From: a bacterium
GTDB lineage: Bacteria > SM23-81 > DAOVCL01
DNA: 64,000 bases
Reading direction: 5' to 3'
Assembly: GCA_029932675.1 (NCBI GenBank)
Contig: JAOZPP010000003.1
Span: 1 to 64,000, forward strand
Position numbers and translations under genes: made by a program. The notes beneath the pieces are model-generated. The model worked only from the letters and a program-made list of their open reading frames with translations, was not told where the DNA came from and made no database searches. Every line of letters starts with the position of its first letter. Positions within the stretch are counted from its first letter, which is position 1. Positions 1 through 64,000 of the stretch are shown here, piece by piece.

Positions 1-1
1 G

Positions 2-322
2 GGGCAGAACTGGCCTAATCCCTTCAACTCCACCACCGTTATTCGTTACTCGTTGCTCGTAGATCGTCAAGGGGAGTCAGGGGGCGGGGGTTCACGAGCT
101 ACGAGCACGAGCTACATTAGCTTAAAGGTCTACAACATCTTGGGGCAGGAGGTGAGGACGTTAGTAGACAGGAGGCAGAGGGCAGGCAGTTACAGGGTAG
201 TTTGGGATGGGAGGGATAACGAGGGCAATCCGGTGGCAAGTGGAGTATACCTTTGTAGGTTAAAGGTGTTAGGTAATAGGTGTAAGGTAGAGAGGATAAG
301 GAAGATGCTACTTTTGCGGTAA
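2..322 (+). CDS. Secreted protein, C-terminal fragment with FlgD-like sorting domain (5' end outside window)
   Basis: The open frame runs off the left edge; the window holds only the last 106 codons, so the true start is upstream and a TTG at 53 is internal. The visible part is a complete sorting domain of the FlgD Ig-like/type IX class: GQNWPNPFN at the edge, then VIRYSL, SLKVYNILGQEVRTLVD, VVWDGRD, VASGVYLCRL and a basic end KMLLLR. Such domains direct export across the outer membrane and surface attachment in FCB bacteria (family knowledge). Between RYSL and SLKVYN the frame carries a Gly/Ser/Arg-rich stretch encoded by an inverted repeat of CGT-type units at about 44-115, and the last hairpin is encoded by a GGTGTTAGGT-type repeat (256-290). 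What the protein does upstream cannot be seen. Confidence 0.85.
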   Translation, partial: GQNWPNPFNSTTVIRYSLLVDRQGESGGGGSRATSTSYISLKVYNILGQEVRTLVDRRQRAGSYRVVWDGRDNEGNPVASGVYLCRLKVLGNRCKVERIRKMLLLR

Positions 323-336
323 GAGGATAGGCAAGA

Positions 337-422
337 CGTCAGAATCGGGGTTCTGACGCCTCTGTGGGAACTGTCAGGGCGGGAGCCTTCCGCCAGGAAT
401 CCCGTTGGAACGGGGCTGACAG
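337..422. repeat. Intergenic composite repeat: GTCAGAA hairpin plus CTGTCAG inverted repeat
   Basis: CGTCAGAA at 337-344 pairs with TTCTGACG at 351-358 (8 bp, 6-nt loop). CTGTCAG at 371-377 pairs with CTGACAG at 416-422. The stretch 387-422 recurs almost identically (one difference seen) at 12648-12683, about 12 kb away, so this is a dispersed element and not a gene-specific regulator. It lies just upstream of the FG-GAP gene at 457. Confidence 0.8.
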
Positions 423-456
423 CACAAAAGCTGATAGCTTAAAAAAAGAGGGTGAA

Positions 457-2145
457 ATGAGAGTAAGGTGGATGATTTTGTGTTGGGCAACAGCAGTTCT
501 ATGCTTTGCTGTGACTGCCTATGGGCAGCGATGGCCGGCGGATTCTTTGAAGCTGTTTGAGGCGGTGGGGGATAGTGCTGGGAGCAGGTTGGGAGCCGGT
601 GTTGCTGGCATTGGGGATCAGAATGGGGATGGATATGACGACATCATCGCGGGGGCAAGTGGCGACCGGAAAGCCTACCTCTACTATGGTGGCTCACCAA
701 TGGACGCAGTGCCGGATATGGTCTTTAAGGGGGTAGGCAATGATGCGATATATACATCTCGCCTTAGTTATGCTGGGGATGTTAATGGGGATGGAGTAGG
801 TGATTTTATGGTTGGAGCTTATGGGCCATACCCAGGGGACCCGAGCAAGATCTTGGGCAAAGTCTATGTTTATCTTGGTGGCACCTTGCTGGATACCATC
901 CCAGATGTCATGCTAATTGGAGAGGACCCTAACGATTGCTTTGGTTGTGAGCTTTCACAAGCTGGGGATGTAAATGGGGATGGATATGGTGATGTTATCG
1001 TATCTGCTACAAATTACCCTAACGAGACAATGCAAGGCAAAGTTTACATCTTTTTCGGTGGGCCAGATATGGATAGCATCCCTGATTGGACAGTGGTGGG
1101 GGATACAGGCCACTTCTACCTTGGAATGCAGGTATCGGGTGGGGGGGATATCAACGGGGATGGATACGATGATGTAGCTATTGGGGGGTGTAGGACTACT
1201 CAGACTGAGCCTTGGACGAGTTGTTACTTCCGGCTCTACTATGGTGGTCAGGAGATGGACACCATTGCAGACTTTATGGTGGAGGGTAATCCCTATCTTC
1301 CCTATTCTGTCACCTTCAATGCAACGGTGATAGGGGATGTGAATGGGGATGGATATGCGGATGTAGCATGTGGGACCTGGCATTATGACTCTACCGGTTA
1401 TCCTGAAGGCGATGCATACATCTTTTATGGGGGGCAGCAGGTGGATACGATTCCGGATGTAACCTTAGAGGGTCATGGGGAATTGTATTGGTGTAGTGGG
1501 CCTTTCTCACCGGCAGGGGATGTGAATGGGGATGGCTATGGGGATGTGACAATAGGAGATGATTGGGGGTTTGGGGGTGAGGGAGCTACGCTCATCTATT
1601 TGGGTGGGAGGGATATGGATGGAAAGCTTGATGTGGGGTTTACTGGTTTCCTGCACGCCTATATAGGGTGTGGCAAATCGGTGGGTAGGGCAGGTGATGT
1701 AAATGGGGATGGGGTAGATGACATCCTCTTTGGGGCACCGGGGGTGGAGCATAATCCCTGGAATACAGAGGGGAGGGTGCTAATATTTCCTGGGGACACG
1801 AGTTGGCAGGACTTTGTGCGGGAGGAGACAAGGGGAGTTAGGTTGCCCCGGGAGGTGGAGTTGGGGCAGAACTGGCCGAATCCATTTAATGAAAATACCG
1901 TGATTCGTTACTCGTTGATCGTAGATCGTCCCCTCCACACCACCCTGAAGGTCTACAACCTTTTGGGGGAGGAGGTGAGGACGCTGGTGGATAAACGGCA
2001 GAAAGGAGGGAGGTATGAGGTGAGCTGGGATGGAAAGGATAGTAAGGGCAAGGAGGTTGCCAGTGGGATTTATTTCTACAGGTTAAAGGTGTTAGGTGAT
2101 AGGTTAAAGGCAACCCAAACGAGGAAGATGATTTTGCTGAGATAG
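457..2145 (+). CDS. Secreted FG-GAP (integrin-like) seven-blade propeller protein with sorting domain
   Basis: Start chosen at ATG 457, because a signal peptide (MRVRWMILCWATAVLCFAV, ending TAYGQ) begins there and a GAGGGTG ribosome site precedes it; the longer frame from 364 runs through a dispersed repeat. The 562-residue product has seven FG-GAP/VCBS-type repeats with the calcium-binding pattern GDxNGDGxxD (for example GDQNGDGYDD, GDVNGDGVGD, GDINGDGYDD), enough for one integrin-alpha-like beta-propeller. The last ~90 residues are a FlgD-like sorting domain (QNWPNPFN, LKVYNLLGEEV, WDGKD, ASGIYFYRL). Likely exported and surface-attached. The ligand is unknown. The terminal hairpin reads LKVLGDRLK and is encoded by a GGTGTTAGGTGATAGG-type repeat (2081-2110). 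Confidence 0.9.
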   Translation: MRVRWMILCWATAVLCFAVTAYGQRWPADSLKLFEAVGDSAGSRLGAGVAGIGDQNGDGYDDIIAGASGDRKAYLYYGGSPMDAVPDMVFKGVGNDAIYTSRLSYAGDVNGDGVGDFMVGAYGPYPGDPSKILGKVYVYLGGTLLDTIPDVMLIGEDPNDCFGCELSQAGDVNGDGYGDVIVSATNYPNETMQGKVYIFFGGPDMDSIPDWTVVGDTGHFYLGMQVSGGGDINGDGYDDVAIGGCRTTQTEPWTSCYFRLYYGGQEMDTIADFMVEGNPYLPYSVTFNATVIGDVNGDGYADVACGTWHYDSTGYPEGDAYIFYGGQQVDTIPDVTLEGHGELYWCSGPFSPAGDVNGDGYGDVTIGDDWGFGGEGATLIYLGGRDMDGKLDVGFTGFLHAYIGCGKSVGRAGDVNGDGVDDILFGAPGVEHNPWNTEGRVLIFPGDTSWQDFVREETRGVRLPREVELGQNWPNPFNENTVIRYSLIVDRPLHTTLKVYNLLGEEVRTLVDKRQKGGRYEVSWDGKDSKGKEVASGIYFYRLKVLGDRLKATQTRKMILLR

Positions 2146-2410
2146 GGGGGACGAAAACCGACAACCGAATAACGAAGGAGAGGCCGTAGATCGTGCTCGT
2201 AAAGGGGGGGATTGGGGAAAGGGACGCAATAACTCAAGGGACTCATTAAACTCTCTGTAACAAAAAAGAGGTTATCAGTTGCCTGCCCTGCAAGCATCAA
2301 CAACTGATAACCCCCGGATGCACAAGAAAGAGAAGGTATCCCCTTTCCTATGCCCTTTTAAATATAGGGCAAGTTGAAGGGAAAGGCAAACATTATTTTA
2401 ACCAAGAAGC

Positions 2411-2441
2411 AAACCGCAGATGAACGCAGATTTCCACAGAT
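2411..2441. repeat. Dispersed CGCAGA-type repeat
   Basis: Units of the form ACCGCAGATGAACGCAGAT followed by CCACAGAT. Related copies are at 12750-12779 and 18281-18300. This repeat type is common in the spacers of many environmental bacterial genomes (general knowledge). Confidence 0.65.
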
Positions 2442-2643
2442 GGTTAAGGAGTTTTCAAGGATGTGGGTAGAAGGGTCTGTCAGGGCGAAGCCTTGTGGGC
2501 ACAGTCAAAGCTGGAAGGAGGTGATGGAATGGCACAGAGGAGAGCACAAACTTTAACAGGAGGCAGAGATGTGAGCTAAAAATGAGTTTGGGGTCTGAGA
2601 TTATGGAACGGGTCGGATGAATCCGACCCCTACAAGGAAGAAA

Positions 2644-2667
2644 CTGTCAGGGCTCCTGCCCTGACAG
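2644..2667. repeat. 10-bp hairpin, CTGTCAGGGC/GCCCTGACAG
   Basis: Left arm 2644-2653 and right arm 2658-2667 pair perfectly around the 4-nt loop TCCT. It ends 17 nt before the ATG at 2685 and 4 nt before that gene's AAGGAGG ribosome site. It belongs to the GTCAG/CTGAC dispersed family. It lacks a U-tract, so it is not a standard terminator. Confidence 0.75.
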
Positions 2668-2684
2668 CACGAAAGGAGGAAAAA

Positions 2685-5600
2685 ATGGGACGGTTGGCAA
2701 ATTTCAAAAGTTTGGTCTTGCCCGTTATCCTCTTGGGGCTGGTTTGGGCCTCAGGTGTTTTGGGGCAGACCTTAAATGGATTCCCCAAGATTGCCTTCAA
2801 CGACCCATATTGGTTTCAGAAGGCGTTGGAATGGAAGGGGTTTGAGTCCCCCGGTTCCGTCCATTTTGAGCATTATTGGGGGCAGTTGGATAGCTGCGGG
2901 TTCAATCTGGTTAAGACCTATGGGGACAGCGTTAGCCTGCTCAATCCTCCGGGTCTCAAGCTGCTCAATGCCAACCTGAGTGAAGCTGCCATAGAAAGTT
3001 GCTCCTGGTATGGAGGCCATACGGTGGCCCCTTGGCACTTCGCCGATGGGGAGGGGCTGTCACCTTACCAGGCTTGTAACGATCCTAATCCTGCTTGGTT
3101 CTTCGGGCCGGACCCAGAGAACGGGGAGCGATATAGGATTCCAGGTTCCGATCCACCCCACTATGTCTATCGGGCCCTGGTTGACCAGCACAGTGCGGGA
3201 ACCCTGATCCATGGGTCGTTGCCAAGGCGGCACCAGTTCAGATACAGGCAGTATTATCTTACCTTCCGGCTGAAGATGGTGGGGGATACCCTTGAGCACA
3301 TTCCGGTGGCCAGGATTAAGGTCTGGTGCATACCGGAGGATACCTCCAAGGGAGAAGGGGATGCACCGCATAACTTCTCCCCCCTACTGCTTCTTCCTGA
3401 TGCCGATGAGGTGCCAATAGATACCCTGTTCTATACTGTCTACGCAGACGATTTCCACCATCCTGGTTCCTATGAGGACATCACCTTCGGCCCGGACACG
3501 TTGAACAGTGCCGGCTATTACACCACCATCCTTGTCCAGTGGCTGGGCACCAGGGACCTCTACATAGACAATGTGTTCATCCGGGATATCTTTTACTACT
3601 ACGCATGGGAGTATCAGGGTGGAGGCTACTACAGCCAGGAGATCAAGGATGCCCTGCTCGGGGTCCACAACATAAATCCGGCGCTAAACTTCCGCTGGTA
3701 TAAGGATGAGCCGCCACTTTGTATGTTTAGCTGTTACCATTATGTGGACAGCCTGGCCAGCCCGGTGACTGCTCGCCTCAACGGTGCCCTCTGGATTGTC
3801 GAGGAGTTGGATGACTATCGCCAGATAGTTCACCCAAATGAGCTCATCTTTGACAAGTATACCATCTGGGGCCATTCGGATTCCTCGTCGTATGGGGGAG
3901 AGAGCATCCAGATATCCTGGAATTCGCTGACCGGTGGCTTGAGATCGGGTATAAAAACAGCGCAGGGGGATCCGGACAATCCCGCTGATGACATACCCTT
4001 CTGGATGACGGTTCAGGCCTGTGACTACTGGTATGAGGATTATGGGGATACAATGTTCCATAGCCTCAGGAGCCCCACGGCAAACGAGCTCAAGGCGGAA
4101 GTCTGGCTCTCCCTCTGTTATGGGGCCAAGGGGATTATGTATTTTATGTACCCCACTGAGGACTGGTACCCCTACCACTGGCACCGTAAATTCCGTGGTT
4201 TAGTTGATCTTGTTGATGCTGACAGTAATTTCACCTCTGATCCCAAGATCGGCCACTATGTTCCCAACTACAAGTGGTATGTGGTGCGGGATATGAATGC
4301 CGTGCTGGATTCCTTGAACCCGGTTATCCAAGGGCTCACCTGGGTGGATGCGGGTAAGTGGGATGAGATGGGTAGCCTTACGGGGAGCTATATCAACTCT
4401 ATAACCAGCGATAGGTTCCCGCAGGATTCTGTCTGGGTGGAGGTGGGCCTCTTCCACGATAACCTCTATGACTACTTTATGTTAGTCAACCGCCGCTGTC
4501 TCTCCACCGAGACCCAGCAGGTGACCGTGGAGCTCTCCAGGTCCGGCCTCTGGGCGGTAAAAGATATGTATTCCGGGGAGGAGAGTTGGCTGACCAGCAG
4601 TGAGGGGGTAATGAGTTTTACTACCACCTTGGGACCGGGAGAAGGTAAGCTCTTTCGGCTGAGGGAAGGGTTCTCCGGGCCAGTTCTTACCGATCAGACC
4701 TGGGAGGGTTTGATTGGCATCTCTGGGGACATTACAGTTCCGGACAGCGTTACCCTCACCATCAATCCAGGCACAGCCCTCAGGTTCTTCCCCGGAGGTG
4801 ACAACCAGACAGGAGGGGTGGATACAGCAAGGTGTGAACTCATAGTTGAGGGGAGCTTATTGGTGCAGGGGACGGAACCTCAGCCGGTGACCCTCACCTC
4901 GTTTGCCTCCACTCCCGGGGACTGGTGGGGGATAAGGTTTAAGGGGGGATCTTGGGGTCATCTCAGGCATGCGCTGGTTGAATATGGCTACTGTGGAGTT
5001 TTGGCCGACTCCGGCAGCACAGTAACCATAGACAGTTGCACCATCCAGAAGAACGAGGTCTATGGGGTGAGGTGCGACCATGCCGGTGGGGCTACTACCA
5101 TCTCCGGCAACAGGATTTGGAACAACGGAGTTTACGGGGTATGGACTGAGCACTGCTCACCTGATATCCTGGATAATTTGATCAACGGCAGCAGGTATGG
5201 GATAAAGGCAAGCTATGCCGGCTCTGATATGCTGATTAAGGGGAACAGCATAGACAATGCCTCCATCCAACCAAAGGATCAGCCCCCTTATGACAACTAT
5301 GTGGGGATCAGCCTGCAGAACTCTTCCCCCCTCATCTTGGATAACGAGATTGGGGGTGGGAAAGGGCTCTCTGGCCTCTCCTGTTCCTCTGGTTCCAATC
5401 CAGAGGTGAGAAGCTGCATAATAGATGCTCGGTGCAAGAAGGGCATCTCCTGCTATGATGGCTCCAGCCCTACGGTAGACTCCACTCAGGTTCACTCCTA
5501 CACAGAGAGGGGCATCTACTGTTATCAGTCCAGCTACCCGCGGTTAGGGGACACAGGGATAGAGGGCAGTGGAGGCAACAGCATCTCCAGCCGGGATGGT

Positions 5601-6119
5601 GGCTATGAGGTCTGGTGTGAGGAGAACCTCCAGCCGGTGATGGCGGAGTCCTGCTGGTGGGGGATGGCCATTCCCGATCCCTCCCGTTTCCATGGTGCTG
5701 TTGACTGGTTGCCCTGCTTAGACCACGACCCATTTGGGGAGGTAGGGGTAGAGGATGGTCCAAAGGAGGGGCTACCCACCAGGTTTACCCTTTTCCAGAA
5801 CTATCCCAACCCGTTTAACCCCACTACCCTTATTCGTTACTCGTTGCCCGTAGCTCGTCAAGGGCGGTCAGGGGAAGGGGGTTCACGAGCACGCACTACG
5901 AGCACGAGCTACGTTAGTCTAAAGGTTTACAACATCTTGGGGCAGGAGGTGAGGACTTTGGTGGATGAACCACAGGCTCCTGGCTATTACCAGGTGAGGT
6001 GGGATGGGAGGGACAACCTAGGCAGGGAAGTCTCCAGCGGGATATACTTCTACAGGTTACAGGTGTTAGGTGATAGGTTAAAGATGGTAAAGACCAGGAA
6101 GATGGTGCTGATCAGGTAA
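2685..6119 (+). CDS. Large secreted protein: glycosidase-like N-terminal region, right-handed beta-helix, sorting domain
   Basis: ATG 2685 follows AAGGAGG at ideal spacing. 1144 residues. Residues 1-27 are a signal peptide (hydrophobic core LVLPVILLGLVWASGVLG). Residues ~30-660 look like a TIM-barrel glycosidase-type region: aromatic-rich, with RWYKDEPP and LCYGAKGIMYFMYP segments resembling those in uncharacterised glycoside-hydrolase-like proteins, but I cannot name a family or catalytic pair. Residues ~700-1010 are parallel beta-helix (PbH1) repeats, e.g. repeated SxPxILDN and CSYDGSSPTVDS-like turns. The last ~90 residues are a sorting domain (QNYPNPFNPTT, WDGRD, SSGIYFYRL). A surface carbohydrate-active or adhesive role is inference. 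The sorting domain carries the in-frame CGT-repeat insertion (5833-5916). Confidence 0.85.
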   Translation: MGRLANFKSLVLPVILLGLVWASGVLGQTLNGFPKIAFNDPYWFQKALEWKGFESPGSVHFEHYWGQLDSCGFNLVKTYGDSVSLLNPPGLKLLNANLSEAAIESCSWYGGHTVAPWHFADGEGLSPYQACNDPNPAWFFGPDPENGERYRIPGSDPPHYVYRALVDQHSAGTLIHGSLPRRHQFRYRQYYLTFRLKMVGDTLEHIPVARIKVWCIPEDTSKGEGDAPHNFSPLLLLPDADEVPIDTLFYTVYADDFHHPGSYEDITFGPDTLNSAGYYTTILVQWLGTRDLYIDNVFIRDIFYYYAWEYQGGGYYSQEIKDALLGVHNINPALNFRWYKDEPPLCMFSCYHYVDSLASPVTARLNGALWIVEELDDYRQIVHPNELIFDKYTIWGHSDSSSYGGESIQISWNSLTGGLRSGIKTAQGDPDNPADDIPFWMTVQACDYWYEDYGDTMFHSLRSPTANELKAEVWLSLCYGAKGIMYFMYPTEDWYPYHWHRKFRGLVDLVDADSNFTSDPKIGHYVPNYKWYVVRDMNAVLDSLNPVIQGLTWVDAGKWDEMGSLTGSYINSITSDRFPQDSVWVEVGLFHDNLYDYFMLVNRRCLSTETQQVTVELSRSGLWAVKDMYSGEESWLTSSEGVMSFTTTLGPGEGKLFRLREGFSGPVLTDQTWEGLIGISGDITVPDSVTLTINPGTALRFFPGGDNQTGGVDTARCELIVEGSLLVQGTEPQPVTLTSFASTPGDWWGIRFKGGSWGHLRHALVEYGYCGVLADSGSTVTIDSCTIQKNEVYGVRCDHAGGATTISGNRIWNNGVYGVWTEHCSPDILDNLINGSRYGIKASYAGSDMLIKGNSIDNASIQPKDQPPYDNYVGISLQNSSPLILDNEIGGGKGLSGLSCSSGSNPEVRSCIIDARCKKGISCYDGSSPTVDSTQVHSYTERGIYCYQSSYPRLGDTGIEGSGGNSISSRDGGYEVWCEENLQPVMAESCWWGMAIPDPSRFHGAVDWLPCLDHDPFGEVGVEDGPKEGLPTRFTLFQNYPNPFNPTTLIRYSLPVARQGRSGEGGSRARTTSTSYVSLKVYNILGQEVRTLVDEPQAPGYYQVRWDGRDNLGREVSSGIYFYRLQVLGDRLKMVKTRKMVLIR

Positions 6120-6123
6120 AGAA

Positions 6124-6172
6124 GCCGTTGATCGTCTATCGTAAATCGTGGATCGTTGCTCGTGCTCGTGGT
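6124..6172. repeat. Intergenic run of degenerate (N)ATCGT/CTCGT repeats
   Basis: About seven tandem degenerate units such as GATCGT, TATCGT, AATCGT and CTCGT. It is the same family that sits inside the coding sequence of the sorting domains at ~44-115, 1903-1930 and 5833-5916, so it shows the free, non-coding form of that element. Confidence 0.7.
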
Positions 6173-6213
6173 TCGGGAAGGACGAAAACCGCTTAGCTAA
6201 AAGGAGGGAGAAG

Positions 6214-6759
6214 ATGAAAAGGATGGGATTAATTTGCTTGGTTGTAGCTGTGGCCTTTGTCCTGCAGGTTAGAGGGGCAAACTTAGAGGTGGAGGTGACC
6301 GATATGGCTACCATATCCTCTGGTGATACCACCAGGTTCTTGTTGCGGTTTGACCTACCTTCTCAGTTGGTGGGGAGCACAATCGACTATGCAGAGTTAC
6401 GCTTCAGAGCCCAACCGGACTCTGGTTCAGGGCCCCTGGATCTGGCTGGTTACCGGCTCACCACCGGTTGGGATATGGGCACAGTAAGCTGGAGCCACCC
6501 CTGGGCAAACCCAGGAGGAGACTACAGCGACAGCACCCTGACCGTCTCTACTATTTCTGGGGAGGAAAGCCAAAGGGTTAGCTTAGACCTGACTGGGATA
6601 CTTTCCGCCTGGGCCAGGGGGAGGCCAAACTATGGCCTGATCATAAAGCCCTTAATAGAGAAGGGAAGGGACCTCACCGTGGTGCAAGACCCAGAGTTTC
6701 CCCCTGGAGTGAAGGCTGAGGTAGAGGTCTACTACACCGCACAAGAGGTAAGCAAGTAG
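6214..6759 (+). CDS. Secreted DNRLRE-like domain protein
   Basis: Start at ATG 6214, preceded by AAGGAGGGAG; the upstream frame from 6148 lies in the repeat. 181 residues: signal peptide (MGLICLVVAVAFVLQVRG), then a domain typical of DNRLRE modules: FLLRFDLPS, AELRFRAQP, WDMGTVSWSHPWANPGGDY, VSLDLTGILSAW, YGLIIKP. DNRLRE domains are jelly-roll-like modules in extracellular proteins of environmental bacteria and archaea, often next to polysaccharide-binding or cell-wall proteins. No sorting domain and no catalytic motif are visible. It closes the left-hand secreted cluster and is followed by a terminator. Confidence 0.75.
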   Translation: MKRMGLICLVVAVAFVLQVRGANLEVEVTDMATISSGDTTRFLLRFDLPSQLVGSTIDYAELRFRAQPDSGSGPLDLAGYRLTTGWDMGTVSWSHPWANPGGDYSDSTLTVSTISGEESQRVSLDLTGILSAWARGRPNYGLIIKPLIEKGRDLTVVQDPEFPPGVKAEVEVYYTAQEVSK

Positions 6760-6773
6760 ACCTCTGAACCAGG

Positions 6774-6799
6774 GCCGCCGAGAGAGGAACCTCGGCGGC
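6774..6799 (+). terminator. Rho-independent-like terminator after the DNRLRE gene
   Basis: GCCGCCGAG (6774-6782) pairs perfectly with CTCGGCGGC (6791-6799) around an 8-nt loop, 14 nt after the stop codon, followed by TCTTCCCTTT. It separates the secreted-protein cluster from the ATPase/helicase operon. Confidence 0.75.
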
Positions 6800-6976
6800 T
6801 CTTCCCTTTAAAACCATTTCACCAGGGGATTACCAGGGACCCAAAGTGGAGCCCCTTCCCTACTTACCCATAAAGATAAGTGAAATGACTTGCTTTGTCA
6901 AGAGGGAGGCGAATATGGGGTTCTGTAACTCCCTTTATTAATAGATAGATCGGACTCTTAAGGTGTTTAACCTTCC

Positions 6977-6985
6977 TGCTATAAT
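6977..6985 (+). promoter_or_regulatory. Candidate extended -10 promoter element
   Basis: TG-C-TATAAT, that is an extended -10 (TGnTATAAT) with no good -35. It would give a leader of about 140 nt to the operon. Weaker candidate than the pair at 7068-7095. Confidence 0.35.
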
Positions 6986-7053
6986 GTTCCCCGCCCGGCT
7001 ACAGGAAAAAAGATCTATACAGAGTGGTTACCCTCCGGAGTCACCCCATTTTG

Positions 7054-7068
7054 AGCAAATAATTTGCT
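7054..7068. promoter_or_regulatory. 15-bp palindrome, operator candidate for the ATPase/helicase operon
   Basis: AGCAAAT-A-ATTTGCT is a perfect inverted repeat with 7-bp arms. Its right edge touches the -35 element at 7068, a position where a bound dimer would block RNA polymerase. No regulator gene is adjacent, so the protein that would bind is unknown. Confidence 0.5.
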
Positions 7069-7095
7069 TGATTTTAGAGGAATAAAGGCTATAAT
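7068..7095 (+). promoter_or_regulatory. Sigma70-type promoter of the ATPase/helicase operon
   Basis: TTGATT (7068-7073), a 16-nt spacer, then a consensus TATAAT (7090-7095). The next credible start codons are 23-43 nt downstream. It is the best promoter in the 370-nt gap before the operon. Confidence 0.65.
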
Positions 7096-7117
7096 TATAA
7101 AAAGGGAGGGGATCTAA

Positions 7118-7141
7118 ATGTCAGAAGGATGGGAAGTATGA
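7118..7141 (+). CDS. Seven-codon leader ORF overlapping the next start codon
   Basis: The strongest ribosome site of the operon (AGGGAGGGG, 7103-7111) lies 6 nt before ATG 7118, not before the long gene. This ATG opens a short frame MSEGWEV whose TGA stop (7139-7141) overlaps the ATG at 7138 as ATGA. That is a classic arrangement for translational coupling. It could also be chance, with ribosomes using 7129 or 7138 directly. Confidence 0.4.
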   Translation: MSEGWEV

Positions 7142-7944
7142 AAGAGCTGCGGGAGGGGCTCTTGAGGGTTCAGCGGAGAGCCAAGGAGTTGGCTGGGCTT
7201 TTAGCTGGGTACGGGAGGATGGATGAAAACCCAACCTCCAACCCCTTTGTTATGGAGGCACTTCTCCTGAAGATGGAGAAATTAAAGGCCGGATTAGAGC
7301 TTGGCCAACTTAGTTCTGGTTTGGGCCGTTGGATGGAGCTACAAAGACCTAAGTTGAAGCGGTGGAAAGAGGAGTTTAAATCGGATTTCGGCCGTAGGCT
7401 GGAGAAGGAGCTTCAAACCAAGGGGTTTAAGTTAAGGGGCCAATATCCAAATCTTTACGCTGGCCTCTACTCCCTAAGGGTCAACTTCCTGCAGGGGGAG
7501 ATTGCCATCTTCTGGGGGCCAGAGTCGGTGAAGAAGGTGGGGCTTGACCCGGAGGAAGTAAGGGATTGTATCCTGAAGTTTGAGCAGGAGTTGAAGGGGG
7601 ATGGTTTCGATGCGGATTCCTATCTCGCCCAGCTCAAGGAGGCCTATCGCAGGGCACTCGGCCGGGAGGTGGGGGAGAAGGCTCCAATTGTCAAAGTTTT
7701 GGGGGAGCTTGCCTTTCTCAGACAGGGGGAGAAATTTCGGATAAATCCCACTAAATCCAATTACACCGGTTACGGAAGGGCACAATTTGGGTATGACCTC
7801 TACCGCTTGAGGAAGTCAAAGAGGGATGAGTTATCCCTCTGGGTGGCCACTTTTGAGGCGACAAAGAGGAAGGACAGGGTCATCTTCGTCCCCGATGATG
7901 AGGAGAGGGGGACAAGATATGCCTATCTCTCCGTTAGGGGGTGA
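7138..7944 (+). CDS. Unrecognised protein, first gene of BREX-like ATPase/helicase operon
   Basis: 268 residues from ATG 7138 (GAAGGA at 7125-7130 as ribosome site; ATG 7129 is an in-frame alternative giving 271). I do not recognise a family. The N-terminal ~110 residues are rich in Lys, Glu and Leu and look helical, probably with a coiled coil (KELREGLLRVQRRAKELAG and the MEKLKAGLEL region). Residues ~125-150 (LYSLRVNFLQGEIAIFWGPE) and the C-terminal ~60 (FGYDLYRLRKSKRDELSLW, then VIFVPDDEERG) look like beta-sheet. No signal peptide, membrane helix, nuclease or HTH motif is visible. It ends 4 nt before the first ATPase, so it is almost surely co-expressed with it. A DNA-recognition or scaffold subunit is a guess from position only. 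Confidence 0.8.
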   Translation: MKELREGLLRVQRRAKELAGLLAGYGRMDENPTSNPFVMEALLLKMEKLKAGLELGQLSSGLGRWMELQRPKLKRWKEEFKSDFGRRLEKELQTKGFKLRGQYPNLYAGLYSLRVNFLQGEIAIFWGPESVKKVGLDPEEVRDCILKFEQELKGDGFDADSYLAQLKEAYRRALGREVGEKAPIVKVLGELAFLRQGEKFRINPTKSNYTGYGRAQFGYDLYRLRKSKRDELSLWVATFEATKRKDRVIFVPDDEERGTRYAYLSVRG

Positions 7945-7948
7945 GCCA

Positions 7949-9226
7949 ATGAAATCAGGATTGGCTAAAGCGATAATCAACAGGTTGGGGGGGACGGGGA
8001 CCCCCCCTGAATTTGGGATAGAACACTTTACTGTGGGACTGGACCCCTGGTTGGGGATAATAGATGAGGAGTATTTGGATAGCTTTATCAAGTTAGGGGG
8101 CTCAGCCTTCAAATTGGTGATCGGCAACTATGGAGGGGGAAAGACCCATTTCCTTTATCGGATAAGGGATGTTGCCTGGGCAAGGGGGTATGCGGTGAGC
8201 TATGTAGCCCTCTCCCCAGTTGAGTGCCCATTCAACAAATTAGAGCTTGTCTATAAGGCAACAGTGGCTAACCTAATGCATCCGATGAAGGGTGAGGAGC
8301 AGATAAAACCCTGGGAGAGGGGGATCGATGGTTTCCTCCGCAACTGGTATATGGAGAAGGTAGAGGAGTTTGGGGAAAAGGGAGGGGAGTTCCTTACCTC
8401 CTATGTCCGCTCTATAGCGGGGATAGAGTCCTCAAGCTTTACCAACGCGGTGAGGGAGGCCTTTCTCTCCCTTCAAACGGGGGGGGAGGACTATGAGCGC
8501 ATCCTCCAATGGTTAAAAGGGGAGGAGATCGATCGTGTTATTCGCAATAAGTATGGGATTACTGAGAGGGTGGACAAGACAACAGCCTTCCGCCACCTTA
8601 GATCTTTAGCCCAATGGATCAAGGCCATAGGCTATGCCGGCCTCGTTCTCCTCTTTGACGAGGCTGAAAGGGGGTTGAGCATCGCCTCTTCTCGGGAGAG
8701 GAGGGTGGCTATGGACAACCTCAGACAACTGATAGATGAGTGTGGAAACAGCAGGCTCCCCGGGGTGATGATCTTTTACGCCATACCAGATGAAAGGCAA
8801 CTGTTGGAGGAGAGGTTGGAGGTCTATGAGGCTTTGCGTCAGAGGCTCTCCGGAGTGCTCACTGGAGTCAATCCCAGTGGGGTGAGGATAAACCTTGAGG
8901 AGTTGGGGAAGGAACCGGTGGAGTTTCTCCAGGAATTGGGGGAGAAACTTTCCACTATTTATCAAGATGCCTATCCTCCCTTTAGCTTTCCTCAGGAGAG
9001 CTTGAGGGAGGCCATCACCTACCTTGCTCAAGCGGCTTATGAAGAAAGGTATGCCGATGTGGGGCATCGTCGGGTATTTGTAAAGGGAATAATTCAGGCC
9101 TTCCACCGGTTGAGGAACCAACCTACTGAACCCATCGGAAGGGATATGGCCAGAAGGATCATCCGTGACCAATTGATGGCCTTAGAGATGGAGTTCCAGG
9201 AGGAAGCTGATCAGCAGGAGTATTAG
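7949..9226 (+). CDS. BrxC/BrxD-like P-loop ATPase (ATPase 1)
   Basis: ATG 7949 is taken because AGGGGGTG precedes it, 4 nt after the previous stop; the frame upstream overlaps the preceding gene. 425 residues. Walker A GNYGGGKT at residues 59-66, Walker B LVLLFDEAE at 232-240. The opening (INRLGGTGTPP, FTVGLDPWL) and the GxYGxGKTHFL pattern fit the DUF2791/BrxD-like family. In BREX phage-defence systems of some types these ATPases work with a BrxHI helicase (family knowledge). Length agrees with BrxD (~430). Second gene of the operon, directly followed by a second ATPase of similar design. Without PglX/PglZ nearby, assignment to BREX proper is not supported. Confidence 0.8.
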   Translation: MKSGLAKAIINRLGGTGTPPEFGIEHFTVGLDPWLGIIDEEYLDSFIKLGGSAFKLVIGNYGGGKTHFLYRIRDVAWARGYAVSYVALSPVECPFNKLELVYKATVANLMHPMKGEEQIKPWERGIDGFLRNWYMEKVEEFGEKGGEFLTSYVRSIAGIESSSFTNAVREAFLSLQTGGEDYERILQWLKGEEIDRVIRNKYGITERVDKTTAFRHLRSLAQWIKAIGYAGLVLLFDEAERGLSIASSRERRVAMDNLRQLIDECGNSRLPGVMIFYAIPDERQLLEERLEVYEALRQRLSGVLTGVNPSGVRINLEELGKEPVEFLQELGEKLSTIYQDAYPPFSFPQESLREAITYLAQAAYEERYADVGHRRVFVKGIIQAFHRLRNQPTEPIGRDMARRIIRDQLMALEMEFQEEADQQEY

Positions 9227-10579
9227 ATGATTGGGGCCATGGTCTACCATCAGGGGTTAGGGAAAGGGCGGGTGGTAGATACAAGATGGAGGGGAATGCA
9301 TCTTTTAGTGGAGTTTGAGAATGGCCTTTCCCTTTGGGTTAACCGTGAGGTGTTGAAGCTGCTTACTCCGGTTAAGGAGAAACCCCGTCCTCAACCCAAG
9401 CTGAGACATACTCCTACCAAAGGGGGGGATTTCCAATCCCGCAGGATGATCGAGGCCTTCAGATTAGGCGTAGTTCCCTCCTTTGCCATTAACGACTTCA
9501 CCTTTGGTCGGAAGAAGGAATTAGAGGAGATCGAACGAACATTTGAGAGTTTCCCTCGCAAAGGAGGAGAGGTTTTAGCCATAGAAGGGGAGTATGGATC
9601 TGGGAAGACTCACCTCTTGGATTATATATTTACCTGGGCCCTGGGTCAGGGATATGCCGTTGGTCGGGCGGAGCTTGATCGCTTTGATGTTACCCCCTAT
9701 CGACCAAAGCATATCTATCGGGAGCTGATGAGAACTTTGAGATTCACCTTATGGAACAAGGAACTTAGCTTTCCAGAGATATTGAGGGAAGCCAAGGAGG
9801 TCAACCTCCCCACTTCCCATCTTTACCTCTCCAAGGCCCTTTGGCTCCTCTCTCAGGACGAGGACCCACCAGCCCTCTGGAGTTGGATAGGAGGGGAGGA
9901 AGTAGGCAGGGAATACTTGGACTACCTAAAATATTGGAAGTTGCCTGTGCTCTTGGATCACACCCCGGCAGTGGATGTTTACTGCTATCTCCTTAGTGGT
10001 TTGGGATATTTGATCAAAGCCTTAGGGGGGAAGGGATTGGTGTTGATCATCGATGAGGCTGAGACCCTATTCCACCTCTGGTGGACCCCTTATCAGAGGA
10101 TTGGCCTTTACCTTTTCAAGGGGCTGGTAGGCACGGCCCTCAACCTTCCCCAGCTTACTCAGGTGGAGAAGGGGAAAAGACAGAGGGATGTGAGCTTAAG
10201 CGTTGGTTGGGTCGATAGTCAGGGATACATTCACTCTGGCATCCGCCCTCTTCCTTACCTTTATCACCCCCCCTCTCATATATTTCTCATCCTTGCCCTT
10301 ACCCCTTCAGGCTCTTCTTATTATGAAGAGCTGCGAGCGATTATTCCTCCCCAGAGGCTCCTCTCCCTTTCCCCCCTCTCCAGTTCTGACTATTTCCAAA
10401 TGGCGGAGAGGCTTATCGAGCTTTATAGTCATGCCTTTCCCTCATTCCAACCAGGGGGGGAAGTAAAGTCCATCTTAACCAGAAATTTGAGGGAGAAGAG
10501 GGTGAGGATGTTTATCAGAGAGGCGGTAGAGAGGATGGACCATATCCGCTACTACCAATATGAATCCCCAGGAAGCTGA
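9227..10579 (+). CDS. BrxC/BrxD-like P-loop ATPase with N-terminal Tudor-like domain (ATPase 2)
   Basis: The ATG at 9227 follows the previous stop without a gap. 450 residues. Residues 1-48 (GAMVYHQGLGKGRVV, LLVEFENGLSLWV) resemble the SH3/Tudor-like fold found at the C-terminus of UvrD/PcrA helicases; I infer a nucleic-acid or polymerase-binding add-on. Residues ~70-450 are the ATPase: FAINDFTFGRKKELEEI, Walker A GEYGSGKT (121-128), Walker B LVLIIDE (271-277), then a long alpha/beta C-terminal half. It is a diverged relative of ATPase 1, so the pair may form a hetero-oligomer. Its last 20 nt overlap the helicase gene. Confidence 0.78.
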   Translation: MIGAMVYHQGLGKGRVVDTRWRGMHLLVEFENGLSLWVNREVLKLLTPVKEKPRPQPKLRHTPTKGGDFQSRRMIEAFRLGVVPSFAINDFTFGRKKELEEIERTFESFPRKGGEVLAIEGEYGSGKTHLLDYIFTWALGQGYAVGRAELDRFDVTPYRPKHIYRELMRTLRFTLWNKELSFPEILREAKEVNLPTSHLYLSKALWLLSQDEDPPALWSWIGGEEVGREYLDYLKYWKLPVLLDHTPAVDVYCYLLSGLGYLIKALGGKGLVLIIDEAETLFHLWWTPYQRIGLYLFKGLVGTALNLPQLTQVEKGKRQRDVSLSVGWVDSQGYIHSGIRPLPYLYHPPSHIFLILALTPSGSSYYEELRAIIPPQRLLSLSPLSSSDYFQMAERLIELYSHAFPSFQPGGEVKSILTRNLREKRVRMFIREAVERMDHIRYYQYESPGS

Positions 10580-12548
10580 TATTGAGATCAGAAAACGGTT
10601 GGCCAATTCTTGGAGGGCCTTCTTCTCTCCATTTCCTCATCTCTTGCCCATTCAAAGGTTAACTATTCCCAAGGTTTTGCAGGGCCGAAATTTGGTGATC
10701 TCCTCTCCCGCAGCAACTGGGAAGACAGAGGCCGTGATGGGCCCATTGGCCGAGCTTCTCATCAGGGAGGGGTGGAGGGGTTTAAGTATCCTCTATGTCT
10801 CCCCCACAAGGGCATTGGTCAACGATCTCTATAAGAGATTAAAAGGCCCCCTGGAGGGGTTAAGAATTGGCCTAGCCAGAAAGACTATGGATCATCGGGA
10901 ATTTAACCCCCAAAACCCGGCCTCTGTCTTAGTTACTACCCCAGAGTCCTTCGACTCCCTTATCTGTCGGGCTCCCCAGGTCTTTGAGTCCATAAAGGCT
11001 GTTTGTCTGGATGAGATTCATCTCTTGGATGGAACCTATCGAGGCGATCAGTTGCGGGTTCTCCTTCAGAGGTTAAGGCTTTTGAGGAGGGAGCCTATTC
11101 GGTTTTACGCCCTTTCGGCAACGATATCTGATCCCATTTCCCTGGGAGAGAGGTATTTCTTCCCTTTTGAGGTTGTTCAAGCCAAAGGGAGGCGAAGGAT
11201 CTACCATACCCTCCTTCCCTTTGATGATAAGTTAGAGGAGCTTATCAACCGGTTTCGTATCCAGAAAATCAAGAAGGCGCTTTTCTTCTGCAATACAAGG
11301 AAGGAGGTAGAGAGAGTAGCCCTCCTCTTAAAGAGGGCCTGGGAATATCCAGAGAGGGTCTGGGTGCACCATGCCAGCCTCAGCAGGAGAGAGAGGGAGG
11401 TGGTGGAGAGGGAGATGAATCGGGAGAAGGTGGGGATTTGTGTGGCTACGATGACCCTTGAGCTGGGGGTAGATATAGGTGATATCGAAGCAGTTGTGCT
11501 TGTCTCCCCACCCCCTTCGATGAATGCCCTTTTGCAAAGATTAGGAAGGGGAAATAGGAGGAGTGGCGGGTTGATTGCTTACGGCCTGTACAGAAATGGG
11601 TGGGAAGAGACCATCTTTGATCTTCTCTTCGAACTTGCCAAAATAGGGTGGATGGAGGAGGAAGAGCCTCCCCTTCACCTCTCGGTTGTAGTTCAACAGA
11701 TGCTCTCCTACCTCTACCAGAAGAGGAGGATCGGAGCCACAGCGGAGGCCATTCAGAGGGTTCTAATCCCCTTAGGTTTAGAGCTTACCGATGTCCTGGA
11801 ACTTCTTCTCCACCTGGAGAGGATTGGGTTTGTTCAATCACAGGGTGGGGGAGTATATTGGCTTGGTCCCAAGGCAGAGGCTATGGCCGAGAGGGGGTTC
11901 ATCCATTCTAATATACCTAAGAGCAGGGGAAGCTATCAGGTCTTTGACCTTACATCTGGAAGGCAGATTGGTACCATTGAGACGGTTAGCCCCCAGTTTG
12001 TCCTCCAGGGTAGGGGGTGGGGGGTGGAGAGGAAAGATGGGGTGAAGTTATTCGTCCGTCCTTTGGGCCATAGAAACGAGATGGTAAGGGGGGTATTCTG
12101 TGGAGGGGGGGGGAGGGTTTGGGGGCACAGCTTAGGGGCGAGGCTGAAGAGAAAAGTCTTTGTCGGGGCAAAAGAGGACGATCTCCCCTTCTGTTCGGCC
12201 CTTGGGGTAACCAAGGTCTATCATTTCTTGGGGCCTATTTGGGGGGAGCTTTGGGCCCAGTACATCAGCTTGATTAAGGGGATAAATGCGGTGGATCAAG
12301 GAGGGGTAATGATGAGCATTGAGGGGGACCCTCAATTAGAGGACCTCCTCTGGCTTTCTGACGAAGGGGTGACAGAGGTACTGGAGGGGATGAGGGGGAT
12401 ATTGCTCGATCAGCTCAACTTAGGTCTATTCTTCCGTTATCTTCCCCCTCACTTCCAAGATAAGGCTCTGAGGGAGGCCCTGGGAATTGAGCAGATGGTT
12501 GATTATCTGGAAGGGTTCAATCCCCTTCTAATAGAAGAATGTCCTTGA
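10560..12548 (+). CDS. Lhr/BrxHI-like superfamily 2 DEAD/H-box helicase
   Basis: 662 residues. RecA domain 1: Walker A AATGKT (51-56), SPTRA motif Ia (81-85), TTPES (126-130), DEIH box (151-154), SAT (186-188). RecA domain 2: LFFCNTRKEVE, HHASLSR, ATMTLELGVDIGDIE, and arginine-finger motif QRLGRGNRR (326-334). The rest (~345-662) should hold the winged-helix and C-terminal region usual in Lhr-type enzymes. The nearest known partner relation is BrxHI, an Lhr-like helicase encoded beside brxD in several BREX types. It overlaps ATPase 2 by 20 nt, so expression is coupled. Last gene of the operon. No nuclease motif is visible, so DNA translocation or remodelling is the safest prediction. Confidence 0.88.
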   Translation: MNPQEADIEIRKRLANSWRAFFSPFPHLLPIQRLTIPKVLQGRNLVISSPAATGKTEAVMGPLAELLIREGWRGLSILYVSPTRALVNDLYKRLKGPLEGLRIGLARKTMDHREFNPQNPASVLVTTPESFDSLICRAPQVFESIKAVCLDEIHLLDGTYRGDQLRVLLQRLRLLRREPIRFYALSATISDPISLGERYFFPFEVVQAKGRRRIYHTLLPFDDKLEELINRFRIQKIKKALFFCNTRKEVERVALLLKRAWEYPERVWVHHASLSRREREVVEREMNREKVGICVATMTLELGVDIGDIEAVVLVSPPPSMNALLQRLGRGNRRSGGLIAYGLYRNGWEETIFDLLFELAKIGWMEEEEPPLHLSVVVQQMLSYLYQKRRIGATAEAIQRVLIPLGLELTDVLELLLHLERIGFVQSQGGGVYWLGPKAEAMAERGFIHSNIPKSRGSYQVFDLTSGRQIGTIETVSPQFVLQGRGWGVERKDGVKLFVRPLGHRNEMVRGVFCGGGGRVWGHSLGARLKRKVFVGAKEDDLPFCSALGVTKVYHFLGPIWGELWAQYISLIKGINAVDQGGVMMSIEGDPQLEDLLWLSDEGVTEVLEGMRGILLDQLNLGLFFRYLPPHFQDKALREALGIEQMVDYLEGFNPLLIEECP

Positions 12549-12574
12549 CAGGGAGGGTAAAATTTCATTATAAT
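12545..12574 (+). promoter_or_regulatory. Near-consensus sigma70 promoter overlapping the helicase stop
   Basis: TTGACA (12545-12550), an 18-nt spacer and TATAAT (12569-12574). The TGA stop of the helicase lies inside the -35 hexamer. The next real gene is hicB at 12840, so it probably drives hicBA through a ~260-nt leader filled with dispersed repeats. The leader could also be a small RNA. Confidence 0.7.
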
Positions 12575-12647
12575 AGAGGCAACTGCTACAACATATGGGG
12601 GAGGCATCTCCCGATGCCGATCAATAATGTGCTGTTAGGAGTTACCT

Positions 12648-12720
12648 CTTCCGCCAGGAATCCCGTCGGAACGGGGCTGACAGCTCCTATCCGAGCCGTC
12701 AGAACCCCCGATTCTGACGG
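12648..12720. repeat. Dispersed composite repeat with GTCAGAA hairpin
   Basis: 12648-12683 matches 387-422 with a single difference seen. It is followed by a 9-bp hairpin, CCGTCAGAA (12696-12704) with TTCTGACGG (12712-12720). Lies in the leader between the promoter at 12545 and hicB. Confidence 0.75.
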
Positions 12721-12749
12721 GAAAAAGGGAAGGGTAGTAGAAGGCAAGG

Positions 12750-12779
12750 AACCGCAGATTAACGCAGAGTTACGCGGAT
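12750..12779. repeat. Dispersed CGCAGA-type repeat
   Basis: AACCGCAGATTAACGCAGAG followed by TTACGCGGAT; same family as 2411-2441 and 18281-18300. Confidence 0.6.
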
Positions 12780-12839
12780 ATGTGGTGGTAGGGTTCTGTC
12801 CTGACGGACTTGGAAATTAACAATTAAAGAGGGGTTACG

Positions 12840-13064
12840 ATGTTGGTAAAAATGGAAGCTTACTTTGATGGGGAATATTGGTGTGCAAGAGGGATTGGGG
12901 AGGATATTTTCACTCAAGGGGAAAGCCTTGACGAACTGGTGGAGAATATAAAGGAGGCTGTTTCTCTTCACTTTGAGGAGGAACTTGATAAAGGTAGCTT
13001 GCTCAACATTTTAATCTTGTCCGAGACGGAGGTAAGAGGTGTCGCCAAAGTCGCCACAGGTTAG
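12840..13064 (+). CDS. hicB: HicB-like antitoxin (short form)
   Basis: 74 residues from ATG 12840 with AGAGGGG upstream. The pattern YFDGEYWCARGIGEDIFTQGESLDELVENIKEAVSLH matches the HicB/UPF0150 fold (partial RNase H-like): an acidic, strand-rich start and the GESLDELxxNIKEA helix. At this length it lacks the C-terminal ribbon-helix-helix or HTH domain that lets full-length HicB (~135 residues) repress its own promoter. It overlaps the toxin gene by 26 nt. The antitoxin-first order is common for the short HicB/YcfA-type pairs. Predicted to bind and neutralise HicA. Confidence 0.88.
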   Translation: MLVKMEAYFDGEYWCARGIGEDIFTQGESLDELVENIKEAVSLHFEEELDKGSLLNILILSETEVRGVAKVATG

Positions 13065-13290
13065 TGGAAAAAACCTGGTAAGGCTTTTGGAAAATATGGG
13101 CTATGTGGTTATTAGGCAAAAAGGAAGTCACATACGTCTCAGGAAAAAGACAAGAGCAGGTGAACACAATATAACAGTTCCAGCACATAAGATCATTGCA
13201 AAGGGCACACTGAACGACATCATATCGAAGGTCAGTCTATGGAATGGCGTTTCTAAAGAGAGCCTTTTCGAGAAATTAAAGAAAGGATGA
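13039..13290 (+). CDS. hicA: HicA-like mRNA interferase toxin
   Basis: 83 residues from GTG 13039; GGAGGT sits 5 nt before it. HicA/YcfA family: a double-stranded-RNA-binding-like fold with LVRLLENMGYVVIRQKGSHIRLRKK, where the His of GSH is the expected catalytic residue, then NITVPAHKIIAKGTLNDIISK. It cleaves mRNA independently of the ribosome when HicB is lost (family knowledge). Translation is coupled to hicB by the overlap. Its place beside the BREX-like operon fits a defence-island neighbourhood. Confidence 0.9.
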   Translation: MSPKSPQVSGKNLVRLLENMGYVVIRQKGSHIRLRKKTRAGEHNITVPAHKIIAKGTLNDIISKVSLWNGVSKESLFEKLKKG

Positions 13291-13590
13291 ACTCTTTGGA
13301 ACCTTCAAAATCCTTATCTGCCAGATGGGCGAGCGGTCAGGTCCCCTGATCTGACCGTGTAGGTGGCATCCTCGGCCGAGCCGTCAGAACCCAGATTCTG
13401 ACGCCAAGGTGACGGAAGAAGGCTTCTGCCACCTCAAGGGAGGAAATTGGGGCGGATGAAAAAATAGGAAGTGTCCCTATTTTCCCTCCTATTTTCCCTA
13501 TTTTCCCTAGGGCAAGAACCCGAGGCATAGAAGAACCTTGACCTCTGTTAGGATGAAGGGAGGAAGCAAATCTTAGGGGGGGTGACAAGT
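13291..13590. repeat. Repeat-filled spacer: GTCAG hairpins and CCTATTTTCC tandem
   Basis: CGGTCAG (13334-13340) pairs with CTGACCG (13351-13357). CGTCAGAA (13382-13389) pairs with TTCTGACG (13396-13403). Around 13465-13510 there is an AATAGG...CCTATT inverted repeat followed by three near-tandem copies of CCTATTTTCC. No gene seen. Confidence 0.7.
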
Positions 13591-15162
13591 ATGTGGGTAA
13601 GGGTGAAGATTTTAATTGAGGCCTCTTTCTTGGTTCTGATAGTAGGGGTAGTTGTCTTAGGTCAGGTGGCTGAACTCCCCGTGAGGAGGGAATGGGGCAT
13701 AAGGATGAGCGAATCGGTCCGGAGGATTGAGATGGCAGATATCGATGGGGACGGGATTGATGAGATCCTTGTTGGCACCGGCAATGACTCCGGTTTTGTC
13801 TATGTCCTTAATGGGATCAACCACGAGACGGAGTGGAAAAGCCCAGGATTGATGGGAAGGGTTCTCTCCATTGGGGTAGGGGATGCAGACGGCGATGGCA
13901 CGAAGGAAATCATCGTTGGGACAGGGCAGGGTGTAAGCGATAGTGGAAATGTATATGTTTTCGACGGAGTAAGTCACGCATTGAAGTGGCACAGGGGTGG
14001 ATTAGATGAACAGGTCTATAGTGTCGCAATTGGCGATTATGATAAGGATAATAGCATAGAGATATTACTGGGAACTTATTGGAATTATCATTGGTTAGCA
14101 GAATACCTGTTTCTGCATAGGGGAGGGCATCTATTTGCTTTCGACGGTCGAACCCACCACCAAGAACTTTCTGTCTCACCAAATGTTGTAAAGAGAATGA
14201 AAATTTTGGATGTTAACGGAGATTTGATTGATGAAGTGGTCACCGGCGAGAGTTATTTAGTGATAATTGACGAACCGCATTCCCATTATATAGAAAGTCA
14301 AGTCAGTGTCTCAACAAGAAGAGATTCCATTGAGTTGGCAAGTAGAGATTTATTCTTCTACGGATTTACTCCATACCAAGAACCTATCCCCCATTTTTTA
14401 GAGATGGCTGTTGGCGATTGTGACAGCCAACTTGGCAAGGAAGTTATTTGCAGCTATGTAATCTACCGGTGGCCTTATTATAATGAACAGATAGAAGGTT
14501 TGAAAGTGCTGGATGGGGCTTCTCTCAATCTAAAATGGAGTAGAGTTGATACCGCAGGTCCACCAAATTCATATCCAAACCCCATAAATGGCTTAGCGGT
14601 TGATGACTTGAACGGAGATGGCATAAATGATATAGTTGCGGCTTATTCAGAGGGGTGGATTAGGGTGATTGATGGGGTCACTTCAGCGGACTCAGCGATT
14701 AGTCGGCAGTTGATTCCAATCTCCCATTTTGCTTACGGGGATGTGGATGAAGATGAGGAGTCTGAGGCCTGTATCAGTGATGGGGATAGTTTAATCTTAT
14801 TGGAAGTGCACCCATTTACCGCGGTTAGGGACAAGCATCAAAACCCTTCCAGCATCCCTATAGATCTTGAGCTCTCCCAGAACTGGCCCAATCCATTCAA
14901 CTCAACTACAGCTATCAATTATCAGTTGTCAGCGGTAAGTGATCAGCGGTCAGCAGTCAGCTTAAAGATCTACAACATCTTGGGGCAGGTGGTAAGGAAG
15001 CTGGTGAATGAGGAGCAGGTTCCAGGCTACTACTCGGTCCGCTGGGATGGGAAGGACAGCGGAGGCAACCCAGTGGCCAGTGGGGTATACTTTTGTAGGT
15101 TGCAGGTGTTAGGTGATAGGTTAAAGGTAGTAAAGACGAGGAAAATGATCTTGTTGAGATAG
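13591..15162 (+). CDS. Secreted FG-GAP propeller protein with sorting domain
   Basis: ATG 13591 follows AGGGGGGGTG at good spacing (GTG 13582 sits inside that site). 523 residues: signal peptide (ILIEASFLVLIVGVVVLGQ); FG-GAP-like repeats such as ADIDGDGIDEILVGT, GDADGDGTKEIIVGT, GDYDKDNSIEILLGT and DDLNGDGINDIVAAY; then a sorting domain (SQNWPNPFNST, LKIYNILGQVV, WDGKD, ASGVYFCRL). A repeat of TCAGTTGTCAGCGGT type encodes the linker INYQLSAVSDQRSAVS (14907-14960), and a GGTGTTAGGTGATAGG repeat encodes the last hairpin (15096-15128). The middle third is clearly AT-richer than both ends, as if the propeller had a different history from the signal and sorting modules. Confidence 0.88.
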   Translation: MWVRVKILIEASFLVLIVGVVVLGQVAELPVRREWGIRMSESVRRIEMADIDGDGIDEILVGTGNDSGFVYVLNGINHETEWKSPGLMGRVLSIGVGDADGDGTKEIIVGTGQGVSDSGNVYVFDGVSHALKWHRGGLDEQVYSVAIGDYDKDNSIEILLGTYWNYHWLAEYLFLHRGGHLFAFDGRTHHQELSVSPNVVKRMKILDVNGDLIDEVVTGESYLVIIDEPHSHYIESQVSVSTRRDSIELASRDLFFYGFTPYQEPIPHFLEMAVGDCDSQLGKEVICSYVIYRWPYYNEQIEGLKVLDGASLNLKWSRVDTAGPPNSYPNPINGLAVDDLNGDGINDIVAAYSEGWIRVIDGVTSADSAISRQLIPISHFAYGDVDEDEESEACISDGDSLILLEVHPFTAVRDKHQNPSSIPIDLELSQNWPNPFNSTTAINYQLSAVSDQRSAVSLKIYNILGQVVRKLVNEEQVPGYYSVRWDGKDSGGNPVASGVYFCRLQVLGDRLKVVKTRKMILLR

Positions 15163-15373
15163 AACATGGAGGCGAGAGACGAAAGTAGCAGATGAGGAGA
15201 TGGAAGGGGGAAATGGCGAAGTCCGAAAACCGAGAAATATAGGGCTGAAAGCCGGAACGAAAGGCGAAAAGCGGAAATTGAGAAGATAGAAAGCGGCAAA
15301 TGCCAAATATCGACGGCCGATGGCTAACAACCGACCCCCGTAAACTGACCTTAACAGAGCAAAGGAGGAATTT
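15163..15373. other. Purine-rich spacer with degenerate short repeats
   Basis: Runs of degenerate units such as CCGAAAACCGAG, GAAAGCCGGAA and GAAAGGCGAAAAG. No CIRCE element (TTAGCACTC/GAGTGCTAA) was found ahead of the heat-shock genes, and no convincing promoter. Confidence 0.5.
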
Positions 15374-15832
15374 ATGGCTTTAGTGGAAGCGAAGAGAGAG
15401 GGTGACCTGATGGCGGACTCCCGCCATCTGCAGGAGGAGATGGATCTCCTCTTCAGCCATTTCTTCGAGCTAAGGTACCCACCGATGTTGATCTCCGAGA
15501 GACTATGGAGACCACCGATGGATGTCTATGAGACAGATAGTGAAATTCTCATCGTTATAGAAATAGCTGGCATGAGGAATGAGGACTTCAACATCACCGT
15601 TAAGGACGAGGTCCTAACCATCCAAGGGCATAGGCTAATGAAAGAGGAGCAACGGAAGGCCTATTATAGGAATATGGAGATCAACTTTGGCCCCTTTGAA
15701 AGGAATGTCTACCTTCCTGAATCGGCCAATACCAATGACATCTCGGCTACCTATCGTGATGGTTTTTTGGTAATCAAGGTAGGAAAGGGACCGAGAGAAC
15801 TTCCCCAGGAGTTAACAATCAAGATAGAATAG
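15374..15832 (+). CDS. Small heat-shock protein, Hsp20/alpha-crystallin family
   Basis: ATG 15374 follows AAAGGAGGAA. 152 residues. The alpha-crystallin domain spans ~45-145: PPMDVYETDSEILIVIEIAGM, EDFNITVKDEVLTIQGHR, FGPFERNVYLPE and YRDGFLVIKVGK. The C-terminal tail ends ELTIKIE; it has no clear IxI. ATP-independent holdase that keeps unfolding proteins soluble in the cytoplasm. The lon gene begins 10 nt later, a pairing that makes sense as a proteostasis operon (hold, then degrade). Confidence 0.95.
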   Translation: MALVEAKREGDLMADSRHLQEEMDLLFSHFFELRYPPMLISERLWRPPMDVYETDSEILIVIEIAGMRNEDFNITVKDEVLTIQGHRLMKEEQRKAYYRNMEINFGPFERNVYLPESANTNDISATYRDGFLVIKVGKGPRELPQELTIKIE

Positions 15833-15842
15833 GACAGAAGAA

Positions 15843-18209
15843 ATGGAACCGACTAAGCAAAAAGATATTAAGCTTCCCAAGGAACTTTCCATCTTGCCTA
15901 CCAAAGGCATAGTAGTCTTCCCCTATCTGATCGCTCCCTTGGTGGTGACCGATAAGGACTATGCCAAGATGATTGATGAAGTCCTGGCCGGGGACAAGAT
16001 GATCGGCCTCTTCGCCCAGAAGGACTCCCGGGTGGAGAAACCAGGGATAGAGGACATCTACCTCACCGGTTGTGTGGGCACGATTATCAAGCTCCTTAGA
16101 TTCCCAGACAATAGCATCCGGTTCTTAGTGCAGGGGTTGGCCAGGATTAGGATTAAGAAGGTAGTAAAGGCAAGGCCATATATCGTGGCGCGGGTGGAGA
16201 AGGTGGAGGAGAAGAGGGAGGCAAGCATTGAAATTGAGGCCTTGAAGAGAAATATCCTCGTTCTCTTTGAAAAGGTAGTTTCATTGGCTCCTTACCTTCC
16301 CGATGACCTTCAGGTCTCAGCGATGAATATAGAAGATCCGGGGAGGTTGGCAGATATGATTGCCACCAACCTTAACTTAAACATAGCGCAGAAGGAGGAG
16401 ATACTGGAGGCCTCAGACCTCAAGTTTAGATTAGAGAGGCTCACCCAATTCCTCAATAAGGAGCTAGAGGTTTTGGAGCTCTCCAAGAAGATCCAAAAGG
16501 AAGCCGCTTCTGAGATGGGGGAGATTCAGAGGAAGTATATCCTCCGGGAACAGCTCAAGGCCATTCAGAGGGAGCTCGGAGAGGGAGATGCGGTTACTAT
16601 GGAGGTGGAGGAGCTAAAGAGGAGGATCAAAGAGGCGCAGATGCCGCCTCAGGCCTTGGAGGCGGCTCAGAAGGAACTGGACAGGCTATCCAAGATGAAC
16701 CCGGCAGCGGCTGAATATACTGTCTCCCGCACCTATTTAGATTGGCTAGTCTCCTTACCCTGGCAGAGATCCACCGATGATCTGTTGGATATAAAGAGGG
16801 CGAGGAAGATCTTGGATGAGGACCATTACGACTTAGATCAAGTGAAGGAGAGGATACTTGAATATTTGGCCGTAAGGAAACTCAAGGAAGATATGAAAGG
16901 TCCCATTCTCTGTTTTGTGGGGCCCCCCGGAGTGGGGAAGACCTCCTTGGGGAGGTCCATAGCGCGGGCTATGGGGCGGAAGTTTTTGCGTATCTCCTTA
17001 GGGGGAATGAGGGACGAAGCAGAGATTCGCGGACATCGCCGTACCTATGTGGGAGCGCTTCCGGGGAGGATAATCCAGGGTTTAAAACAGGCCGGATCGA
17101 ACAACCCTGTATTTATGCTGGATGAGGTGGACAAGATAGGCCAAGATTTTCGTGGTGATCCGGCATCTGCCCTCTTAGAGGTATTGGACCCGGAGCAGAA
17201 CAACACCTTCTCCGATCACTACCTTGATGTTCCTTTCGACCTCTCTAAAGTGATGTTTATCACCACCGCCAATGTTCTGGACCCAATTCCTGATGTGCTC
17301 CTCGACAGGATGGAGGTGATTAGGATACCTGGTTATACAGATCGAGAGAAGCTAATGATCGCCAAGAGGTATCTCATCCCCAAGGAACTTTCCAATCATG
17401 GCTTGGACTCCGGTCAGCTTAAGTTTACAGACAGGGCCCTGATGAACATCATAAATGGTTATACCAAAGAGTCTGGACTGAGAAATTTAGAACGAGAGAT
17501 TGCTACTGTCTGTCGGAAGGTGGCCAAAGAGGTGGTGGAAAAGGGGGAAAAGGGTAAGGTTGTAGTGAGGACAAAGGACCTCCATGGGTATCTGGGACCA
17601 GTGAAGTTTATCTCTGAGGAGGTGGAGAGAATTGACCGGGTGGGAGTGGCACCTGCCCTTGCTTGGACCAGAACTGGTGGGGAGGTAATGTTTGTTGAGG
17701 CTACGAAGATGAAGGGGAACAAGTCGTTAACCCTGACCGGGCATATGGGGGAGGTGATGAAGGAATCGGCTCAGGCTGCCCTAAGCTATATTAGATCTAA
17801 GGCTCAGGATTTGGGCATATCTGAGGATTTTTACGATAAGTTGGATATCCACATCCATGTCCCAGCCGGGGCTATCCCCAAAGATGGCCCTTCTGCGGGG
17901 ATAACCATAGCCACTGCATTGGCCTCCTTGCTTACCGGAAGAAAGGTTAAGCCCAGATTGGCTATGACTGGGGAGATAACCCTGAGGGGGGAGGTCTTGC
18001 CCATTGGCGGATTAAAGGAGAAGACCCTGGCTGCCCATCGCTCAGGGGTGAGGACGGTTATTCTGCCCAAAAAGAACGAGAAAGATTTAGAGGAGATTCC
18101 TGAGGAGATCAGGAAGGATGTGAAGTTCATCTTTGTGGAGAATGTAGATGAGGTGTTGGAGAACGCTCTGAGTGATAAGCGAAAGCTTGCTCTCTCCAAG
18201 GGGAACTGA
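15843..18209 (+). CDS. lon: ATP-dependent protease La (Lon)
   Basis: 788 residues, full length for bacterial LonA. Substrate-binding LON domain ~15-205, helical linker ~210-310, AAA+ module with Walker A GPPGVGKT (360-367) and Walker B VFMLDEVDK (423-431), and the C-terminal protease domain with Ser684 in DGPSAG and Lys725 in IGGLKEK as the catalytic dyad. Degrades misfolded and regulatory proteins in the cytoplasm. Co-transcribed with hsp20 upstream (10-nt gap). No abnormality seen. Confidence 0.98.
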   Translation: MEPTKQKDIKLPKELSILPTKGIVVFPYLIAPLVVTDKDYAKMIDEVLAGDKMIGLFAQKDSRVEKPGIEDIYLTGCVGTIIKLLRFPDNSIRFLVQGLARIRIKKVVKARPYIVARVEKVEEKREASIEIEALKRNILVLFEKVVSLAPYLPDDLQVSAMNIEDPGRLADMIATNLNLNIAQKEEILEASDLKFRLERLTQFLNKELEVLELSKKIQKEAASEMGEIQRKYILREQLKAIQRELGEGDAVTMEVEELKRRIKEAQMPPQALEAAQKELDRLSKMNPAAAEYTVSRTYLDWLVSLPWQRSTDDLLDIKRARKILDEDHYDLDQVKERILEYLAVRKLKEDMKGPILCFVGPPGVGKTSLGRSIARAMGRKFLRISLGGMRDEAEIRGHRRTYVGALPGRIIQGLKQAGSNNPVFMLDEVDKIGQDFRGDPASALLEVLDPEQNNTFSDHYLDVPFDLSKVMFITTANVLDPIPDVLLDRMEVIRIPGYTDREKLMIAKRYLIPKELSNHGLDSGQLKFTDRALMNIINGYTKESGLRNLEREIATVCRKVAKEVVEKGEKGKVVVRTKDLHGYLGPVKFISEEVERIDRVGVAPALAWTRTGGEVMFVEATKMKGNKSLTLTGHMGEVMKESAQAALSYIRSKAQDLGISEDFYDKLDIHIHVPAGAIPKDGPSAGITIATALASLLTGRKVKPRLAMTGEITLRGEVLPIGGLKEKTLAAHRSGVRTVILPKKNEKDLEEIPEEIRKDVKFIFVENVDEVLENALSDKRKLALSKGN

Positions 18210-18222
18210 GAATGGGTAGGCC

Positions 18223-18397
18223 CGAATTATTCATCCAGCGCGAATGATCACAGTCCAGCGAAGCCTGGACCGAATAGTTTCACCGCAGAGAAGCAGAGTT
18301 TAAAGATTTTACTGCTCGCTAAATAGATTATGGGTCATTGCGAACGAGAAGTGAAGCAATCTCTAAGGGATTGTTTCATCCCGATTTCATCGGGATG
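18223..18397. repeat. Composite repeat island between lon and amrB
   Basis: In order: an ATTATTCA-type repeat (18223-18252); a short hairpin GTCCAG/CTGGAC (about 18253-18270); a CGCAGA repeat (18281-18300); GTCATTGCGAACGAGAAGTG continuing to GAAGCAATCTC (18334-18363); and a 9-bp hairpin CATCCCGAT (18377-18385) with ATCGGGATG (18389-18397). Parts of the same set recur at 48387-48562 and 51703-51756. A frame at 18330-18545 through it is not a gene. Confidence 0.7.
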
Positions 18398-18469
18398 TGA
18401 CGGGATCATAGCCCACGTCAACATGGTTACCATCCACCATATAGGGCTTAAAAAGGGGAGGAGGATCAT

Positions 18470-19294
18470 ATGGCTAATATCAGGGAGCCTGTGGTGGCTG
18501 GGAGTTTCTACCCAGCGAACCCCAAATCCCTCTCCCAACAGGTAAGGGGATTCCTCTCCCAGGCGGAGCCAAGGAAGGTAGATGGGGAGATTAAGGCAAT
18601 AGTTTCCCCTCATGCCGGCTATATCTACTCCGGAGGGGTGGCCGCCTATGGCTATAAGCTCCTGCAGGATTTAGATTATGATTTGGTAACTGTTATCTCC
18701 CCCAGCCATAGAACCTATTTTTCTGGGCTTTCCGTCTGGGATGGTGAGGCCTATCGTACCCCCTTAGGGCTAATAGAGGTCGCCCGGGAGGAGGTAAGGG
18801 AACTCATTAACTCCTATGAGTTTATAGGCTACCACCCTCAGGCCCATTTGCAGGAGCATGCCTTGGAGGTGCAGCTCCCTTTCCTCCAGGAGGTCCTGGA
18901 GAGGTTTAAGCTTATCCCCATAGTGATGGGGGATCAGTCCTACCAATTATGCCAGGCTGCCTCCCATGCCTTAGCCGAAATCCTGAAGGGGAAAAAGGTG
19001 CTCCTCGTGGCCAGCTCCGACCTCTCCCACTATCACTCCTATGAGGAGGCTAAGAACCTGGATCAGGTAGTAATAGAGGATATAAACTCCTTTGATCCCA
19101 AAAAGTTAGGAGAGGATCTATCCCGGGATAGATGTGAGGCCTGTGGGGGAGGGGCAATCATTACGGCAATGATTAGCTCCCAACTTTTGGGGGCGAACAG
19201 GGTGGAGGTTCTTCATTATGCCAACTCCGGGGATGTGGTGGGGGATAGGGCGGCAGTTGTAGGCTATCTTTCGGCGGTCATCTATAGGTCCTGA
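18470..19294 (+). CDS. amrB: AmmeMemoRadiSam system protein B (Memo-like)
   Basis: ATG 18470 preceded by GGGGAGGAGG. 274 residues, usual length for Memo/DUF52 proteins. Family marks: REPVVAGSFYPANP at the start, SPHAGYIYSGG, SPSHRTYF, EHALEVQLPFLQ, VASSDLSHYH, CGGGAI and a NSGDVVGD-type end. Memo is a dioxygenase-like metal-binding fold; in prokaryotes it is linked by co-occurrence to an AMMECR1 protein and a radical SAM enzyme, with function still unclear. The radical SAM partner is three genes downstream in the same operon; AMMECR1 is not in the window. Confidence 0.93.
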   Translation: MANIREPVVAGSFYPANPKSLSQQVRGFLSQAEPRKVDGEIKAIVSPHAGYIYSGGVAAYGYKLLQDLDYDLVTVISPSHRTYFSGLSVWDGEAYRTPLGLIEVAREEVRELINSYEFIGYHPQAHLQEHALEVQLPFLQEVLERFKLIPIVMGDQSYQLCQAASHALAEILKGKKVLLVASSDLSHYHSYEEAKNLDQVVIEDINSFDPKKLGEDLSRDRCEACGGGAIITAMISSQLLGANRVEVLHYANSGDVVGDRAAVVGYLSAVIYRS

Positions 19295-19295
19295 G

Positions 19296-20528
19296 GTGAG
19301 CGGGGGATCGGTTAGGGAGACATTTTTCCTCCTCCTTGTCGGCCTCTTACTAGCCGGATTAGCTGTAGGCCTGCTCAGGGAGGAAGGGGGTTCAAGGAGG
19401 CTGGAACCAATCGGACCTCAGCCCTGTATAATAGAGGGGCAGGTGGTGAAAGGTAGCTCCCTCTACTATAGCTTGCTTAAGGCAGGGCTCGGCCTTCGCC
19501 AGGTACAGAGGATAGTTGATTCCTTAAGGGGGAAGGTTGATCTGAAGAGGTCAAGGCCAGGGGACAGTTACAAGCTGAGGCTGCTGGAGGATGGTTCCGT
19601 CCTCGATTTCATTTATCAAAATGGAGATTGCGCATACATACTTGAGGGTGATTCCCTTCAGGTGACTGCTGTTTCCTACGAGGATGTTGTGCGAGGGATG
19701 GAAGGAACGATAGAGGGTTCCCTTTGGGAGTCGATGAGGCCCAGATGCAAGGATGCCGAGCTTATAATGAAATTCTCCGATATATTTAGGTGGGACATTG
19801 ATTTTTTCACTGAGCCAAGAAATGGAGATAGATATCGCCTGCTCTATATAGAGAGGAGACAGGGGGGGAGGTTCGTTAGTTATGGCGACATCCTCTGCGC
19901 ACAGTATATCTCCCGTTCAAAAGTTCATACGGCCATCCTCTATGAAGATTCCAGCGGTCATCGGGACTATTATGATCCCCAGGGGAAATCCTTGCGAAAG
20001 ACGTTTCTCCGCGCCCCTTTGAACTATCGACGGATCAGCTCTGGTTTTTCCTATCACCGGCTCCACCCCATCTACAAGATTTACCGTCCCCATTTGGGGA
20101 TCGACTATGCTGCCCCCCAGGGGACCCCCATTGTGGCCTCAGGTGATGGGGTGATCAGCTTTGCTGGATGGAATAACGGCTTTGGCAAATTTATAAAGAT
20201 AGATCATGGGAGGGGGTATGTAACCACCTATGGCCACCTATCCAGATTTGCACGGGGGATTAAAAGGGGTAAAAGGGTTAAACAAGGGGAGGTGATCGGA
20301 TATGTGGGACAGACTGGTGTAGCTACTGGGCCCCACCTTGACTATCGTTTTATCCTCAACCACCGCTATGTTAACCCTTTAAGGATTCGGCTACCGGCGG
20401 CAAAGCCCCTGTCCAGGAGGTACTGGAAGGATTTCTTGGCCAGGAAAGATGCTCTCCTAAAGGCTTTGGATCAACTCTCCGGGGAGTGGGTGGCCGGGGA
20501 GGGAATCCAAGAGGGGGCAGCTCAATAG
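19296..20528 (+). CDS. M23 family metallopeptidase, membrane-anchored
   Basis: Start taken at GTG 19296, one base after the amrB stop; no strong ribosome site, so translation is probably coupled. 410 residues. N-terminal anchor (TFFLLLVGLLLAGLAVGLL), an OapA/LysM-like region ~45-120 (VVKGSSLYYSLLKAGL, LKRSRPGDSYKLRL), and M23 domain ~250-370 with HLGIDYAAPQGTPI and GPHLDYRF. The Asp in HLD replaces the more common His; this variant is frequent in this subfamily. Predicted peptidoglycan endopeptidase in the periplasm. Confidence 0.9.
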   Translation: MSGGSVRETFFLLLVGLLLAGLAVGLLREEGGSRRLEPIGPQPCIIEGQVVKGSSLYYSLLKAGLGLRQVQRIVDSLRGKVDLKRSRPGDSYKLRLLEDGSVLDFIYQNGDCAYILEGDSLQVTAVSYEDVVRGMEGTIEGSLWESMRPRCKDAELIMKFSDIFRWDIDFFTEPRNGDRYRLLYIERRQGGRFVSYGDILCAQYISRSKVHTAILYEDSSGHRDYYDPQGKSLRKTFLRAPLNYRRISSGFSYHRLHPIYKIYRPHLGIDYAAPQGTPIVASGDGVISFAGWNNGFGKFIKIDHGRGYVTTYGHLSRFARGIKRGKRVKQGEVIGYVGQTGVATGPHLDYRFILNHRYVNPLRIRLPAAKPLSRRYWKDFLARKDALLKALDQLSGEWVAGEGIQEGAAQ

Positions 20529-21185
20529 ATGGTTGTCCCCCTGATTCTGGGAATCGCTGGAGGAAGTGGGGCAGGGAAGACCACTATTGCTCAAAAGGTG
20601 GTGAAGGAGATAGGCTTAGAGCGTTCCTTGATCCTCTCCCAAGATGCCTACTACCGGGATAGGGGGGATCTCCCCTTAGAGGAGAGGGAGAGGGCTAACT
20701 TCGATCATCCCTCTGCCTTTGAGAATCGGCTGCTTACCCAACATTTGTGGGAGATTAAGCGAGGCAATCCCATTCCAAAGCTCTCCTATGATTACAGGAC
20801 CCATCTGCGCAGGGTATCTAAGGAGTTTCTTCGACCCAGAGAGCTGGTTGTGGTAGAGGGGATAATGCTCTTGGAAGATGAAGAATTGAGGAAGGTTTTT
20901 GATCTTAAGGTCTGGGTGGAGACCAGTGCGGATCTCCGGTTCATCAGGAGGTTAAAGAGGGATATGGCCGAGAGGGGAAGGAGCTTAGAGTCGGTTGTCC
21001 AACAGTATCTTTCCACGGTACGACCTATGCATCTGAGGTTTGTGGAACCATCCCGCAGATATGCGGATTTGGTGATAAGTGGTGAAGGGGATGTGGGGAA
21101 AGAGGTAACCATTGTAACTGAAAAGGTGAAGGCACTGTTTGAGGAGAGGGGCAAGAGATGGATACCATCTTTAAGGAGAAGATAA
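20529..21185 (+). CDS. udk: Uridine kinase
   Basis: The ATG follows the M23 stop directly. 218 residues. P-loop GGSGAGKTT near the N-terminus, SQDAYYRD, NFDHPSAFE, YDYRTH and VVEGIMLLED are signature segments of uridine/cytidine kinase, which phosphorylates uridine and cytidine with ATP or GTP in pyrimidine salvage. Family length is ~210. It overlaps the radical SAM gene by 28 nt, so the four genes amrB to amrS form one operon. Confidence 0.93.
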   Translation: MVVPLILGIAGGSGAGKTTIAQKVVKEIGLERSLILSQDAYYRDRGDLPLEERERANFDHPSAFENRLLTQHLWEIKRGNPIPKLSYDYRTHLRRVSKEFLRPRELVVVEGIMLLEDEELRKVFDLKVWVETSADLRFIRRLKRDMAERGRSLESVVQQYLSTVRPMHLRFVEPSRRYADLVISGEGDVGKEVTIVTEKVKALFEERGKRWIPSLRRR

Positions 21186-22306
21186 GCAGAAAGGAGTTCT
21201 TAAAGAGATTTGGTGGGGGGGTGGCCTGGCTTGGTCTCTCCTCCATCCCCTTCTTTAGCCCCCGGGCAGATGCCGCAGAGGGGGGAGGGGAAATAGGGAG
21301 GAAACTTTCTCCTTGGTATAAACCGATGGGGAGGGGGATGATCAAATGCACCCTCTGTCCCAAGGGATGTACTGTCCCGCAGGGGGGGAGGGGGTATTGC
21401 CGGGTAAGGGAGAATCAGGAGGGGAAGTACTATACCCTGGTCTATGGTAATCCCTGTGCCGTCCATATCGACCCCATCGAGAAGAAGCCCCTCTTCCATG
21501 TCCTTCCCGGAAGCTTCGCCTTCTCCATTGCTACTGCTGGGTGCAACTTCGAGTGCAAATACTGTCAGAATTGGCAGATATCCCAGGTCAGCCCTGAGGA
21601 GACCACCCACTTTAACCTTCTCCCGGCCGAGGTGGTCAAACTCGCTGCTAAGAAGGGCTGCCGTTCTATAGCCTATACCTATACCGAGCCTTCCATTTTC
21701 TACGAATATATGTATGACACCTCCCTCCTGGCCAGGGAGAAGGGGATCCTCAATGTCTACCACTCCAACGGATACATAAACCAGAAGCCCCTGAGGGACC
21801 TATGTAGTTATATGGATGCAGCAAATATCGACCTAAAGGGGTTCACGGAGAAACTCTATACGAACCTTTTGGAGGGGGAACTTAAACCCGTCTTGGATTC
21901 CCTGGTTACCTTAAGGTCCGAGGGGGTGCACTTGGAGATTACCAACTTGGTTGTTCCCACCAAGAATGATGATATGAAGGCCATCAAGAAGATGTGTCTC
22001 TGGATAAGGGATGAGCTCGGCCCTGATGTTCCCCTGCACTTCTCCCGGTTCTACCCAATGTATAAGCTGAAGAACCTCCCTCCTACTCCGGTGAAGACCT
22101 TAGAGGAGGCCAGGAAGACGGCCTTAGATCAGGGGTTGGAGTATGTCTACATCGGGAATGTCCCTGGGAATCCCGGGGAGAACACCTATTGTCCTAAATG
22201 CAAGAAGCTGATCATCGGCAGGATCGGCTATACCCTTACCGAGGTGAATGTGAAAGAGGGGAAGTGTAAGTTCTGCGGCCATCCCCTCCCTGGGATCTGG
22301 AAGTAA
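21158..22306 (+). CDS. amrS: AmmeMemoRadiSam system radical SAM enzyme with Tat-like leader
   Basis: 382 residues. The radical SAM cluster motif CNFECKYC (Cys129, 133, 136; CX3CX2C) is intact. An N-terminal Cys set (CTLCPKGC and YCRVRE, Cys64, 67, 71, 81) and a C-terminal zinc-ribbon-like pair (CPKCKK, CKFCGHP) flank it. The family is PflA-like and pairs with Memo. Odd feature: the first 40 residues look like a twin-arginine-type leader (SRKEFLKRFGGGV, hydrophobic stretch, ADAAEG), with RK in place of RR. If real it would place a radical SAM protein outside the cytoplasm or at the membrane; it may also be a non-functional remnant. Confidence 0.93.
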   Translation: MDTIFKEKISRKEFLKRFGGGVAWLGLSSIPFFSPRADAAEGGGEIGRKLSPWYKPMGRGMIKCTLCPKGCTVPQGGRGYCRVRENQEGKYYTLVYGNPCAVHIDPIEKKPLFHVLPGSFAFSIATAGCNFECKYCQNWQISQVSPEETTHFNLLPAEVVKLAAKKGCRSIAYTYTEPSIFYEYMYDTSLLAREKGILNVYHSNGYINQKPLRDLCSYMDAANIDLKGFTEKLYTNLLEGELKPVLDSLVTLRSEGVHLEITNLVVPTKNDDMKAIKKMCLWIRDELGPDVPLHFSRFYPMYKLKNLPPTPVKTLEEARKTALDQGLEYVYIGNVPGNPGENTYCPKCKKLIIGRIGYTLTEVNVKEGKCKFCGHPLPGIWK

Positions 22307-22363
22307 CCCCAGATTTCGGGGCACAACCCGGCAGACAATAAGCCCTCTTGGAGGGAGGGGAAG

Positions 22364-22885
22364 TCAGTGGGGCCTCTTCCTCCCCGCCTTGTAGAGTTCC
22401 CTTATGCGGAGAAATATGTGGTTGTATTGGCCGCTTTTGAAGTCGGGGAAGCTCCAAGGGTAGGGGTGGAACCTTCCCCTTTCATAGTAGAGGGTTAAAT
22501 CGGCATATATACCTGAGTTCAGGTAGATTTTCTGCCCATTATACTTCTTGGAGACCAAGATGACCTTGTTGTAGTCCATATAACCCGGGTCAATGTTGAC
22601 CCTTCTCCTGTCGTTTATAGCGAGCTCTCCTTCGATCCGCTCTGTCTCCAGCTTGACTTCAACTATCTCCTCAGGGCTAATCAGGGGGCGGCAAGAGAGG
22701 AAAAGCCTATAAATTCCCCTTCCCATCTCCTTCTCGTAGTAATCGGTGACGGTGAAGGGAAAGGCTTCGCTGAGGTAGTCTGGCTCACCATAAAGCGCCT
22801 CCAATCTTTCCCTCGCTTGGTTCAACTTCTCCTCATCGCTATAGAGAATCCCCATAAAGAGCTTAACGGGATATGGCTCGGCCAT
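22364..22885 (-). CDS. DUF4416 family protein
   Basis: 173 residues. Matches the DUF4416 pattern as I know it: PVKLFMGILY, FTVTDYYEKEMG, RRVNIDPGYMDYNKVILVS and GIYADLTLYYERGRF. Function is unknown; the family is found in anaerobes and candidate phyla. It overlaps the acetyltransferase-like gene by 23 nt (a different frame), so the two are co-translated. It meets the radical SAM operon tail to tail. Confidence 0.88.
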   Translation of the reverse strand: MAEPYPVKLFMGILYSDEEKLNQARERLEALYGEPDYLSEAFPFTVTDYYEKEMGRGIYRLFLSCRPLISPEEIVEVKLETERIEGELAINDRRRVNIDPGYMDYNKVILVSKKYNGQKIYLNSGIYADLTLYYERGRFHPYPWSFPDFKSGQYNHIFLRIRELYKAGRKRPH

Positions 22886-23687
22886 TGCAGAGTTCCCTTC
22901 CCCTCCTTAATACCTCCTTAGCTTCCTCGAGGAGCTCCCTTTTTATGCCAAAGATCTCTTCCACAACTGAGTCTTCCCCCTTCAACCTGTAGTTCTTCTT
23001 CCCCTGAGGGGTAGTCCTGCGCATAAAGTCATTGTGGAGATAGTAGAGCCCCTCTTCGGTAAAGCGGGTCAAATAGATACCCCTCATCCCCTTCCAGCGA
23101 AAAGATGACCGCCAATATTTGAGGAAATCCTGTGGTGGGGTAGGGAGGTCATGAAACCTGTATCTCCACTTTTCCCCTTCCTGGTTAAGGGTATAGAGGT
23201 CATAGTAGTGGCCCTTGGGGTCAAATTTTAACCCCACGGAGGAGAATCCAACATCGAATGTTTGGGATTTAGTTCGATCGAGCTCCAAAGGGGTGTGAAG
23301 GAGATAGCCGGGGTCGAGGAGATATTTCCTCTCGCCTACCCTCACCACCAAACAGCAGTGGACGTTTCTCCCCGCCCTCATCTCTGCCATCACCGGATAG
23401 GAGGGTAGTCCATACCTCTCGAGTACTGCTTGGAGAAGGAAGGTGAGGGAGAAACAGGTACCACCCAACCCAGAGGCTATATGATCTTCCATCACCTCAG
23501 TGGGGAGGCGAATGTTGGGCCCGGAGCGGTAGAGTTTGATTATCTTGCTCAAGTTCTCATAGGGGATGCGGGAGAAACCCCGCAAGATGGCCCTTATTAG
23601 GGAAAGCTTATCCCCTTGCTCCCCTATCTGGTAGAGGTTGTTGAAGCGGTCAGCCCCCAACCAATGATTGCCTGGGTTCAAATCCAT
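22863..23687 (-). CDS. Arylamine N-acetyltransferase-like protein
   Basis: 274 residues, usual NAT length. Cysteine-protease-like triad positions are present: Cys78 in GLGGTCFSLTF, His110 in RNVHCCLVV and Asp125 in YLLDPGY, and IPYENLSK matches the N-terminal NAT motif. NATs move an acetyl group from acetyl-CoA to arylamines, and related enzymes cyclise or acylate natural products. Whether this copy acts on small aromatic amines is not shown. It shares an overlap with the DUF4416 gene. Confidence 0.82.
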   Translation of the reverse strand: MDLNPGNHWLGADRFNNLYQIGEQGDKLSLIRAILRGFSRIPYENLSKIIKLYRSGPNIRLPTEVMEDHIASGLGGTCFSLTFLLQAVLERYGLPSYPVMAEMRAGRNVHCCLVVRVGERKYLLDPGYLLHTPLELDRTKSQTFDVGFSSVGLKFDPKGHYYDLYTLNQEGEKWRYRFHDLPTPPQDFLKYWRSSFRWKGMRGIYLTRFTEEGLYYLHNDFMRRTTPQGKKNYRLKGEDSVVEEIFGIKRELLEEAKEVLRRGRELCNGRAISR

Positions 23688-23749
23688 AATAAATAAGGAA
23701 AAATCAGAATCCTGTAAACCCCCTCTATCCCCTCAGCTAAGATCATCCC

Positions 23750-25168
23750 TTAGAGCTGGGCCTCAATCTCAACCAGCACCTCCTCGATCACCTCCAGGGC
23801 CAGATCCGCCTCCCTTCTGCTCACCACCAATGGAGGGCTCAGCCTGATGGAGTTAAAACCGCAGCCAAAGAGGATCAACCCCTTCTTGAATGAGCTCCCC
23901 ACGAAGACCTGCACAATACCCTTCCCCTCTGAGGTAACCTGACGGGGGAACATCTCCTTGCTTTCCTTGTCCCTTACCAGCTCGAAGGCCAGCATCAGCC
24001 CTTTCCCCCGCACATCACCAACGATTCGATGACGGCCCATAATCCCCTTGAGCTTTTCCTTTAGGTAACCCCCCACTTGGGCGGCATTTTCCACCAACCC
24101 TTCCTCCAGGAGCTTAATCGTTTGGTTCGCTGCTGCGCAGCTTACCGGGTTGCCCCCAAAGGTGCTCCCATGTGCCCCCTTCTTCCAGGCCCGGGGATCA
24201 ACCTCGGAATCCATCAGCTCTGCTCTAGCCACCACCGCTCCCAAAGGGAGTCCGGAGGCCAATGCCTTGGCTATACAGATAACATCCGGTGCAACCCCCC
24301 AATGTTCGATGGCAAATGGCTTTCCTGTCCTTCCCATCCCGCATTGAATCTCATCGGCGACGAGGATAATTTCGTATTTTTTGCTAATCGCCTGTAGTAG
24401 GGGATGGAACTCAGGCGGAGGGACTATATAACCCCCCTCGCCTTGGATGGTCTCTACGAAGATTGCCGAGACTTCCTCTGGATCGGTCAACCTCTCAAAG
24501 ACGGTATCGGTGAGGTATTCTACACAAGGGAGGAGAGGAATCCCTTCAAACTGGCGACTTCCCTTGCAGGAGGGGTAGCTTAGATGGAGCGGACAGCGGT
24601 AACAGTATGGATAGGGAAGGTGAATTACTTCCGGGATGAGGGGGGAAAAACCAGCCCGCTGCACCTTCTTGCTCCCGCTTAAGGACATTCCCACATAGGT
24701 GCGGCCATGGAAGGCCCCTAAAAAGGAGATCACCTTTGGTCGGCGGGTGTAATAACGGCTGAGTTTGAAGGCTGCCTCTAATGATTCGGCCCCGGAGTTA
24801 GCAAAGTAGACCCTTTTAGGAAAGCTGCCTGGAGTGAGCCTAACCAACCTTTCGGCAAGTTCTATCTCTGGTCGGTAGTAAAAGTCGCTTCCTCCAATGT
24901 GCAGGAGCCTGTTCGCCTGCTCATTTATGGCTTCTACTACTTGAGGGTGGCAGTGGCCAGTTGCGCATACTGCGTAGCCGGCACCAAAGTCCAAATACCT
25001 TCTCCCATCGGGATCTTCTACCCACATCCCCTTTGCTCGCTCCACTACTAAAGGTATCTCTGAGGATCTGGTATCTGCCCCCAACATTACCTTTCTGTCC
25101 CGGCGAATTAGCTCGGTTGCCTTTGGCCCCACTTGGGGGGAACGGTAGCTAATCATCTGCTCTCCCAT
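23750..25168 (-). CDS. Class III PLP aminotransferase (acetylornithine/GABA aminotransferase family, racemase-like subgroup)
   Basis: 472 residues. PLP lysine is Lys301 in IAKALASGLPLG; other marks are ANSGAESLEAAFKL, FHGRTYVGMSLSGS, VETIQGEGGY and ADEIQCGMGRTG. A Cys-bearing insertion (PYCYRCPLHLSYPSC, ~188-201) is typical of the archaeal/thermophile-type branch that includes broad-specificity amino acid racemases as well as 4-aminobutyrate aminotransferases. Exact substrate cannot be read. It is separated from the next aminotransferase gene by a short spacer with a dispersed repeat. Confidence 0.88.
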   Translation of the reverse strand: MGEQMISYRSPQVGPKATELIRRDRKVMLGADTRSSEIPLVVERAKGMWVEDPDGRRYLDFGAGYAVCATGHCHPQVVEAINEQANRLLHIGGSDFYYRPEIELAERLVRLTPGSFPKRVYFANSGAESLEAAFKLSRYYTRRPKVISFLGAFHGRTYVGMSLSGSKKVQRAGFSPLIPEVIHLPYPYCYRCPLHLSYPSCKGSRQFEGIPLLPCVEYLTDTVFERLTDPEEVSAIFVETIQGEGGYIVPPPEFHPLLQAISKKYEIILVADEIQCGMGRTGKPFAIEHWGVAPDVICIAKALASGLPLGAVVARAELMDSEVDPRAWKKGAHGSTFGGNPVSCAAANQTIKLLEEGLVENAAQVGGYLKEKLKGIMGRHRIVGDVRGKGLMLAFELVRDKESKEMFPRQVTSEGKGIVQVFVGSSFKKGLILFGCGFNSIRLSPPLVVSRREADLALEVIEEVLVEIEAQL

Positions 25169-25226
25169 CTGAACTTGGTTTCCTCTGGTCGATTTTGAAC
25201 CTCCAGAAAAAACTTCGGTTTATCCT

Positions 25227-25252
25227 GAATTATTCATGAACTGGAATTAGCG
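25227..25252. repeat. ATTATTCA-type dispersed repeat
   Basis: GAATTATTCATGAACTGGAA followed by TTAGCG; related to 18223-18252, 48387-48423 and 51703-51733. The phrase before it, GGTTTATCCTGAAT, recurs at about 39330-39350. Confidence 0.5.
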
Positions 25253-25271
25253 TAACCTTCTTGAGGATAAT

Positions 25272-26456
25272 CTACCCGATCTTCGCGGAGAAGACCTTGG
25301 CCAATCTCTTTACCCCTTCCCTAATCAGCTTAGGGGAAGCATTGGAGAAATTCAATCTAAGGGTATTCTCTCCGCCCCCATTAGGGAAGAAAGCGGGACC
25401 AGGTACATAGGCCACCTTCTCCTTGACGGCCTCCGAAAGAAGTGCTGTAGCGTCTGCCCCAGAGGGAAGCTCTACCCAGAGGAAGAGCCCACCTTGCGGG
25501 GAGGTCCACTTCACCTTAGGGGGGAAGTTCTCCCGTAATGCTTCCAACATAACCCTTCTCCTCTGCCCATACTCTTCGCGCAGGATCTTAATATGTTTGT
25601 CCAGGCCACCGCCTTTCAGAAACTGGTGGAGGATATACTGAGCGAATGTATTCGTATGTAGATCGGCCCCTTGTTTGAGCTTAATCAGCTTTTCGATGAC
25701 TGGCGCGGCGGCTGCTACCCAGGCAGTTCTCAATCCAGGGGAGACGATCTTGGAGAATGTTCCCAAGAGGATCACCACATCACTCCCCAGGGCCTTGAGG
25801 GTGGGAAGGTCCTCCCCCTCGTATCTGAGCTCACTGTATGGGTCATCTTCCACTATGGGGACCTGGTATCTCCTGGCGATCTCCACCAATTTCTTTCTCC
25901 TTTCTACTGAAAGGGTAACCCCGCCCGGGTTCTGGAAGGTGGGGATAACATAGATAAATTTTGGATTCTTTTCCTTTATCGCCTCTTCGATCAAATCCAC
26001 CTTTATCCCATCCTTGTCTAAGGGGATAGTATGAAATTTGACCCCATAGGCGTTGAAGGCTTGAATGGCCCCTACATAGGTGGGTTGGGCGGAGATAATC
26101 CAGTCTCCCTCCTCCAAGAAGAGCCTACCCAAGAGGTCAAGGCCTTGTTGGGAACCGCCAGTAATCAAAATTTCATCTTCATCTACCACTATTCCCTTTT
26201 GGGTCATCCTCTTGGCCAAGAACCTGCGCAAAAGCCTATAACCCTCTGTGGTGCTGTACTGCAGGGCAAACTGTCCCTCGTGTTTGAGGACATAGTCGCT
26301 TGCCTCCATTATTCCCTCCACTGGAAAGAGCTCTGGGGCTGGCAGACCTCCCGCGAAGGAGATGACATCCGGTTGCTGGGTGAGTTTGAGAAGGTCCCTA
26401 ATCGCTGAGCTCTTTACCTTAAGGGCAGCTTGGGAGAAATTCCATCTCCATTCCAT
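25272..26456 (-). CDS. PLP-dependent fold-type I aminotransferase, LysN/2-aminoadipate type
   Basis: 394 residues. ISFAGGLPAPELFP at the N-terminus, TFQNPGGV (173-180), VEDDPYSELRY (202-212) and PLP lysine Lys236 in LGTFSKIVSPGLR are the signature of the LysN/MocR-related aminotransferase group, which includes 2-aminoadipate, aromatic and branched-chain transaminases. No DNA-binding domain, so it is an enzyme and not a MocR regulator. Good ribosome site (AAAGGAGG) upstream of ATG. Exact substrate open. Confidence 0.9.
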   Translation of the reverse strand: MEWRWNFSQAALKVKSSAIRDLLKLTQQPDVISFAGGLPAPELFPVEGIMEASDYVLKHEGQFALQYSTTEGYRLLRRFLAKRMTQKGIVVDEDEILITGGSQQGLDLLGRLFLEEGDWIISAQPTYVGAIQAFNAYGVKFHTIPLDKDGIKVDLIEEAIKEKNPKFIYVIPTFQNPGGVTLSVERRKKLVEIARRYQVPIVEDDPYSELRYEGEDLPTLKALGSDVVILLGTFSKIVSPGLRTAWVAAAAPVIEKLIKLKQGADLHTNTFAQYILHQFLKGGGLDKHIKILREEYGQRRRVMLEALRENFPPKVKWTSPQGGLFLWVELPSGADATALLSEAVKEKVAYVPGPAFFPNGGGENTLRLNFSNASPKLIREGVKRLAKVFSAKIG

Positions 26457-26525
26457 TAGATCCTCCTTTATACTTTAGTTTTTCTGGTGAAGTTGCTGGG
26501 CTTGTTTCCTCTACCTGGATCACCT

Positions 26526-26537
26526 CAGGTGCACCTG
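26526..26537. promoter_or_regulatory. Perfect palindrome CAGGTGCACCTG
   Basis: A 12-bp perfect palindrome in the 85-nt spacer between the thioesterase stop and the aminotransferase start, inside a wider CCAGGTGCACCTGAGGTGAT context. A possible operator for the aminotransferase gene; no regulator is assigned. Confidence 0.3.
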
Positions 26538-26541
26538 GTTC

Positions 26542-26958
26542 TCACCCCCTTCGGGGTAGGAGGATATACCTCCCTTCGGCCTGGGCGACAATCCCTTTCC
26601 CCTCGGCGGTAACCTCTCCCCTGGTCAAAAACACCTTCCCCTTTTTGCCCACAACTTTTCCCTTTAGTTTGAGCCTCTCCCCCCTCTCGATGGGGAGTCT
26701 ATACCTTATCTCCAACCGAGCGGTAACCACTTCCTCCTCCCAAGTGGAGACAGCCTTGGCCATAACCTCATCCAAAAGGGTAGCCGTCATTCCCCCGTGG
26801 AGCCAGCCCTCATAGCCTTCAAACCCAGGAGGGGGAATTAGTTCAGCCTCTGCATATCCATCTGTTCCCTGGAAATCTAACTTTAGCCCCTTATTACCGC
26901 AGACAAAACAGGAGGGGTACGGAGGCAGTTTGGAAAGTTGCCTATTGCTCGCCATCAA
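26542..26958 (-). CDS. PaaI-type hotdog thioesterase
   Basis: 138 residues. Single hotdog domain: CFVCGNKGLKLDFQG at the front, then GYEGWLHGGMTATLLDEVMAKA with the HGG segment of PaaI-type acyl-CoA thioesterases, and a strand-rich end with VVTARLEIRYRLPIE. Predicted to hydrolyse acyl-CoA or aryl-CoA thioesters in the cytoplasm. It overlaps the upstream PspC gene by 17 nt; ATG 26955 is an equally possible start. Confidence 0.85.
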   Translation of the reverse strand: MMASNRQLSKLPPYPSCFVCGNKGLKLDFQGTDGYAEAELIPPPGFEGYEGWLHGGMTATLLDEVMAKAVSTWEEEVVTARLEIRYRLPIERGERLKLKGKVVGKKGKVFLTRGEVTAEGKGIVAQAEGRYILLPRRG

Positions 26959-27553
26959 TCGGCTCCTCAGGGATGATGAAGACCATTACTATATAGGCCA
27001 CGATGCCCACCCCCCAGGAGGCAAATGTGCCTACTACCCAGGCCAAGCGGAAGAGGACAGGGTCGAGATTAAAGCGACTGCCCAAACCTCCACATACTCC
27101 CCCGATTATCCTCTCCTGGCGAGAGCGATAAAGCCTTCTCTTCTCCTCCCCACCACCTTTCCGGAGGATGATGGCCACCCCCAAAAGGATGAGGAAGAGC
27201 GGCCAGACGAGCTTCCAGCTCAGTCCCCATAATCCCCAGAGCCAAAGGGAGAGGAGTTTGAAGTTAACCAAAAGGAGGAAGAAACCGAGGACTACGAGGA
27301 TGAGCCCCCACCAGGCCCTTCGGCTTGGAGAATTACCTGCGGATAGATCGGCCGAACCTTCAGAAGGATTGGAGGGGATGATTAAACAGGCAATTAGGTA
27401 TGCCAGGATTCCTGACCCACCCCCCAGGGCGAAGAGGATCCACAGAATCCTCACCAAAACCGGATCCACCCCTAAATATTCCCCCAGGCCACCACAGACC
27501 CCACACAAGGTCTTATTCTTCCGGGATTTGTAAAGTCTCTTGTAACTTTCCAT
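26942..27553 (-). CDS. Double PspC-domain membrane protein
   Basis: 203 residues with two PspC domains, at ~5-65 (LYKSRKNKTLCGVCGGLGEY...) and ~140-200 (LYRSRQERIIGGVCGGLGSR...), separated by two more membrane helices around 80-125. PspC proteins act in envelope-stress signalling; alone, without pspA or pspB nearby, it may serve as a membrane stress sensor. The duplication within one chain is visible by eye from the repeated GGVCGGLG cores. Start at ATG 27553. Confidence 0.92.
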   Translation of the reverse strand: MESYKRLYKSRKNKTLCGVCGGLGEYLGVDPVLVRILWILFALGGGSGILAYLIACLIIPSNPSEGSADLSAGNSPSRRAWWGLILVVLGFFLLLVNFKLLSLWLWGLWGLSWKLVWPLFLILLGVAIILRKGGGEEKRRLYRSRQERIIGGVCGGLGSRFNLDPVLFRLAWVVGTFASWGVGIVAYIVMVFIIPEEPIDGEQ

Positions 27554-27664
27554 ACTCCCCTTTCCTGTGACAGGGTTTACAGAAATTTTAATAGATGCGC
27601 GCGGGGAGCTGACTCAAGTCTCCCACCTACGATATAGCTCACCCATTTCTTGTCTTTATCGGCC

Positions 27665-28693
27665 TTATCTGCCAAAGGCATATAGCCAGCCGTCATCTGC
27701 CCCCACCAATATTAGCTCCCGGGCGTGGAGGGGTGAAAACCTGATGCTCCCCCCCAATTTGCATTGCCATCTGAGTTTTCCCTCTCCGTCCAGGGCATAG
27801 ATGTTCCCATCAAAGGAGCCGAAGAAGAGGTATCCCCAAAGGGGGACCGGTGATGAGTGCACCAGACCGCCAGTCTGAAACTTCCAGCAGAGCCTTCCGG
27901 ACTCCTCGTCCAGACAGTAGAGGGAGCGATCATTTGAGCCAAAGAGCACCTTTCCCTTCCAGAAAGAAGGGGGGGAGAGAATGTTTCCTGCGGTTTGAAA
28001 GTCCCAGAGCTTCTCCCCGCTTGCCTTATCCAAGGAGAAGAATTTGCCGCTATAGGTACCAAAGTGGATTCGCCCCTGGTGGCTTCCCAGGGGAGAGAAG
28101 ATAGGGGAGAAGGCATTAAACATCCAAAGTTGTTTCCCATCTTCTGCATTTAGGCAATAGATATGTCCCTCTCCATCCCCAAAGTAGACCTCACCCTCTT
28201 CGAATAGGGGAGTGGAGTAAATTGGTCCTTTGGCCTTATATCTCCATAACATCCCTCCGTCAGAGGAATCCAAGCAGTAAAGCCATCCCCTCCCCGAGCC
28301 TACCCAGATCTTCCCCTCCTCTACTACAGGTTGGGTGAGGGGATCGGGGACCTCCGTCCGCCAGAGGGTTTTCTCCCCCAGCAAAGCCAGGACGCCATCC
28401 TGCTTCTGGGTGGAGATGAATATTGTTTCCCCTTCACAGGAGGGGGCAGAGGCCGGATAGCCCTTCAGCCTTAGTTTCGAGATCACTTTCCCATCCCTGG
28501 GCCGAAGGATATAGATGACCTTTTTGGATGTCCCCAGAACAATTTGCTCCCCAAAGATCCGAGGTGAGGAAACCATCGGCCCTACCTTCCTCCGCCAAAC
28601 AAGATGAACAACCGGAGTCTCCGAATTAAGGGAAGGCAAGAGGAGGAGGGAGAAGAGGAGGAGGGACGGAAAGTTTCTACCCCTTCTGCCCAT
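27665..28693 (-). CDS. Secreted PQQ-like beta-propeller protein
   Basis: 342 residues. Signal-like N-terminus (FPSLLLFSLLLLPSLNSE), then about seven repeats ending in patterns such as LYCLDSSDGGMLWRYKAKG, IYCLNAEDGKQLWMFNAFS and LYCLDEESGRLCWKFQTGG, the PQQ/BamB-like WD repeat pattern. Could be a BamB-like or free scaffold propeller; no PQQ-binding dehydrogenase residues can be claimed. Its start codon shares one base with the stop of the 921-residue gene upstream, so the two are translated together. Confidence 0.85.
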   Translation of the reverse strand: MGRRGRNFPSLLLFSLLLLPSLNSETPVVHLVWRRKVGPMVSSPRIFGEQIVLGTSKKVIYILRPRDGKVISKLRLKGYPASAPSCEGETIFISTQKQDGVLALLGEKTLWRTEVPDPLTQPVVEEGKIWVGSGRGWLYCLDSSDGGMLWRYKAKGPIYSTPLFEEGEVYFGDGEGHIYCLNAEDGKQLWMFNAFSPIFSPLGSHQGRIHFGTYSGKFFSLDKASGEKLWDFQTAGNILSPPSFWKGKVLFGSNDRSLYCLDEESGRLCWKFQTGGLVHSSPVPLWGYLFFGSFDGNIYALDGEGKLRWQCKLGGSIRFSPLHARELILVGADDGWLYAFGR

Positions 28694-31458
28694 CAGAAAT
28701 CCCAGCCAAAGAAGAAGTTAAACCTTACCCCCCGGTCCAAAGATTGAAAATCAGTGGTCTTTGACCAGTCGAACCTCAGGGCAGTGTAGTAGCCGAGACC
28801 AACCCTAAACCCTACGCCAATGCTCCCCTTAAGCCCATCTAAGTCCTCTTCCCAGGCATTTCCCATATCGAAGAAGAGGGCCCCCCTTATCCCCCTAAAG
28901 TCGAAATCCCCTATAGGGGAAGCCATAAGAAGCCGATCCAATAGGGGGAAGCGAAGTTCATTGTTGATGAGGAGAAGATGGCGTCCCATAAATGACCTCC
29001 TCTTATATCCCCTCATACTCCAACTCCCTCCCATATAGAACCTTTGCGGTTCCTTGCCCTGAGATGTCCTTCCCACTATACGGAAGGCCCAACAACTTCT
29101 CCTGGTCAGCCGGAGGTAATTCCTTAGGTCTATGGAGAGATAACGGTCATAAACTTCCAAATGAAAGGGATCAACGGTTAGGGCCAAGCTGAGGTTGAAC
29201 CTGAGACCATCAATGGGCCCAACCCCTCCCCAGAGGGAGGTATCCTTGATTAGGGAGAGGTAAACGGTGGAGAGAAAAGCCTTCCTTGGTTTCTCCCTCC
29301 ACCAGGGTTTCTTTTCTGAACGTCTGAAAAGAAAACTGGCCTCTGCCCTCTCAAATTTGGTCAAGGGATAGCTGAGGCTGGCCAATCCACCGTATTCCCT
29401 CTCCGAATACCAGCCTTCGTAATCATCATAATACTCATCGTAGAAGTGAAAAAGGCCAGTGCCATAGTTGAACCTGTGTTCTAAATTTAGGTACCAGGCC
29501 CCTAAATTAAAGCTGGAGAAGAAATCGGCACTTGTGCGAGCGGTATTCCCCAGAAGGAAGTAATATTGGTGATTGCCTAAGACATCGCTAACCACGGCCT
29601 GAATTCCTCCAACAGCTCCCCTATGCAGGTTGTAGGCCATTGCGCTTTGAGCGAGGTCTAAGGAGAACTTTCTCCTGTATCTTACACTGGCCTGGGTGAT
29701 GGTTCCAGCAATCGAAGGTGGGCTCCAGGATTTCCCTTCTTGCGGTGCGGAATCCCCCACCACTAACGTATCCTCCAAACTTTTTCTGTATATCTGGTAG
29801 CTATATCCCTCATAGACGGAGAAATATAGCTCTTTCCCCTCTCTTCCCCAGCAGGGATCAAATGCCCCGGTGAGGAGATTGGTTGCCTTTACTATCCTTT
29901 CTCCCTTCAAGAGATAAAGATTGAAGATCCCTTCTTCTCTATCTGAGGCGAAGACGATCTCCCCTCCATTGGGGGAAAAGGACGGGGAAAGGTCGTGATG
30001 GGGCCCCCAGGTAAGCTGAGTAATCTTCCCATCTTCAAGGTTATAGGAGAAGAGGTTGTAGTATCCATCCTTACCCCAGGAGCCTCGATCAGAACTGAAA
30101 CATATTTCCTCCCCTAATGGGGACCAAGATGGTTCTCGCTCATCGTAGATATCCTTGGTAAGCCTGTGGAGTCTCCCATCGTTTAATTCAACGAGGTAGA
30201 GGTCATGAAGGCCCGATTTGTCAGCTCCCACCAGGACTATCCGCTTAGAGTCAGGTGACCAACTGGGTGAGGAGAGGAAGATGAGTTCGGGGAAGCCAAA
30301 CCATCTCTCCACCCTCCCCCGCTTTAAGTCGTAAAGGTAGAGGACATCCCCTTCATTCCTCTTGGCCACGAAGGCAAGTTTCCCTTCTTGGGAGATGGAC
30401 ATCCTCCCCCTGAGGAGGTGAAGGGATTCGAATTCTTCCGCCCTCTCCCCTTTCACTAAGAGCTTGACCCCTCCCTCCTCTCCCCGAGGGGGAATGGAAT
30501 AGATGTTCGAATAACCCATTCTGCTCGATTTAAAGACTACCTCTTCTTCACCGGAGTCAGGCTGGAAGACGGCTGGTTTTACATTTATCCCCTGAGAGGT
30601 CAACTTGACCGCAGCCAGCTCCGGGAGATCGCTCCCCTTCATCTGGGGGAAGTAGGATTTCTTTAACCACCAACTCCACTCCTTATCCAAAGTCTTTAGG
30701 TCCTTGCCTAAGGTATTTTTAAAATCGCCATTTAGATCATTTGCTTTCCAGCAATTCTCTAAGAGGAGCCATAGCTTTTCCTCCCCATATGTTTGAGAGA
30801 TAAACCTGAGGAATGACTGCCCTTCCTTATACATAAGGTAAGTTCCCTCGATCTGGGCCATCTGGGAAAGGGGAACGAACTCTCCTGAGATAATCGCATC
30901 CCTCATCACCATATCCGCTTCCTCATCCCAGCCCACGGACCAATATTCGGCTATCCCCTCGGTGAACCAAAGGGGAGGGCCTCTGAAGTTATACTTGTGG
31001 TGGTCTTTGAGCACCTTGTTCAACTTTTCGAAGGTGAATACATGGACGAGTTCATGTTTTATTGAGTGCTTCAGTTTGGAATAGGAACCTTCAAAGGGAA
31101 CCACCACCCTCCCCTTGATTTGCTCCATAAATGCTTCTACCGCCTCTGGTAGGAGGAGGGGGGTCACATTTGTCTGCTGAAAGTAGTTTTTGGTGCTGTA
31201 GAGGATGAGGGGAATCTTGTGGGAAGGGGTATAATTGAATTTGCTCTCCAGGTCCTGATAGCTTTCCTCTGCTATGCGCGCGGCAATCCCGGCCACCTCT
31301 TCCTCTTCTGGGTAGAAATAGACCCGAAAGTGGCTGGTCTCCATCACCCTCCAGTCGAATTGGGTATACTGGATCTTATTTTTTCCGAAATAGTATTGAG
31401 CCCTGGCCGAGGAAGCCAAGAGAAAGAAAAGTAAGAAGGGGAAAATCTTCTTCCACAT
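28693..31458 (-). CDS. MA-clan metallopeptidase fused to TolB-like propeller and Omp85-like barrel
   Basis: ATG 31458 is preferred over 31521 because a clean signal peptide (IFPFLLFFLLASSARA) starts there; neither start has a good ribosome site. 921 residues. Residues ~30-290 are a gluzincin-type peptidase: HELVH (135-139) and downstream EGIAEY (168-173) give the zinc-binding HExxH plus Glu. Residues ~290-600 are WD40/TolB-like propeller repeats (SWSPDSKRIVLVG, SWSPLGEEICFSSD, SFSPNGGEIVFASD). Residues ~620-921 look like a 16-strand-type outer-membrane barrel with a BamA/TamA-like end (FRGIRGALFFDMGNAW, VGLGYYTALRFDWS, ending WDF). A barrel-anchored protease is inference. Confidence 0.82.
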   Translation of the reverse strand: MWKKIFPFLLFFLLASSARAQYYFGKNKIQYTQFDWRVMETSHFRVYFYPEEEEVAGIAARIAEESYQDLESKFNYTPSHKIPLILYSTKNYFQQTNVTPLLLPEAVEAFMEQIKGRVVVPFEGSYSKLKHSIKHELVHVFTFEKLNKVLKDHHKYNFRGPPLWFTEGIAEYWSVGWDEEADMVMRDAIISGEFVPLSQMAQIEGTYLMYKEGQSFLRFISQTYGEEKLWLLLENCWKANDLNGDFKNTLGKDLKTLDKEWSWWLKKSYFPQMKGSDLPELAAVKLTSQGINVKPAVFQPDSGEEEVVFKSSRMGYSNIYSIPPRGEEGGVKLLVKGERAEEFESLHLLRGRMSISQEGKLAFVAKRNEGDVLYLYDLKRGRVERWFGFPELIFLSSPSWSPDSKRIVLVGADKSGLHDLYLVELNDGRLHRLTKDIYDEREPSWSPLGEEICFSSDRGSWGKDGYYNLFSYNLEDGKITQLTWGPHHDLSPSFSPNGGEIVFASDREEGIFNLYLLKGERIVKATNLLTGAFDPCWGREGKELYFSVYEGYSYQIYRKSLEDTLVVGDSAPQEGKSWSPPSIAGTITQASVRYRRKFSLDLAQSAMAYNLHRGAVGGIQAVVSDVLGNHQYYFLLGNTARTSADFFSSFNLGAWYLNLEHRFNYGTGLFHFYDEYYDDYEGWYSEREYGGLASLSYPLTKFERAEASFLFRRSEKKPWWREKPRKAFLSTVYLSLIKDTSLWGGVGPIDGLRFNLSLALTVDPFHLEVYDRYLSIDLRNYLRLTRRSCWAFRIVGRTSQGKEPQRFYMGGSWSMRGYKRRSFMGRHLLLINNELRFPLLDRLLMASPIGDFDFRGIRGALFFDMGNAWEEDLDGLKGSIGVGFRVGLGYYTALRFDWSKTTDFQSLDRGVRFNFFFGWDF

Positions 31459-31691
31459 GGCAAGGCTAAGATAAGAAGCAGAGGAGGGAAAAGCAAGCGG
31501 AAAGATAAGGGGCTGACCCATTATCGGAGTGGTGGATCGAGCTTTACTTCTATAAGGTTCAGTTGTTTGCGGAACTCCAGGGGGGCGAAGCCCCTATAGA
31601 GAACTTTGCCAACGTGGTGCGCTAAGGACTGAATAGAAAGGATGGTGAGTAATTTTGCTTATCTGTTTTTTTCCACTGGGCTCTGGAACCT
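31459..31691. other. Short spacer, nothing identified
   Basis: No RNA gene, hairpin with U-tract or repeat family was seen between the protease fusion gene and the MGMT-like gene. Confidence 0.5.
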
Positions 31692-32177
31692 CTACTCAAA
31701 GTTAAAGCTCACTAAGTATTTCTCAAAATCGGCTACGACATATCTTTTGCCCTTTTGGATAATCTTATGTCCTTCCCTTTCCAAAAGCTTCCTTTGAGCC
31801 TCCACTCTCCCTGGATATTTCTCGTTTATTATGCCACCCGTTTTTAGGGTCCGCCAGTAAGGGGTGATATCCTTTATCCCTGCGGCTGCTGTCTCTTCTG
31901 CAGCATTGGCCGCAATCCAGGCGAAGATTCCAGTGGTCATCGGGCATCCAATTGTAGCGTTATGTTTATGGGCAAGTTTCGCCCGAATTTGATTTATGGT
32001 AATTAGCTTACCTTGGGGGACTTCCCTCATAATCTCATCAACCTCTTTTGGGGCCGGGATGACAACCGTCCCTTTCCCCCACCTCTTGCTCAACTTTTCG
32101 CTGATCTTTTCTACTCTTGGTAGATCTTTACTATCTGCTAACTTATCTCGCCAGGATTTCCGCGGTTTGGCACCCAT
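31692..32177 (-). CDS. MGMT-like (alkyltransferase-like) DNA-binding protein lacking the catalytic cysteine motif
   Basis: 161 residues. The middle resembles the DNA-binding half of O6-methylguanine-DNA methyltransferase: VPQGKLITINQIRAKLAHKH, then PYWRTLKTGGIINEKYPGR and QRKLLEREGH. The PCHR active-site loop of true methyltransferases is not present (GCPMTTG occupies the nearest place), so it may only bind and flag alkylated DNA like ATL proteins. This is inference from motif absence. A basic N-terminal extension of ~40 residues is unusual for the small ATL proteins. Confidence 0.75.
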   Translation of the reverse strand: MGAKPRKSWRDKLADSKDLPRVEKISEKLSKRWGKGTVVIPAPKEVDEIMREVPQGKLITINQIRAKLAHKHNATIGCPMTTGIFAWIAANAAEETAAAGIKDITPYWRTLKTGGIINEKYPGRVEAQRKLLEREGHKIIQKGKRYVVADFEKYLVSFNFE

Positions 32178-32206
32178 CTTTTAGCTCCTCTTTCAGAGGA
32201 AAGAGC

Positions 32207-32896
32207 CTACTTCAGAAGTAGCATGGCTCTCGTTGCACTGTATCCCCCAGCTTGTAGGCGATAGTAATAAACCCCACTGGCAACTTCCTTCCCCTCTTCA
32301 TCCCTCCCATCCCAAGTTAAACTGTGATGACCAGAGCCTGCTTCTCCATCCAAAAGCGTAATAACCCTTTTGCCAACAGTATCAAACACTTTCAAGGAGA
32401 CCGAAGTAGATTCTGGTAGATCAAATTCAATATCTGTCTGGGGATTGAAGGGATTGGGGAAGTTTTGAGATAGATTGTAGATGTGGGAGGCAGGAGGGTC
32501 ATCAGAATCTTTTGCTAAAAATCCACAGACCATCTCCTTTTCATTTATATCAACTACAGCAAGTTTATAGTAGCAGTTTGAATTGTCTCTCAAGGGATAT
32601 ACATAGGGGGTCTGGCCGATCACCAAGTTCTCATTTATCTTGGTGTAACCTTTGGCTCTGGTGGGACTGCCATAAAGGTTGAAGCCTAAGATCTTCCTCT
32701 CCTCTTTTGTCTCCCATTCAAGCCTTGTGACCCCTCTGTCTGAAAGGAGATTAAAAGACTCGAGTTCTACGCCGTGTTCTACTTCATACCTCAAGATGCT
32801 GAGGAAGGGATTTTGCTCCGGTTTTGTAGGATTTTTCCAACACCCTATAATCAAACCGATTGAAACCAATAAAATGAGAGAACTAAACCTTCTCAT
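32207..32896 (-). CDS. Lipoprotein with C-terminal FlgD-like sorting domain
   Basis: 229 residues. The N-terminus is a lipoprotein signal with lipobox LIIG-Cys19. Residues ~30-130 include an FN3-like segment (TRLEWETKEERKILGFNLYG). The last ~85 residues are the sorting domain (SQNFPNPFNPQTDIEF, LKVFDTVGKRVITLLD, WDGRDEEG, ASGVYYYRLQAGGYSATRAM). Having both a lipid anchor and an outer-membrane export tag is odd, since the two usually define different routes. It lies 15 nt downstream of the PorV-like barrel gene and should be co-transcribed with it. Confidence 0.85.
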   Translation of the reverse strand: MRRFSSLILLVSIGLIIGCWKNPTKPEQNPFLSILRYEVEHGVELESFNLLSDRGVTRLEWETKEERKILGFNLYGSPTRAKGYTKINENLVIGQTPYVYPLRDNSNCYYKLAVVDINEKEMVCGFLAKDSDDPPASHIYNLSQNFPNPFNPQTDIEFDLPESTSVSLKVFDTVGKRVITLLDGEAGSGHHSLTWDGRDEEGKEVASGVYYYRLQAGGYSATRAMLLLK

Positions 32897-32911
32897 TTGC
32901 TTTACCTCTTT

Positions 32912-34198
32912 TTACTTTATCTTCAACGAGGTCGAGAGAATGAGGGAAAATCCGCTGTTGTCACCAGGCGACAGTATCCTGCCGTCTGCATAGGAGATGT
33001 CGAACTGATAAAAACCCTTGTGAAAACCTGTGCCCAAGGTAAGGGAATATTGGATCCCAGTGGAAAAGGGAAGACTCTTGTAATCTGGTGAGGTGAAGAA
33101 TCCAAGCCTCAGAGGGATATGCTCATTTATCTTAAATCTCATGCCAAAATGAAGTTCTGTTCTATCCTTCCAGTTGTAATTTATCAACTGGTTATGGTAA
33201 ATATCCGCCTGAGAGGAGTCAATAAAAACTGTCTTCTCATCTTCGACCATGCATCTTGCCTCTGATCCCTTTACATAAACCACCTCTCCAGCAAACCACA
33301 ATGACTTAAAGGGGTTAAAGGAAACCCCTGCTCCATACCTGTCTGGTATGGTGAAATATCCATCTGCCTTTCCATGGAATTCATTGGGAACATTCTCCTG
33401 GTCACTTTGATAGCCAATTAAGAATAAAGAATGGGACTCATCCCAGTGAACCTTCCCATATCTTTTCGCCACCAGCCCAAGCGATAGCTTTCTATTCGGC
33501 CTGAAATATAGGCCAAAATCGTAGCCAAATCCATTACCAGACAATGAGTTGAGATGTTTCGGATGAAACTCGCCTATTATATTCCCAAGGGCATCAGTCT
33601 GTTTCTGTGGCTCATAATCGATCTCCAGCCTGCCATCGGTGTGAATGTAGGAGAGATTTATCCCTATCGCTATGTTTTTTCTTAGCCGACGAGCTAGTGT
33701 TAAGGTAAAGGCATCACAGTTTAGGTGTCCAAGGTGAGTGGCTTTGGGGGCCATCAACAACTTTACATCAATTGGTATAGCAAAAATTGGGCTATAGCTC
33801 AGTCCAACTGTAAACAGTGGGGTGGAAAAGGTCATAAATCCATCTACCATATGATGGTGGTTATATCTGTAATCGCTATCGGCTATCTCCTCATAGTTGT
33901 TTCTGACTCTTATCCCATTTCTGCTACTATACCCATAGACGAGTGTGGCATTTGCCCCCTCCAACAGTGCCGCCCCAGCGGGGTTCCAACAGATTGCTGA
34001 GGCGTCCTCTAATCCGGAAGAGTGGACATTGCCCATTCCCATAGCCTTGGGATCAGAACCATAAAAACCTGAAGGGCCGATATTCCTTACAAACCGGAAG
34101 AGATATAGGTGGCCTCCGTAATCGTCAGAACCATAAGCCAACCCAACACTCAAAAATCCGAGCAAAACTATGAGAGCGAAAACTGCTTTCTTATTCAT
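32912..34198 (-). CDS. PorV/FadL-like outer-membrane beta-barrel protein
   Basis: 428 residues with a signal peptide (AVFALIVLLGFLSVGLAYG). The segment SGFYGSDPKAMGMGNVHSSGLEDASAICWNPAGAALL is the N-terminal plug motif of the PorV/OmpP1/FadL-type family. The remainder alternates aromatic and polar strands and ends in a strand (SLILSTSLKI). In type IX secretion PorV carries cargo with C-terminal sorting domains; the adjacent gene encodes such a cargo-like protein, which supports a shuttle role, but a FadL-like transporter is also possible. Confidence 0.85.
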   Translation of the reverse strand: MNKKAVFALIVLLGFLSVGLAYGSDDYGGHLYLFRFVRNIGPSGFYGSDPKAMGMGNVHSSGLEDASAICWNPAGAALLEGANATLVYGYSSRNGIRVRNNYEEIADSDYRYNHHHMVDGFMTFSTPLFTVGLSYSPIFAIPIDVKLLMAPKATHLGHLNCDAFTLTLARRLRKNIAIGINLSYIHTDGRLEIDYEPQKQTDALGNIIGEFHPKHLNSLSGNGFGYDFGLYFRPNRKLSLGLVAKRYGKVHWDESHSLFLIGYQSDQENVPNEFHGKADGYFTIPDRYGAGVSFNPFKSLWFAGEVVYVKGSEARCMVEDEKTVFIDSSQADIYHNQLINYNWKDRTELHFGMRFKINEHIPLRLGFFTSPDYKSLPFSTGIQYSLTLGTGFHKGFYQFDISYADGRILSPGDNSGFSLILSTSLKIK

Positions 34199-34567
34199 GG
34201 ATCTCTTCCATCCCTTATTTGTTCAAGAGAAGAAAATCTTAGCTTGCCTCAGGATTTTTATGGGTATTGGATACAGTTTCTTAATTGGACAGTTTTTCTT
34301 TTATGTTGTTGGGCTCTAGCAGTAATTAAATAAATATACTTATTTTCTTTCTCTAACTCAGCTTTTAAATTACTATTCTTTCCCAATATCGATTGGCATA
34401 TTATTCCTTTTGGGTCATTCAACTTCTCTTGTGAGAGGTTACCCTTTTTCTCACCAAAAATGGGGAGTTTTATCGCCTACCTCAATCTGTGGCGGAGACT
34501 CCCCTTTACCCTCTAAGTGGCTAAATAAATTTTTGCGCTCATAACTATCCCACTGCCAGCCACAGTT
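34199..34567. other. AT-rich spacer with one clear hairpin, no gene
   Basis: AT-rich gap between the PorV-like gene and the nrdD glycyl-radical peptide. The only structure seen is the hairpin at 34462-34504, listed separately. No tRNA-like cloverleaf or riboswitch was recognised. Confidence 0.5.
34462..34504 (-). terminator. Probable terminator of the acc-nrdD operon
   Basis: On the minus strand GGGGAGT (34504-34498) pairs with ACTCCCC (34468-34462), with an inner CGCC/GGCG pairing, and is followed by ATTTTTGG. It lies ~64 nt after the stop of the last operon gene. Long and slightly internal-looped, so moderate confidence. Confidence 0.5.
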
Positions 34568-34738
34568 TTATTTCAGCTTAAATGGTTTCCTCTCCTCAAA
34601 TTCCTGCTGTTTTCCTAAATTCCAGTTGGCCACTGGACGATAGTAACCCACTACCCTACTGTAAACCTCGCAAGGGACCTTCTTCACTATTCTGCTTGTT
34701 GTCCGCAGTTCCTTTTCCTTCTTTACTTGGGTTTCCAT
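34568..34738 (-). CDS. nrdD: Class III ribonucleotide reductase glycyl-radical C-terminal peptide (separate ORF)
   Basis: 56 residues from ATG 34738, one base after the nrdD body stop (a TTG at 34750 would also open this frame). It contains CEVYSRVVGYYRPVANW and LGKQQEFEER, the glycyl-radical loop of NrdD; the radical glycine would be Gly31 and the preceding Cys is Cys23. The nrdD body ends just before where this segment should be. So the radical-bearing domain is made as a free peptide that must dock onto the body, or the pair is one gene broken by a frame change. Small stand-alone proteins of this type do occur in other bacteria in my recollection, which favours a true split. Confidence 0.82.
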   Translation of the reverse strand: METQVKKEKELRTTSRIVKKVPCEVYSRVVGYYRPVANWNLGKQQEFEERKPFKLK

Positions 34739-34739
34739 T

Positions 34740-36848
34740 TTAAGTTCCAACCTCCTCTAAGGTCTCCACCCCATATCTCTCCAGTTCCTCTGGGGTATGT
34801 TCATAGGGACAAAACTGATGTTCCCCGGGGATGTAGCCGTGGACAGGACAAATGCTGAAGGTGGGGGTGATGGTGAAATAGGGAAGCTTGAAGTTCTCCG
34901 CTATCTTCCTCACCAAGAGCTTGCACATCTGAGGGTCATCTATTTTTTCTCCCACATAGCAATGAAAGACAGTTCCCCCCGTATAGATCGTTTGCAGGGG
35001 GTCCTGCAGGCTCAGGGCCTCAAAGAGGTCTTCTGTATAGCCAACAGGCAGTTGGGAGGAGTTGGTATAATAGGGCTCCTCATCCCCCTGGGTGAAGATG
35101 TCGGCATATTGTTCCCTGTCTATGCGGGCTAACCTATAGGAAGTCCCTTCCGCTGGAGTAGCCTCTAAGTTGTAGAGGTTGCCAGTCTCCTCGGAGAAAC
35201 GGGATAGTTGTTGGCGCATAAATTGAAGGGTCTGGATGGCGAAGTCCCTCCCCTTTGGGTTGCCGATGTTTACCCCCAAGAGGTTAACCGCGGCTTCGTT
35301 CAATCCCACAACTCCGATGGTGGAAAAATGGTTGGCCCACCAGCTACCGAAGTTCTCCTTAATCGCCTCTAAGTATACCTTGGAATAGGGATAGAGGCCC
35401 TCTTCTGTAAAGCGCTCCAAGACCTTTCTCTTCACCTCTAAGCTTACCTTAGCTATCTCCATAAGGTCTAAGAGTCGGTCAAAGAATTCCTCTTCTGTCG
35501 AGGAGAGATATCCCAAACGGGGAAGGTTGATCGTGACCACTCCAATGCTCCCGGTAAGGGGATTGGCCCCGAAGAGGCCACCTCCTCGATAGGTGGCCCT
35601 CTCCCTTTTCTGAGATGAGGAAGAGAGCTTGAGGGAGAGGAGATCCCCCCTCTTGCGGAGCTCCCTGTTATCCAACCTTAATCGGCAGCACATAGAGCGG
35701 GCGTCATCCGGATTCATATCGGAGTTGATAAAATTGGAGAAGTAAGGGGTCCCATACTTGGCGGTCATCTCCCAGAGCCTATTTAACTTGGGGTTATCCC
35801 AGTGGAAGTCCTTGGTGATGTTGTAGGTAGGAATGGGGAAGGTGAATACCCTCCCCTTGGCGTCTCCCTCCATCATCAGCTCGCAGAATACTGAATTGAA
35901 GAGATCCATCTCCTCCTGAAACTCACCATATACCTCCTTTTGGGGATTACCCCCAATGATAACTGGCTCATCCCGTAGGCTACTTGGTGGTTCCAAGTCC
36001 ATAGTGATGTTAGTGAAGGGGGTTTGAAAGCCTGTGCGGGTGGGGATGTTTACGTTGAAGAGGAACTCCTGCATCTCCTGTTTTAACTCCCGGTAGTCAA
36101 GCTGATCATAACGGATGAAGGGGGCCAAGAGGGTGTCGAAGTTGGAAAATGCTTGGGCTCCGGCAGCTTCCCCCTGAAGGGTATAGAAGAAGTTGACCAC
36201 TTGCCCCAAGGCAGCCCTCAGGTGTTTGGGAGGCTTACTCTCCGTCTTCCCCACAACTCCGCCCAGACCGCGGCGCAGAAGGTCCTGGAGGTCCCAACCA
36301 CAGCAGTAAACGGAGAGGAGACCCAGGTCATGGATATGGAAATCCCCTCGGCTATGGGCCTCTCTCACCTCCTGGGGATATATCCTCTCCAACCAATATT
36401 GGGCAGTGACCAAGGAGGTGATGTGGTTGTTCAGCCCTTGGAGGGAGTAGCTCATATTGGAGTTTTCCCTCACCCTCCAGTCCTCCTTTGAGAGGTAGCG
36501 ATCGACTATATTGAGGGCTTCAGAGAAGAGCGCACGGGCGTGCCTGAGCTTGGCATGTTGTTCCCGATAGAGTATATAGGCCTTAGCAACCTCGGCCTTT
36601 CCTCTCTCGATGAGCACCTTCTCCACTAAGTCCTGCACATTCTCTACGGTGGGGATTCGTCCATCCTTGTAGATAACTTCTAAAACGGTGACGACCTGAT
36701 GGGTGACCTTAGCTGCCTCCTGGGGTTCAAATGCCTTTACCGACTTCATCGCCTTGGAGATAGCTTCTCTGATCTTTTCGCTGTTAAAACGGCTCAGCCG
36801 GCCATCCCTCTTACGGATGAACTGAATCGTAGAATCAATCTCTTTCAT
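34740..36848 (-). CDS. nrdD: Anaerobic (class III) ribonucleoside-triphosphate reductase, catalytic body
   Basis: ATG 36848 is chosen: GGAGGGTG sits 4 nt before it and the ATP-cone begins right after ([18 protein letters not shown]). 702 residues. N-terminal ATP-cone (~1-95) for allosteric control, then the ten-strand barrel with [30 protein letters not shown] and [15 protein letters not shown]. The C-terminus has a half zinc site ([20 protein letters not shown]) and then stops before the glycyl-radical loop, which is encoded by the next ORF. Makes dNTPs without oxygen; needs an NrdG activase, not found in this window. It overlaps accC by 14 nt. Confidence 0.95.
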
Positions 36849-38190
36849 TGGCACCCTCCAACCTCTCCACAAAGGAGGTATCAAAATCCCCTTTAACGAA
36901 ATCTTGGTCCATTAAGACCTTCTGATGGAAGGGGATAGTGGTTTTTACCCCCTCAACTATGAACTCCTCCAGGGCCCTCCTCATCCTCACAATTGCCTCC
37001 TCCCTCGTCCCCCCATAGGCGATGAGTTTGGCCAGCATCGAATCATAATAGGGGGGAATGATATACTGGGCATAGGCGTGGGTATCCACCCTTATCCCTG
37101 GCCCACCCGGTATGTGAAAACTGGTTATCTCCCCCGGAGAAGGCCTGAACCCGTTGGCAGGATCTTCTGCATTTATCCTGCACTCAATGGCATGTCCTTT
37201 GAGGTTGATCTCTTCCTGAGCAAAGCTTAGGGGTTCACCAGAGGCAATCTTTATCTGTTCCTTGACCAGGTCCACCCCACTCACCTGTTCAGTGACCGGA
37301 TGCTCCACTTGGATTCTGGTGTTCATCTCCATAAAGTAAAAATTGCCCTCCGCATCGAGAAGAAACTCTACCGTTCCTGCCCCTTTATACCTTACCGCCC
37401 TTGCTGCCTTTACCGCAGTCTTCCCCATCTTCTCCCGCAGCTTAGGGGTCACCGCAGGTGAAGGGGATTCTTCAACCAGTTTCTGATGTCTCCTCTGGAT
37501 GGAGCACTCCCTCTCCCCTAAATGGATGACTTCACCCTCGCCATCGCCCAAGATCTGCACCTCCACATGCCGGGGATGTTCAATGATCTTCTCCAAGTAG
37601 ACCTCTGGGTCTCCAAAGGCTGCCTTGGCCTCCGTACGGGTTATCTCAAAGGCCCTGCGCAGTTCCCACTCATCCCTTACTATTCTCATCCCTTTCCCCC
37701 CTCCCCCTGAGCGGGCCTTTACCATAACCGGGAATCCAATCCCCCGGGCTAGCTTCACCGCCTCCTCCAAGTCTCCTACCACTCCGTCTGAGCCAGGGAT
37801 TACCGGAACCCCTGCCCTCTTCATCGCCTCCTTAGCATAGGCCTTGTCACCCATCTTCCTGATCATCTCCGAGGTGGGGCCAATGAAGGTAATCCCCACC
37901 GACTCACATATCTCCGCAAAGTTGGGGTTCTCGGCTAAAAATCCATACCCGGGGTGAATGGCATCTGCATTTGTTACCTCGGCAGCGCTGATGATCCTCC
38001 GGGGATCGAGATAGCTCTTCTCCGCTGGTGGGGGGCCAATGCAGACATCCTCATCGGCAAAGCGGACATGTAAGCTATGGAGATCGGCCTGGGAATAGAC
38101 GGCAATCGTCCTTATCCCCAATTCCTTACAGGCGTAGATGATTCTCAGGGCAATCTCGCCCCGATTGGCGATCAGGACCTTAGAGAACAA
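36835..38190 (-). CDS. accC: Acetyl-CoA carboxylase, biotin carboxylase subunit
   Basis: 451 residues, usual length. N-terminal [27 protein letters not shown]-grasp region with [48 protein letters not shown], and the [15 protein letters not shown] block. Carboxylates the biotin on AccB using ATP and bicarbonate, the first step of fatty-acid synthesis. accB lies two genes upstream in the same operon, with pilT inserted between, which is not the usual direct accB-accC order. accA and accD are not in the window. Confidence 0.97.
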
Positions 38191-38192
38191 TT

Positions 38193-39326
38193 TTAGCTAA
38201 GGGATGGGGAATCTGCCCCCTCGCTTTTCTGAAACTCCGTCCATCTGCGGTCTGCTGCTCCGGTAATCCCCTTGACTTTGAGCTCGAAGTCATCTGGATT
38301 TGTGCTGTTGAGAAGGGCATCTGCGTAGGTGATTAACCCTTGCTGATAGAGCTTCATAATGGATTGATCAAAGGTTTGCATTCCATACTGGGTCTGACCT
38401 GCTTCCATTAGATCGATGATCTGTGGAGTCTTGAGGGGATCGATGAGATAGTCTCTGACCGATGCCGTGCTTACCAATACCTCTACTGCTGGAACCCTCC
38501 CTTTCCCATCGGCCATATTTAGGAGCCGCTGAGAGATGATCGCTTTGAGCACCCCGGAGAGCAGGAGCCTGATCTGTTGATGCTGATGAGGGGGGAAGAA
38601 GGAAATGATGCGGTTGATGGTCTCAATGGCATTCAATGTATGGAGGGTGGAGAGGACCAGGTGGCCGGTATCTGCGGCAGTCAAGGCGATGGACATCGTC
38701 TCCATATCCCTTATCTCCCCTAAAAGGATGACATCAGGGTCCTGTCTGAAGGCCTGCCTGAGAGCGGTGGCAAAGCCCTCGGTATCCCCCCCTAATTCCC
38801 TCTGGTAGATAATGCTCTTTTTGTTTATATGTACATACTCAATGGGATCTTCAATGGTCAAGATGTTTGCCCGGCGGATCTCGTTAATATGATCAACCAT
38901 AGAGGCCAAGGTAGTGGATTTTCCCGACCCCGTGGTTCCAGTAACTAAGATTAACCCCCTCTGTTCTTCGGCCAATTTCTTCACCACCTGAGGGAGGTTG
39001 AGCTCCTCAAAACTGGGGATGACCCGTTTCACTGCCCTGACGGCCATACCGGGAGTCCCCCTTTGATAATAGAGGTTTACCCGGAACCTTCCCAGCTTGG
39101 ATACGCTCAAGGCCAGATCGAGCTCCTTCCTTTTGTAAAAACCATCGCCTTGCTCCGGGCTCAGGGCCTGACCAATTATCTCCTTCATCCCCTCGAGGTC
39201 AACTGGGGGGGCATCCTTAAGGAAAAGCCTTCCATCTATGCGGAAGACCGGGGGCATCCCTACCCTGAGGTGAAGGTCTGAGGCCTTCTTTTCCAACATC
39301 TCCTGGAGTAACTCTCTTAAGTCCAT
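38193..39326 (-). CDS. pilT: Type IV pilus retraction ATPase PilT
   Basis: 377 residues. PAS-like N-terminal part ([18 protein letters not shown]), Walker A GTTGSGKS (130-137), Asp box [10 protein letters not shown], Walker B region [16 protein letters not shown], and the His box HLVLSTLHT. Powers pilus retraction and twitching. No other pilus genes are near. Its position between accB and accC with a 2-nt gap to accC makes it a co-transcribed intruder in the acetyl-CoA carboxylase operon. Confidence 0.95.
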
Positions 39327-39358
39327 AATTGCCTTTGGTTTATCCTGAATATTTTGCT

Positions 39359-39823
39359 TTAAGTTGTTAACTCTACCAAGAAGAGGGGTTGGTCATACTC
39401 CACTGGATGGGCGTTCTCCACTAAGATCCTCACTATCCTCCCGGAAACTTCTGATTCGATCTCGTTCATCAGCTTCATTGCCTCTACAATACAGACCGTA
39501 TCCCCTTTCTTCACGATCTGGCCTTCCTCTACATAGGGTTCTGCCTCTGGAGCAGGGGCGCGGTAGAATGTGCCGACCATTGGTGATCTTATCTCATAAT
39601 GGTTCCCTTGGGGGCCCTCCTTAGGTTGGGCCTCTTCCTTATTGGCCACCTCCATCACCTGGGTGGGGCTGTGGTCTTCCCCCTGGGCTAAGGGGGTTTT
39701 CTCCTCCTTCTCCCTCCTTCGCCTGATAATCCTTACCTTAGTTCCCCACCTGGATAGCTCAAGCTCATCTATATTGCTCTCTTCCACCAATTTGACCAAT
39801 TTCCTCAACTTAGATTCGCGCAT
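39359..39823 (-). CDS. accB: Biotin carboxyl carrier protein of acetyl-CoA carboxylase
   Basis: 154 residues. N-terminal helix region (LRKLVKLVEESNIDELELS), a linker rich in Glu, Gln and Pro, and the biotinyl domain ~77-154 with SPMVGTFYRAPAPEAEPYVE and biotin-accepting Lys117 in VEAMKLMNE. Carries carboxybiotin from AccC to the carboxyltransferase. One base separates it from efp; the efp-accB pairing is common in bacteria. Confidence 0.96.
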   Translation of the reverse strand: MRESKLRKLVKLVEESNIDELELSRWGTKVRIIRRRREKEEKTPLAQGEDHSPTQVMEVANKEEAQPKEGPQGNHYEIRSPMVGTFYRAPAPEAEPYVEEGQIVKKGDTVCIVEAMKLMNEIESEVSGRIVRILVENAHPVEYDQPLFLVELTT

Positions 39824-39824
39824 C

Positions 39825-40382
39825 TTAGACCCTCTCTATATAGGTCCCCTCTCTGGTGTCCACCTTTACCCGATCCCCCCTTTGGACAAAGAGGGGGACC
39901 TGGATAGTGGCCCCAGTCTCCAACTTGGCCGGCTTCGTGCCCCCGGATACTGTATTCCCCCTCACTCCGGGTTCCGTTTCCACAACTTCCAGCTCAACAA
40001 AGATGGGCAGTTCAACTCCAATGGCTTCGTTGTTATGGGTCAAGACGGTAACCTCCGCGCCCTCCTTGAGGAAGGACTTCTCCCTTCCCAAGCCGGCTTC
40101 TGATATCGGCAACTGCTCATAGGTAGAGCTATCCATAAAGTAGTATAAACCTTCAGCGTGGTAAAGGTATTGCATGGGCCTCTTCTCCACCCTCGCCTCT
40201 TCAACCCGTTCCCCGGCCCGAAAGGTCTTCTCTAAGACACTTCCGTCGGAGAGCCTCTTCAGCTTTGTGCGCACAAAGGCCCCTCCCTTACCGGGTTTGA
40301 CGTGGAGAAACTCTACAATAGTGTAGAGATTGCCCTTTAAACTGATGACCATCCCATTCCTGAAATCAGCGGTGGTAGCCAT
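39825..40382 (-). CDS. efp: Elongation factor P
   Basis: 185 residues, the standard three-domain length. ATTADFRNGMVISLKGNLY opens the KOW-like domain; PGKGGAFVRTKLK gives the tip loop with Lys32 at the position modified in other bacteria; the OB domains follow and it ends GTYIERV. Rescues ribosomes stalled at proline runs. The operon's first gene has a very Pro-rich segment and might itself depend on EF-P (inference). The modification enzymes are not in the window. Confidence 0.97.
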   Translation of the reverse strand: MATTADFRNGMVISLKGNLYTIVEFLHVKPGKGGAFVRTKLKRLSDGSVLEKTFRAGERVEEARVEKRPMQYLYHAEGLYYFMDSSTYEQLPISEAGLGREKSFLKEGAEVTVLTHNNEAIGVELPIFVELEVVETEPGVRGNTVSGGTKPAKLETGATIQVPLFVQRGDRVKVDTREGTYIERV

Positions 40383-40391
40383 AGCTCAGCC

Positions 40392-41456
40392 TCACAGTTG
40401 AACCAGGTCTTTGGATAGATTCGTTAAGATCTCAGGGCCATCTCTTCTGATGACCACCATATCCTCAATCCTTATCCCTCCCCAGTTAGGGATGTAGACC
40501 CCTGGCTCGATGGTGATCACCATCCCCTCCTTGAGGACCGTCTCGCTTTGGGCCGATACCCGGGGTTCCTCATGGACTGAGATCCCTACCCCATGGCCCA
40601 GGGAGTGGCCGAAGTTGGAGCCATATCCTGCTTCCTCGATAACCTTGCGGGAGATCCCATCCAGTTCAGAGGCCTTAACCCCTGCCCTCGCCCTTTCCAA
40701 TCCAGCCTTCTGGGCCCGGTGCACCAACTGGTATATCCCCTTCTGCTTTTCATCGGGTTCCCCTAAGAAGATCGTGCGGGTGCAATCCGAGCAGTATCCC
40801 TGGTAGCTTGCGCCAAAATCGATTATCACCATCTCCCCGGCTCGGATCTCCTTTTCCGAGGCTAAACCATGGGGAAGGGCCGCCCGCCAACCCGAGGCCA
40901 CTATCGTTTCAAAGGAGGGTTTTTCCGCTCCCTTCTTCTTCATCTGGTAATCAAGCTCTGTGGCCATTTCCTTTTCCCTTACCCCCGGATGGATTAGGTT
41001 CAAGGTCTCCTGGAAGGCCTCATCGGCGATCCTGGCCGCTTCCCTCATCCTTTGAATCTCCTCTTCATCCTTGACCGACTTCAGGCCCTCTACCTTCCCC
41101 CTGCAGGGGATCAGATCGGCCCCTGGGAGAACCTCCTGCAACCTCTGATATCCATAGTAGGTAAGGTGTTCAGCCTCAAAACCTAACTTAAAACCATCGG
41201 TGAAGATCCCCAGTTTGGGAAGTTCGTCAAAGAGCCTCTTCTCCGCGATGACTATCTCCCACCCCTCTACCTCTTGGGCGGACTGTTCCTTATAACGGAA
41301 GTCGGTGATGAAGACCTTTCGCTGGGAGGTGACGAGGGCGGTTCCTGCCGAGCCAGAGAAACCAGTTAGCCAGTAGATGTTCGGAAGGGAGGTGATCAGA
41401 AATCCATCCGCCTCGTCCAGGGAATCGAGCAACATCCTTAACCTCTTAGCCCTCAT
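40392..41456 (-). CDS. Xaa-Pro peptidase, M24 family
   Basis: 354 residues. N-terminal creatinase-like domain (LLDSLDEADGFLITSLPNIYWLTGFSGS), C-terminal pita-bread fold with the metal ligands: Asp in IIDFGASYQG, Asp in CSDCTRT, His in GHSLGHGVGISVHE, Glu in TIEPGVYIP and Glu in GIRIEDMVV. A cytoplasmic aminopeptidase/dipeptidase acting on N-terminal X-Pro. It sits just before efp, a very common order. The ATG overlaps the stop region of the TPR gene by 11 nt. Confidence 0.94.
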   Translation of the reverse strand: MRAKRLRMLLDSLDEADGFLITSLPNIYWLTGFSGSAGTALVTSQRKVFITDFRYKEQSAQEVEGWEIVIAEKRLFDELPKLGIFTDGFKLGFEAEHLTYYGYQRLQEVLPGADLIPCRGKVEGLKSVKDEEEIQRMREAARIADEAFQETLNLIHPGVREKEMATELDYQMKKKGAEKPSFETIVASGWRAALPHGLASEKEIRAGEMVIIDFGASYQGYCSDCTRTIFLGEPDEKQKGIYQLVHRAQKAGLERARAGVKASELDGISRKVIEEAGYGSNFGHSLGHGVGISVHEEPRVSAQSETVLKEGMVITIEPGVYIPNWGGIRIEDMVVIRRDGPEILTNLSKDLVQL

Positions 41457-42573
41457 CTCCGGCCTCTTCCATTTGGTTCCTCAGCTCTTCGATCCTGTCC
41501 TTATACTCCTGGTTGTTTGGTTCTTTCTCCAAAAGCCTGGTGTAGACCTCCAGCGCCTTCTGGAGAAGGCCCTGTTTGCGATAGATCTCTGCTAAGGTAG
41601 GTGTCTCTATCCCGGCAAACTCACTCTCTAACCTCTCTATCCCCTCCTCCAAGCCCACAGAGGAAGCTTCCTCCTGGGCAGGGGTTTCCACCTCCTCTTC
41701 TTCCTGAGGAAGGCCTTCCTCTTTTAGGGGGGCGACCACCTCCGGTTGAGGGGGGGGAGCTTCTATTGGCCCAGGGGGGGGAGCTTCGGGCTCCGCTGCC
41801 TCCTGTGGGGGGGATTCGCCCTCAGAAGGCGGGATTTCTGGCTTCTCCTCTGCAGTCTCTACCCCTTCCGGGAGGGTTTCCCTCTGCGGGGGTTTTTCCT
41901 CCTCTTCAGGGGCCTCTATGGGCGGAGCTGGTGTGGGCTCTATAGTTGGTTGCTCTATACCCTCCTGGGGAGGGGCTTCCCTCGCCTCCTCCTCACCTTC
42001 CGGTGCAGGGACCTCCTCTTCCTCCAACTGCGGGGGCTCTGGGACAGCCTCCTCCTCTGCCGGGATCTCTAAGGGTTTCCCCTCCGCGACTTCCTCTACA
42101 GCTTTTTCCGCCTCCTCAGGGGGGGCCTCAATGGGTTCCAAGGGGGGAGGTTCGATTATAGGTTTCTCCTCTGCCAAAGGCTCCTGCGGTTCACTGACCT
42201 GTTTCGCCTCATATTCTTCCAAAAAACTTTTGGCCTTCCTATGAGAGGGCTCTATCTGGAGGATCTTTTGGGAGAGTTGCAGGGCCCTCTCCATATCCTC
42301 TTCCCTTTGGGCTATCTCCAATAGGCCCTGGAGGGCGCGGAGGTTCTCCCCCTCCGACTTCAACACCTCCTCCAACTTCCCCCTCGCCTCAGCAAACATC
42401 CCCTTGGTCAGATAAGCCTCCCCCAAGATGAGCTTGGCCTCCTGATAATGGGGGTATACCTCCAAGCCCTTCTTACAGATGGATATTGCCTTCTCCACAT
42501 CCCCCTCGGCCATGAACTTACCGGCCAATTTGGCAAATACCTGGAATCTATCGCTTAGGTCTGGACCAGCCAG
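41446..42573 (-). CDS. TPR protein with long Pro/Glu-rich segment, probable non-ATG start
   Basis: About 375 residues. Only one strong ribosome site exists (AAAAAGGAGG); the first codons after it are CCG-ATT-CTG, so CTG 42573 (6-nt spacing) or ATT 42576 is the likely start. A TTG at 42528 would cut into the first TPR helix (RFQVFAKLAGKFMAEGD). N-terminal TPRs cover ~10-125 (GDVEKAISICKKGLEVYPH; GEAYLTKGMFAEARGKLEEV; AQREEDMERALQLSQKI), then ~190 residues rich in Pro, Glu and Ala, and a C-terminal TPR (AEIYRKQGLLQKALEVYTRLLE). Probably a scaffold; the acidic middle should be disordered. First gene of the efp/acc operon. Confidence 0.8.
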   Translation of the reverse strand: MAGPDLSDRFQVFAKLAGKFMAEGDVEKAISICKKGLEVYPHYQEAKLILGEAYLTKGMFAEARGKLEEVLKSEGENLRALQGLLEIAQREEDMERALQLSQKILQIEPSHRKAKSFLEEYEAKQVSEPQEPLAEEKPIIEPPPLEPIEAPPEEAEKAVEEVAEGKPLEIPAEEEAVPEPPQLEEEEVPAPEGEEEAREAPPQEGIEQPTIEPTPAPPIEAPEEEEKPPQRETLPEGVETAEEKPEIPPSEGESPPQEAAEPEAPPPGPIEAPPPQPEVVAPLKEEGLPQEEEEVETPAQEEASSVGLEEGIERLESEFAGIETPTLAEIYRKQGLLQKALEVYTRLLEKEPNNQEYKDRIEELRNQMEEAGDEG

Positions 42574-42642
42574 AATCGGCCTCCTTTTTGATTCGGTAAT
42601 AATTAGTGAACCCCTTGCTCACATCGGCATTCAAGGGAGTTT

Positions 42643-42711
42643 CCTCCCCCTTGATGGGGGAGGACTAAGGGGAGGATGATTATAGAAGAGATTTGTAGGG
42701 ACAGTCTGTCC
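42643..42711 (-). repeat. Leader with CCTCCCCC hairpin and GGACAG palindrome
   Basis: CCTCCCCC (42643-42650) pairs with GGGGGAGG (42656-42663), 8 bp with loop TTGAT. GGACAG-T-CTGTCC (42699-42711) is a perfect palindrome. Both lie in the leader between the promoter and the TPR gene. The CCTCCCCCTTGATGGGGGAG phrase is a repeat type often seen in bacterial spacers, so a gene-specific role is doubtful. Confidence 0.55.
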
Positions 42712-42727
42712 GTTCCCCTTCTAAAAC

Positions 42728-42756
42728 ATAATAGCAAAGTAGCCTTTACCTGTCAA
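42728..42756 (-). promoter_or_regulatory. Promoter of the TPR-pepQ-efp-accB-pilT-accC-nrdD operon
   Basis: Minus strand: TTGACA (42756-42751), 17-nt spacer, TATTAT (42733-42728). The -35 lies inside the 3' end of rfaE2. All following minus-strand genes down to 34568 overlap or are a few bases to a few tens of bases apart, so one long transcript is likely. Confidence 0.75.
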
Positions 42757-43255
42757 GGGAACTTTTGAAAATTTTGTCCTTATCCGGGCAATATCTCTCC
42801 AAGATCCTTTGGATCAAACCCTTTGTGCTTTTCTCCTCCACGATCTTCACAGTCACCACCCGGCCACCTCTGCTCTCCACAACGTCCTTCCCCACTACAT
42901 CTTCTGGTTTCCAGTCCCCCCCCTTAACGATATAATCGGGTTGAAGAAGGGTGATTAACCGGTAAGGGGTCTCCTCATCAAAGATACAGACATAATCCAC
43001 CATCTCCAGGGAGGCGAGGATAGTTGCCCTCTCCCCTTGGGGAACTATTGGCCTCCTCTCCCCCTTAACCCTCCTCATCGAAGAATCGCTATTCAACCCA
43101 ACGATGAGGAAGTCCCCTAACTTCTTTGCCTCCCGCAGACAATGGATATGGCCTATATGAAGGAGATCAAAACAGCCATTGGTGAAGACTACCCTCTTGC
43201 CTTCCCATCGCTTCCTGGCCTCCAAGAGGTCCTTTAAACCAACTACTTCGCCCAT
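42746..43255 (-). CDS. rfaE2: D-glycero-beta-D-manno-heptose 1-phosphate adenylyltransferase (RfaE2-like)
   Basis: Start at ATG 43255 (TGGAGA just before); the frame from TTG 43288 adds 11 poorly supported residues. 169 residues. VVFTNGCFDLLHIGHIHCLREAKKLGD carries the HxGH nucleotidyltransferase motif; GLNSDSSMRRVKGERRPI and PDYIVKGGDWKPEDVVG are typical for the HldE C-terminal half. Transfers AMP to heptose-1-phosphate for ADP-heptose (LPS core) synthesis, so the organism likely has LPS. The separate heptose kinase is not here. Confidence 0.92.
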   Translation of the reverse strand: MGEVVGLKDLLEARKRWEGKRVVFTNGCFDLLHIGHIHCLREAKKLGDFLIVGLNSDSSMRRVKGERRPIVPQGERATILASLEMVDYVCIFDEETPYRLITLLQPDYIVKGGDWKPEDVVGKDVVESRGGRVVTVKIVEEKSTKGLIQRILERYCPDKDKIFKSSLDR

Positions 43256-43413
43256 TCTCCATACCAATGATTGATCGAGGAAAAACAACAGAATTGGGTT
43301 TTAGGTTGTCACCGATGGTCTTGTACGCCTGGGGATAATATTGCTCCCCTTGCCCCAAAAGTCAACCTCTTTTTCGGTAGGGGATAGGTAAGGATTCACA
43401 AAATTGGGTGGGA

Positions 43414-43441
43414 GAAAGAAAAAGGGGCTTGGGAAAGCCCC
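43414..43441 (-). terminator. Rho-independent terminator of the tRNA-fMet unit
   Basis: Minus strand: GGGGCTT (43441-43435) pairs with AAGCCCC (43430-43424), 4-nt loop, followed by TTTTTCTTT. It starts 12 nt after the tRNA 3' end. Very strong. Confidence 0.9.
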
Positions 43442-43452
43442 TGCAGGTTTAG

Positions 43453-43526
<74 letters not shown>

Positions 43527-43538
43527 ATGATTTATTTA

Positions 43539-43567
43539 AATATAAGGTCAATTTTCAGCCTTGTCAA
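43539..43567 (-). promoter_or_regulatory. tRNA-fMet promoter
   Basis: Minus strand: TTGACA (43567-43562), 17-nt spacer, TATATT (43544-43539). The -10 lies 12 nt before the tRNA 5' end; the -35 overlaps the end of the corC-like gene. Confidence 0.8.
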
Positions 43568-44816
43568 GGTTTTTCTTTTCAATTTTTGCCGAAGGGAGTT
43601 CCAACTCTACCTTGGTTATTCTCTGTCCCTTGACTTCCTTGATTAAGAATCTGATGCCCTCATACTCCAGCTCTGTCCCCTCTTGGGGGATACTATTCGC
43701 CAGATCATAGAGGAATCCTCCCAGGGTCTCGTAATCCTGGGTGGGGAGGTCAATCTCCAACTGCTCATTGAGATCATCGATAGAGACCATAGCCGCTACC
43801 AAATAGGTTCCCTCCCTTAAGGGGGTAATCAACTGCTCTTCCCGGTCATATTCATCCTGGATCTCACCAACGATCTCCTCTAAGAGATCCTCCAAGGTAA
43901 CTATTCCTGCAGTTCCTCCATATTCGTCAACCACCACTGCCATATGGATCTTTTTTCTCTTAAACTCGCGGAGGAGTTCGTTGATCCCTTTGCTTTCCGG
44001 CACGAAATAGGCTTTGCGGGCAACCTTCTGGAGGGAAAAGTTCTTCCCCTTCTGATGGAGGTTTTGCAGGAGGTCCTTGGCATAGATGATGCCCACTATA
44101 TTGTCTATCTTCCCATCATAGAGAGGGATTCTGGAGTGGCCATACTTTACAATCAGGTCTAAGACCTCCTCTAAGCTGTTTTGAAGGCTTGCCGAGATCA
44201 CATCTATGCGGGGCACCATAACTTCCTTTACCGTAGTATCAGCAAATTCGAAGATGCCTTGAATCATCTCCTTCTCCTCCTGCTCCAGCTCTTCCAGCTC
44301 CCTCCCCTCATCTTTGAGGGAGGGAAGCCTCTCCAAGGTGGAGATGAGTCCCTCCTCCCTCCTTTTTATTAGCTTAAGAAAGGGAAGTCCCACTGTAAAG
44401 GTGAAGATTGGGGAAAGGAGGCCAAAGAGGGTTAGGCAGAGGAAGCCGAACTTAGAGGGGTAATCCTTGGAGCCAGAGGCGAGGAATTTGGGGATGATCC
44501 AGCCAATAAGGTAGAGGATCACCCACCCCCCGAAAAGTCCTCCTCCCCAAGCAAAGGGTGAACCACCGAAGGTCCTCAGGGAAAAGCTGAGGGAACCAAG
44601 GATTCCTACAGAATAGGAAAAGAGCCTTAGCCCCTCCATCCCCAAGGTTAACTTCCCCCTTTGGCAGAGGAGTCCGTTTAGCCTTTTCGCCTCCTTGCTT
44701 GTCTCCCCCCAGATCCTTTCTGCCCTCTCCGGGGTGAGACTGCTGTAAAGGGAAAGCGTGTAGTTGACCAGGGCCAGAACTACTAAGGAAAAGAGCAATA
44801 GACCTATCTCAATCAT
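43548..44816 (-). CDS. HlyC/CorC (CNNM)-type transporter protein with CBS domains
   Basis: 422 residues. Four hydrophobic segments in residues 1-155 form a DUF21-like membrane part; then MVPRIDVISASLQNSLEEVL and GIIYAKDLL of the CBS pair (~200-310), DEYGGTAGIVTLEDLLEEIVGEIQDEYD, and the small C-terminal CorC/HlyC domain (~340-410). Mg2+/Co2+ efflux or sensing is the usual idea for this family. Its ATG overlaps the ybeY stop as ATGA. The phoH, 7TM-HD, ybeY, corC order is conserved in many bacteria. Confidence 0.93.
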   Translation of the reverse strand: MIEIGLLLFSLVVLALVNYTLSLYSSLTPERAERIWGETSKEAKRLNGLLCQRGKLTLGMEGLRLFSYSVGILGSLSFSLRTFGGSPFAWGGGLFGGWVILYLIGWIIPKFLASGSKDYPSKFGFLCLTLFGLLSPIFTFTVGLPFLKLIKRREEGLISTLERLPSLKDEGRELEELEQEEKEMIQGIFEFADTTVKEVMVPRIDVISASLQNSLEEVLDLIVKYGHSRIPLYDGKIDNIVGIIYAKDLLQNLHQKGKNFSLQKVARKAYFVPESKGINELLREFKRKKIHMAVVVDEYGGTAGIVTLEDLLEEIVGEIQDEYDREEQLITPLREGTYLVAAMVSIDDLNEQLEIDLPTQDYETLGGFLYDLANSIPQEGTELEYEGIRFLIKEVKGQRITKVELELPSAKIEKKNLDKAEN

Positions 44817-45238
44817 CGGGGCTCACCTGATAAGAGTTGATCTTCCTTCTCTTTCATCTGCTTAGCCTCCTTGTTGGTTTCGTGGTCATAGCCTAAGAGG
44901 TGGAGTATCCCATGGATAATCAGCCTCCTAGTCTCATCCTCCAACCCGATTCCATAATCCCGTGCCTGTTCTGCAGCGCGGTCCAAGGAGATGTAGATCT
45001 CCCCCCAGACCATCTCCTCTGTGGGGAGCCTCTGTGCGGGGAAGGGAAAGGAGAGGACATCTGTAGGGCCCGTTCTTCCGGTAAACCTACGGTTTAAGTT
45101 GGTGATATAGGAATCATCTGTAAGGACGATGTGCAACCTCCCTTTATCCATTTGGGGTAGGGCCTTTAAAGCTAAACTGCGGAGCTTCTCCAGCCTGAGC
45201 TTTACCTTGGGATGGATGTTGGTTATCCAGACCTCCAT
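44813..45238 (-). CDS. ybeY: Endoribonuclease YbeY (rRNA maturation factor)
   Basis: 141 residues. Zinc site HGILHLLGYDH plus downstream acidic residues is the family signature; GPTDVLSFPFP precedes it. Acts in 16S rRNA 3' maturation and ribosome quality control. The A of its ATG is the last base of the 7TM-HD stop codon, so translation is tightly coupled. Confidence 0.96.
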   Translation of the reverse strand: MEVWITNIHPKVKLRLEKLRSLALKALPQMDKGRLHIVLTDDSYITNLNRRFTGRTGPTDVLSFPFPAQRLPTEEMVWGEIYISLDRAAEQARDYGIGLEDETRRLIIHGILHLLGYDHETNKEAKQMKEKEDQLLSGEPR

Positions 45239-47424
45239 TAGGGCCTGGCCTCCGATTTTGCCCTCCCCTTTGGGGGATACTCAACCCGCGGGTGAAACAT
45301 ACCGGTGAGGACACGGACAAAGCTCTCCTCTATTAAATGGAGGTCCCGCAGGGTGATCTCACAGTTCTCCAATTCCCCAGAGGAGAACTTGTCGTTAATG
45401 ATCTTTTTTACCAACCCCTTGATCCGCGCCGGAGTAGCTTCAGTGAGGGTGCGGGAGGCTGCCTCTACGGCATCGGCCAGCATTATGACGGCGGCCTCCT
45501 TCGTTTCTGGCTTCGGTCCTGGATAACGGAACTTATCCTTTACCGTCTCATCGGCCCCCATCTGCTTGGCCTTCTCATAGAAATAGTCCATTGTCGTTGT
45601 GCCATGATGTTGCTGAATGACATCGATTATTGGCTTGGGTAGTTTTTCCCTTTTGGCCTCCTCCACTCCCTCTTTGACATGGGAGAGCAGCACAAGGCTG
45701 CTCATTGTAGGAGCAAGTTTTGTATGGGGGTTCTTCCTCCCCTGGGTTTGGTTCTCCACGAAGTAATCCGGTTTCACCAGTTTTCCGATATCATGGTAGT
45801 AGGAGCTAACCCGGGCCAAGAGGGAGTTTGCCCCTATAGCCTCGGCGGCGGCTTCAGCCAGGTTTCCCACCGCCAGGCTATGATGGTAAGTTCCTGGGGC
45901 TTCGATAGCCATTCGTCTGAGGATAGGCCGATTTAAGTCAGAGAGCTCAAGAAGGGTGACATCCGTGGTTATCCCAAAGATCCGTTCGAAGATGGGCAAA
46001 AAGCCCATAGCCAAGAGGGGAGAGAGAAATCCATTTAGGATTCCACAACTGGAGAGCTCAAACCTCTGAGCCAAGGGGGAGAACTTGAGGGTCTCCACCA
46101 GGAATATGGTGATCACATAGGTGATGGAGATGTAAAGCATTGGTTTGTAGAATTGATGTCGTTGTCTGAGCCTAAGCACGCTATAGGCACCGATCACTCC
46201 CCCTACTATAGCGACCAGAGCTGAGGAGAAGTCAAAGCTGCGCTGCACCCCTAAGAGGAGCCCCGCGGTCACCGTTCCCATTATCCCTATCTGGGCATTG
46301 AGGGAGATGGCTAAGATCATAGAGACCAAGGTAACCGGGACAAGATAGGGGCTGAGGCTGAACCAACCGCAGATGATATAGGTGGTCAGGGAGACGAAGC
46401 AGAAGAGTATGGCAATGAGGGATAGTTTTTCGAATTGGGCCAAGATCTTTCTCTGGAAGAAGAAGAGGTAAGAGCAGAAGAGGCCGATGATGAGAGAGAC
46501 CATAAGGAACCTCCCCACTAAGGGGAGGCCTTGGGCTAGAAACCCCCTTTCCCTCTTTGACCTTGCTATGGCTAAGGAACGGAGCTTCTCCAAATGGGCT
46601 TTTGTTACCCTCTCGTGGCTGCCGATTATCCGTTCATTCTTTAAGACCAGGCCCTTCTGGGGGGATATCCTTGATATCGCCTCCTCAACCCTCTTTTCTG
46701 TCTCCTTCTGATTAAACCTTAGATTGGGGAAGAGGAAACCTGCGGAGAGCTCCGCAGCTATCTGGGCCGAGGAGTCATCATCAGGGAAGTCCCCCTTTAT
46801 CTTCCCCCTGATTATTTCCCTTGCGGCAGCTAAATCCAGGATTTCCTTGGGGCTTACCTCCCTCTCCTCCTTCCCGTTGCGGATGATTACCACCCTTTGT
46901 TTTCCCCCCAGGGCCTCTTTCTTAGACCCCACGATCCCCTGAGAGAAGAGGTAGCCGAGGAGGTCCTTGACCTCTTTTTCTATCTTCCTCCCCTTCCCCT
47001 TTTCCCGCAGGTAGTCTATTACCTTGGGAGGGATAAGGGGATATTGGTGGATCAAAAGGGCCAAACTATCTGGGGAAGATGTTTCCCTAAGCCTTCTCAC
47101 CTGCTGAAAGAACCTCTTTATCCCCGCAAGTTTTGTCTGGGTCAACCCCCGATCTAAATCGAAGACCAGGGGTGCAGTAGAGGCCACCTCCTCGGTTTCC
47201 TTGGCCAGCTCTTCGTCGCTCTTTAAGATTGGGAAGGTATAGGGGGCGATGACGTCCTTGTGGGAGATATCTCCTAACTTGGGCATATCAATGGGTTGGT
47301 AGAGGTATGAGTTGGGGAAGAGGGCGGAGATGATGGCTATAGTGATCACCCCTAAGAGGATTTGGTAAAACCAGTTTTTCTGTTTCTGAGGGGGCTTGGA
47401 ATTTGGCTTATTTGATCTTTTCAT
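45238..47424 (-). CDS. 7TM-HD (PgpH-like) phosphohydrolase, likely c-di-AMP phosphodiesterase
   Basis: ATG 47424 (MKRSNKPNSKPPQKQKN) is likely; it overlaps the end of phoH. 728 residues. One N-terminal membrane helix (FYQILLGVITIAIISALF), a ~250-residue extracytoplasmic 7TMR-HDED-type domain, seven membrane helices in the middle, then the HD domain in the last third: APGTYHHSLAVGNLAEAAAE, SSYYHDIGKLVKPDYF, QQHHGTTTMDYFYEKA and DAVEAASRT. The architecture equals PgpH, which hydrolyses c-di-AMP; substrate is inferred. Confidence 0.93.
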   Translation of the reverse strand: MKRSNKPNSKPPQKQKNWFYQILLGVITIAIISALFPNSYLYQPIDMPKLGDISHKDVIAPYTFPILKSDEELAKETEEVASTAPLVFDLDRGLTQTKLAGIKRFFQQVRRLRETSSPDSLALLIHQYPLIPPKVIDYLREKGKGRKIEKEVKDLLGYLFSQGIVGSKKEALGGKQRVVIIRNGKEEREVSPKEILDLAAAREIIRGKIKGDFPDDDSSAQIAAELSAGFLFPNLRFNQKETEKRVEEAISRISPQKGLVLKNERIIGSHERVTKAHLEKLRSLAIARSKRERGFLAQGLPLVGRFLMVSLIIGLFCSYLFFFQRKILAQFEKLSLIAILFCFVSLTTYIICGWFSLSPYLVPVTLVSMILAISLNAQIGIMGTVTAGLLLGVQRSFDFSSALVAIVGGVIGAYSVLRLRQRHQFYKPMLYISITYVITIFLVETLKFSPLAQRFELSSCGILNGFLSPLLAMGFLPIFERIFGITTDVTLLELSDLNRPILRRMAIEAPGTYHHSLAVGNLAEAAAEAIGANSLLARVSSYYHDIGKLVKPDYFVENQTQGRKNPHTKLAPTMSSLVLLSHVKEGVEEAKREKLPKPIIDVIQQHHGTTTMDYFYEKAKQMGADETVKDKFRYPGPKPETKEAAVIMLADAVEAASRTLTEATPARIKGLVKKIINDKFSSGELENCEITLRDLHLIEESFVRVLTGMFHPRVEYPPKGRAKSEARP

Positions 47425-48352
47425 ATCTATCAAAAGCCCTGATTATCTCTTGGACTAGCCGGTGTCTGACCACATCTTTTTCGGTAAGATAGATGAATTT
47501 TATCCCCGCGACATCCTTGAGGATGTTTTGGATGAGGATTAGCCCAGAGGAGGAGGGATCGCCCAGGTCTATCTGGGTTATGTCTCCGGTAATCACCGCG
47601 CGGGAGTGGGGTCCCAATCTGGTGAGGAACATCTTCATTTGGGCGATAGTTGTATTCTGGGCCTCATCAAGGATGACAAAGGCCCTCTTTAGGTTTCTGC
47701 CCCTCATATAGGCCAAAGGGGCAATCTCAATTACTCCCTCCTCTATGGATCTCCTCATCTTCTGCGGGGGGAGCATATCGTAGAGGGCGTCGTAGAGGGG
47801 ACGAAGATAGGGATCCACCTTTTCCTTGAAATCTCCGGGAAGAAAACCGAGGCTCTCCCCGGCCTCCACCGCTGGCCTAACCAGGACTATCCTTTGGATA
47901 AGCCTTTCCTTGAGGGAGGAGACGGCCATAGCTACTGCTAAGTAGGTCTTTCCTGTCCCGGCTGGGCCAATGGAGAAGACGATGTCAAATTTGGCCATCG
48001 CCTCCAAGTAGTCCCTCTGTCCCAGGGTTCTTGGCCTTATTCCCTCTAAACGGGAGGAAAGCACAAACGGCGGTGACTCCAAGTTAGAGCTCCCCTCCTT
48101 CTTTACCTTCTCCAGGAAGAAGCGGACATCATCCTCGGTGCAAAAATGACCCCTTTTAGCTTGGTCCATCAGGTCAAGCAAGAGGAGCCTTATCTCCTCC
48201 ACCTCCTTTTCCTGACCCTTTACCATCACCTTGCGCCCCCGCACTACTATCTGGGAGGTGAACTTCTCCTCAATCCTCCTCAGGTTTCTATCGTTGAGCC
48301 CAAAGATGGCTACAGGCTCGACATCGGGAAGTGTTAGTCTTATCGTCTTCAA
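47408..48352 (-). CDS. phoH: PhoH family ATPase
   Basis: 314 residues from TTG 48352, supported by GGAGG 7 nt before it. N-terminal KH-like piece (~10-80: NDRNLRRIEEKFTSQIVVRG), then the PhoH P-loop domain with FSIGPAGTGKTYLAVAMAV, RPAVEAGESLGFLPGD, FVILDEAQNTTIAQMKMFLTRLG and ITGDITQIDL. A predicted RNA-linked helicase/ATPase. First gene of the phoH-pgpH-ybeY-corC operon. Confidence 0.95.
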   Translation of the reverse strand: MKTIRLTLPDVEPVAIFGLNDRNLRRIEEKFTSQIVVRGRKVMVKGQEKEVEEIRLLLLDLMDQAKRGHFCTEDDVRFFLEKVKKEGSSNLESPPFVLSSRLEGIRPRTLGQRDYLEAMAKFDIVFSIGPAGTGKTYLAVAMAVSSLKERLIQRIVLVRPAVEAGESLGFLPGDFKEKVDPYLRPLYDALYDMLPPQKMRRSIEEGVIEIAPLAYMRGRNLKRAFVILDEAQNTTIAQMKMFLTRLGPHSRAVITGDITQIDLGDPSSSGLILIQNILKDVAGIKFIYLTEKDVVRHRLVQEIIRAFDRYEKIK

Positions 48353-48386
48353 GGATAACCTCCAAGATCTTGATTTAGTTGGCTAA

Positions 48387-48562
48387 GGTTATTCACGAAA
48401 GCGCTTGGTATGAATTATCACAGCCTTTTTGCCGTCAGATCTGGGGACCTGACGGCTCGGGGGTGCTAAACACCGCAAGATAAATTCCTTCACTGACCTG
48501 ACCCGCACTAAAGTGCGGTGGAACTTAAAGGTTGCTTCGCTCCCTGCGGTCGCTTGCAATGA
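48387..48562. repeat. Composite repeat island between aspS and phoH
   Basis: ATTATTCA-type unit (48387-48423); hairpin GCCGTCAG (48431-48438) with CTGACGGC (48449-48456); CGCACTAAAGTGCG palindrome (about 48504-48517); and a GTTGCTTCGC...GCAATGA element (48531-48562), which is the reverse complement of the type seen at 18334 and 51731. Confidence 0.65.
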
Positions 48563-48602
48563 GGGACGTAGGGAGAGAGATCTGTGTCCCTCCGCCCCTT
48601 TA

Positions 48603-50369
48603 TCACTCTATTAGCTTTATCCCCAATTCCCTCAATTGATCCTCCCTTACCGGAGAGGGGGAACCGACCATAAGCGAGGAAGCGGCAGTAGTCTTTGGGA
48701 AAGCGATCACCTCCCTGATGGACTTTCCACCGGCCATGAGCATAACCAACCTATCCAGTCCTGGGGCGATGCCCCCATGAGGGGGGACCCCAAATTGGAA
48801 CGCCTCTAAGAGAAAGCCAAATCTTTCTTTAATCTCCTGGGGGGAAAGGCCAAGTATCCCGAATATCTTTCGTTGCAGGGGTTCCTGATGGATCCTAATA
48901 CTCCCACTTCCTATCTCCACCCCATTTAAGACCAGGTCATAGGCCCTTGACCTCACCTTGAGGGGCTCAGAATCCAACAAGGGGATGTCCTCAGGTACCA
49001 CCCCGGTAAAGGGGTGGTGCTCCGATTCTATTCTCCCTTCCTCCTCATTATAGTGAAAGAGGGGAAAGTCGATCACCCAGCAAAAGCGAAAATCCCCTTC
49101 TGGAATTAGCTTTAACCTTTTGGCCACCTCCTGTCTGAGTATCCCCAAGGAGGCGGAAACGACCTCATCCTGGCCGGCAACCAAGAGGAGTAGATCCCCT
49201 TCCCTTGCCTTTAACCTCTCCCTCAGCCTTTCTATCTGGCTGGGGGAAAGGAATTTGGTCAAGGGGGATTTTATCCCCTCTGGGGTAATCTTCATCCAGA
49301 GGAGGCCCTTTGCCCCTCCCTCCGCAGCTATTTTGCCCAGCCCATCTATCTCCTTGCGGGAGAAGTCCGCTGACCCGGGGGAGTTTATCCCCTTTACCAC
49401 TCCTCCATCTTGGAGGACCTCTTTAAATATACGAAATTCCGTCCCCTGAACCAAATCGCTTAAGTCACTTATCTTCAACCCAAACCTTATATCTGGTTTG
49501 TCGGTGCCGTATTCACTAAGCGCATCAGGGTAACTTATTCTCGGAAAAGGCAGGGAGATATTTATCCCCAGGACTTCCTGGAAGATATGGGCCATTAGGC
49601 CCTCGGTGATGCCGAAGATATCCTCCTCCTCGACGAAGGAGATTTCGATGTCTATCTGGGTGAACTCCGGTTGGCGATCGGCCCGCAGATCCTCATCTCG
49701 GAAACATTTGGCTATCTGATAATACCTGTCAAACCCGGCAACCATCAGGATCTGCTTATACATCTGGGGGGATTGAGGGAGGGCATAGAACCATCCCTTA
49801 TGTTCCCGACTGGGGACTAAGTAGTCCCTGGCCCCCTCCGGGGTGCTCTTGGTGAGGATAGGGGTCTCCACCTCTAAGAAGCCATGGTTGTTTAGGTATT
49901 CCCTAGTGGCTTGACAGACCTGATGGCGGAGGATGAGGTTCCTCTGCAAGGGGGGCCTTCTTAAGTCCAGATACCTATACTTAAGTCTGAGATCCTCTGT
50001 GGCCTCCGGGTCATCGGAGATAAGAAATGGCGGTGTCTTAGAAGGGCTTAAGACCTCAAGCTCATTTCCCTCAACCTCTATCTCCCCGGTCTCCAGGTTC
50101 GGGTTGACCATCCCCTCCGGCCTGTGGAGCACCTTCCCTTTTACCCGTACCACCCATTCACACCTAAGCTTTGCCGCCTGGGATTGAATTGTGGGGTTGG
50201 TGGAGGGCCTAAATACCACCTGGGTGAGCCCATACCTGTCCCTTAGATCGATGAAGATTACCCCCCCGTGGTTTCTCCAGCGATGAACCCAGCCGCAGAG
50301 GACAACTTCCCGGCCAATATCCTGGGGTCGCAACTCACCACAGGTATGGCTTCTCTTAACTGTTGACAT
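48603..50369 (-). CDS. aspS: Aspartyl-tRNA synthetase
   Basis: 588 residues, bacterial-type length with the GAD insertion. N-terminal OB anticodon-binding domain (GREVVLCGWVHRWRNHGGVIFIDLRDRYG), class II motif 1 region FLEVETPILTKSTPEGARDYLV, motif 2 FRDEDLRADRQPEFTQIDIE, motif 3 GGIAPGLDRLVMLMAG. Charges tRNA-Asp; whether it also charges tRNA-Asn depends on features I cannot judge. It overlaps hisS by 14 nt; hisS-aspS is a very common bacterial pair. Confidence 0.97.
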   Translation of the reverse strand: MSTVKRSHTCGELRPQDIGREVVLCGWVHRWRNHGGVIFIDLRDRYGLTQVVFRPSTNPTIQSQAAKLRCEWVVRVKGKVLHRPEGMVNPNLETGEIEVEGNELEVLSPSKTPPFLISDDPEATEDLRLKYRYLDLRRPPLQRNLILRHQVCQATREYLNNHGFLEVETPILTKSTPEGARDYLVPSREHKGWFYALPQSPQMYKQILMVAGFDRYYQIAKCFRDEDLRADRQPEFTQIDIEISFVEEEDIFGITEGLMAHIFQEVLGINISLPFPRISYPDALSEYGTDKPDIRFGLKISDLSDLVQGTEFRIFKEVLQDGGVVKGINSPGSADFSRKEIDGLGKIAAEGGAKGLLWMKITPEGIKSPLTKFLSPSQIERLRERLKAREGDLLLLVAGQDEVVSASLGILRQEVAKRLKLIPEGDFRFCWVIDFPLFHYNEEEGRIESEHHPFTGVVPEDIPLLDSEPLKVRSRAYDLVLNGVEIGSGSIRIHQEPLQRKIFGILGLSPQEIKERFGFLLEAFQFGVPPHGGIAPGLDRLVMLMAGGKSIREVIAFPKTTAASSLMVGSPSPVREDQLRELGIKLIE

Positions 50370-51627
50370 CTTTCCCCCTTATCCTGGAGCAGATCCCCTC
50401 AATATCTGCCCAGTTCACCTTTAGCTCCTGGCCACTCTCCATCTCCTTTAGGTTGGCCTCACCGGTCTCCAGTTCCCTATCCCCGATTACCAGGGCAAAG
50501 GAAGCCCTCTCGCGGTTGGCCTCCCTTAGTTGGGACTTAAGACTTCGGCCCAAGAAATCCATCTCACAGCGCAAACCTGCTTTCCTTAGCTTCCTGATTA
50601 ACCTTAGACAAAGCCTTTGGGCTTGCAGACCCAAGGAGATCAAGAAGAGGTCAGGTCTTGAGTTTGGTGAGTTTTCCTTCTCGTTTAGGCAAAGGAGCAG
50701 CCTTTCCATTCCCGCGGCGAATCCAACGGCAGGGGTAGGAACCCCACCCAATTCCTCCACAAGGTCGTCATACCTCCCCCCTCCACAGAGGGCATCCTGA
50801 GCCCCAAGCCCAGGACCCAACACCTCAAAGACCGTGCGGGTGTAATAGTCCAGTCCTCTCACCAGCGTAGGATCTACCTTAAATGATATCCCCAAATCAC
50901 TTAACCCTTCTTTAACGGTTTGAAAGTGTTCCCTACACCTCTCACAAAGGTCATCGAGGATGACCGGGGCTTCCTTCATTATCAGCTTGCACCCTTCCTT
51001 CTTACAATCGAAGCACCTTAAGGGGTTCCTCGTCAACCTCCTTTGGCACTCCGCACAGAGCTCATCGGCTTTATCGGCCAAGTAGTTCCTTAGCTTAGTT
51101 CGGTAACTTGCCCGACAATCCCGGCATCCTATGCTGTTCAGCTTAAGCTCTAAGCCATCGAGCCCCAGTTCCTGGTATATATCCACACAGAGGGAGATCA
51201 CCTCAACATCTATCTGGGGTTGGGGGGAGCCGATAGCCTCCACCCCATACTGGTGGAATTGCCTCAGCCTTCCCGCCTGAGGGTTTTCCTGCCGGAACAT
51301 TGGGGCGATGTAAAAGAGCTTTTTTAGAGGAGATCGTCTACCCAAGTTGTTCTCCAAATAGGCCCTGATCACCGGGGGAGTCCCTTCCGGAGAGAGGGTG
51401 AGGCTCCTTCCACCCTTGTCCAAGAACGTATACATCTCCTTGGTAACGATGTCTGTGTCCTGGCCGGTTCCCTTGGCAAAAAGTTCGGTAAATTCAAAAA
51501 TGGGGGTGCGGATCTCCCTATAGTTGTACCTGGCCATCACTTCCCTTATCTTCTCCTCTAACCTTCTCCACCTCTCCACCTCTCCGGGAAGGATATCCTT
51601 AGTCCCTTTTACTCTCTTCAGCTTCAT
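50356..51627 (-). CDS. hisS: Histidyl-tRNA synthetase
   Basis: 423 residues. RVKGTKDILPGEVERWRRLEE, the TELFAKGTGQDTDIVTKEMYTF region, PEGTPPVIRAYLE, MFRQENPQAGRLRQFHQYGVEAIG (motif 2), VRGLDYYTRTVFE and GGGRYDDLVEELGG (histidine-specific loops), then a C-terminal anticodon-binding domain. An insertion near 165-215 has paired cysteines (CRDC, CAEC, CFDCKKEGC), as seen in many HisRS. First gene of the hisS-aspS operon. Confidence 0.97.
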   Translation of the reverse strand: MKLKRVKGTKDILPGEVERWRRLEEKIREVMARYNYREIRTPIFEFTELFAKGTGQDTDIVTKEMYTFLDKGGRSLTLSPEGTPPVIRAYLENNLGRRSPLKKLFYIAPMFRQENPQAGRLRQFHQYGVEAIGSPQPQIDVEVISLCVDIYQELGLDGLELKLNSIGCRDCRASYRTKLRNYLADKADELCAECQRRLTRNPLRCFDCKKEGCKLIMKEAPVILDDLCERCREHFQTVKEGLSDLGISFKVDPTLVRGLDYYTRTVFEVLGPGLGAQDALCGGGRYDDLVEELGGVPTPAVGFAAGMERLLLCLNEKENSPNSRPDLFLISLGLQAQRLCLRLIRKLRKAGLRCEMDFLGRSLKSQLREANRERASFALVIGDRELETGEANLKEMESGQELKVNWADIEGICSRIRGKDVNS

Positions 51628-51976
51628 CTATAAATTAGGTAATTGAAGGGTCGCTCTGTTTGGCCCCTGCCGTTTCGCCCGCTCACCCTTCTGTTGGGGT
51701 CCAAGTTATTCATAAACTCCGTATGAACGCTCATTGCAAACGAAGCGAAGCAATCCGCTTATGAGATGGCAGAGCCCCTGTTCTGCCCCGATCAGATCAA
51801 GGGATCTGGCCACTCAACTATTGGTAGTTCGAAGCTACTGTGCAAATTTTGTGAATGATTCATCCCTATCAGGAGAGATTCCTGACGGCACAGAAAGGCT
51901 TGGTCCCTTTGGGGGATGCGAATTATTTAGATTAAGTCCCTCCTCGCATATCAGCCTTCATATTAAGGGAAACAGG
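51628..51976. other. Spacer with dispersed repeats, no gene
   Basis: Holds an ATTATTCA-type unit (51703-51733), TCATTGCAAACGAAGCGAAG with CAATCC (51731-51756), GAATGATTCAT (about 51852-51862) and a partial CCTGACGGCACAG element near 51890. An open frame at 51734-52126 crosses these repeats and runs antisense to the DUF1844 gene; it is not credible. Confidence 0.65.
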
Positions 51977-52327
51977 TCACTTCTTCTTAGATTTTGGCTT
52001 CTTAGGTTTCTTCTTCTCTGGTTCGGCTGTTTTTTTCTCCTCCTTTGCTTTTTCCTCGGCGGTGGTCTTCTCCTTCTCTACCTCATCTACGTAGTTCATC
52101 CGCAACTCAAAGAGAACGTGGTCTAAGAGTTTCTTCTCCTCTTCGCTGAGGTTCCCCTTTGTCTTTTCTTCAATCATCCCTAATATATCGATGGAAAACC
52201 TTGCCTGGTTGAGATCTTTCTCGATCTTCTTGGTTAAGGGGTTGATCACCTTGCCCATCTGTTGCATAGCTGCTGCTTGGAACATAAAGATCAACTGCAT
52301 AAAGAGGTTTCCCTTCTCCTCAGCCAT
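51977..52327 (-). CDS. DUF1844 domain protein
   Basis: 116 residues. Residues ~7-80 fit DUF1844: FMQLIFMFQAAAMQQMGKV, NQARFSIDILGMIEEKTKGNLSEEE and ELRMNYVDEV. The C-terminal ~35 residues are a Lys/Glu/Pro tail ending PKKPKSKKK. Function unknown; widespread in Bacteroidota, Acidobacteria and related groups, often near translation genes. Three bases separate it from the cupin gene, so the two share a transcript. Confidence 0.9.
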   Translation of the reverse strand: MAEEKGNLFMQLIFMFQAAAMQQMGKVINPLTKKIEKDLNQARFSIDILGMIEEKTKGNLSEEEKKLLDHVLFELRMNYVDEVEKEKTTAEEKAKEEKKTAEPEKKKPKKPKSKKK

Positions 52328-52330
52328 CTA

Positions 52331-52675
52331 TCACCTCCGTTCATTGGGGACAAGACAGATAAACTCCCATATCTGGTTACCGTCATTTCGGAATTGATGC
52401 TCTTCCTGGGGGCTAACCAGGGCGATATCGCCAGCCCTTAACCGATACTCCTCCCCTTCGTCGCTCAGGATTCCCTCCCCCGCGATGACGAAGATCTCAT
52501 GTTCCCAACTATGGGAGTGAAGCGGCGTATATCCACCGGGCTGCACCTTAAAGATCCTCATCGAAAAATTGGGTGCTCCATCCTTCTCCGATAGGGCCCA
52601 GGCAATGGTAGTCCCCTTTGCCCCCTCTTCAGTAACTGGTTCAGATTTAACCTCACGGTAGTTTACAAGTTTCAT
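52331..52675 (-). CDS. Small cupin-domain protein
   Basis: 114 residues, a single cupin: motif 1 PGGYTPLHSHSWEHEIFVIAGEG (metal-binding HxH and Glu) and motif 2 GDIALVSPQEEHQFRNDG (His). Strand-rich throughout, no extra domains. Binds a metal; could be an enzyme or a ligand sensor. ATG preceded by AAAGGAGG. It has its own promoter. Confidence 0.9.
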   Translation of the reverse strand: MKLVNYREVKSEPVTEEGAKGTTIAWALSEKDGAPNFSMRIFKVQPGGYTPLHSHSWEHEIFVIAGEGILSDEGEEYRLRAGDIALVSPQEEHQFRNDGNQIWEFICLVPNERR

Positions 52676-52729
52676 CCTATCCTCCTTTGCGCTTCTCTGA
52701 GAGTTGCCGGGGAGAAAGCCATTTTGTTC

Positions 52730-52758
52730 AAAATAAAAAATATAAGCTATTCTGTCAA
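52730..52758 (-). promoter_or_regulatory. Promoter of the cupin-DUF1844 pair
   Basis: Minus strand: TTGACA (52758-52753), 17-nt spacer, TATTTT (52735-52730), about 55 nt before the cupin ATG, and just after the terminator of the upstream gene. Confidence 0.65.
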
Positions 52759-52774
52759 CCTTAATCTCGGGATT

Positions 52775-52807
52775 AAAAAAGGAGCCGCCCGAAGCTGAGG
52801 GCGACTC
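52775..52807 (-). terminator. Rho-independent terminator of the right-hand secreted gene cluster
   Basis: Minus strand: GAGTCGCCC (52807-52799) pairs with GGGCGGCTC (52790-52782), one G-T/A-C type mismatch, loop 8 nt, then TTTTTT (52780-52775). Lies 27 nt after the stop of the 1147-residue gene. Confidence 0.88.
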
Positions 52808-52834
52808 CCTTGGGTTGAAAGCTTTGATTCAAGC

Positions 52835-55800
52835 CTACCTCAGCAGGACCATTCTTTTTGTCTCTGTAAAATCCCCCGCTTTCAACCTGTAGATGTAAAT
52901 GCCTGAGGCCACTGAACCTGCATCCCAGTGGGTTGACTTATAACCAGCTTTCTGCTTCTCATCTACCAAGGTAGTTACCTTCTGCCCCAGGATATTGAAT
53001 ACCTCAAGCTTCACCGAGCACTCCTTTGGCAATGTGTAACTGATCTGGGTGACCGGGTTGAATGGATTGGGATAGTTCTGTGAGAGGCTATAAGATTGGG
53101 GGATGGACTGCTGGCCACCATCTCCTTGAACTATAACAACAGGGGTTGTATTCCGAAATAGTAACAGACCCCCTCCCCCATTTCCCATCACATCACCCCA
53201 GCTATAAGACGCAAGCAGAGAGAATCTACCGGTATTATCAATGTCTCCCAACTCGATATTGCCTATATGAGTGCCCATGCAACCAAAACTTGTCCACCAA
53301 CCAGGCTCAGGTTTGAGCACTGAACCATCACCAGAGTTGAAATAGATATGAAAATAGTCGCCATTCCGATCGGTAAGGGCTAAATCTGGTCTCCCATCCA
53401 AATTCACATCTCCTATGGCAATTCTGCAGGGACTCCAAGAAAAATCTGGGTCAGAGGTCCATACTGGCGAGCTATTGATAAGTCCTTCCTGATTGTTGAG
53501 GAAAAGCTTTGCCCGTCCTTCATAAGAACTGGTACCAATGACGATATCCTGGTAGCCATCTCCGTCCATATCCCACCAGATAATAGAAGAGACTTCCTCC
53601 CCGGTAGAGATAATCTGGGTGGGAGAAGAAGATAGATTGCCATTATCATTGGCAAAAATCAAGATGTCGTTACCATAGCCAATGGCAAGCTCAGGATAGT
53701 CATCATCATTAAAGTAACCTAATTTTCCCCAATCAATATCGCCTTTGTAGGATGTCGTCCAGTCAGGACTTTGGTGAAGGTTACCTTCCTGATCGTTGAA
53801 ATAGACAGCAACCCCTTCATATCTACTTACCGCCAGATCATCCCAACCGTCATTGTTGACTTTTCCCCACGCTACCCCCCCGTAGCGGGTGGAAAGCGTG
53901 TCCATCCAGGCAGAAGAACTTGATAGCTGGTTACCTTCATTCAGGTGAACCTCTACCCTGAAGCTACGAGCTATGGCCAGATCCCTTTTTCCATCGTTGT
54001 TCATATCTCCAAAGTCGTAATCGTTATCGTGAACTGGCTCACTCACCATGCCATAGGAGTACCAAACAACATAATCATTAAATCCACCAGAACCATCATT
54101 CCAAAATTCATGATCGTGGACGCCATAATAGTCGAATGGAGGCGGCGAGTAAGAAGAGGCTCCTAAGGCAACATCAAGGAAACCATCGCCATTTATGTCA
54201 TCAAGGGCTATAATCTCAGGATACATATTATAGGTAAACCCATCCGGTTCTGGATATATCTCTGGGGTTGATGGTAGATAGGAGTAATTCTGCTCACATA
54301 CCGCACTGGCTTCATTAGAGTAACCGCTTGCCCCAAAGGGATTATGGGCAGTTACGGCAAAATAGTAGGTCTGGCCAGGAACAAATTCATCATCATAGAG
54401 GATGTAAGAATCTGTATAACCAACATTTATCTCTTCGGTATAGTCGCCAGATGAGGTCCCATAATGGAGTTTATAACTTGTGGCCCCCTCAGAATGTTCC
54501 CAACTCAGATCTATCCTCTCTGGTTTAGGGGTAGCAGTAAGGTTCTCAGGTGCCTCTGGTGGATATCCGGATTCGAAGAAAGCGGTAAAGATGGTGTCAT
54601 TAGGCCCAGCCACCACCTGATGGCTCCTGGCTCCACCATCGCTCCAGTGATCAAAGGCATAAGTCACTTCCCCTACTGTTTGAGGGGATATGGCCGTTAT
54701 CCAATGTTGGCTGCCCGGCTCCCAGGCTGTGACATACGGGGATTGGTGATTACCTCCATCCACTTGGATAACCCCGCCACTGAAGTTGTTTTGAACTGTT
54801 ACCTCTACCTCTGGTATTGTATAGGTCACCGTCAATTGAGGTAATTTATCTTGGTCCCAATCATATCCACAGAAAGTAAGATATGGTGGATCACCCTGAT
54901 CTTCGTCGTTCCATCCATCTACAACAAGATAAACAGTAAAGAAGTCTTGTGCACCGGCTAATGAATGAGTGAGGAACCACTGAAGTCTGGCACATGCCTC
55001 TTCACCTCCGAATGATGGCCACACATAGGTGCTGCCAGGAAAGGGAAAGCTATAATTGTCAACGGCAAGAACACTACCCTCATTTGGGTCGGTCATACTA
55101 TTATAAAACCACTCGGCATTCTCAGGAGGATTCCAAGTCGCAGGGGCCCACTTAGAGTGGTACATATCCATATAGACTTTCTCTGTAAATTCTATTGTAT
55201 CATCAAAAATGCTATAAGTTAACCTCAAATCGATATTTGAAACTTCAGCCTCATCCTCTATATCTCCTGTATCCCATTGTATCCACCCTCTGAACAAGTA
55301 ATTATCTCCCCCTGAAACTACTTTACCCACCCATGGAGTCCCCATAAATTCCCAGTAATACTCGTTAGCTTGCTCAGTATATCTCGCGTAACCAGTATAA
55401 TTCTCAGGAGGATACAATACCATCTCATGGATAGCAGTTCTGGCAGAAGAATTCTCCATGGTTAATTTCTTTAGGGAAGAGATAGGTATTTGAAGTAGCA
55501 AAGTTATCTCACTTTTTTTGAACCTGACCTCATATTGAGAGGGCAATCGGGAGTTTACTCTATTCGGTATCTTTGAAATCGCATAAATATTCCTATCAAT
55601 TTCATCTCTAAATTCTATTTTACCCTTGGTAATAAAATCACTTCTCATCTCTCTTCCCTTAGCATACACAGAAAAACAGCCAGGAGTTAGTATGCTAAAA
55701 ACTTTAACAATAAGAGTGTCCATATCTGCTGAAAGAGAATCGAGCAACTCCGATAGGTTCTCAATTACTATTTGCCCCTTTAAAGAATTTGCTCCCACAA

Positions 55801-56278
55801 TGAATTCCAGGTCTACATTCTCGTCTATGCCCCTATACCTAATTGTATCGATCCTGACATCCTCTATCTTTGTCTGTCCATACCCTGGAGAATCCCCTGA
55901 TCCGGGCATATTAGTTACTTCTCCCCTGAGTTCCAGTTCAAGCCATAGGTCATCTGACAATGCTATTTTAACTTTGTCATCGGAAAAGTAAAACTTTAAA
56001 CTGTTCGTTTCACAGGCATAGCCAAAACCCTCCTGACCAAAAGGGCGAATAGTAGGATCTATATCCTGCCAATTGCTATCGTTGTCCATATAGTGAATTG
56101 GTGAAGCAAATAATTCTGCTCGGTAAGTGCCATCGCCATTATCAAAAAACTTGGCACAACGGGCCCGTTTTTGAATGATCTCTTGCCTCTCTTGTCCATT
56201 GACGACATCCGGAAGAAGGGCAAAGATCGCCAAATTCAACACCAGACCCACTGATAAAAGACAAAATCTCCTCCTCAT
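52835..56278 (-). CDS. Very large secreted multidomain protein: DNRLRE-like, FN3, FG-GAP, sorting domain
   Basis: 1147 residues. Signal peptide 1-28. Residues ~30-290 resemble a bacterial surface-protein N-domain (FDNGDGTYRAELFASPIHY, NWQDIDPTIRP). ~290-490: DNRLRE-like jelly-roll (FRGWIQWDTGDIEDEAEV). ~500-580: an insert with WSDGGARSHQVVAGPNDTIFTAFFE. ~585-660: FN3 (PENLTATPKPERIDLSWEHS). ~680-1020: FG-GAP/VCBS repeats (DINGDGFLDVALGA, DMNNDGKRDLAIAR, DMDGDGYQDIVIGT, DVNLDGRPDLALTD). The last ~90 are a canonical sorting domain (SQNYPNPFNPVT, LKAGDFTETKRMVLLR). Function unknown; display on the surface is likely. AT-rich compared with the left half of the window. Confidence 0.85.
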   Translation of the reverse strand: MRRRFCLLSVGLVLNLAIFALLPDVVNGQERQEIIQKRARCAKFFDNGDGTYRAELFASPIHYMDNDSNWQDIDPTIRPFGQEGFGYACETNSLKFYFSDDKVKIALSDDLWLELELRGEVTNMPGSGDSPGYGQTKIEDVRIDTIRYRGIDENVDLEFIVGANSLKGQIVIENLSELLDSLSADMDTLIVKVFSILTPGCFSVYAKGREMRSDFITKGKIEFRDEIDRNIYAISKIPNRVNSRLPSQYEVRFKKSEITLLLQIPISSLKKLTMENSSARTAIHEMVLYPPENYTGYARYTEQANEYYWEFMGTPWVGKVVSGGDNYLFRGWIQWDTGDIEDEAEVSNIDLRLTYSIFDDTIEFTEKVYMDMYHSKWAPATWNPPENAEWFYNSMTDPNEGSVLAVDNYSFPFPGSTYVWPSFGGEEACARLQWFLTHSLAGAQDFFTVYLVVDGWNDEDQGDPPYLTFCGYDWDQDKLPQLTVTYTIPEVEVTVQNNFSGGVIQVDGGNHQSPYVTAWEPGSQHWITAISPQTVGEVTYAFDHWSDGGARSHQVVAGPNDTIFTAFFESGYPPEAPENLTATPKPERIDLSWEHSEGATSYKLHYGTSSGDYTEEINVGYTDSYILYDDEFVPGQTYYFAVTAHNPFGASGYSNEASAVCEQNYSYLPSTPEIYPEPDGFTYNMYPEIIALDDINGDGFLDVALGASSYSPPPFDYYGVHDHEFWNDGSGGFNDYVVWYSYGMVSEPVHDNDYDFGDMNNDGKRDLAIARSFRVEVHLNEGNQLSSSSAWMDTLSTRYGGVAWGKVNNDGWDDLAVSRYEGVAVYFNDQEGNLHQSPDWTTSYKGDIDWGKLGYFNDDDYPELAIGYGNDILIFANDNGNLSSSPTQIISTGEEVSSIIWWDMDGDGYQDIVIGTSSYEGRAKLFLNNQEGLINSSPVWTSDPDFSWSPCRIAIGDVNLDGRPDLALTDRNGDYFHIYFNSGDGSVLKPEPGWWTSFGCMGTHIGNIELGDIDNTGRFSLLASYSWGDVMGNGGGGLLLFRNTTPVVIVQGDGGQQSIPQSYSLSQNYPNPFNPVTQISYTLPKECSVKLEVFNILGQKVTTLVDEKQKAGYKSTHWDAGSVASGIYIYRLKAGDFTETKRMVLLR

Positions 56279-56414
56279 CTTTTCCTCCCACTGTTACGGT
56301 TAACAATTGCCTGGGTGGACAGAAAAAGCAATCGGCTTTCTTAGCTGAAATAATTTTCTCATATCACCTCCTTTCACCTTCTTGTTTGCAGCCATTAAGT
56401 TGTTAAATCCATCC

Positions 56415-58022
56415 TTACCACATTGCCTGACTTCCAATTAGAAATTTGTAGCTATATGGTTTACCCAATATTCCTCCTTTCCAAAGGCGATTGTAACCCA
56501 TCGTCAGGCGAAGTTGCTTCAATATCTGAAAATTTAAACCAGCTTTAAAACTCCTGTTTTTGTCACCTGAGTCATTTTGGGAGGAACCATCCAGGTTGAT
56601 CTGAATTCTATCAGTGATTCCATATTTAGTCTCTACGCTCACCTTCCAGCTATTCCGCTTTTTGAAATTTTTCACCCTCAGATCGAAGATGTTTTTCTTG
56701 TGACTAACCCAACTGGTGACCCTGTCCTGGGGTATATAGCCAATTTGAATCTGCCATTGACCCGCTTTCAGCAGTGGATGGTAATAATAATCGAAATCTG
56801 GAATTTCGTAATAAGGCAGGCCACCGTCAAATCCGTAACTGAAATACTTTAAGCTTAATCTACCAGACAAAGAAAGGGAATGGAAATAATATGACCCACC
56901 TTCACGTAAAACCCTCTTATCGAATTTTATCTCACTATTTATCATTAAATGGTCTGTTATGCCATAGTTGAAAATCTCACTGTTTCCAATTGTCCAGGTC
57001 TTGGATGTTAGCAAGCCGCTTTGTCTCGTATATTTCCAGTATATTTGGTTATTTAGTTTAACCTGTTTCCTTCCTAACAGATGGCCATAGTAATCATCGT
57101 AGTCAGCTAATATCCTTCTAATGTCAATTTTTCCATTATCCGTCAAGAGATCAAAACCCGATCTAACAATAACATGATCTTCTTTCCTAAGTAAGTGAGG
57201 GACGCCGCCACAAAAGTTCTTATCACTCAAATAGGAGTAATGCCAGTTTGGAGAAAGATAAATGCGCATATTTTTATTTATTTGCATATCCACTTGAGAA
57301 GAAAGATTGTTATACCTTCTTTTTCTTGTGATACATATGGAATTGGGGCCCTTTTCTGAACTAAAGCTATCTGTAATACTAATCTGTATTTGGCTTGGCA
57401 AACCAAGTCTAAAGCTCATCTCATACGCGTGATTAGTCATCCTATACTCAGTATGGTCGTATTCTGCTTTCCCTAAATTATATTGATAGGAATTACTGAT
57501 CTCAAACTGGCCTCTATTTAACAAGGGGGTATTGTAGTAGTAAAAATTGAGCATCCTCTGGGGCACATATGTTTTCCCATCATTGCTCAAGAATGAAATA
57601 CTGAAGGAAACTTTTTGATTTTTCAGCTTGGAGTAATTCTCGTAGTCTTCATAATCCATGTTGTTAAATTGTTGACATAGGCTTCCCGAAATTTCAAGAT
57701 TGACTTTCGGCCTATACTGAAAGGAAACTGTTGGCTTGTAATATTCAGCTATCCAATTACTTGTTCCTCGATGTCTCAAAGGAAGACGATTATTTAGTTT
57801 AAGTTGATATAAATGGCTCTTGCCGAAATATAAGTTATTGTGCAATGAGAAAAACCCGTTTTGACTTTTGCTGACAGTAAAATCAGTCCCCCTATTTGTA
57901 ATAATTCGACCGTAAAAGTAATCGAAACTGAGTTCATCGATTTCTTTTGCTTTACAGTTAGAGAGAAATATAATAGACAAAATCAAGACTATTGCTGTAA
58001 TAATCCTTGATAATCTTCTCAT
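56415..58022 (-). CDS. Unrecognised outer-membrane beta-barrel-like protein
   Basis: 535 residues from ATG 58022 (GAAAGG ~11 nt upstream); ATG 58055 would add 11 residues. The N-terminus is hydrophobic with a lipobox-like LSNC, so it may be a lipoprotein. The rest is dominated by alternating aromatic/polar strands (for example YRPKVNLEISGSL, FSISFLSNDGKTYV, YEMSFRLGLPSQIQISI, LRLTMGYNRLW), the look of a large outer-membrane barrel, ending in LIGSQAMW. I do not recognise a family. It lies 7 nt downstream of the 843-residue secreted gene, so the two may function together; AT-rich. Confidence 0.72.
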   Translation of the reverse strand: MRRLSRIITAIVLILSIIFLSNCKAKEIDELSFDYFYGRIITNRGTDFTVSKSQNGFFSLHNNLYFGKSHLYQLKLNNRLPLRHRGTSNWIAEYYKPTVSFQYRPKVNLEISGSLCQQFNNMDYEDYENYSKLKNQKVSFSISFLSNDGKTYVPQRMLNFYYYNTPLLNRGQFEISNSYQYNLGKAEYDHTEYRMTNHAYEMSFRLGLPSQIQISITDSFSSEKGPNSICITRKRRYNNLSSQVDMQINKNMRIYLSPNWHYSYLSDKNFCGGVPHLLRKEDHVIVRSGFDLLTDNGKIDIRRILADYDDYYGHLLGRKQVKLNNQIYWKYTRQSGLLTSKTWTIGNSEIFNYGITDHLMINSEIKFDKRVLREGGSYYFHSLSLSGRLSLKYFSYGFDGGLPYYEIPDFDYYYHPLLKAGQWQIQIGYIPQDRVTSWVSHKKNIFDLRVKNFKKRNSWKVSVETKYGITDRIQINLDGSSQNDSGDKNRSFKAGLNFQILKQLRLTMGYNRLWKGGILGKPYSYKFLIGSQAMW

Positions 58023-58062
58023 AATTGGTTTGCCTTTCTCTTCAAACGTCTTCATAATCTTG

Positions 58063-60594
58063 CTATCTCAACATAATTAGCTTTTGGGCTTCAGTATAAT
58101 TCCCAGCCTTCAACCTGCAGAGATAGACACCGCTTCCCACTCTTTGGCCCCTCTCATTCTTCCCATCCCAAACAACCTCATAGAAATCCGGCCCTTGCTC
58201 CTCGTCTACTAAAGTTTTCACTTCTTGGCCCAAAACATTATAGATTCTTAAACTGACTGCTAACTGTTGGCCTCTCACAGCCGAGAATTGGTATCTAATG
58301 ATTGTCCGCTGATTGAATGGGTTTGGAAAACCCTGGTATAACTTGCAGAACTTTGGCAAAATTTTGAGAGCTTTTGCCGATACAGGGCCAAACCAGGGCT
58401 TTTCCACCTCTGGCTTGGTCACCAAAAGCTTGTAATAATAAGTAGCTCCTCCGTTAACCGTTGAGTCATAATAGGTATATTGAACATTTCCCATAAAGGG
58501 AGCAGGATTAATTCTGGCATATTCACCATCGAAAGTGGAGGAGCGATAAAGGTCAAACTGGGCTTTAGTTTTGTCTGTCTGCCACCTCACTCTTACATAC
58601 CATTCATATCCAGTTGCCTTGAAGGCATAGACATTCACCACAGGAAGAACAGGAGGAGGCTCAATATAGGCCATTACTGGCCCATAAAATGAGCATAGAC
58701 TATCCGGGTCAATGACCTCCAGCCAATAGTAATTAGTTACCCCAACTCCCGCCGAACTATCAATAAGGGATATGCTATCCCCTACCAATAAAGATTTATT
58801 TAACTTCCTGAACTCAGAGTAGGCCCAAGGTGGGGTGTAATGGATGGTGTAGGCTCGATAAAGATTAAAACCAGCGTACTGACCACCTGGTGCAACCTTC
58901 CAAAACACCTCAACCAGAGAGTCAACCACTTCCGCTCCAAAGTCAACTATTTGATAGGGGACATCAGATATCAATTCATAGTCGTAGAGCTGATGGATAC
59001 CTGGCCCTGAACAGGAGAAGACCAGATTTTCCCTACCGTCAGAATCCATATCACAGCAGTTGATGCTGCGGATATAGCACCCGCAAAGGAGCGGTCCCTG
59101 CCAGATCTTTGCGTAGGCGCCTCTATTTGCCTGAAAAATTACTATCTGTGAGAATTGGGGCAGGCCAGAACCTGGGAAAAAACTGTTGCCAGCAACTATA
59201 CTGGGATATCCACCGATTTCGCTTATCTCCATGCTGAGAGGGCTGCCTTTCATTGTAGAGGAATCATACCAATCCACATAAAACTGATTAATCCCTCTGG
59301 ATTTCAAAACAAAGATGCTCCCAGAATAACCATTAGCGCCCCCTTCAATGAGCTCATTCTGCCCATCTTGATCAATATCAACTATGTGAGGACGAACACC
59401 AAAAGCTGTTAATCCCGTGTGAATATACCTCTTGGTGAAGGAATCACTTGTAGGGTCATAATCGAAGTACAATAAAACTACTGGATTCCCTGTATAAAAG
59501 CCAGTGGAGCCGATTACCATCTCGTTGGAGCCATCGTTATCAATATCCCCAACTGCAAAATCGCAGTCAGGGGCAAAATCATAGAGAGTATGTGTGCGAG
59601 TGAAGGTGTAAAAATCCGAGGATTTGTGGGAGAACTCATCGATGGTGATCTTGGTGTCATCCACACCATGAGGTCTGAAATGATCGCTAAACAAAATCGT
59701 TATCTCCTTTACCCCGTCATTGTCAATATCCGTGATGTCCATCTTCTCAAGTGAATAGTCAACACAATATCCATTTTCATACGAATAATGAGAATGAACA
59801 TTTGTGTTATAACAATGAAACTTATTAACACCAACAGATTCGAAAATGCGTATGGTAACTCCTGGACCACTGGTTGTATAGAATTCTTTCTTTCCATTAC
59901 CATCTATGTCCCCAACTAAAGGAAGCAACTTTCCATGGACAATGGTAGTATCCCATACCTCCTGGTATGTATCATCGCCAACATTCTTAAAAACATGCAA
60001 AGTCGTCAATGTATCAAGCCAATCTGACCAGGAGTAGGTGACAAATTCCTGAAAACCGTCGTCATCCAAATCCCCCGCTACGCTGTATTCGGTGCCATAA
60101 CCATAATTCTCCGACCTCCATACCTCTCCAAATTGCACCGGGTCTCCCCAGGAAGTGCCGAAGAATCCACCTCTATCTTCAAAACCGCCCTGTTTTATCT
60201 TCTCTTGCATTATATTGTATCTCTCATTCTGACTGTTTTCATACTCCACCTGTAGTTCTGGATAAATGTTACCTCTCTGAGTTCTCCATTTTATGGATTT
60301 CACAGGTTTATCTATAACCTTAGTCCAAAAGGGTTGGGCTCTTAGTTTGCCATTTACACACCTGTAGACCTTTATGGTGTCTCCAGAGACGATGGTTATA
60401 TCCTGGTAACCATCCTTATCGAAATCACCGAGGGCCACATTTGATGGTAGCTCACCAACAGGCACGCCTCGGTCTGAAACCTGAATGCCAAAGTCCTGAG
60501 GCTTCAGATAAGCAGCCTGGCCAAAAGAGAATGGTAAAATGGCCAAAGAAGTTAATAAAAAAATGGTTAGATTTTTAGTAGTCAGTATACTCAA
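58063..60594 (-). CDS. Secreted FG-GAP protein with FN3-like and sorting domains
   Basis: 843 residues from TTG 60594 (GGTGAGG just upstream; no ATG nearby). Signal peptide (IFLLTSLAILPFSFGQA). Residues ~50-560 carry FG-GAP/VCBS repeats (GDFDKDGYQDITIV, GDLDDDGFQEFVTY, GDIDGNGKKEFYTT, DIDNDGVKEITILF, GDIDNDGSNEMVIGS, DIDQDGQNELIEGG). ~570-750 are two FN3-like modules (FWKVAPGGQYAGFNLYRAY; RVRWQTDKTKAQFDLYRSS). The end is a sorting domain (YQGFPNPFNQRT, LRIYNVLGQEVKTLVD, LKAGNYTEAQKLIMLR). The linker RYQFSAVRGQQLAVS resembles the repeat-encoded linker of the gene at 13591. Surface display is inferred. Confidence 0.87.
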   Translation of the reverse strand: MSILTTKNLTIFLLTSLAILPFSFGQAAYLKPQDFGIQVSDRGVPVGELPSNVALGDFDKDGYQDITIVSGDTIKVYRCVNGKLRAQPFWTKVIDKPVKSIKWRTQRGNIYPELQVEYENSQNERYNIMQEKIKQGGFEDRGGFFGTSWGDPVQFGEVWRSENYGYGTEYSVAGDLDDDGFQEFVTYSWSDWLDTLTTLHVFKNVGDDTYQEVWDTTIVHGKLLPLVGDIDGNGKKEFYTTSGPGVTIRIFESVGVNKFHCYNTNVHSHYSYENGYCVDYSLEKMDITDIDNDGVKEITILFSDHFRPHGVDDTKITIDEFSHKSSDFYTFTRTHTLYDFAPDCDFAVGDIDNDGSNEMVIGSTGFYTGNPVVLLYFDYDPTSDSFTKRYIHTGLTAFGVRPHIVDIDQDGQNELIEGGANGYSGSIFVLKSRGINQFYVDWYDSSTMKGSPLSMEISEIGGYPSIVAGNSFFPGSGLPQFSQIVIFQANRGAYAKIWQGPLLCGCYIRSINCCDMDSDGRENLVFSCSGPGIHQLYDYELISDVPYQIVDFGAEVVDSLVEVFWKVAPGGQYAGFNLYRAYTIHYTPPWAYSEFRKLNKSLLVGDSISLIDSSAGVGVTNYYWLEVIDPDSLCSFYGPVMAYIEPPPVLPVVNVYAFKATGYEWYVRVRWQTDKTKAQFDLYRSSTFDGEYARINPAPFMGNVQYTYYDSTVNGGATYYYKLLVTKPEVEKPWFGPVSAKALKILPKFCKLYQGFPNPFNQRTIIRYQFSAVRGQQLAVSLRIYNVLGQEVKTLVDEEQGPDFYEVVWDGKNERGQRVGSGVYLCRLKAGNYTEAQKLIMLR

Positions 60595-60653
60595 AACCTC
60601 ACCTTGAAGTTAAACTTATCATACCCAGGTTTCCAACAATATAATACCCTTTT

Positions 60654-61889
60654 TCATCTGATGATAACCATTTTCCTTGTTTGAGTGAAAATACCCGCTT
60701 TTATCTGATAAAGGTAAACACCACTGGCCACTGGATTCCTATATTTGTCTCTTCCATCCCAATGAACAATATAGGAACCTGGCTTTTCATATTTATTGAC
60801 TAATCTCCTGACTAATTGTCCTTTGATGTTATAAACCGATAGGTTAACAAAAGAAGGCACAGGAAGAGTAAAGGAGAGTTCAGTTTCCGGGTTAAATGGG
60901 TTGGGATAGTTCTGCGAAAGGGAAAAGGCTTTTGATGGAGGTCCAGAAGTGCCCCTTCCTTTGACTCCAACACTGACATATACCCAGATAGAGGATGTAT
61001 CTGCATTCCCACAAGTATCTTCTACCTTTACAAATATTTGATATTCCCCAGGGTCTAAGTTTTGGGTATCCCAATAATATGGCCAGTCAGCGGCCATTCC
61101 ATTAGTGGAGATGTAATTATAGGTTGAATTATTTGATCCACTTGCATAGACGGCAGATAGTTCCCAAAAGGATAACCAACCATCGAAACGGAGATTACAT
61201 TCTTCTGATTCAATAAGATTTCCGCTTTCATCCTTGACCCACCAGCAAACCAGAAAAACCCCATTGTTTAGGTCTACACCTCCAGGATAGGAAGTGCTAT
61301 CCCATGCTCTGGCCATAATATCCACTTTGCCATAAACTGTATCTATACCTGTCATTTCGTCCGGTTCTGTCCAGATGGACTCAATGAGCGGTTTAGTGGT
61401 ATCGGCAAAAGGTTGCAATGTATAGGTAAAGGCCAAAGGGTTAGTTTCATAACCGTTTTCCCCATCTTGGAAGTGAAGATGGGTGCTGCTTCCCGTAGCT
61501 ATGTAGCCCAAAGTATCTACTCCTGCCTCGACATCATCGTTAACAGATATTTGAATGTTCTCCAAATGGATATATCTATATATGTTGCCAAAATCATCTT
61601 GAACATCTACGAAATCCTGTAATGCATCTGCTCTTGACACTATTCCATCCACTACCGGATAAACTGGCACATTTGAAGTTCCTATGTCGTGTATGTCCAC
61701 ACCCTTATGGAAATGGGGATAAGGAGGGGCTTCGCGATATTCTCCATAGGTAGCTGTAACTCTATGCTGTGAATTAAAGGGTGATAAAGGCCATTGATAG
61801 GTCAGCGCCTTTGTCACGCAGCTAACTGTTAAGAAAATGACACATAGGCATGAAAATAACCACGCTTTTTTGCTTTGTGAAATAGTCAC
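60654..61889 (-). CDS. Surface-targeted M23-type peptidase with sorting domain
   Basis: GTG 61889 is preferred because AAAGGGGGGT is 8 nt upstream; the frame opens at GTG 61898. 411 residues. Signal/lipobox-like start (FSCLCVIFLTVSC). M23 domain ~30-160: HKGVDIHDIGTSNVPVYPVVDG and THLHFQDG give the HxxxD and HxH zinc motifs. Middle region with WVKDESGNLIESEECNLRFDG and an FN/Ig-like fold; the end is a sorting domain (SQNYPNPFNPETE, LSVYNIKGQLVRRLVN, IKAGIFTQTRKMVIIR). If active it would cleave peptidoglycan outside the cell, perhaps of other bacteria; it could also be a degenerate binding module. Confidence 0.87.
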   Translation of the reverse strand: MTISQSKKAWLFSCLCVIFLTVSCVTKALTYQWPLSPFNSQHRVTATYGEYREAPPYPHFHKGVDIHDIGTSNVPVYPVVDGIVSRADALQDFVDVQDDFGNIYRYIHLENIQISVNDDVEAGVDTLGYIATGSSTHLHFQDGENGYETNPLAFTYTLQPFADTTKPLIESIWTEPDEMTGIDTVYGKVDIMARAWDSTSYPGGVDLNNGVFLVCWWVKDESGNLIESEECNLRFDGWLSFWELSAVYASGSNNSTYNYISTNGMAADWPYYWDTQNLDPGEYQIFVKVEDTCGNADTSSIWVYVSVGVKGRGTSGPPSKAFSLSQNYPNPFNPETELSFTLPVPSFVNLSVYNIKGQLVRRLVNKYEKPGSYIVHWDGRDKYRNPVASGVYLYQIKAGIFTQTRKMVIIR

Positions 61890-61910
61890 TATTACCACCC
61901 CCCTTTCTAA

Positions 61911-63311
61911 TTACTCTTTCACTCTATAGCATAATATCCTTTGTTTAAGTGCTACTGCCATCAATTTCTTGCCTGCGGGTGTAATCATAATCTGTGTGGA
62001 GATTCTCTTTCCCTCCAGCATTTCCGAGATAAAAGGTTTTTTCCAAACGAGAACTCCATCTTTTGAGTATAGCAGGAGTTTCGGTCGGCCAGTGCTTGCT
62101 ATAAGTAACACAGTGCCACTGGAGTCTATGGTCACATGAGCAACTTTAAGCCCTTTCTGTTCCCAGATTAAATCTCCTGTTTCACATTTAATTAACTTCA
62201 GACCTGGGCCATCGGTTGATTTACCAAAGAGAGCAACATATTTGTCATTTGGAGAAAAAGTAACTGAATGAAGCTCAAAGGGTAGTTCCTTTATCACTCC
62301 ACCATTTCTGGCGAATAGCATAGTCGTCTCAGCCATAACCGGTCTTTCTCCCAATTGATGCCTAAAATTGTAATGTGAAGTTACCAAATACTTACCCTGG
62401 GGCGAGGTGACCACTCCGCCACCGTAATCATCGTTTAGAGGATATCTCCACAGCTCGTTTATGGAGATGGTGGGTATAGACTTCGGAGGGACTTCAATCT
62501 CACCCCACTTTGTTTCGCTAGAGGATAAATCGTAAAATATTAACCAGGGATTAGTGCTTACACCTTCAGTAGCGGTAAAGTATCCTAATTTTTCTCGAAG
62601 GTGTTTCATTTCTTCTTCGGTTTCCGAGCGAAACTTCTCTTCACCTTTTGGCCTTGGCCCATGTTCGCAAACACCGATAGCAAGATAGCGGCCATTTTCT
62701 GAGAAACTGGGTTTAAAACTCCTCCCATTATCCCACCCAATGTCTCCAAATGGTTTTATCTGCTGGAGTAATTGCCCATCGCAAGTGTAGAATTTTAAGA
62801 TTCCCTTTTCAGCATCACTCTCTAAGGTTAACCCCTTATTAGAAATGAGTATCCCAGGCACGAGCTCATCATATAACCAAGGAGTTTCCCTTTCTCCGAT
62901 TTTCTCTCCTTTAGCGTTTAGGATCTCCAATGTCCTTTTACCCCACCTCTCTGGAGTAGGTCGGATTGTAGAAGTGGAAATCACGATATAATCAGCATTC
63001 GGGGAGAAAGTTGCTTCAAACCAGTTGGGCAAACACGGATGGGTTGAAATAAGGTTAAAATTCTGGTCATAAAATTCTATCCTGTTCTTTAGAACAACTA
63101 TTTTAGGAAAGATTTTTACTTCTCCTTCTAAGCTCAGTCCGAATGCAACATCAGATATCGGCTCATCAAACCTTTTCTGCCAAATTAACCTATAAGCCAC
63201 AGAATCCTTAGAGACCTGGGCTAAACACAGCCTACTTGGATTTACCCCAATCAAAAGGCAAAAGGATAGAAAGGAAATCAGAGCCAACATTGCTTTCTGA
63301 TAAGTCTTCAT
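61911..63311 (-). CDS. Secreted WD40/PQQ-like beta-propeller protein
   Basis: ATG 63311 follows GGGGGGAAG at good spacing; the frame opens 6 codons earlier. 466 residues with a signal peptide (ALISFLSFCLLIGVNPSRLCLAQ). Propeller-like repeats: ATFSPNADYIVISTS, SFSENGRYLAIGV, VVTSPQGKYLVTSHYN, SVTFSPNDKYVALFGKS and VTIDSSGTVLLIAST. No sorting domain and no catalytic motif. It is divergent from the XRE regulator (63568), which may control it. Function unknown. Confidence 0.8.
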   Translation of the reverse strand: MKTYQKAMLALISFLSFCLLIGVNPSRLCLAQVSKDSVAYRLIWQKRFDEPISDVAFGLSLEGEVKIFPKIVVLKNRIEFYDQNFNLISTHPCLPNWFEATFSPNADYIVISTSTIRPTPERWGKRTLEILNAKGEKIGERETPWLYDELVPGILISNKGLTLESDAEKGILKFYTCDGQLLQQIKPFGDIGWDNGRSFKPSFSENGRYLAIGVCEHGPRPKGEEKFRSETEEEMKHLREKLGYFTATEGVSTNPWLIFYDLSSSETKWGEIEVPPKSIPTISINELWRYPLNDDYGGGVVTSPQGKYLVTSHYNFRHQLGERPVMAETTMLFARNGGVIKELPFELHSVTFSPNDKYVALFGKSTDGPGLKLIKCETGDLIWEQKGLKVAHVTIDSSGTVLLIASTGRPKLLLYSKDGVLVWKKPFISEMLEGKRISTQIMITPAGKKLMAVALKQRILCYRVKE

Positions 63312-63567
63312 TGTTCTTCCCCCCTTCATTGATGGTTAACTGGCTGCCTCAACCTTCATCCCTTGTCTTGAGCTTATTATTTTTAAGTAACCCCCTATTT
63401 TAATTGGATCTTAGTCTATTTCCTTTCTGTAGGCTAATCTTAAAATCTACTCCTCCAAATTCCAAAATAAGCCAATTCTCTTCTTTGTCAAGAGGAAAAA
63501 TAGATTTTTCTCTCTGTATTATGAAAAATTTTGGGGTTATTATAGATATTCTACAAAAAGGATGGTT
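63312..63567. other. Divergent intergenic region between propeller gene and XRE regulator
   Basis: AT-rich. On the minus strand TTGACA (63491-63486) with a 16-nt spacer and TATTTT is a weak promoter candidate for the propeller gene. On the plus strand a TTATTATAGATATT stretch just upstream of the XRE gene could hold its -10. An open frame 63400-63642 (minus) overlaps the XRE start antisense and is treated as not supported. Confidence 0.35.
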
Positions 63568-63924
63568 ATGAATAAAATCGTTGTAAAATTGGGTGAAAGA
63601 ATACGAGCCTTGAGAAAGATGCATAAACTCACACAAGAGCAATTAGCGGAGAAAGCAAATCTTCACCCGACTTACATAGGTCAGATCGAGAGAGGGGAAA
63701 CTAGTGCAACAATTGGAATTATTTCTCGGATTGCCGATGCATTCTCCATTCGGTTGGCTGAGTTATTCGATTTCCCATCAGGAAACGGGCCCATTACCAG
63801 GAAACAACTGCTAATTGACGAGATAGCAACCTTACTAAAAAAGGAAGAACTCAAAAATGTCGAGTTGATTAAAGCTGTTGTAGTTGAAGTCTTAAAATGG
63901 ACAAAACGCAATCAACAACATTAA
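63568..63924 (+). CDS. XRE-family HTH transcriptional regulator
   Basis: ATG 63568 (AAAGG 6 nt before it); ATG 63562 is an alternative. 118 residues. Single HTH_3 domain at ~4-65: LGERIRALRKMHKLTQEQLAEKANLHPTYIGQIERGETSATIGIISRIADAFSIRLAELFDF, with the recognition helix around HPTYIGQIERG. The C-terminal ~45 residues are helical, likely a dimerisation tail. Divergently transcribed from the secreted propeller gene, so a role as its repressor is plausible but not shown. Confidence 0.9.
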   Translation: MNKIVVKLGERIRALRKMHKLTQEQLAEKANLHPTYIGQIERGETSATIGIISRIADAFSIRLAELFDFPSGNGPITRKQLLIDEIATLLKKEELKNVELIKAVVVEVLKWTKRNQQH

Positions 63925-64000
63925 GTCTTACCTTCCAGAATATTTATAGATGGCTTGTTCTAACCAGTTCGGTATCAATTGGCCCATATCATCGCAGCAG

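Follow-up and report, generated by a model that had tools for sequence, protein, structure and literature searches.

A tight four-gene operon at positions 7138-12548 of the window, that is, of the stretch comprising bases 1-64000 of an 84-kb contig in a 3.03-Mb assembly, encodes a first protein here called P1, two ATPases and an SF2 helicase, and the question it raises is whether such a set of genes is the remnant of a BREX system, an accidental arrangement, or a system in its own right. The original prediction favored a minimal system built from a BrxD-BrxHI pair and possibly undescribed. We compared the operon with its relatives in other genomes and with the known systems that it resembles.

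Gene organization and protein families

The four genes are linked as had been claimed, with a 4-nt gap, a 0-nt gap and a 20-nt overlap at the given coordinates (Table 1), and the motifs read earlier were all found in the sequence, namely Walker A GNYGGGKT and GEYGSGKT and Walker B DEAE and DEAET in the two ATPases, and DEIH, SAT and QRLGRGNRR in the helicase. The claims about the regulatory signals stood in part. A sigma70-like match lies ahead of P1, in a scan which gave 7 matches in comparison to 4.8 expected and in which several matches arise by chance; the terminator in front is visible as a strong hairpin, but the terminator scan gives only a weak one. For P1, the ATG at 7138 is the more likely start, because AGAAGG lies 9 nt upstream of it and the homologues begin with MKE.

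Table 1. Positions of the operon and of adjoining features in the window
Feature	Position	Strand	Basis or remark
Secreted-looking protein	2685-6119		
Strong hairpin	about 6770-6805		visible in sequence
Weak terminator	6917		terminator scan
Sigma70-like promoter, TTGATT-16-TATAAT	7068-7095	+	consensus scan, 10 of 12
P1, unnamed family, about 268 aa, N-terminal coiled coil	7138-7944 (alternative start 7129)	+	family searches, homologue comparison
ATPase1, BrxC/BrxD-type (PF10923) AAA+ ATPase, 425 aa	7949-9226	+	Walker A and B intact
ATPase2, second BrxC/BrxD-type ATPase, 450 aa	9227-10579	+	own clade
PcrA/UvrD-type Tudor domain, ATPase2 N-terminus	9227-9376	+	profile matches to PDB, PF21196
SF2 helicase, BrxHI/SngC/Lhr type, 662 aa	10560-12548	+	
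Perfect sigma70 consensus, TTGACA-18-TATAAT	12545-12574		at helicase stop codon
HicB	12840-13064		position, size
HicA	13039-13290		Pfam
Secreted-looking protein	13582-15162		

Both ATPases belong to PF10923 (BrxC_BrxD), with 165 bits (E=3e-48) for ATPase1 and 82 bits (E=5e-23) for ATPase2 against a gathering cut-off of 22.2 bits, and their intact Walker motifs are kept in relatives. Their scores with the NCBIfam BREX_BrxD model, 138 and 73 bits, respectively, lie below its cut-off of 350 bits, and in PADLOC the SngB model scores lower than BrxD on both. A tree built from 50 ATPases groups every ATPase2 in a single clade (100/97), with ATPase1 on the other side, together with BrxD and SngB. The top PADLOC matches of the helicase were BrxHI (4e-73, the higher score) and SngC (4e-67), and 13 module helicases are split from BrxHI and SngC by a branch with 100/100 support.

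The Tudor-like domain that had been noticed on one of the ATPases was recovered by a profile of nine ATPase2 N-termini, which matches UvrD/PcrA Tudor chains in the PDB with E=2e-4, and by Pfam PF21196 in five of the nine. In the main clade, it is the first 50 residues of ATPase2 that give this match; most other clades are without the domain. As described in two papers (PMC8318588, PMC5397179), PcrA/UvrD binds RNA polymerase through its Tudor domain and acts to suppress R-loops; there the domain belongs to an SF1 helicase, whereas here it sits on an ORC/Cdc6-like ATPase.

The first gene, reported as unrecognised, encodes a protein that falls into none of the Pfam, PADLOC or NCBIfam families. 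Its N-terminus is predicted to be helical or coiled coil, the PDB sequences gave coiled-coil matches only, and Pfam matched nothing besides the coiled coil in P1 and its homologues; a weak NCBIfam match to PglW (E=0.01) was rejected, since it spans the coiled coil. An AlphaFold2 model built on an alignment of two sequences had a pLDDT of 46, so that the fold was not predicted. Across 20 P1 sequences there is one near-invariant acidic position (19 of 20), and neither a conserved set of catalytic residues nor conserved basic residues. We thus rejected P1 as an enzyme, and, the catalytic residues not being conserved, regard it as probably an adaptor or sensor. The same residues bear on the idea of an abortive-infection device in which P1 would be a toxin released once the ATPases sense phage. 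Being the sole part with no known enzymatic role, P1 would be the component to which such an effect could be ascribed, but a protein that looks structural and conserves a single acidic residue makes this the least probable of the readings considered here.

Occurrence and variation of the module

A search for the gene neighborhood across genomes, suggested along with the original prediction, found the order P1-ATPase1-ATPase2 in 19 other loci, as far as the contigs extend, and because this order is identical the operon in the window is not a product of chance. With the window included, ATPase1 directly follows P1 in all 20 loci and a second ATPase, separate or fused, is present in 19, the twentieth (L066) being cut by the contig end; in L065 (9392-11698) and L068 (1669-3966, minus strand) the two ATPases are fused head to tail into proteins of 765-768 aa. 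The P1 profile search of 386 genomes returned 14 matches, and in 13 cases the two ATPases follow downstream; further searches added module loci in G222, G027, G304 and G388. P1-like matches with E of about 1e-4 in G211 and G188 were left out of the locus count, and a similar one in G094 was not counted, as the region read there (L038) contains no ATPase. In total, of the roughly 390 bacterial genomes that were sampled, about 4% carry the module, and these come from distant lineages. It was not found among viral contigs searched with ATPase1 and three P1 queries, or among phage records searched with two P1 queries.

All four genes occur in order in a genome of the same genus (labelled Candidatus Zixiibacteriota) and in one from another phylum, and the genome under study has a further copy on contig C59, with an identical gene order and a helicase truncated where the contig stops; this copy has diverged, the identities to the four proteins of the window being 36, 49, 33 and 51%. 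The four proteins co-diverge, with pairwise distance correlations of r=0.86-0.93, reached by none of 2000 permutations, to which the shared descent of the host genomes contributes. The patchy distribution suggests that the four genes are transferred jointly, and carriage on plasmids (pDESTI.01 of Desulfomonile tiedjei DSM 6799, genes DESTI_RS28080-28095, and plasmid3 of Aulosira laxa NIES-50, genes NIES50_70940-70970), as well as the two diverged copies in one genome, fits horizontal transfer. We conclude that the module is real and old and that it occurs widely.

The gene that follows the two ATPases is exchangeable, and can be (i) a BrxHI-like helicase, as in 13 loci; (ii) a giant fusion of a BrxHI-like helicase, a PD-(D/E)XK-like stretch and an SF1 helicase, as in L034 (5966-10696) and L035 (3-5486, minus strand), where the nuclease-like part was recognized by reading the motifs G[VI]PDLI...EV.DIKD and cysteines and the PDB search gave no match; (iii) an SNF2 helicase, as in L065 and L068, that of L065 being closest to ZorD/DpdE; or (iv) an N6/N4 DNA methylase, which in L036 (7443-9368) comes with a small protein of no assigned family directly after the core. 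In the genes adjoining L031, L037 and L067 no recognisable effector was found. The essential core of the module is P1 with the two ATPases.

Just upstream of the relative in L028, a co-oriented protein of 1820 aa (10134-15596, minus strand) has long helical stretches and P-loop-like motifs (GRQLGKSA), and searches of Pfam, PADLOC and PDB gave no match to it.

Genomic neighborhood

The module lies close to defense genes in several genomes. On the Aulosira plasmid it follows, at a distance of 172 nt, a complete BREX type 6 operon (brxE-A-B-C-pglX-pglZ-brxD-brxHI) which has its own BrxD-BrxHI, AbiEi/AbiEii are near the module in Desulfomonile and L065, an AbiEii homologue is present in L033, and some neighbors elsewhere are PARIS-like. 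The number of PADLOC families matched was 134 in 101 flanking proteins (including AbiEi, AbiEii and AriA) in comparison to 17, mostly housekeeping look-alikes, in 92 control proteins that come for the most part from these genomes, which is suggestive only, given that the loci are few, overlapping PADLOC AbiE models inflate the family counts and the control regions are arbitrary.

The absence of BREX partners that had been noted was confirmed for PglX and PglZ in the window flanks as read, and genome-wide PglZ occurs on other contigs only and the PglX-like match is weak. The operon could still be an accessory of BREX that stands alone, with a BrxD-BrxHI pair that arose by duplication and works only with BREX in trans, as the BrxD/BrxHI similarity of its proteins, the Aulosira arrangement and a PglZ-BrxL-like cluster on contig C21 of the same genome as the window would allow. 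We consider this improbable, for BREX neighbors are absent at the loci examined other than Aulosira, the Aulosira module adjoins a BrxD-BrxHI pair belonging to BREX itself, P1 is always present, and the module proteins form their own clades. The operon is neither a BREX remnant nor an accident.

That C21 cluster, BREX-like and not linked to the module, lies at 366-7582 of C21:29000-42000 (L094) and comprises a DNA methylase-like protein (785 aa), a probable wHTH protein of 250 aa, a PglZ (888 aa) with 27 kb or more of contig on either side, and a BrxL-like protein of 482 aa.

In the window itself, the locus is outside any defense island, surrounded by genes for secreted proteins and housekeeping functions, and has only hicBA beside it. 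This agrees with a housekeeping or stress function in DNA repair or transcription conflicts, in which the RNA polymerase-binding type of Tudor domain would tie the ATPase pair to the polymerase while the helicase, of an Lhr type that has repair roles too, would resolve host R-loops or stalled forks. Such a role seems rather unlikely to us, considering that the module is distributed patchily, travels on plasmids and is co-located with BREX and AbiE, and that the Tudor domain is confined largely to the main clade.

Relation to known systems

By sequence comparison, the module is related to the ATPase-helicase family of Shango and BREX. The nearest described system in composition is Shango (SngA-SngB-SngC), to which the original prediction pointed only vaguely, as a Ter-linked module; it protects against phages, and its operon opens with a TerB-type protein and has a single ATPase (PMC10250203). 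Shango and the module both have a BrxC/BrxD-family ATPase and a BrxHI-related helicase in an operon with a first protein, and neither has a methylase or PglZ. The module could therefore be regarded as a diverged Shango, with P1 an unrecognisable SngA, as the same gene order and the matches of the SngB and SngC models would have it. This is very improbable, in that SngA carries TerB_N, TerB and TerB_C and P1 has none of them, the profile comparison of P1 with SngA gave a probability of 0.2%, and true SngA proteins do give TerB matches in the searches that P1 fails; moreover, the module has two ATPases instead of one and a Tudor domain on ATPase2 which is specific to it, and SngB and SngC fall on branches separate from ATPase2 and the module helicases in both trees.

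With BREX types 2 and 6 the module shares a BrxD-type ATPase adjoining a BrxHI-type helicase, but it lacks PglX, PglZ and BrxC and has a second ATPase and P1, and in Aulosira it coexists with a complete type 6 system. The BrxD-BrxHI part of the original prediction was right as to the protein types, but the operon is not a minimal BREX. An extensive BREX survey of 2026 (PMC12839542) proposes BrxD as an ORC/Cdc6-type loader of BrxHI and makes no mention of TerB, and the BREX-Related types and the capture system in the parts consulted differ from the module in gene content. The helicases of Dpd (DpdJ), Druantia (DruE) and Zorya (ZorD) are related SF2 helicases, and the SNF2 helicases of two module relatives resemble ZorD/DpdE, but the module has no Dpd base-modification genes and no Druantia or Zorya partners. 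No description of the module was found in the open-access literature, subscription papers and preprints being mostly outside the search, and its novelty, raised as a possibility at the outset, is thus provisional.

Proposed function

The reading that we prefer, with a probability of roughly 0.55, is that of a stand-alone modular DNA-processing system which is related to Shango and the BrxD-BrxHI dyad and most likely acts against phages or plasmids. Judged from the protein families, the two ORC/Cdc6-like ATPases would assemble into a hetero-oligomer in which the coiled-coil P1 serves as adaptor or sensor; once recruited to invading DNA, a step in which the Tudor domain of ATPase2 may take part in the main clade, the complex would load the Lhr/BrxHI-type helicase, which may unwind or strip the DNA so that its replication is blocked or it is exposed to nucleases, some relatives building the nuclease into the helicase. 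An anti-phage role is likely because the helicase has its top matches in a clade (BrxHI, SngC, DruE and DpdJ) defined by anti-phage functions (PMC12278908), because Shango is the nearest system in composition, and because of the BREX type 6 and AbiE neighbors; the fusions to a nuclease-like stretch and SF1 helicase in two relatives, and the DNA methylase in another, also argue for the preferred reading, as do the constant gene order, the co-divergence of the proteins, the loader role proposed for BrxD, the PADLOC matches in the flanks and the signs of horizontal transfer. Counting against it are the position of the window locus outside a defense island, a flank enrichment based on few loci and overstated by overlapping models, the low-confidence fold of P1, and the absence of a nuclease from the window version.

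A broader proposal, which we put forward tentatively and hold to be somewhat short of an even chance, is a widespread and previously undescribed prokaryotic immune system, in which the new P1 family and two obligately paired ORC/Cdc6-type ATPases would serve as a universal loader for plug-in effectors, be it an Lhr-type helicase, a helicase-nuclease fusion, an SNF2 helicase or a DNA methylase, with one branch tethered by its Tudor domain to RNA polymerase and attacking transcribed invader DNA.

We know of no established role for BrxD and its relatives within BREX and Shango. The module isolates paired BrxD-type ATPases from the rest of BREX, always with P1 and a swappable helicase, and being compact it makes the helicase-loader idea directly testable; P1 is an added protein family to look for in defense islands, and ATPases of a probable immune function would be linked to a domain of the type that binds RNA polymerase.

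Surroundings of the operon in the window

As read from their sequences, the genes around the operon in the window comprise hicBA and genes for secreted proteins, for a Lon protease and for a small protein of the heat-shock type. A perfect sigma70 consensus at the helicase stop codon lies ahead of hicB and hicA, and the secreted-looking proteins that flank the module on both sides share a similar sorting-type C-terminal tail (NYPNPFNPTT and NWPNPFNSTT).
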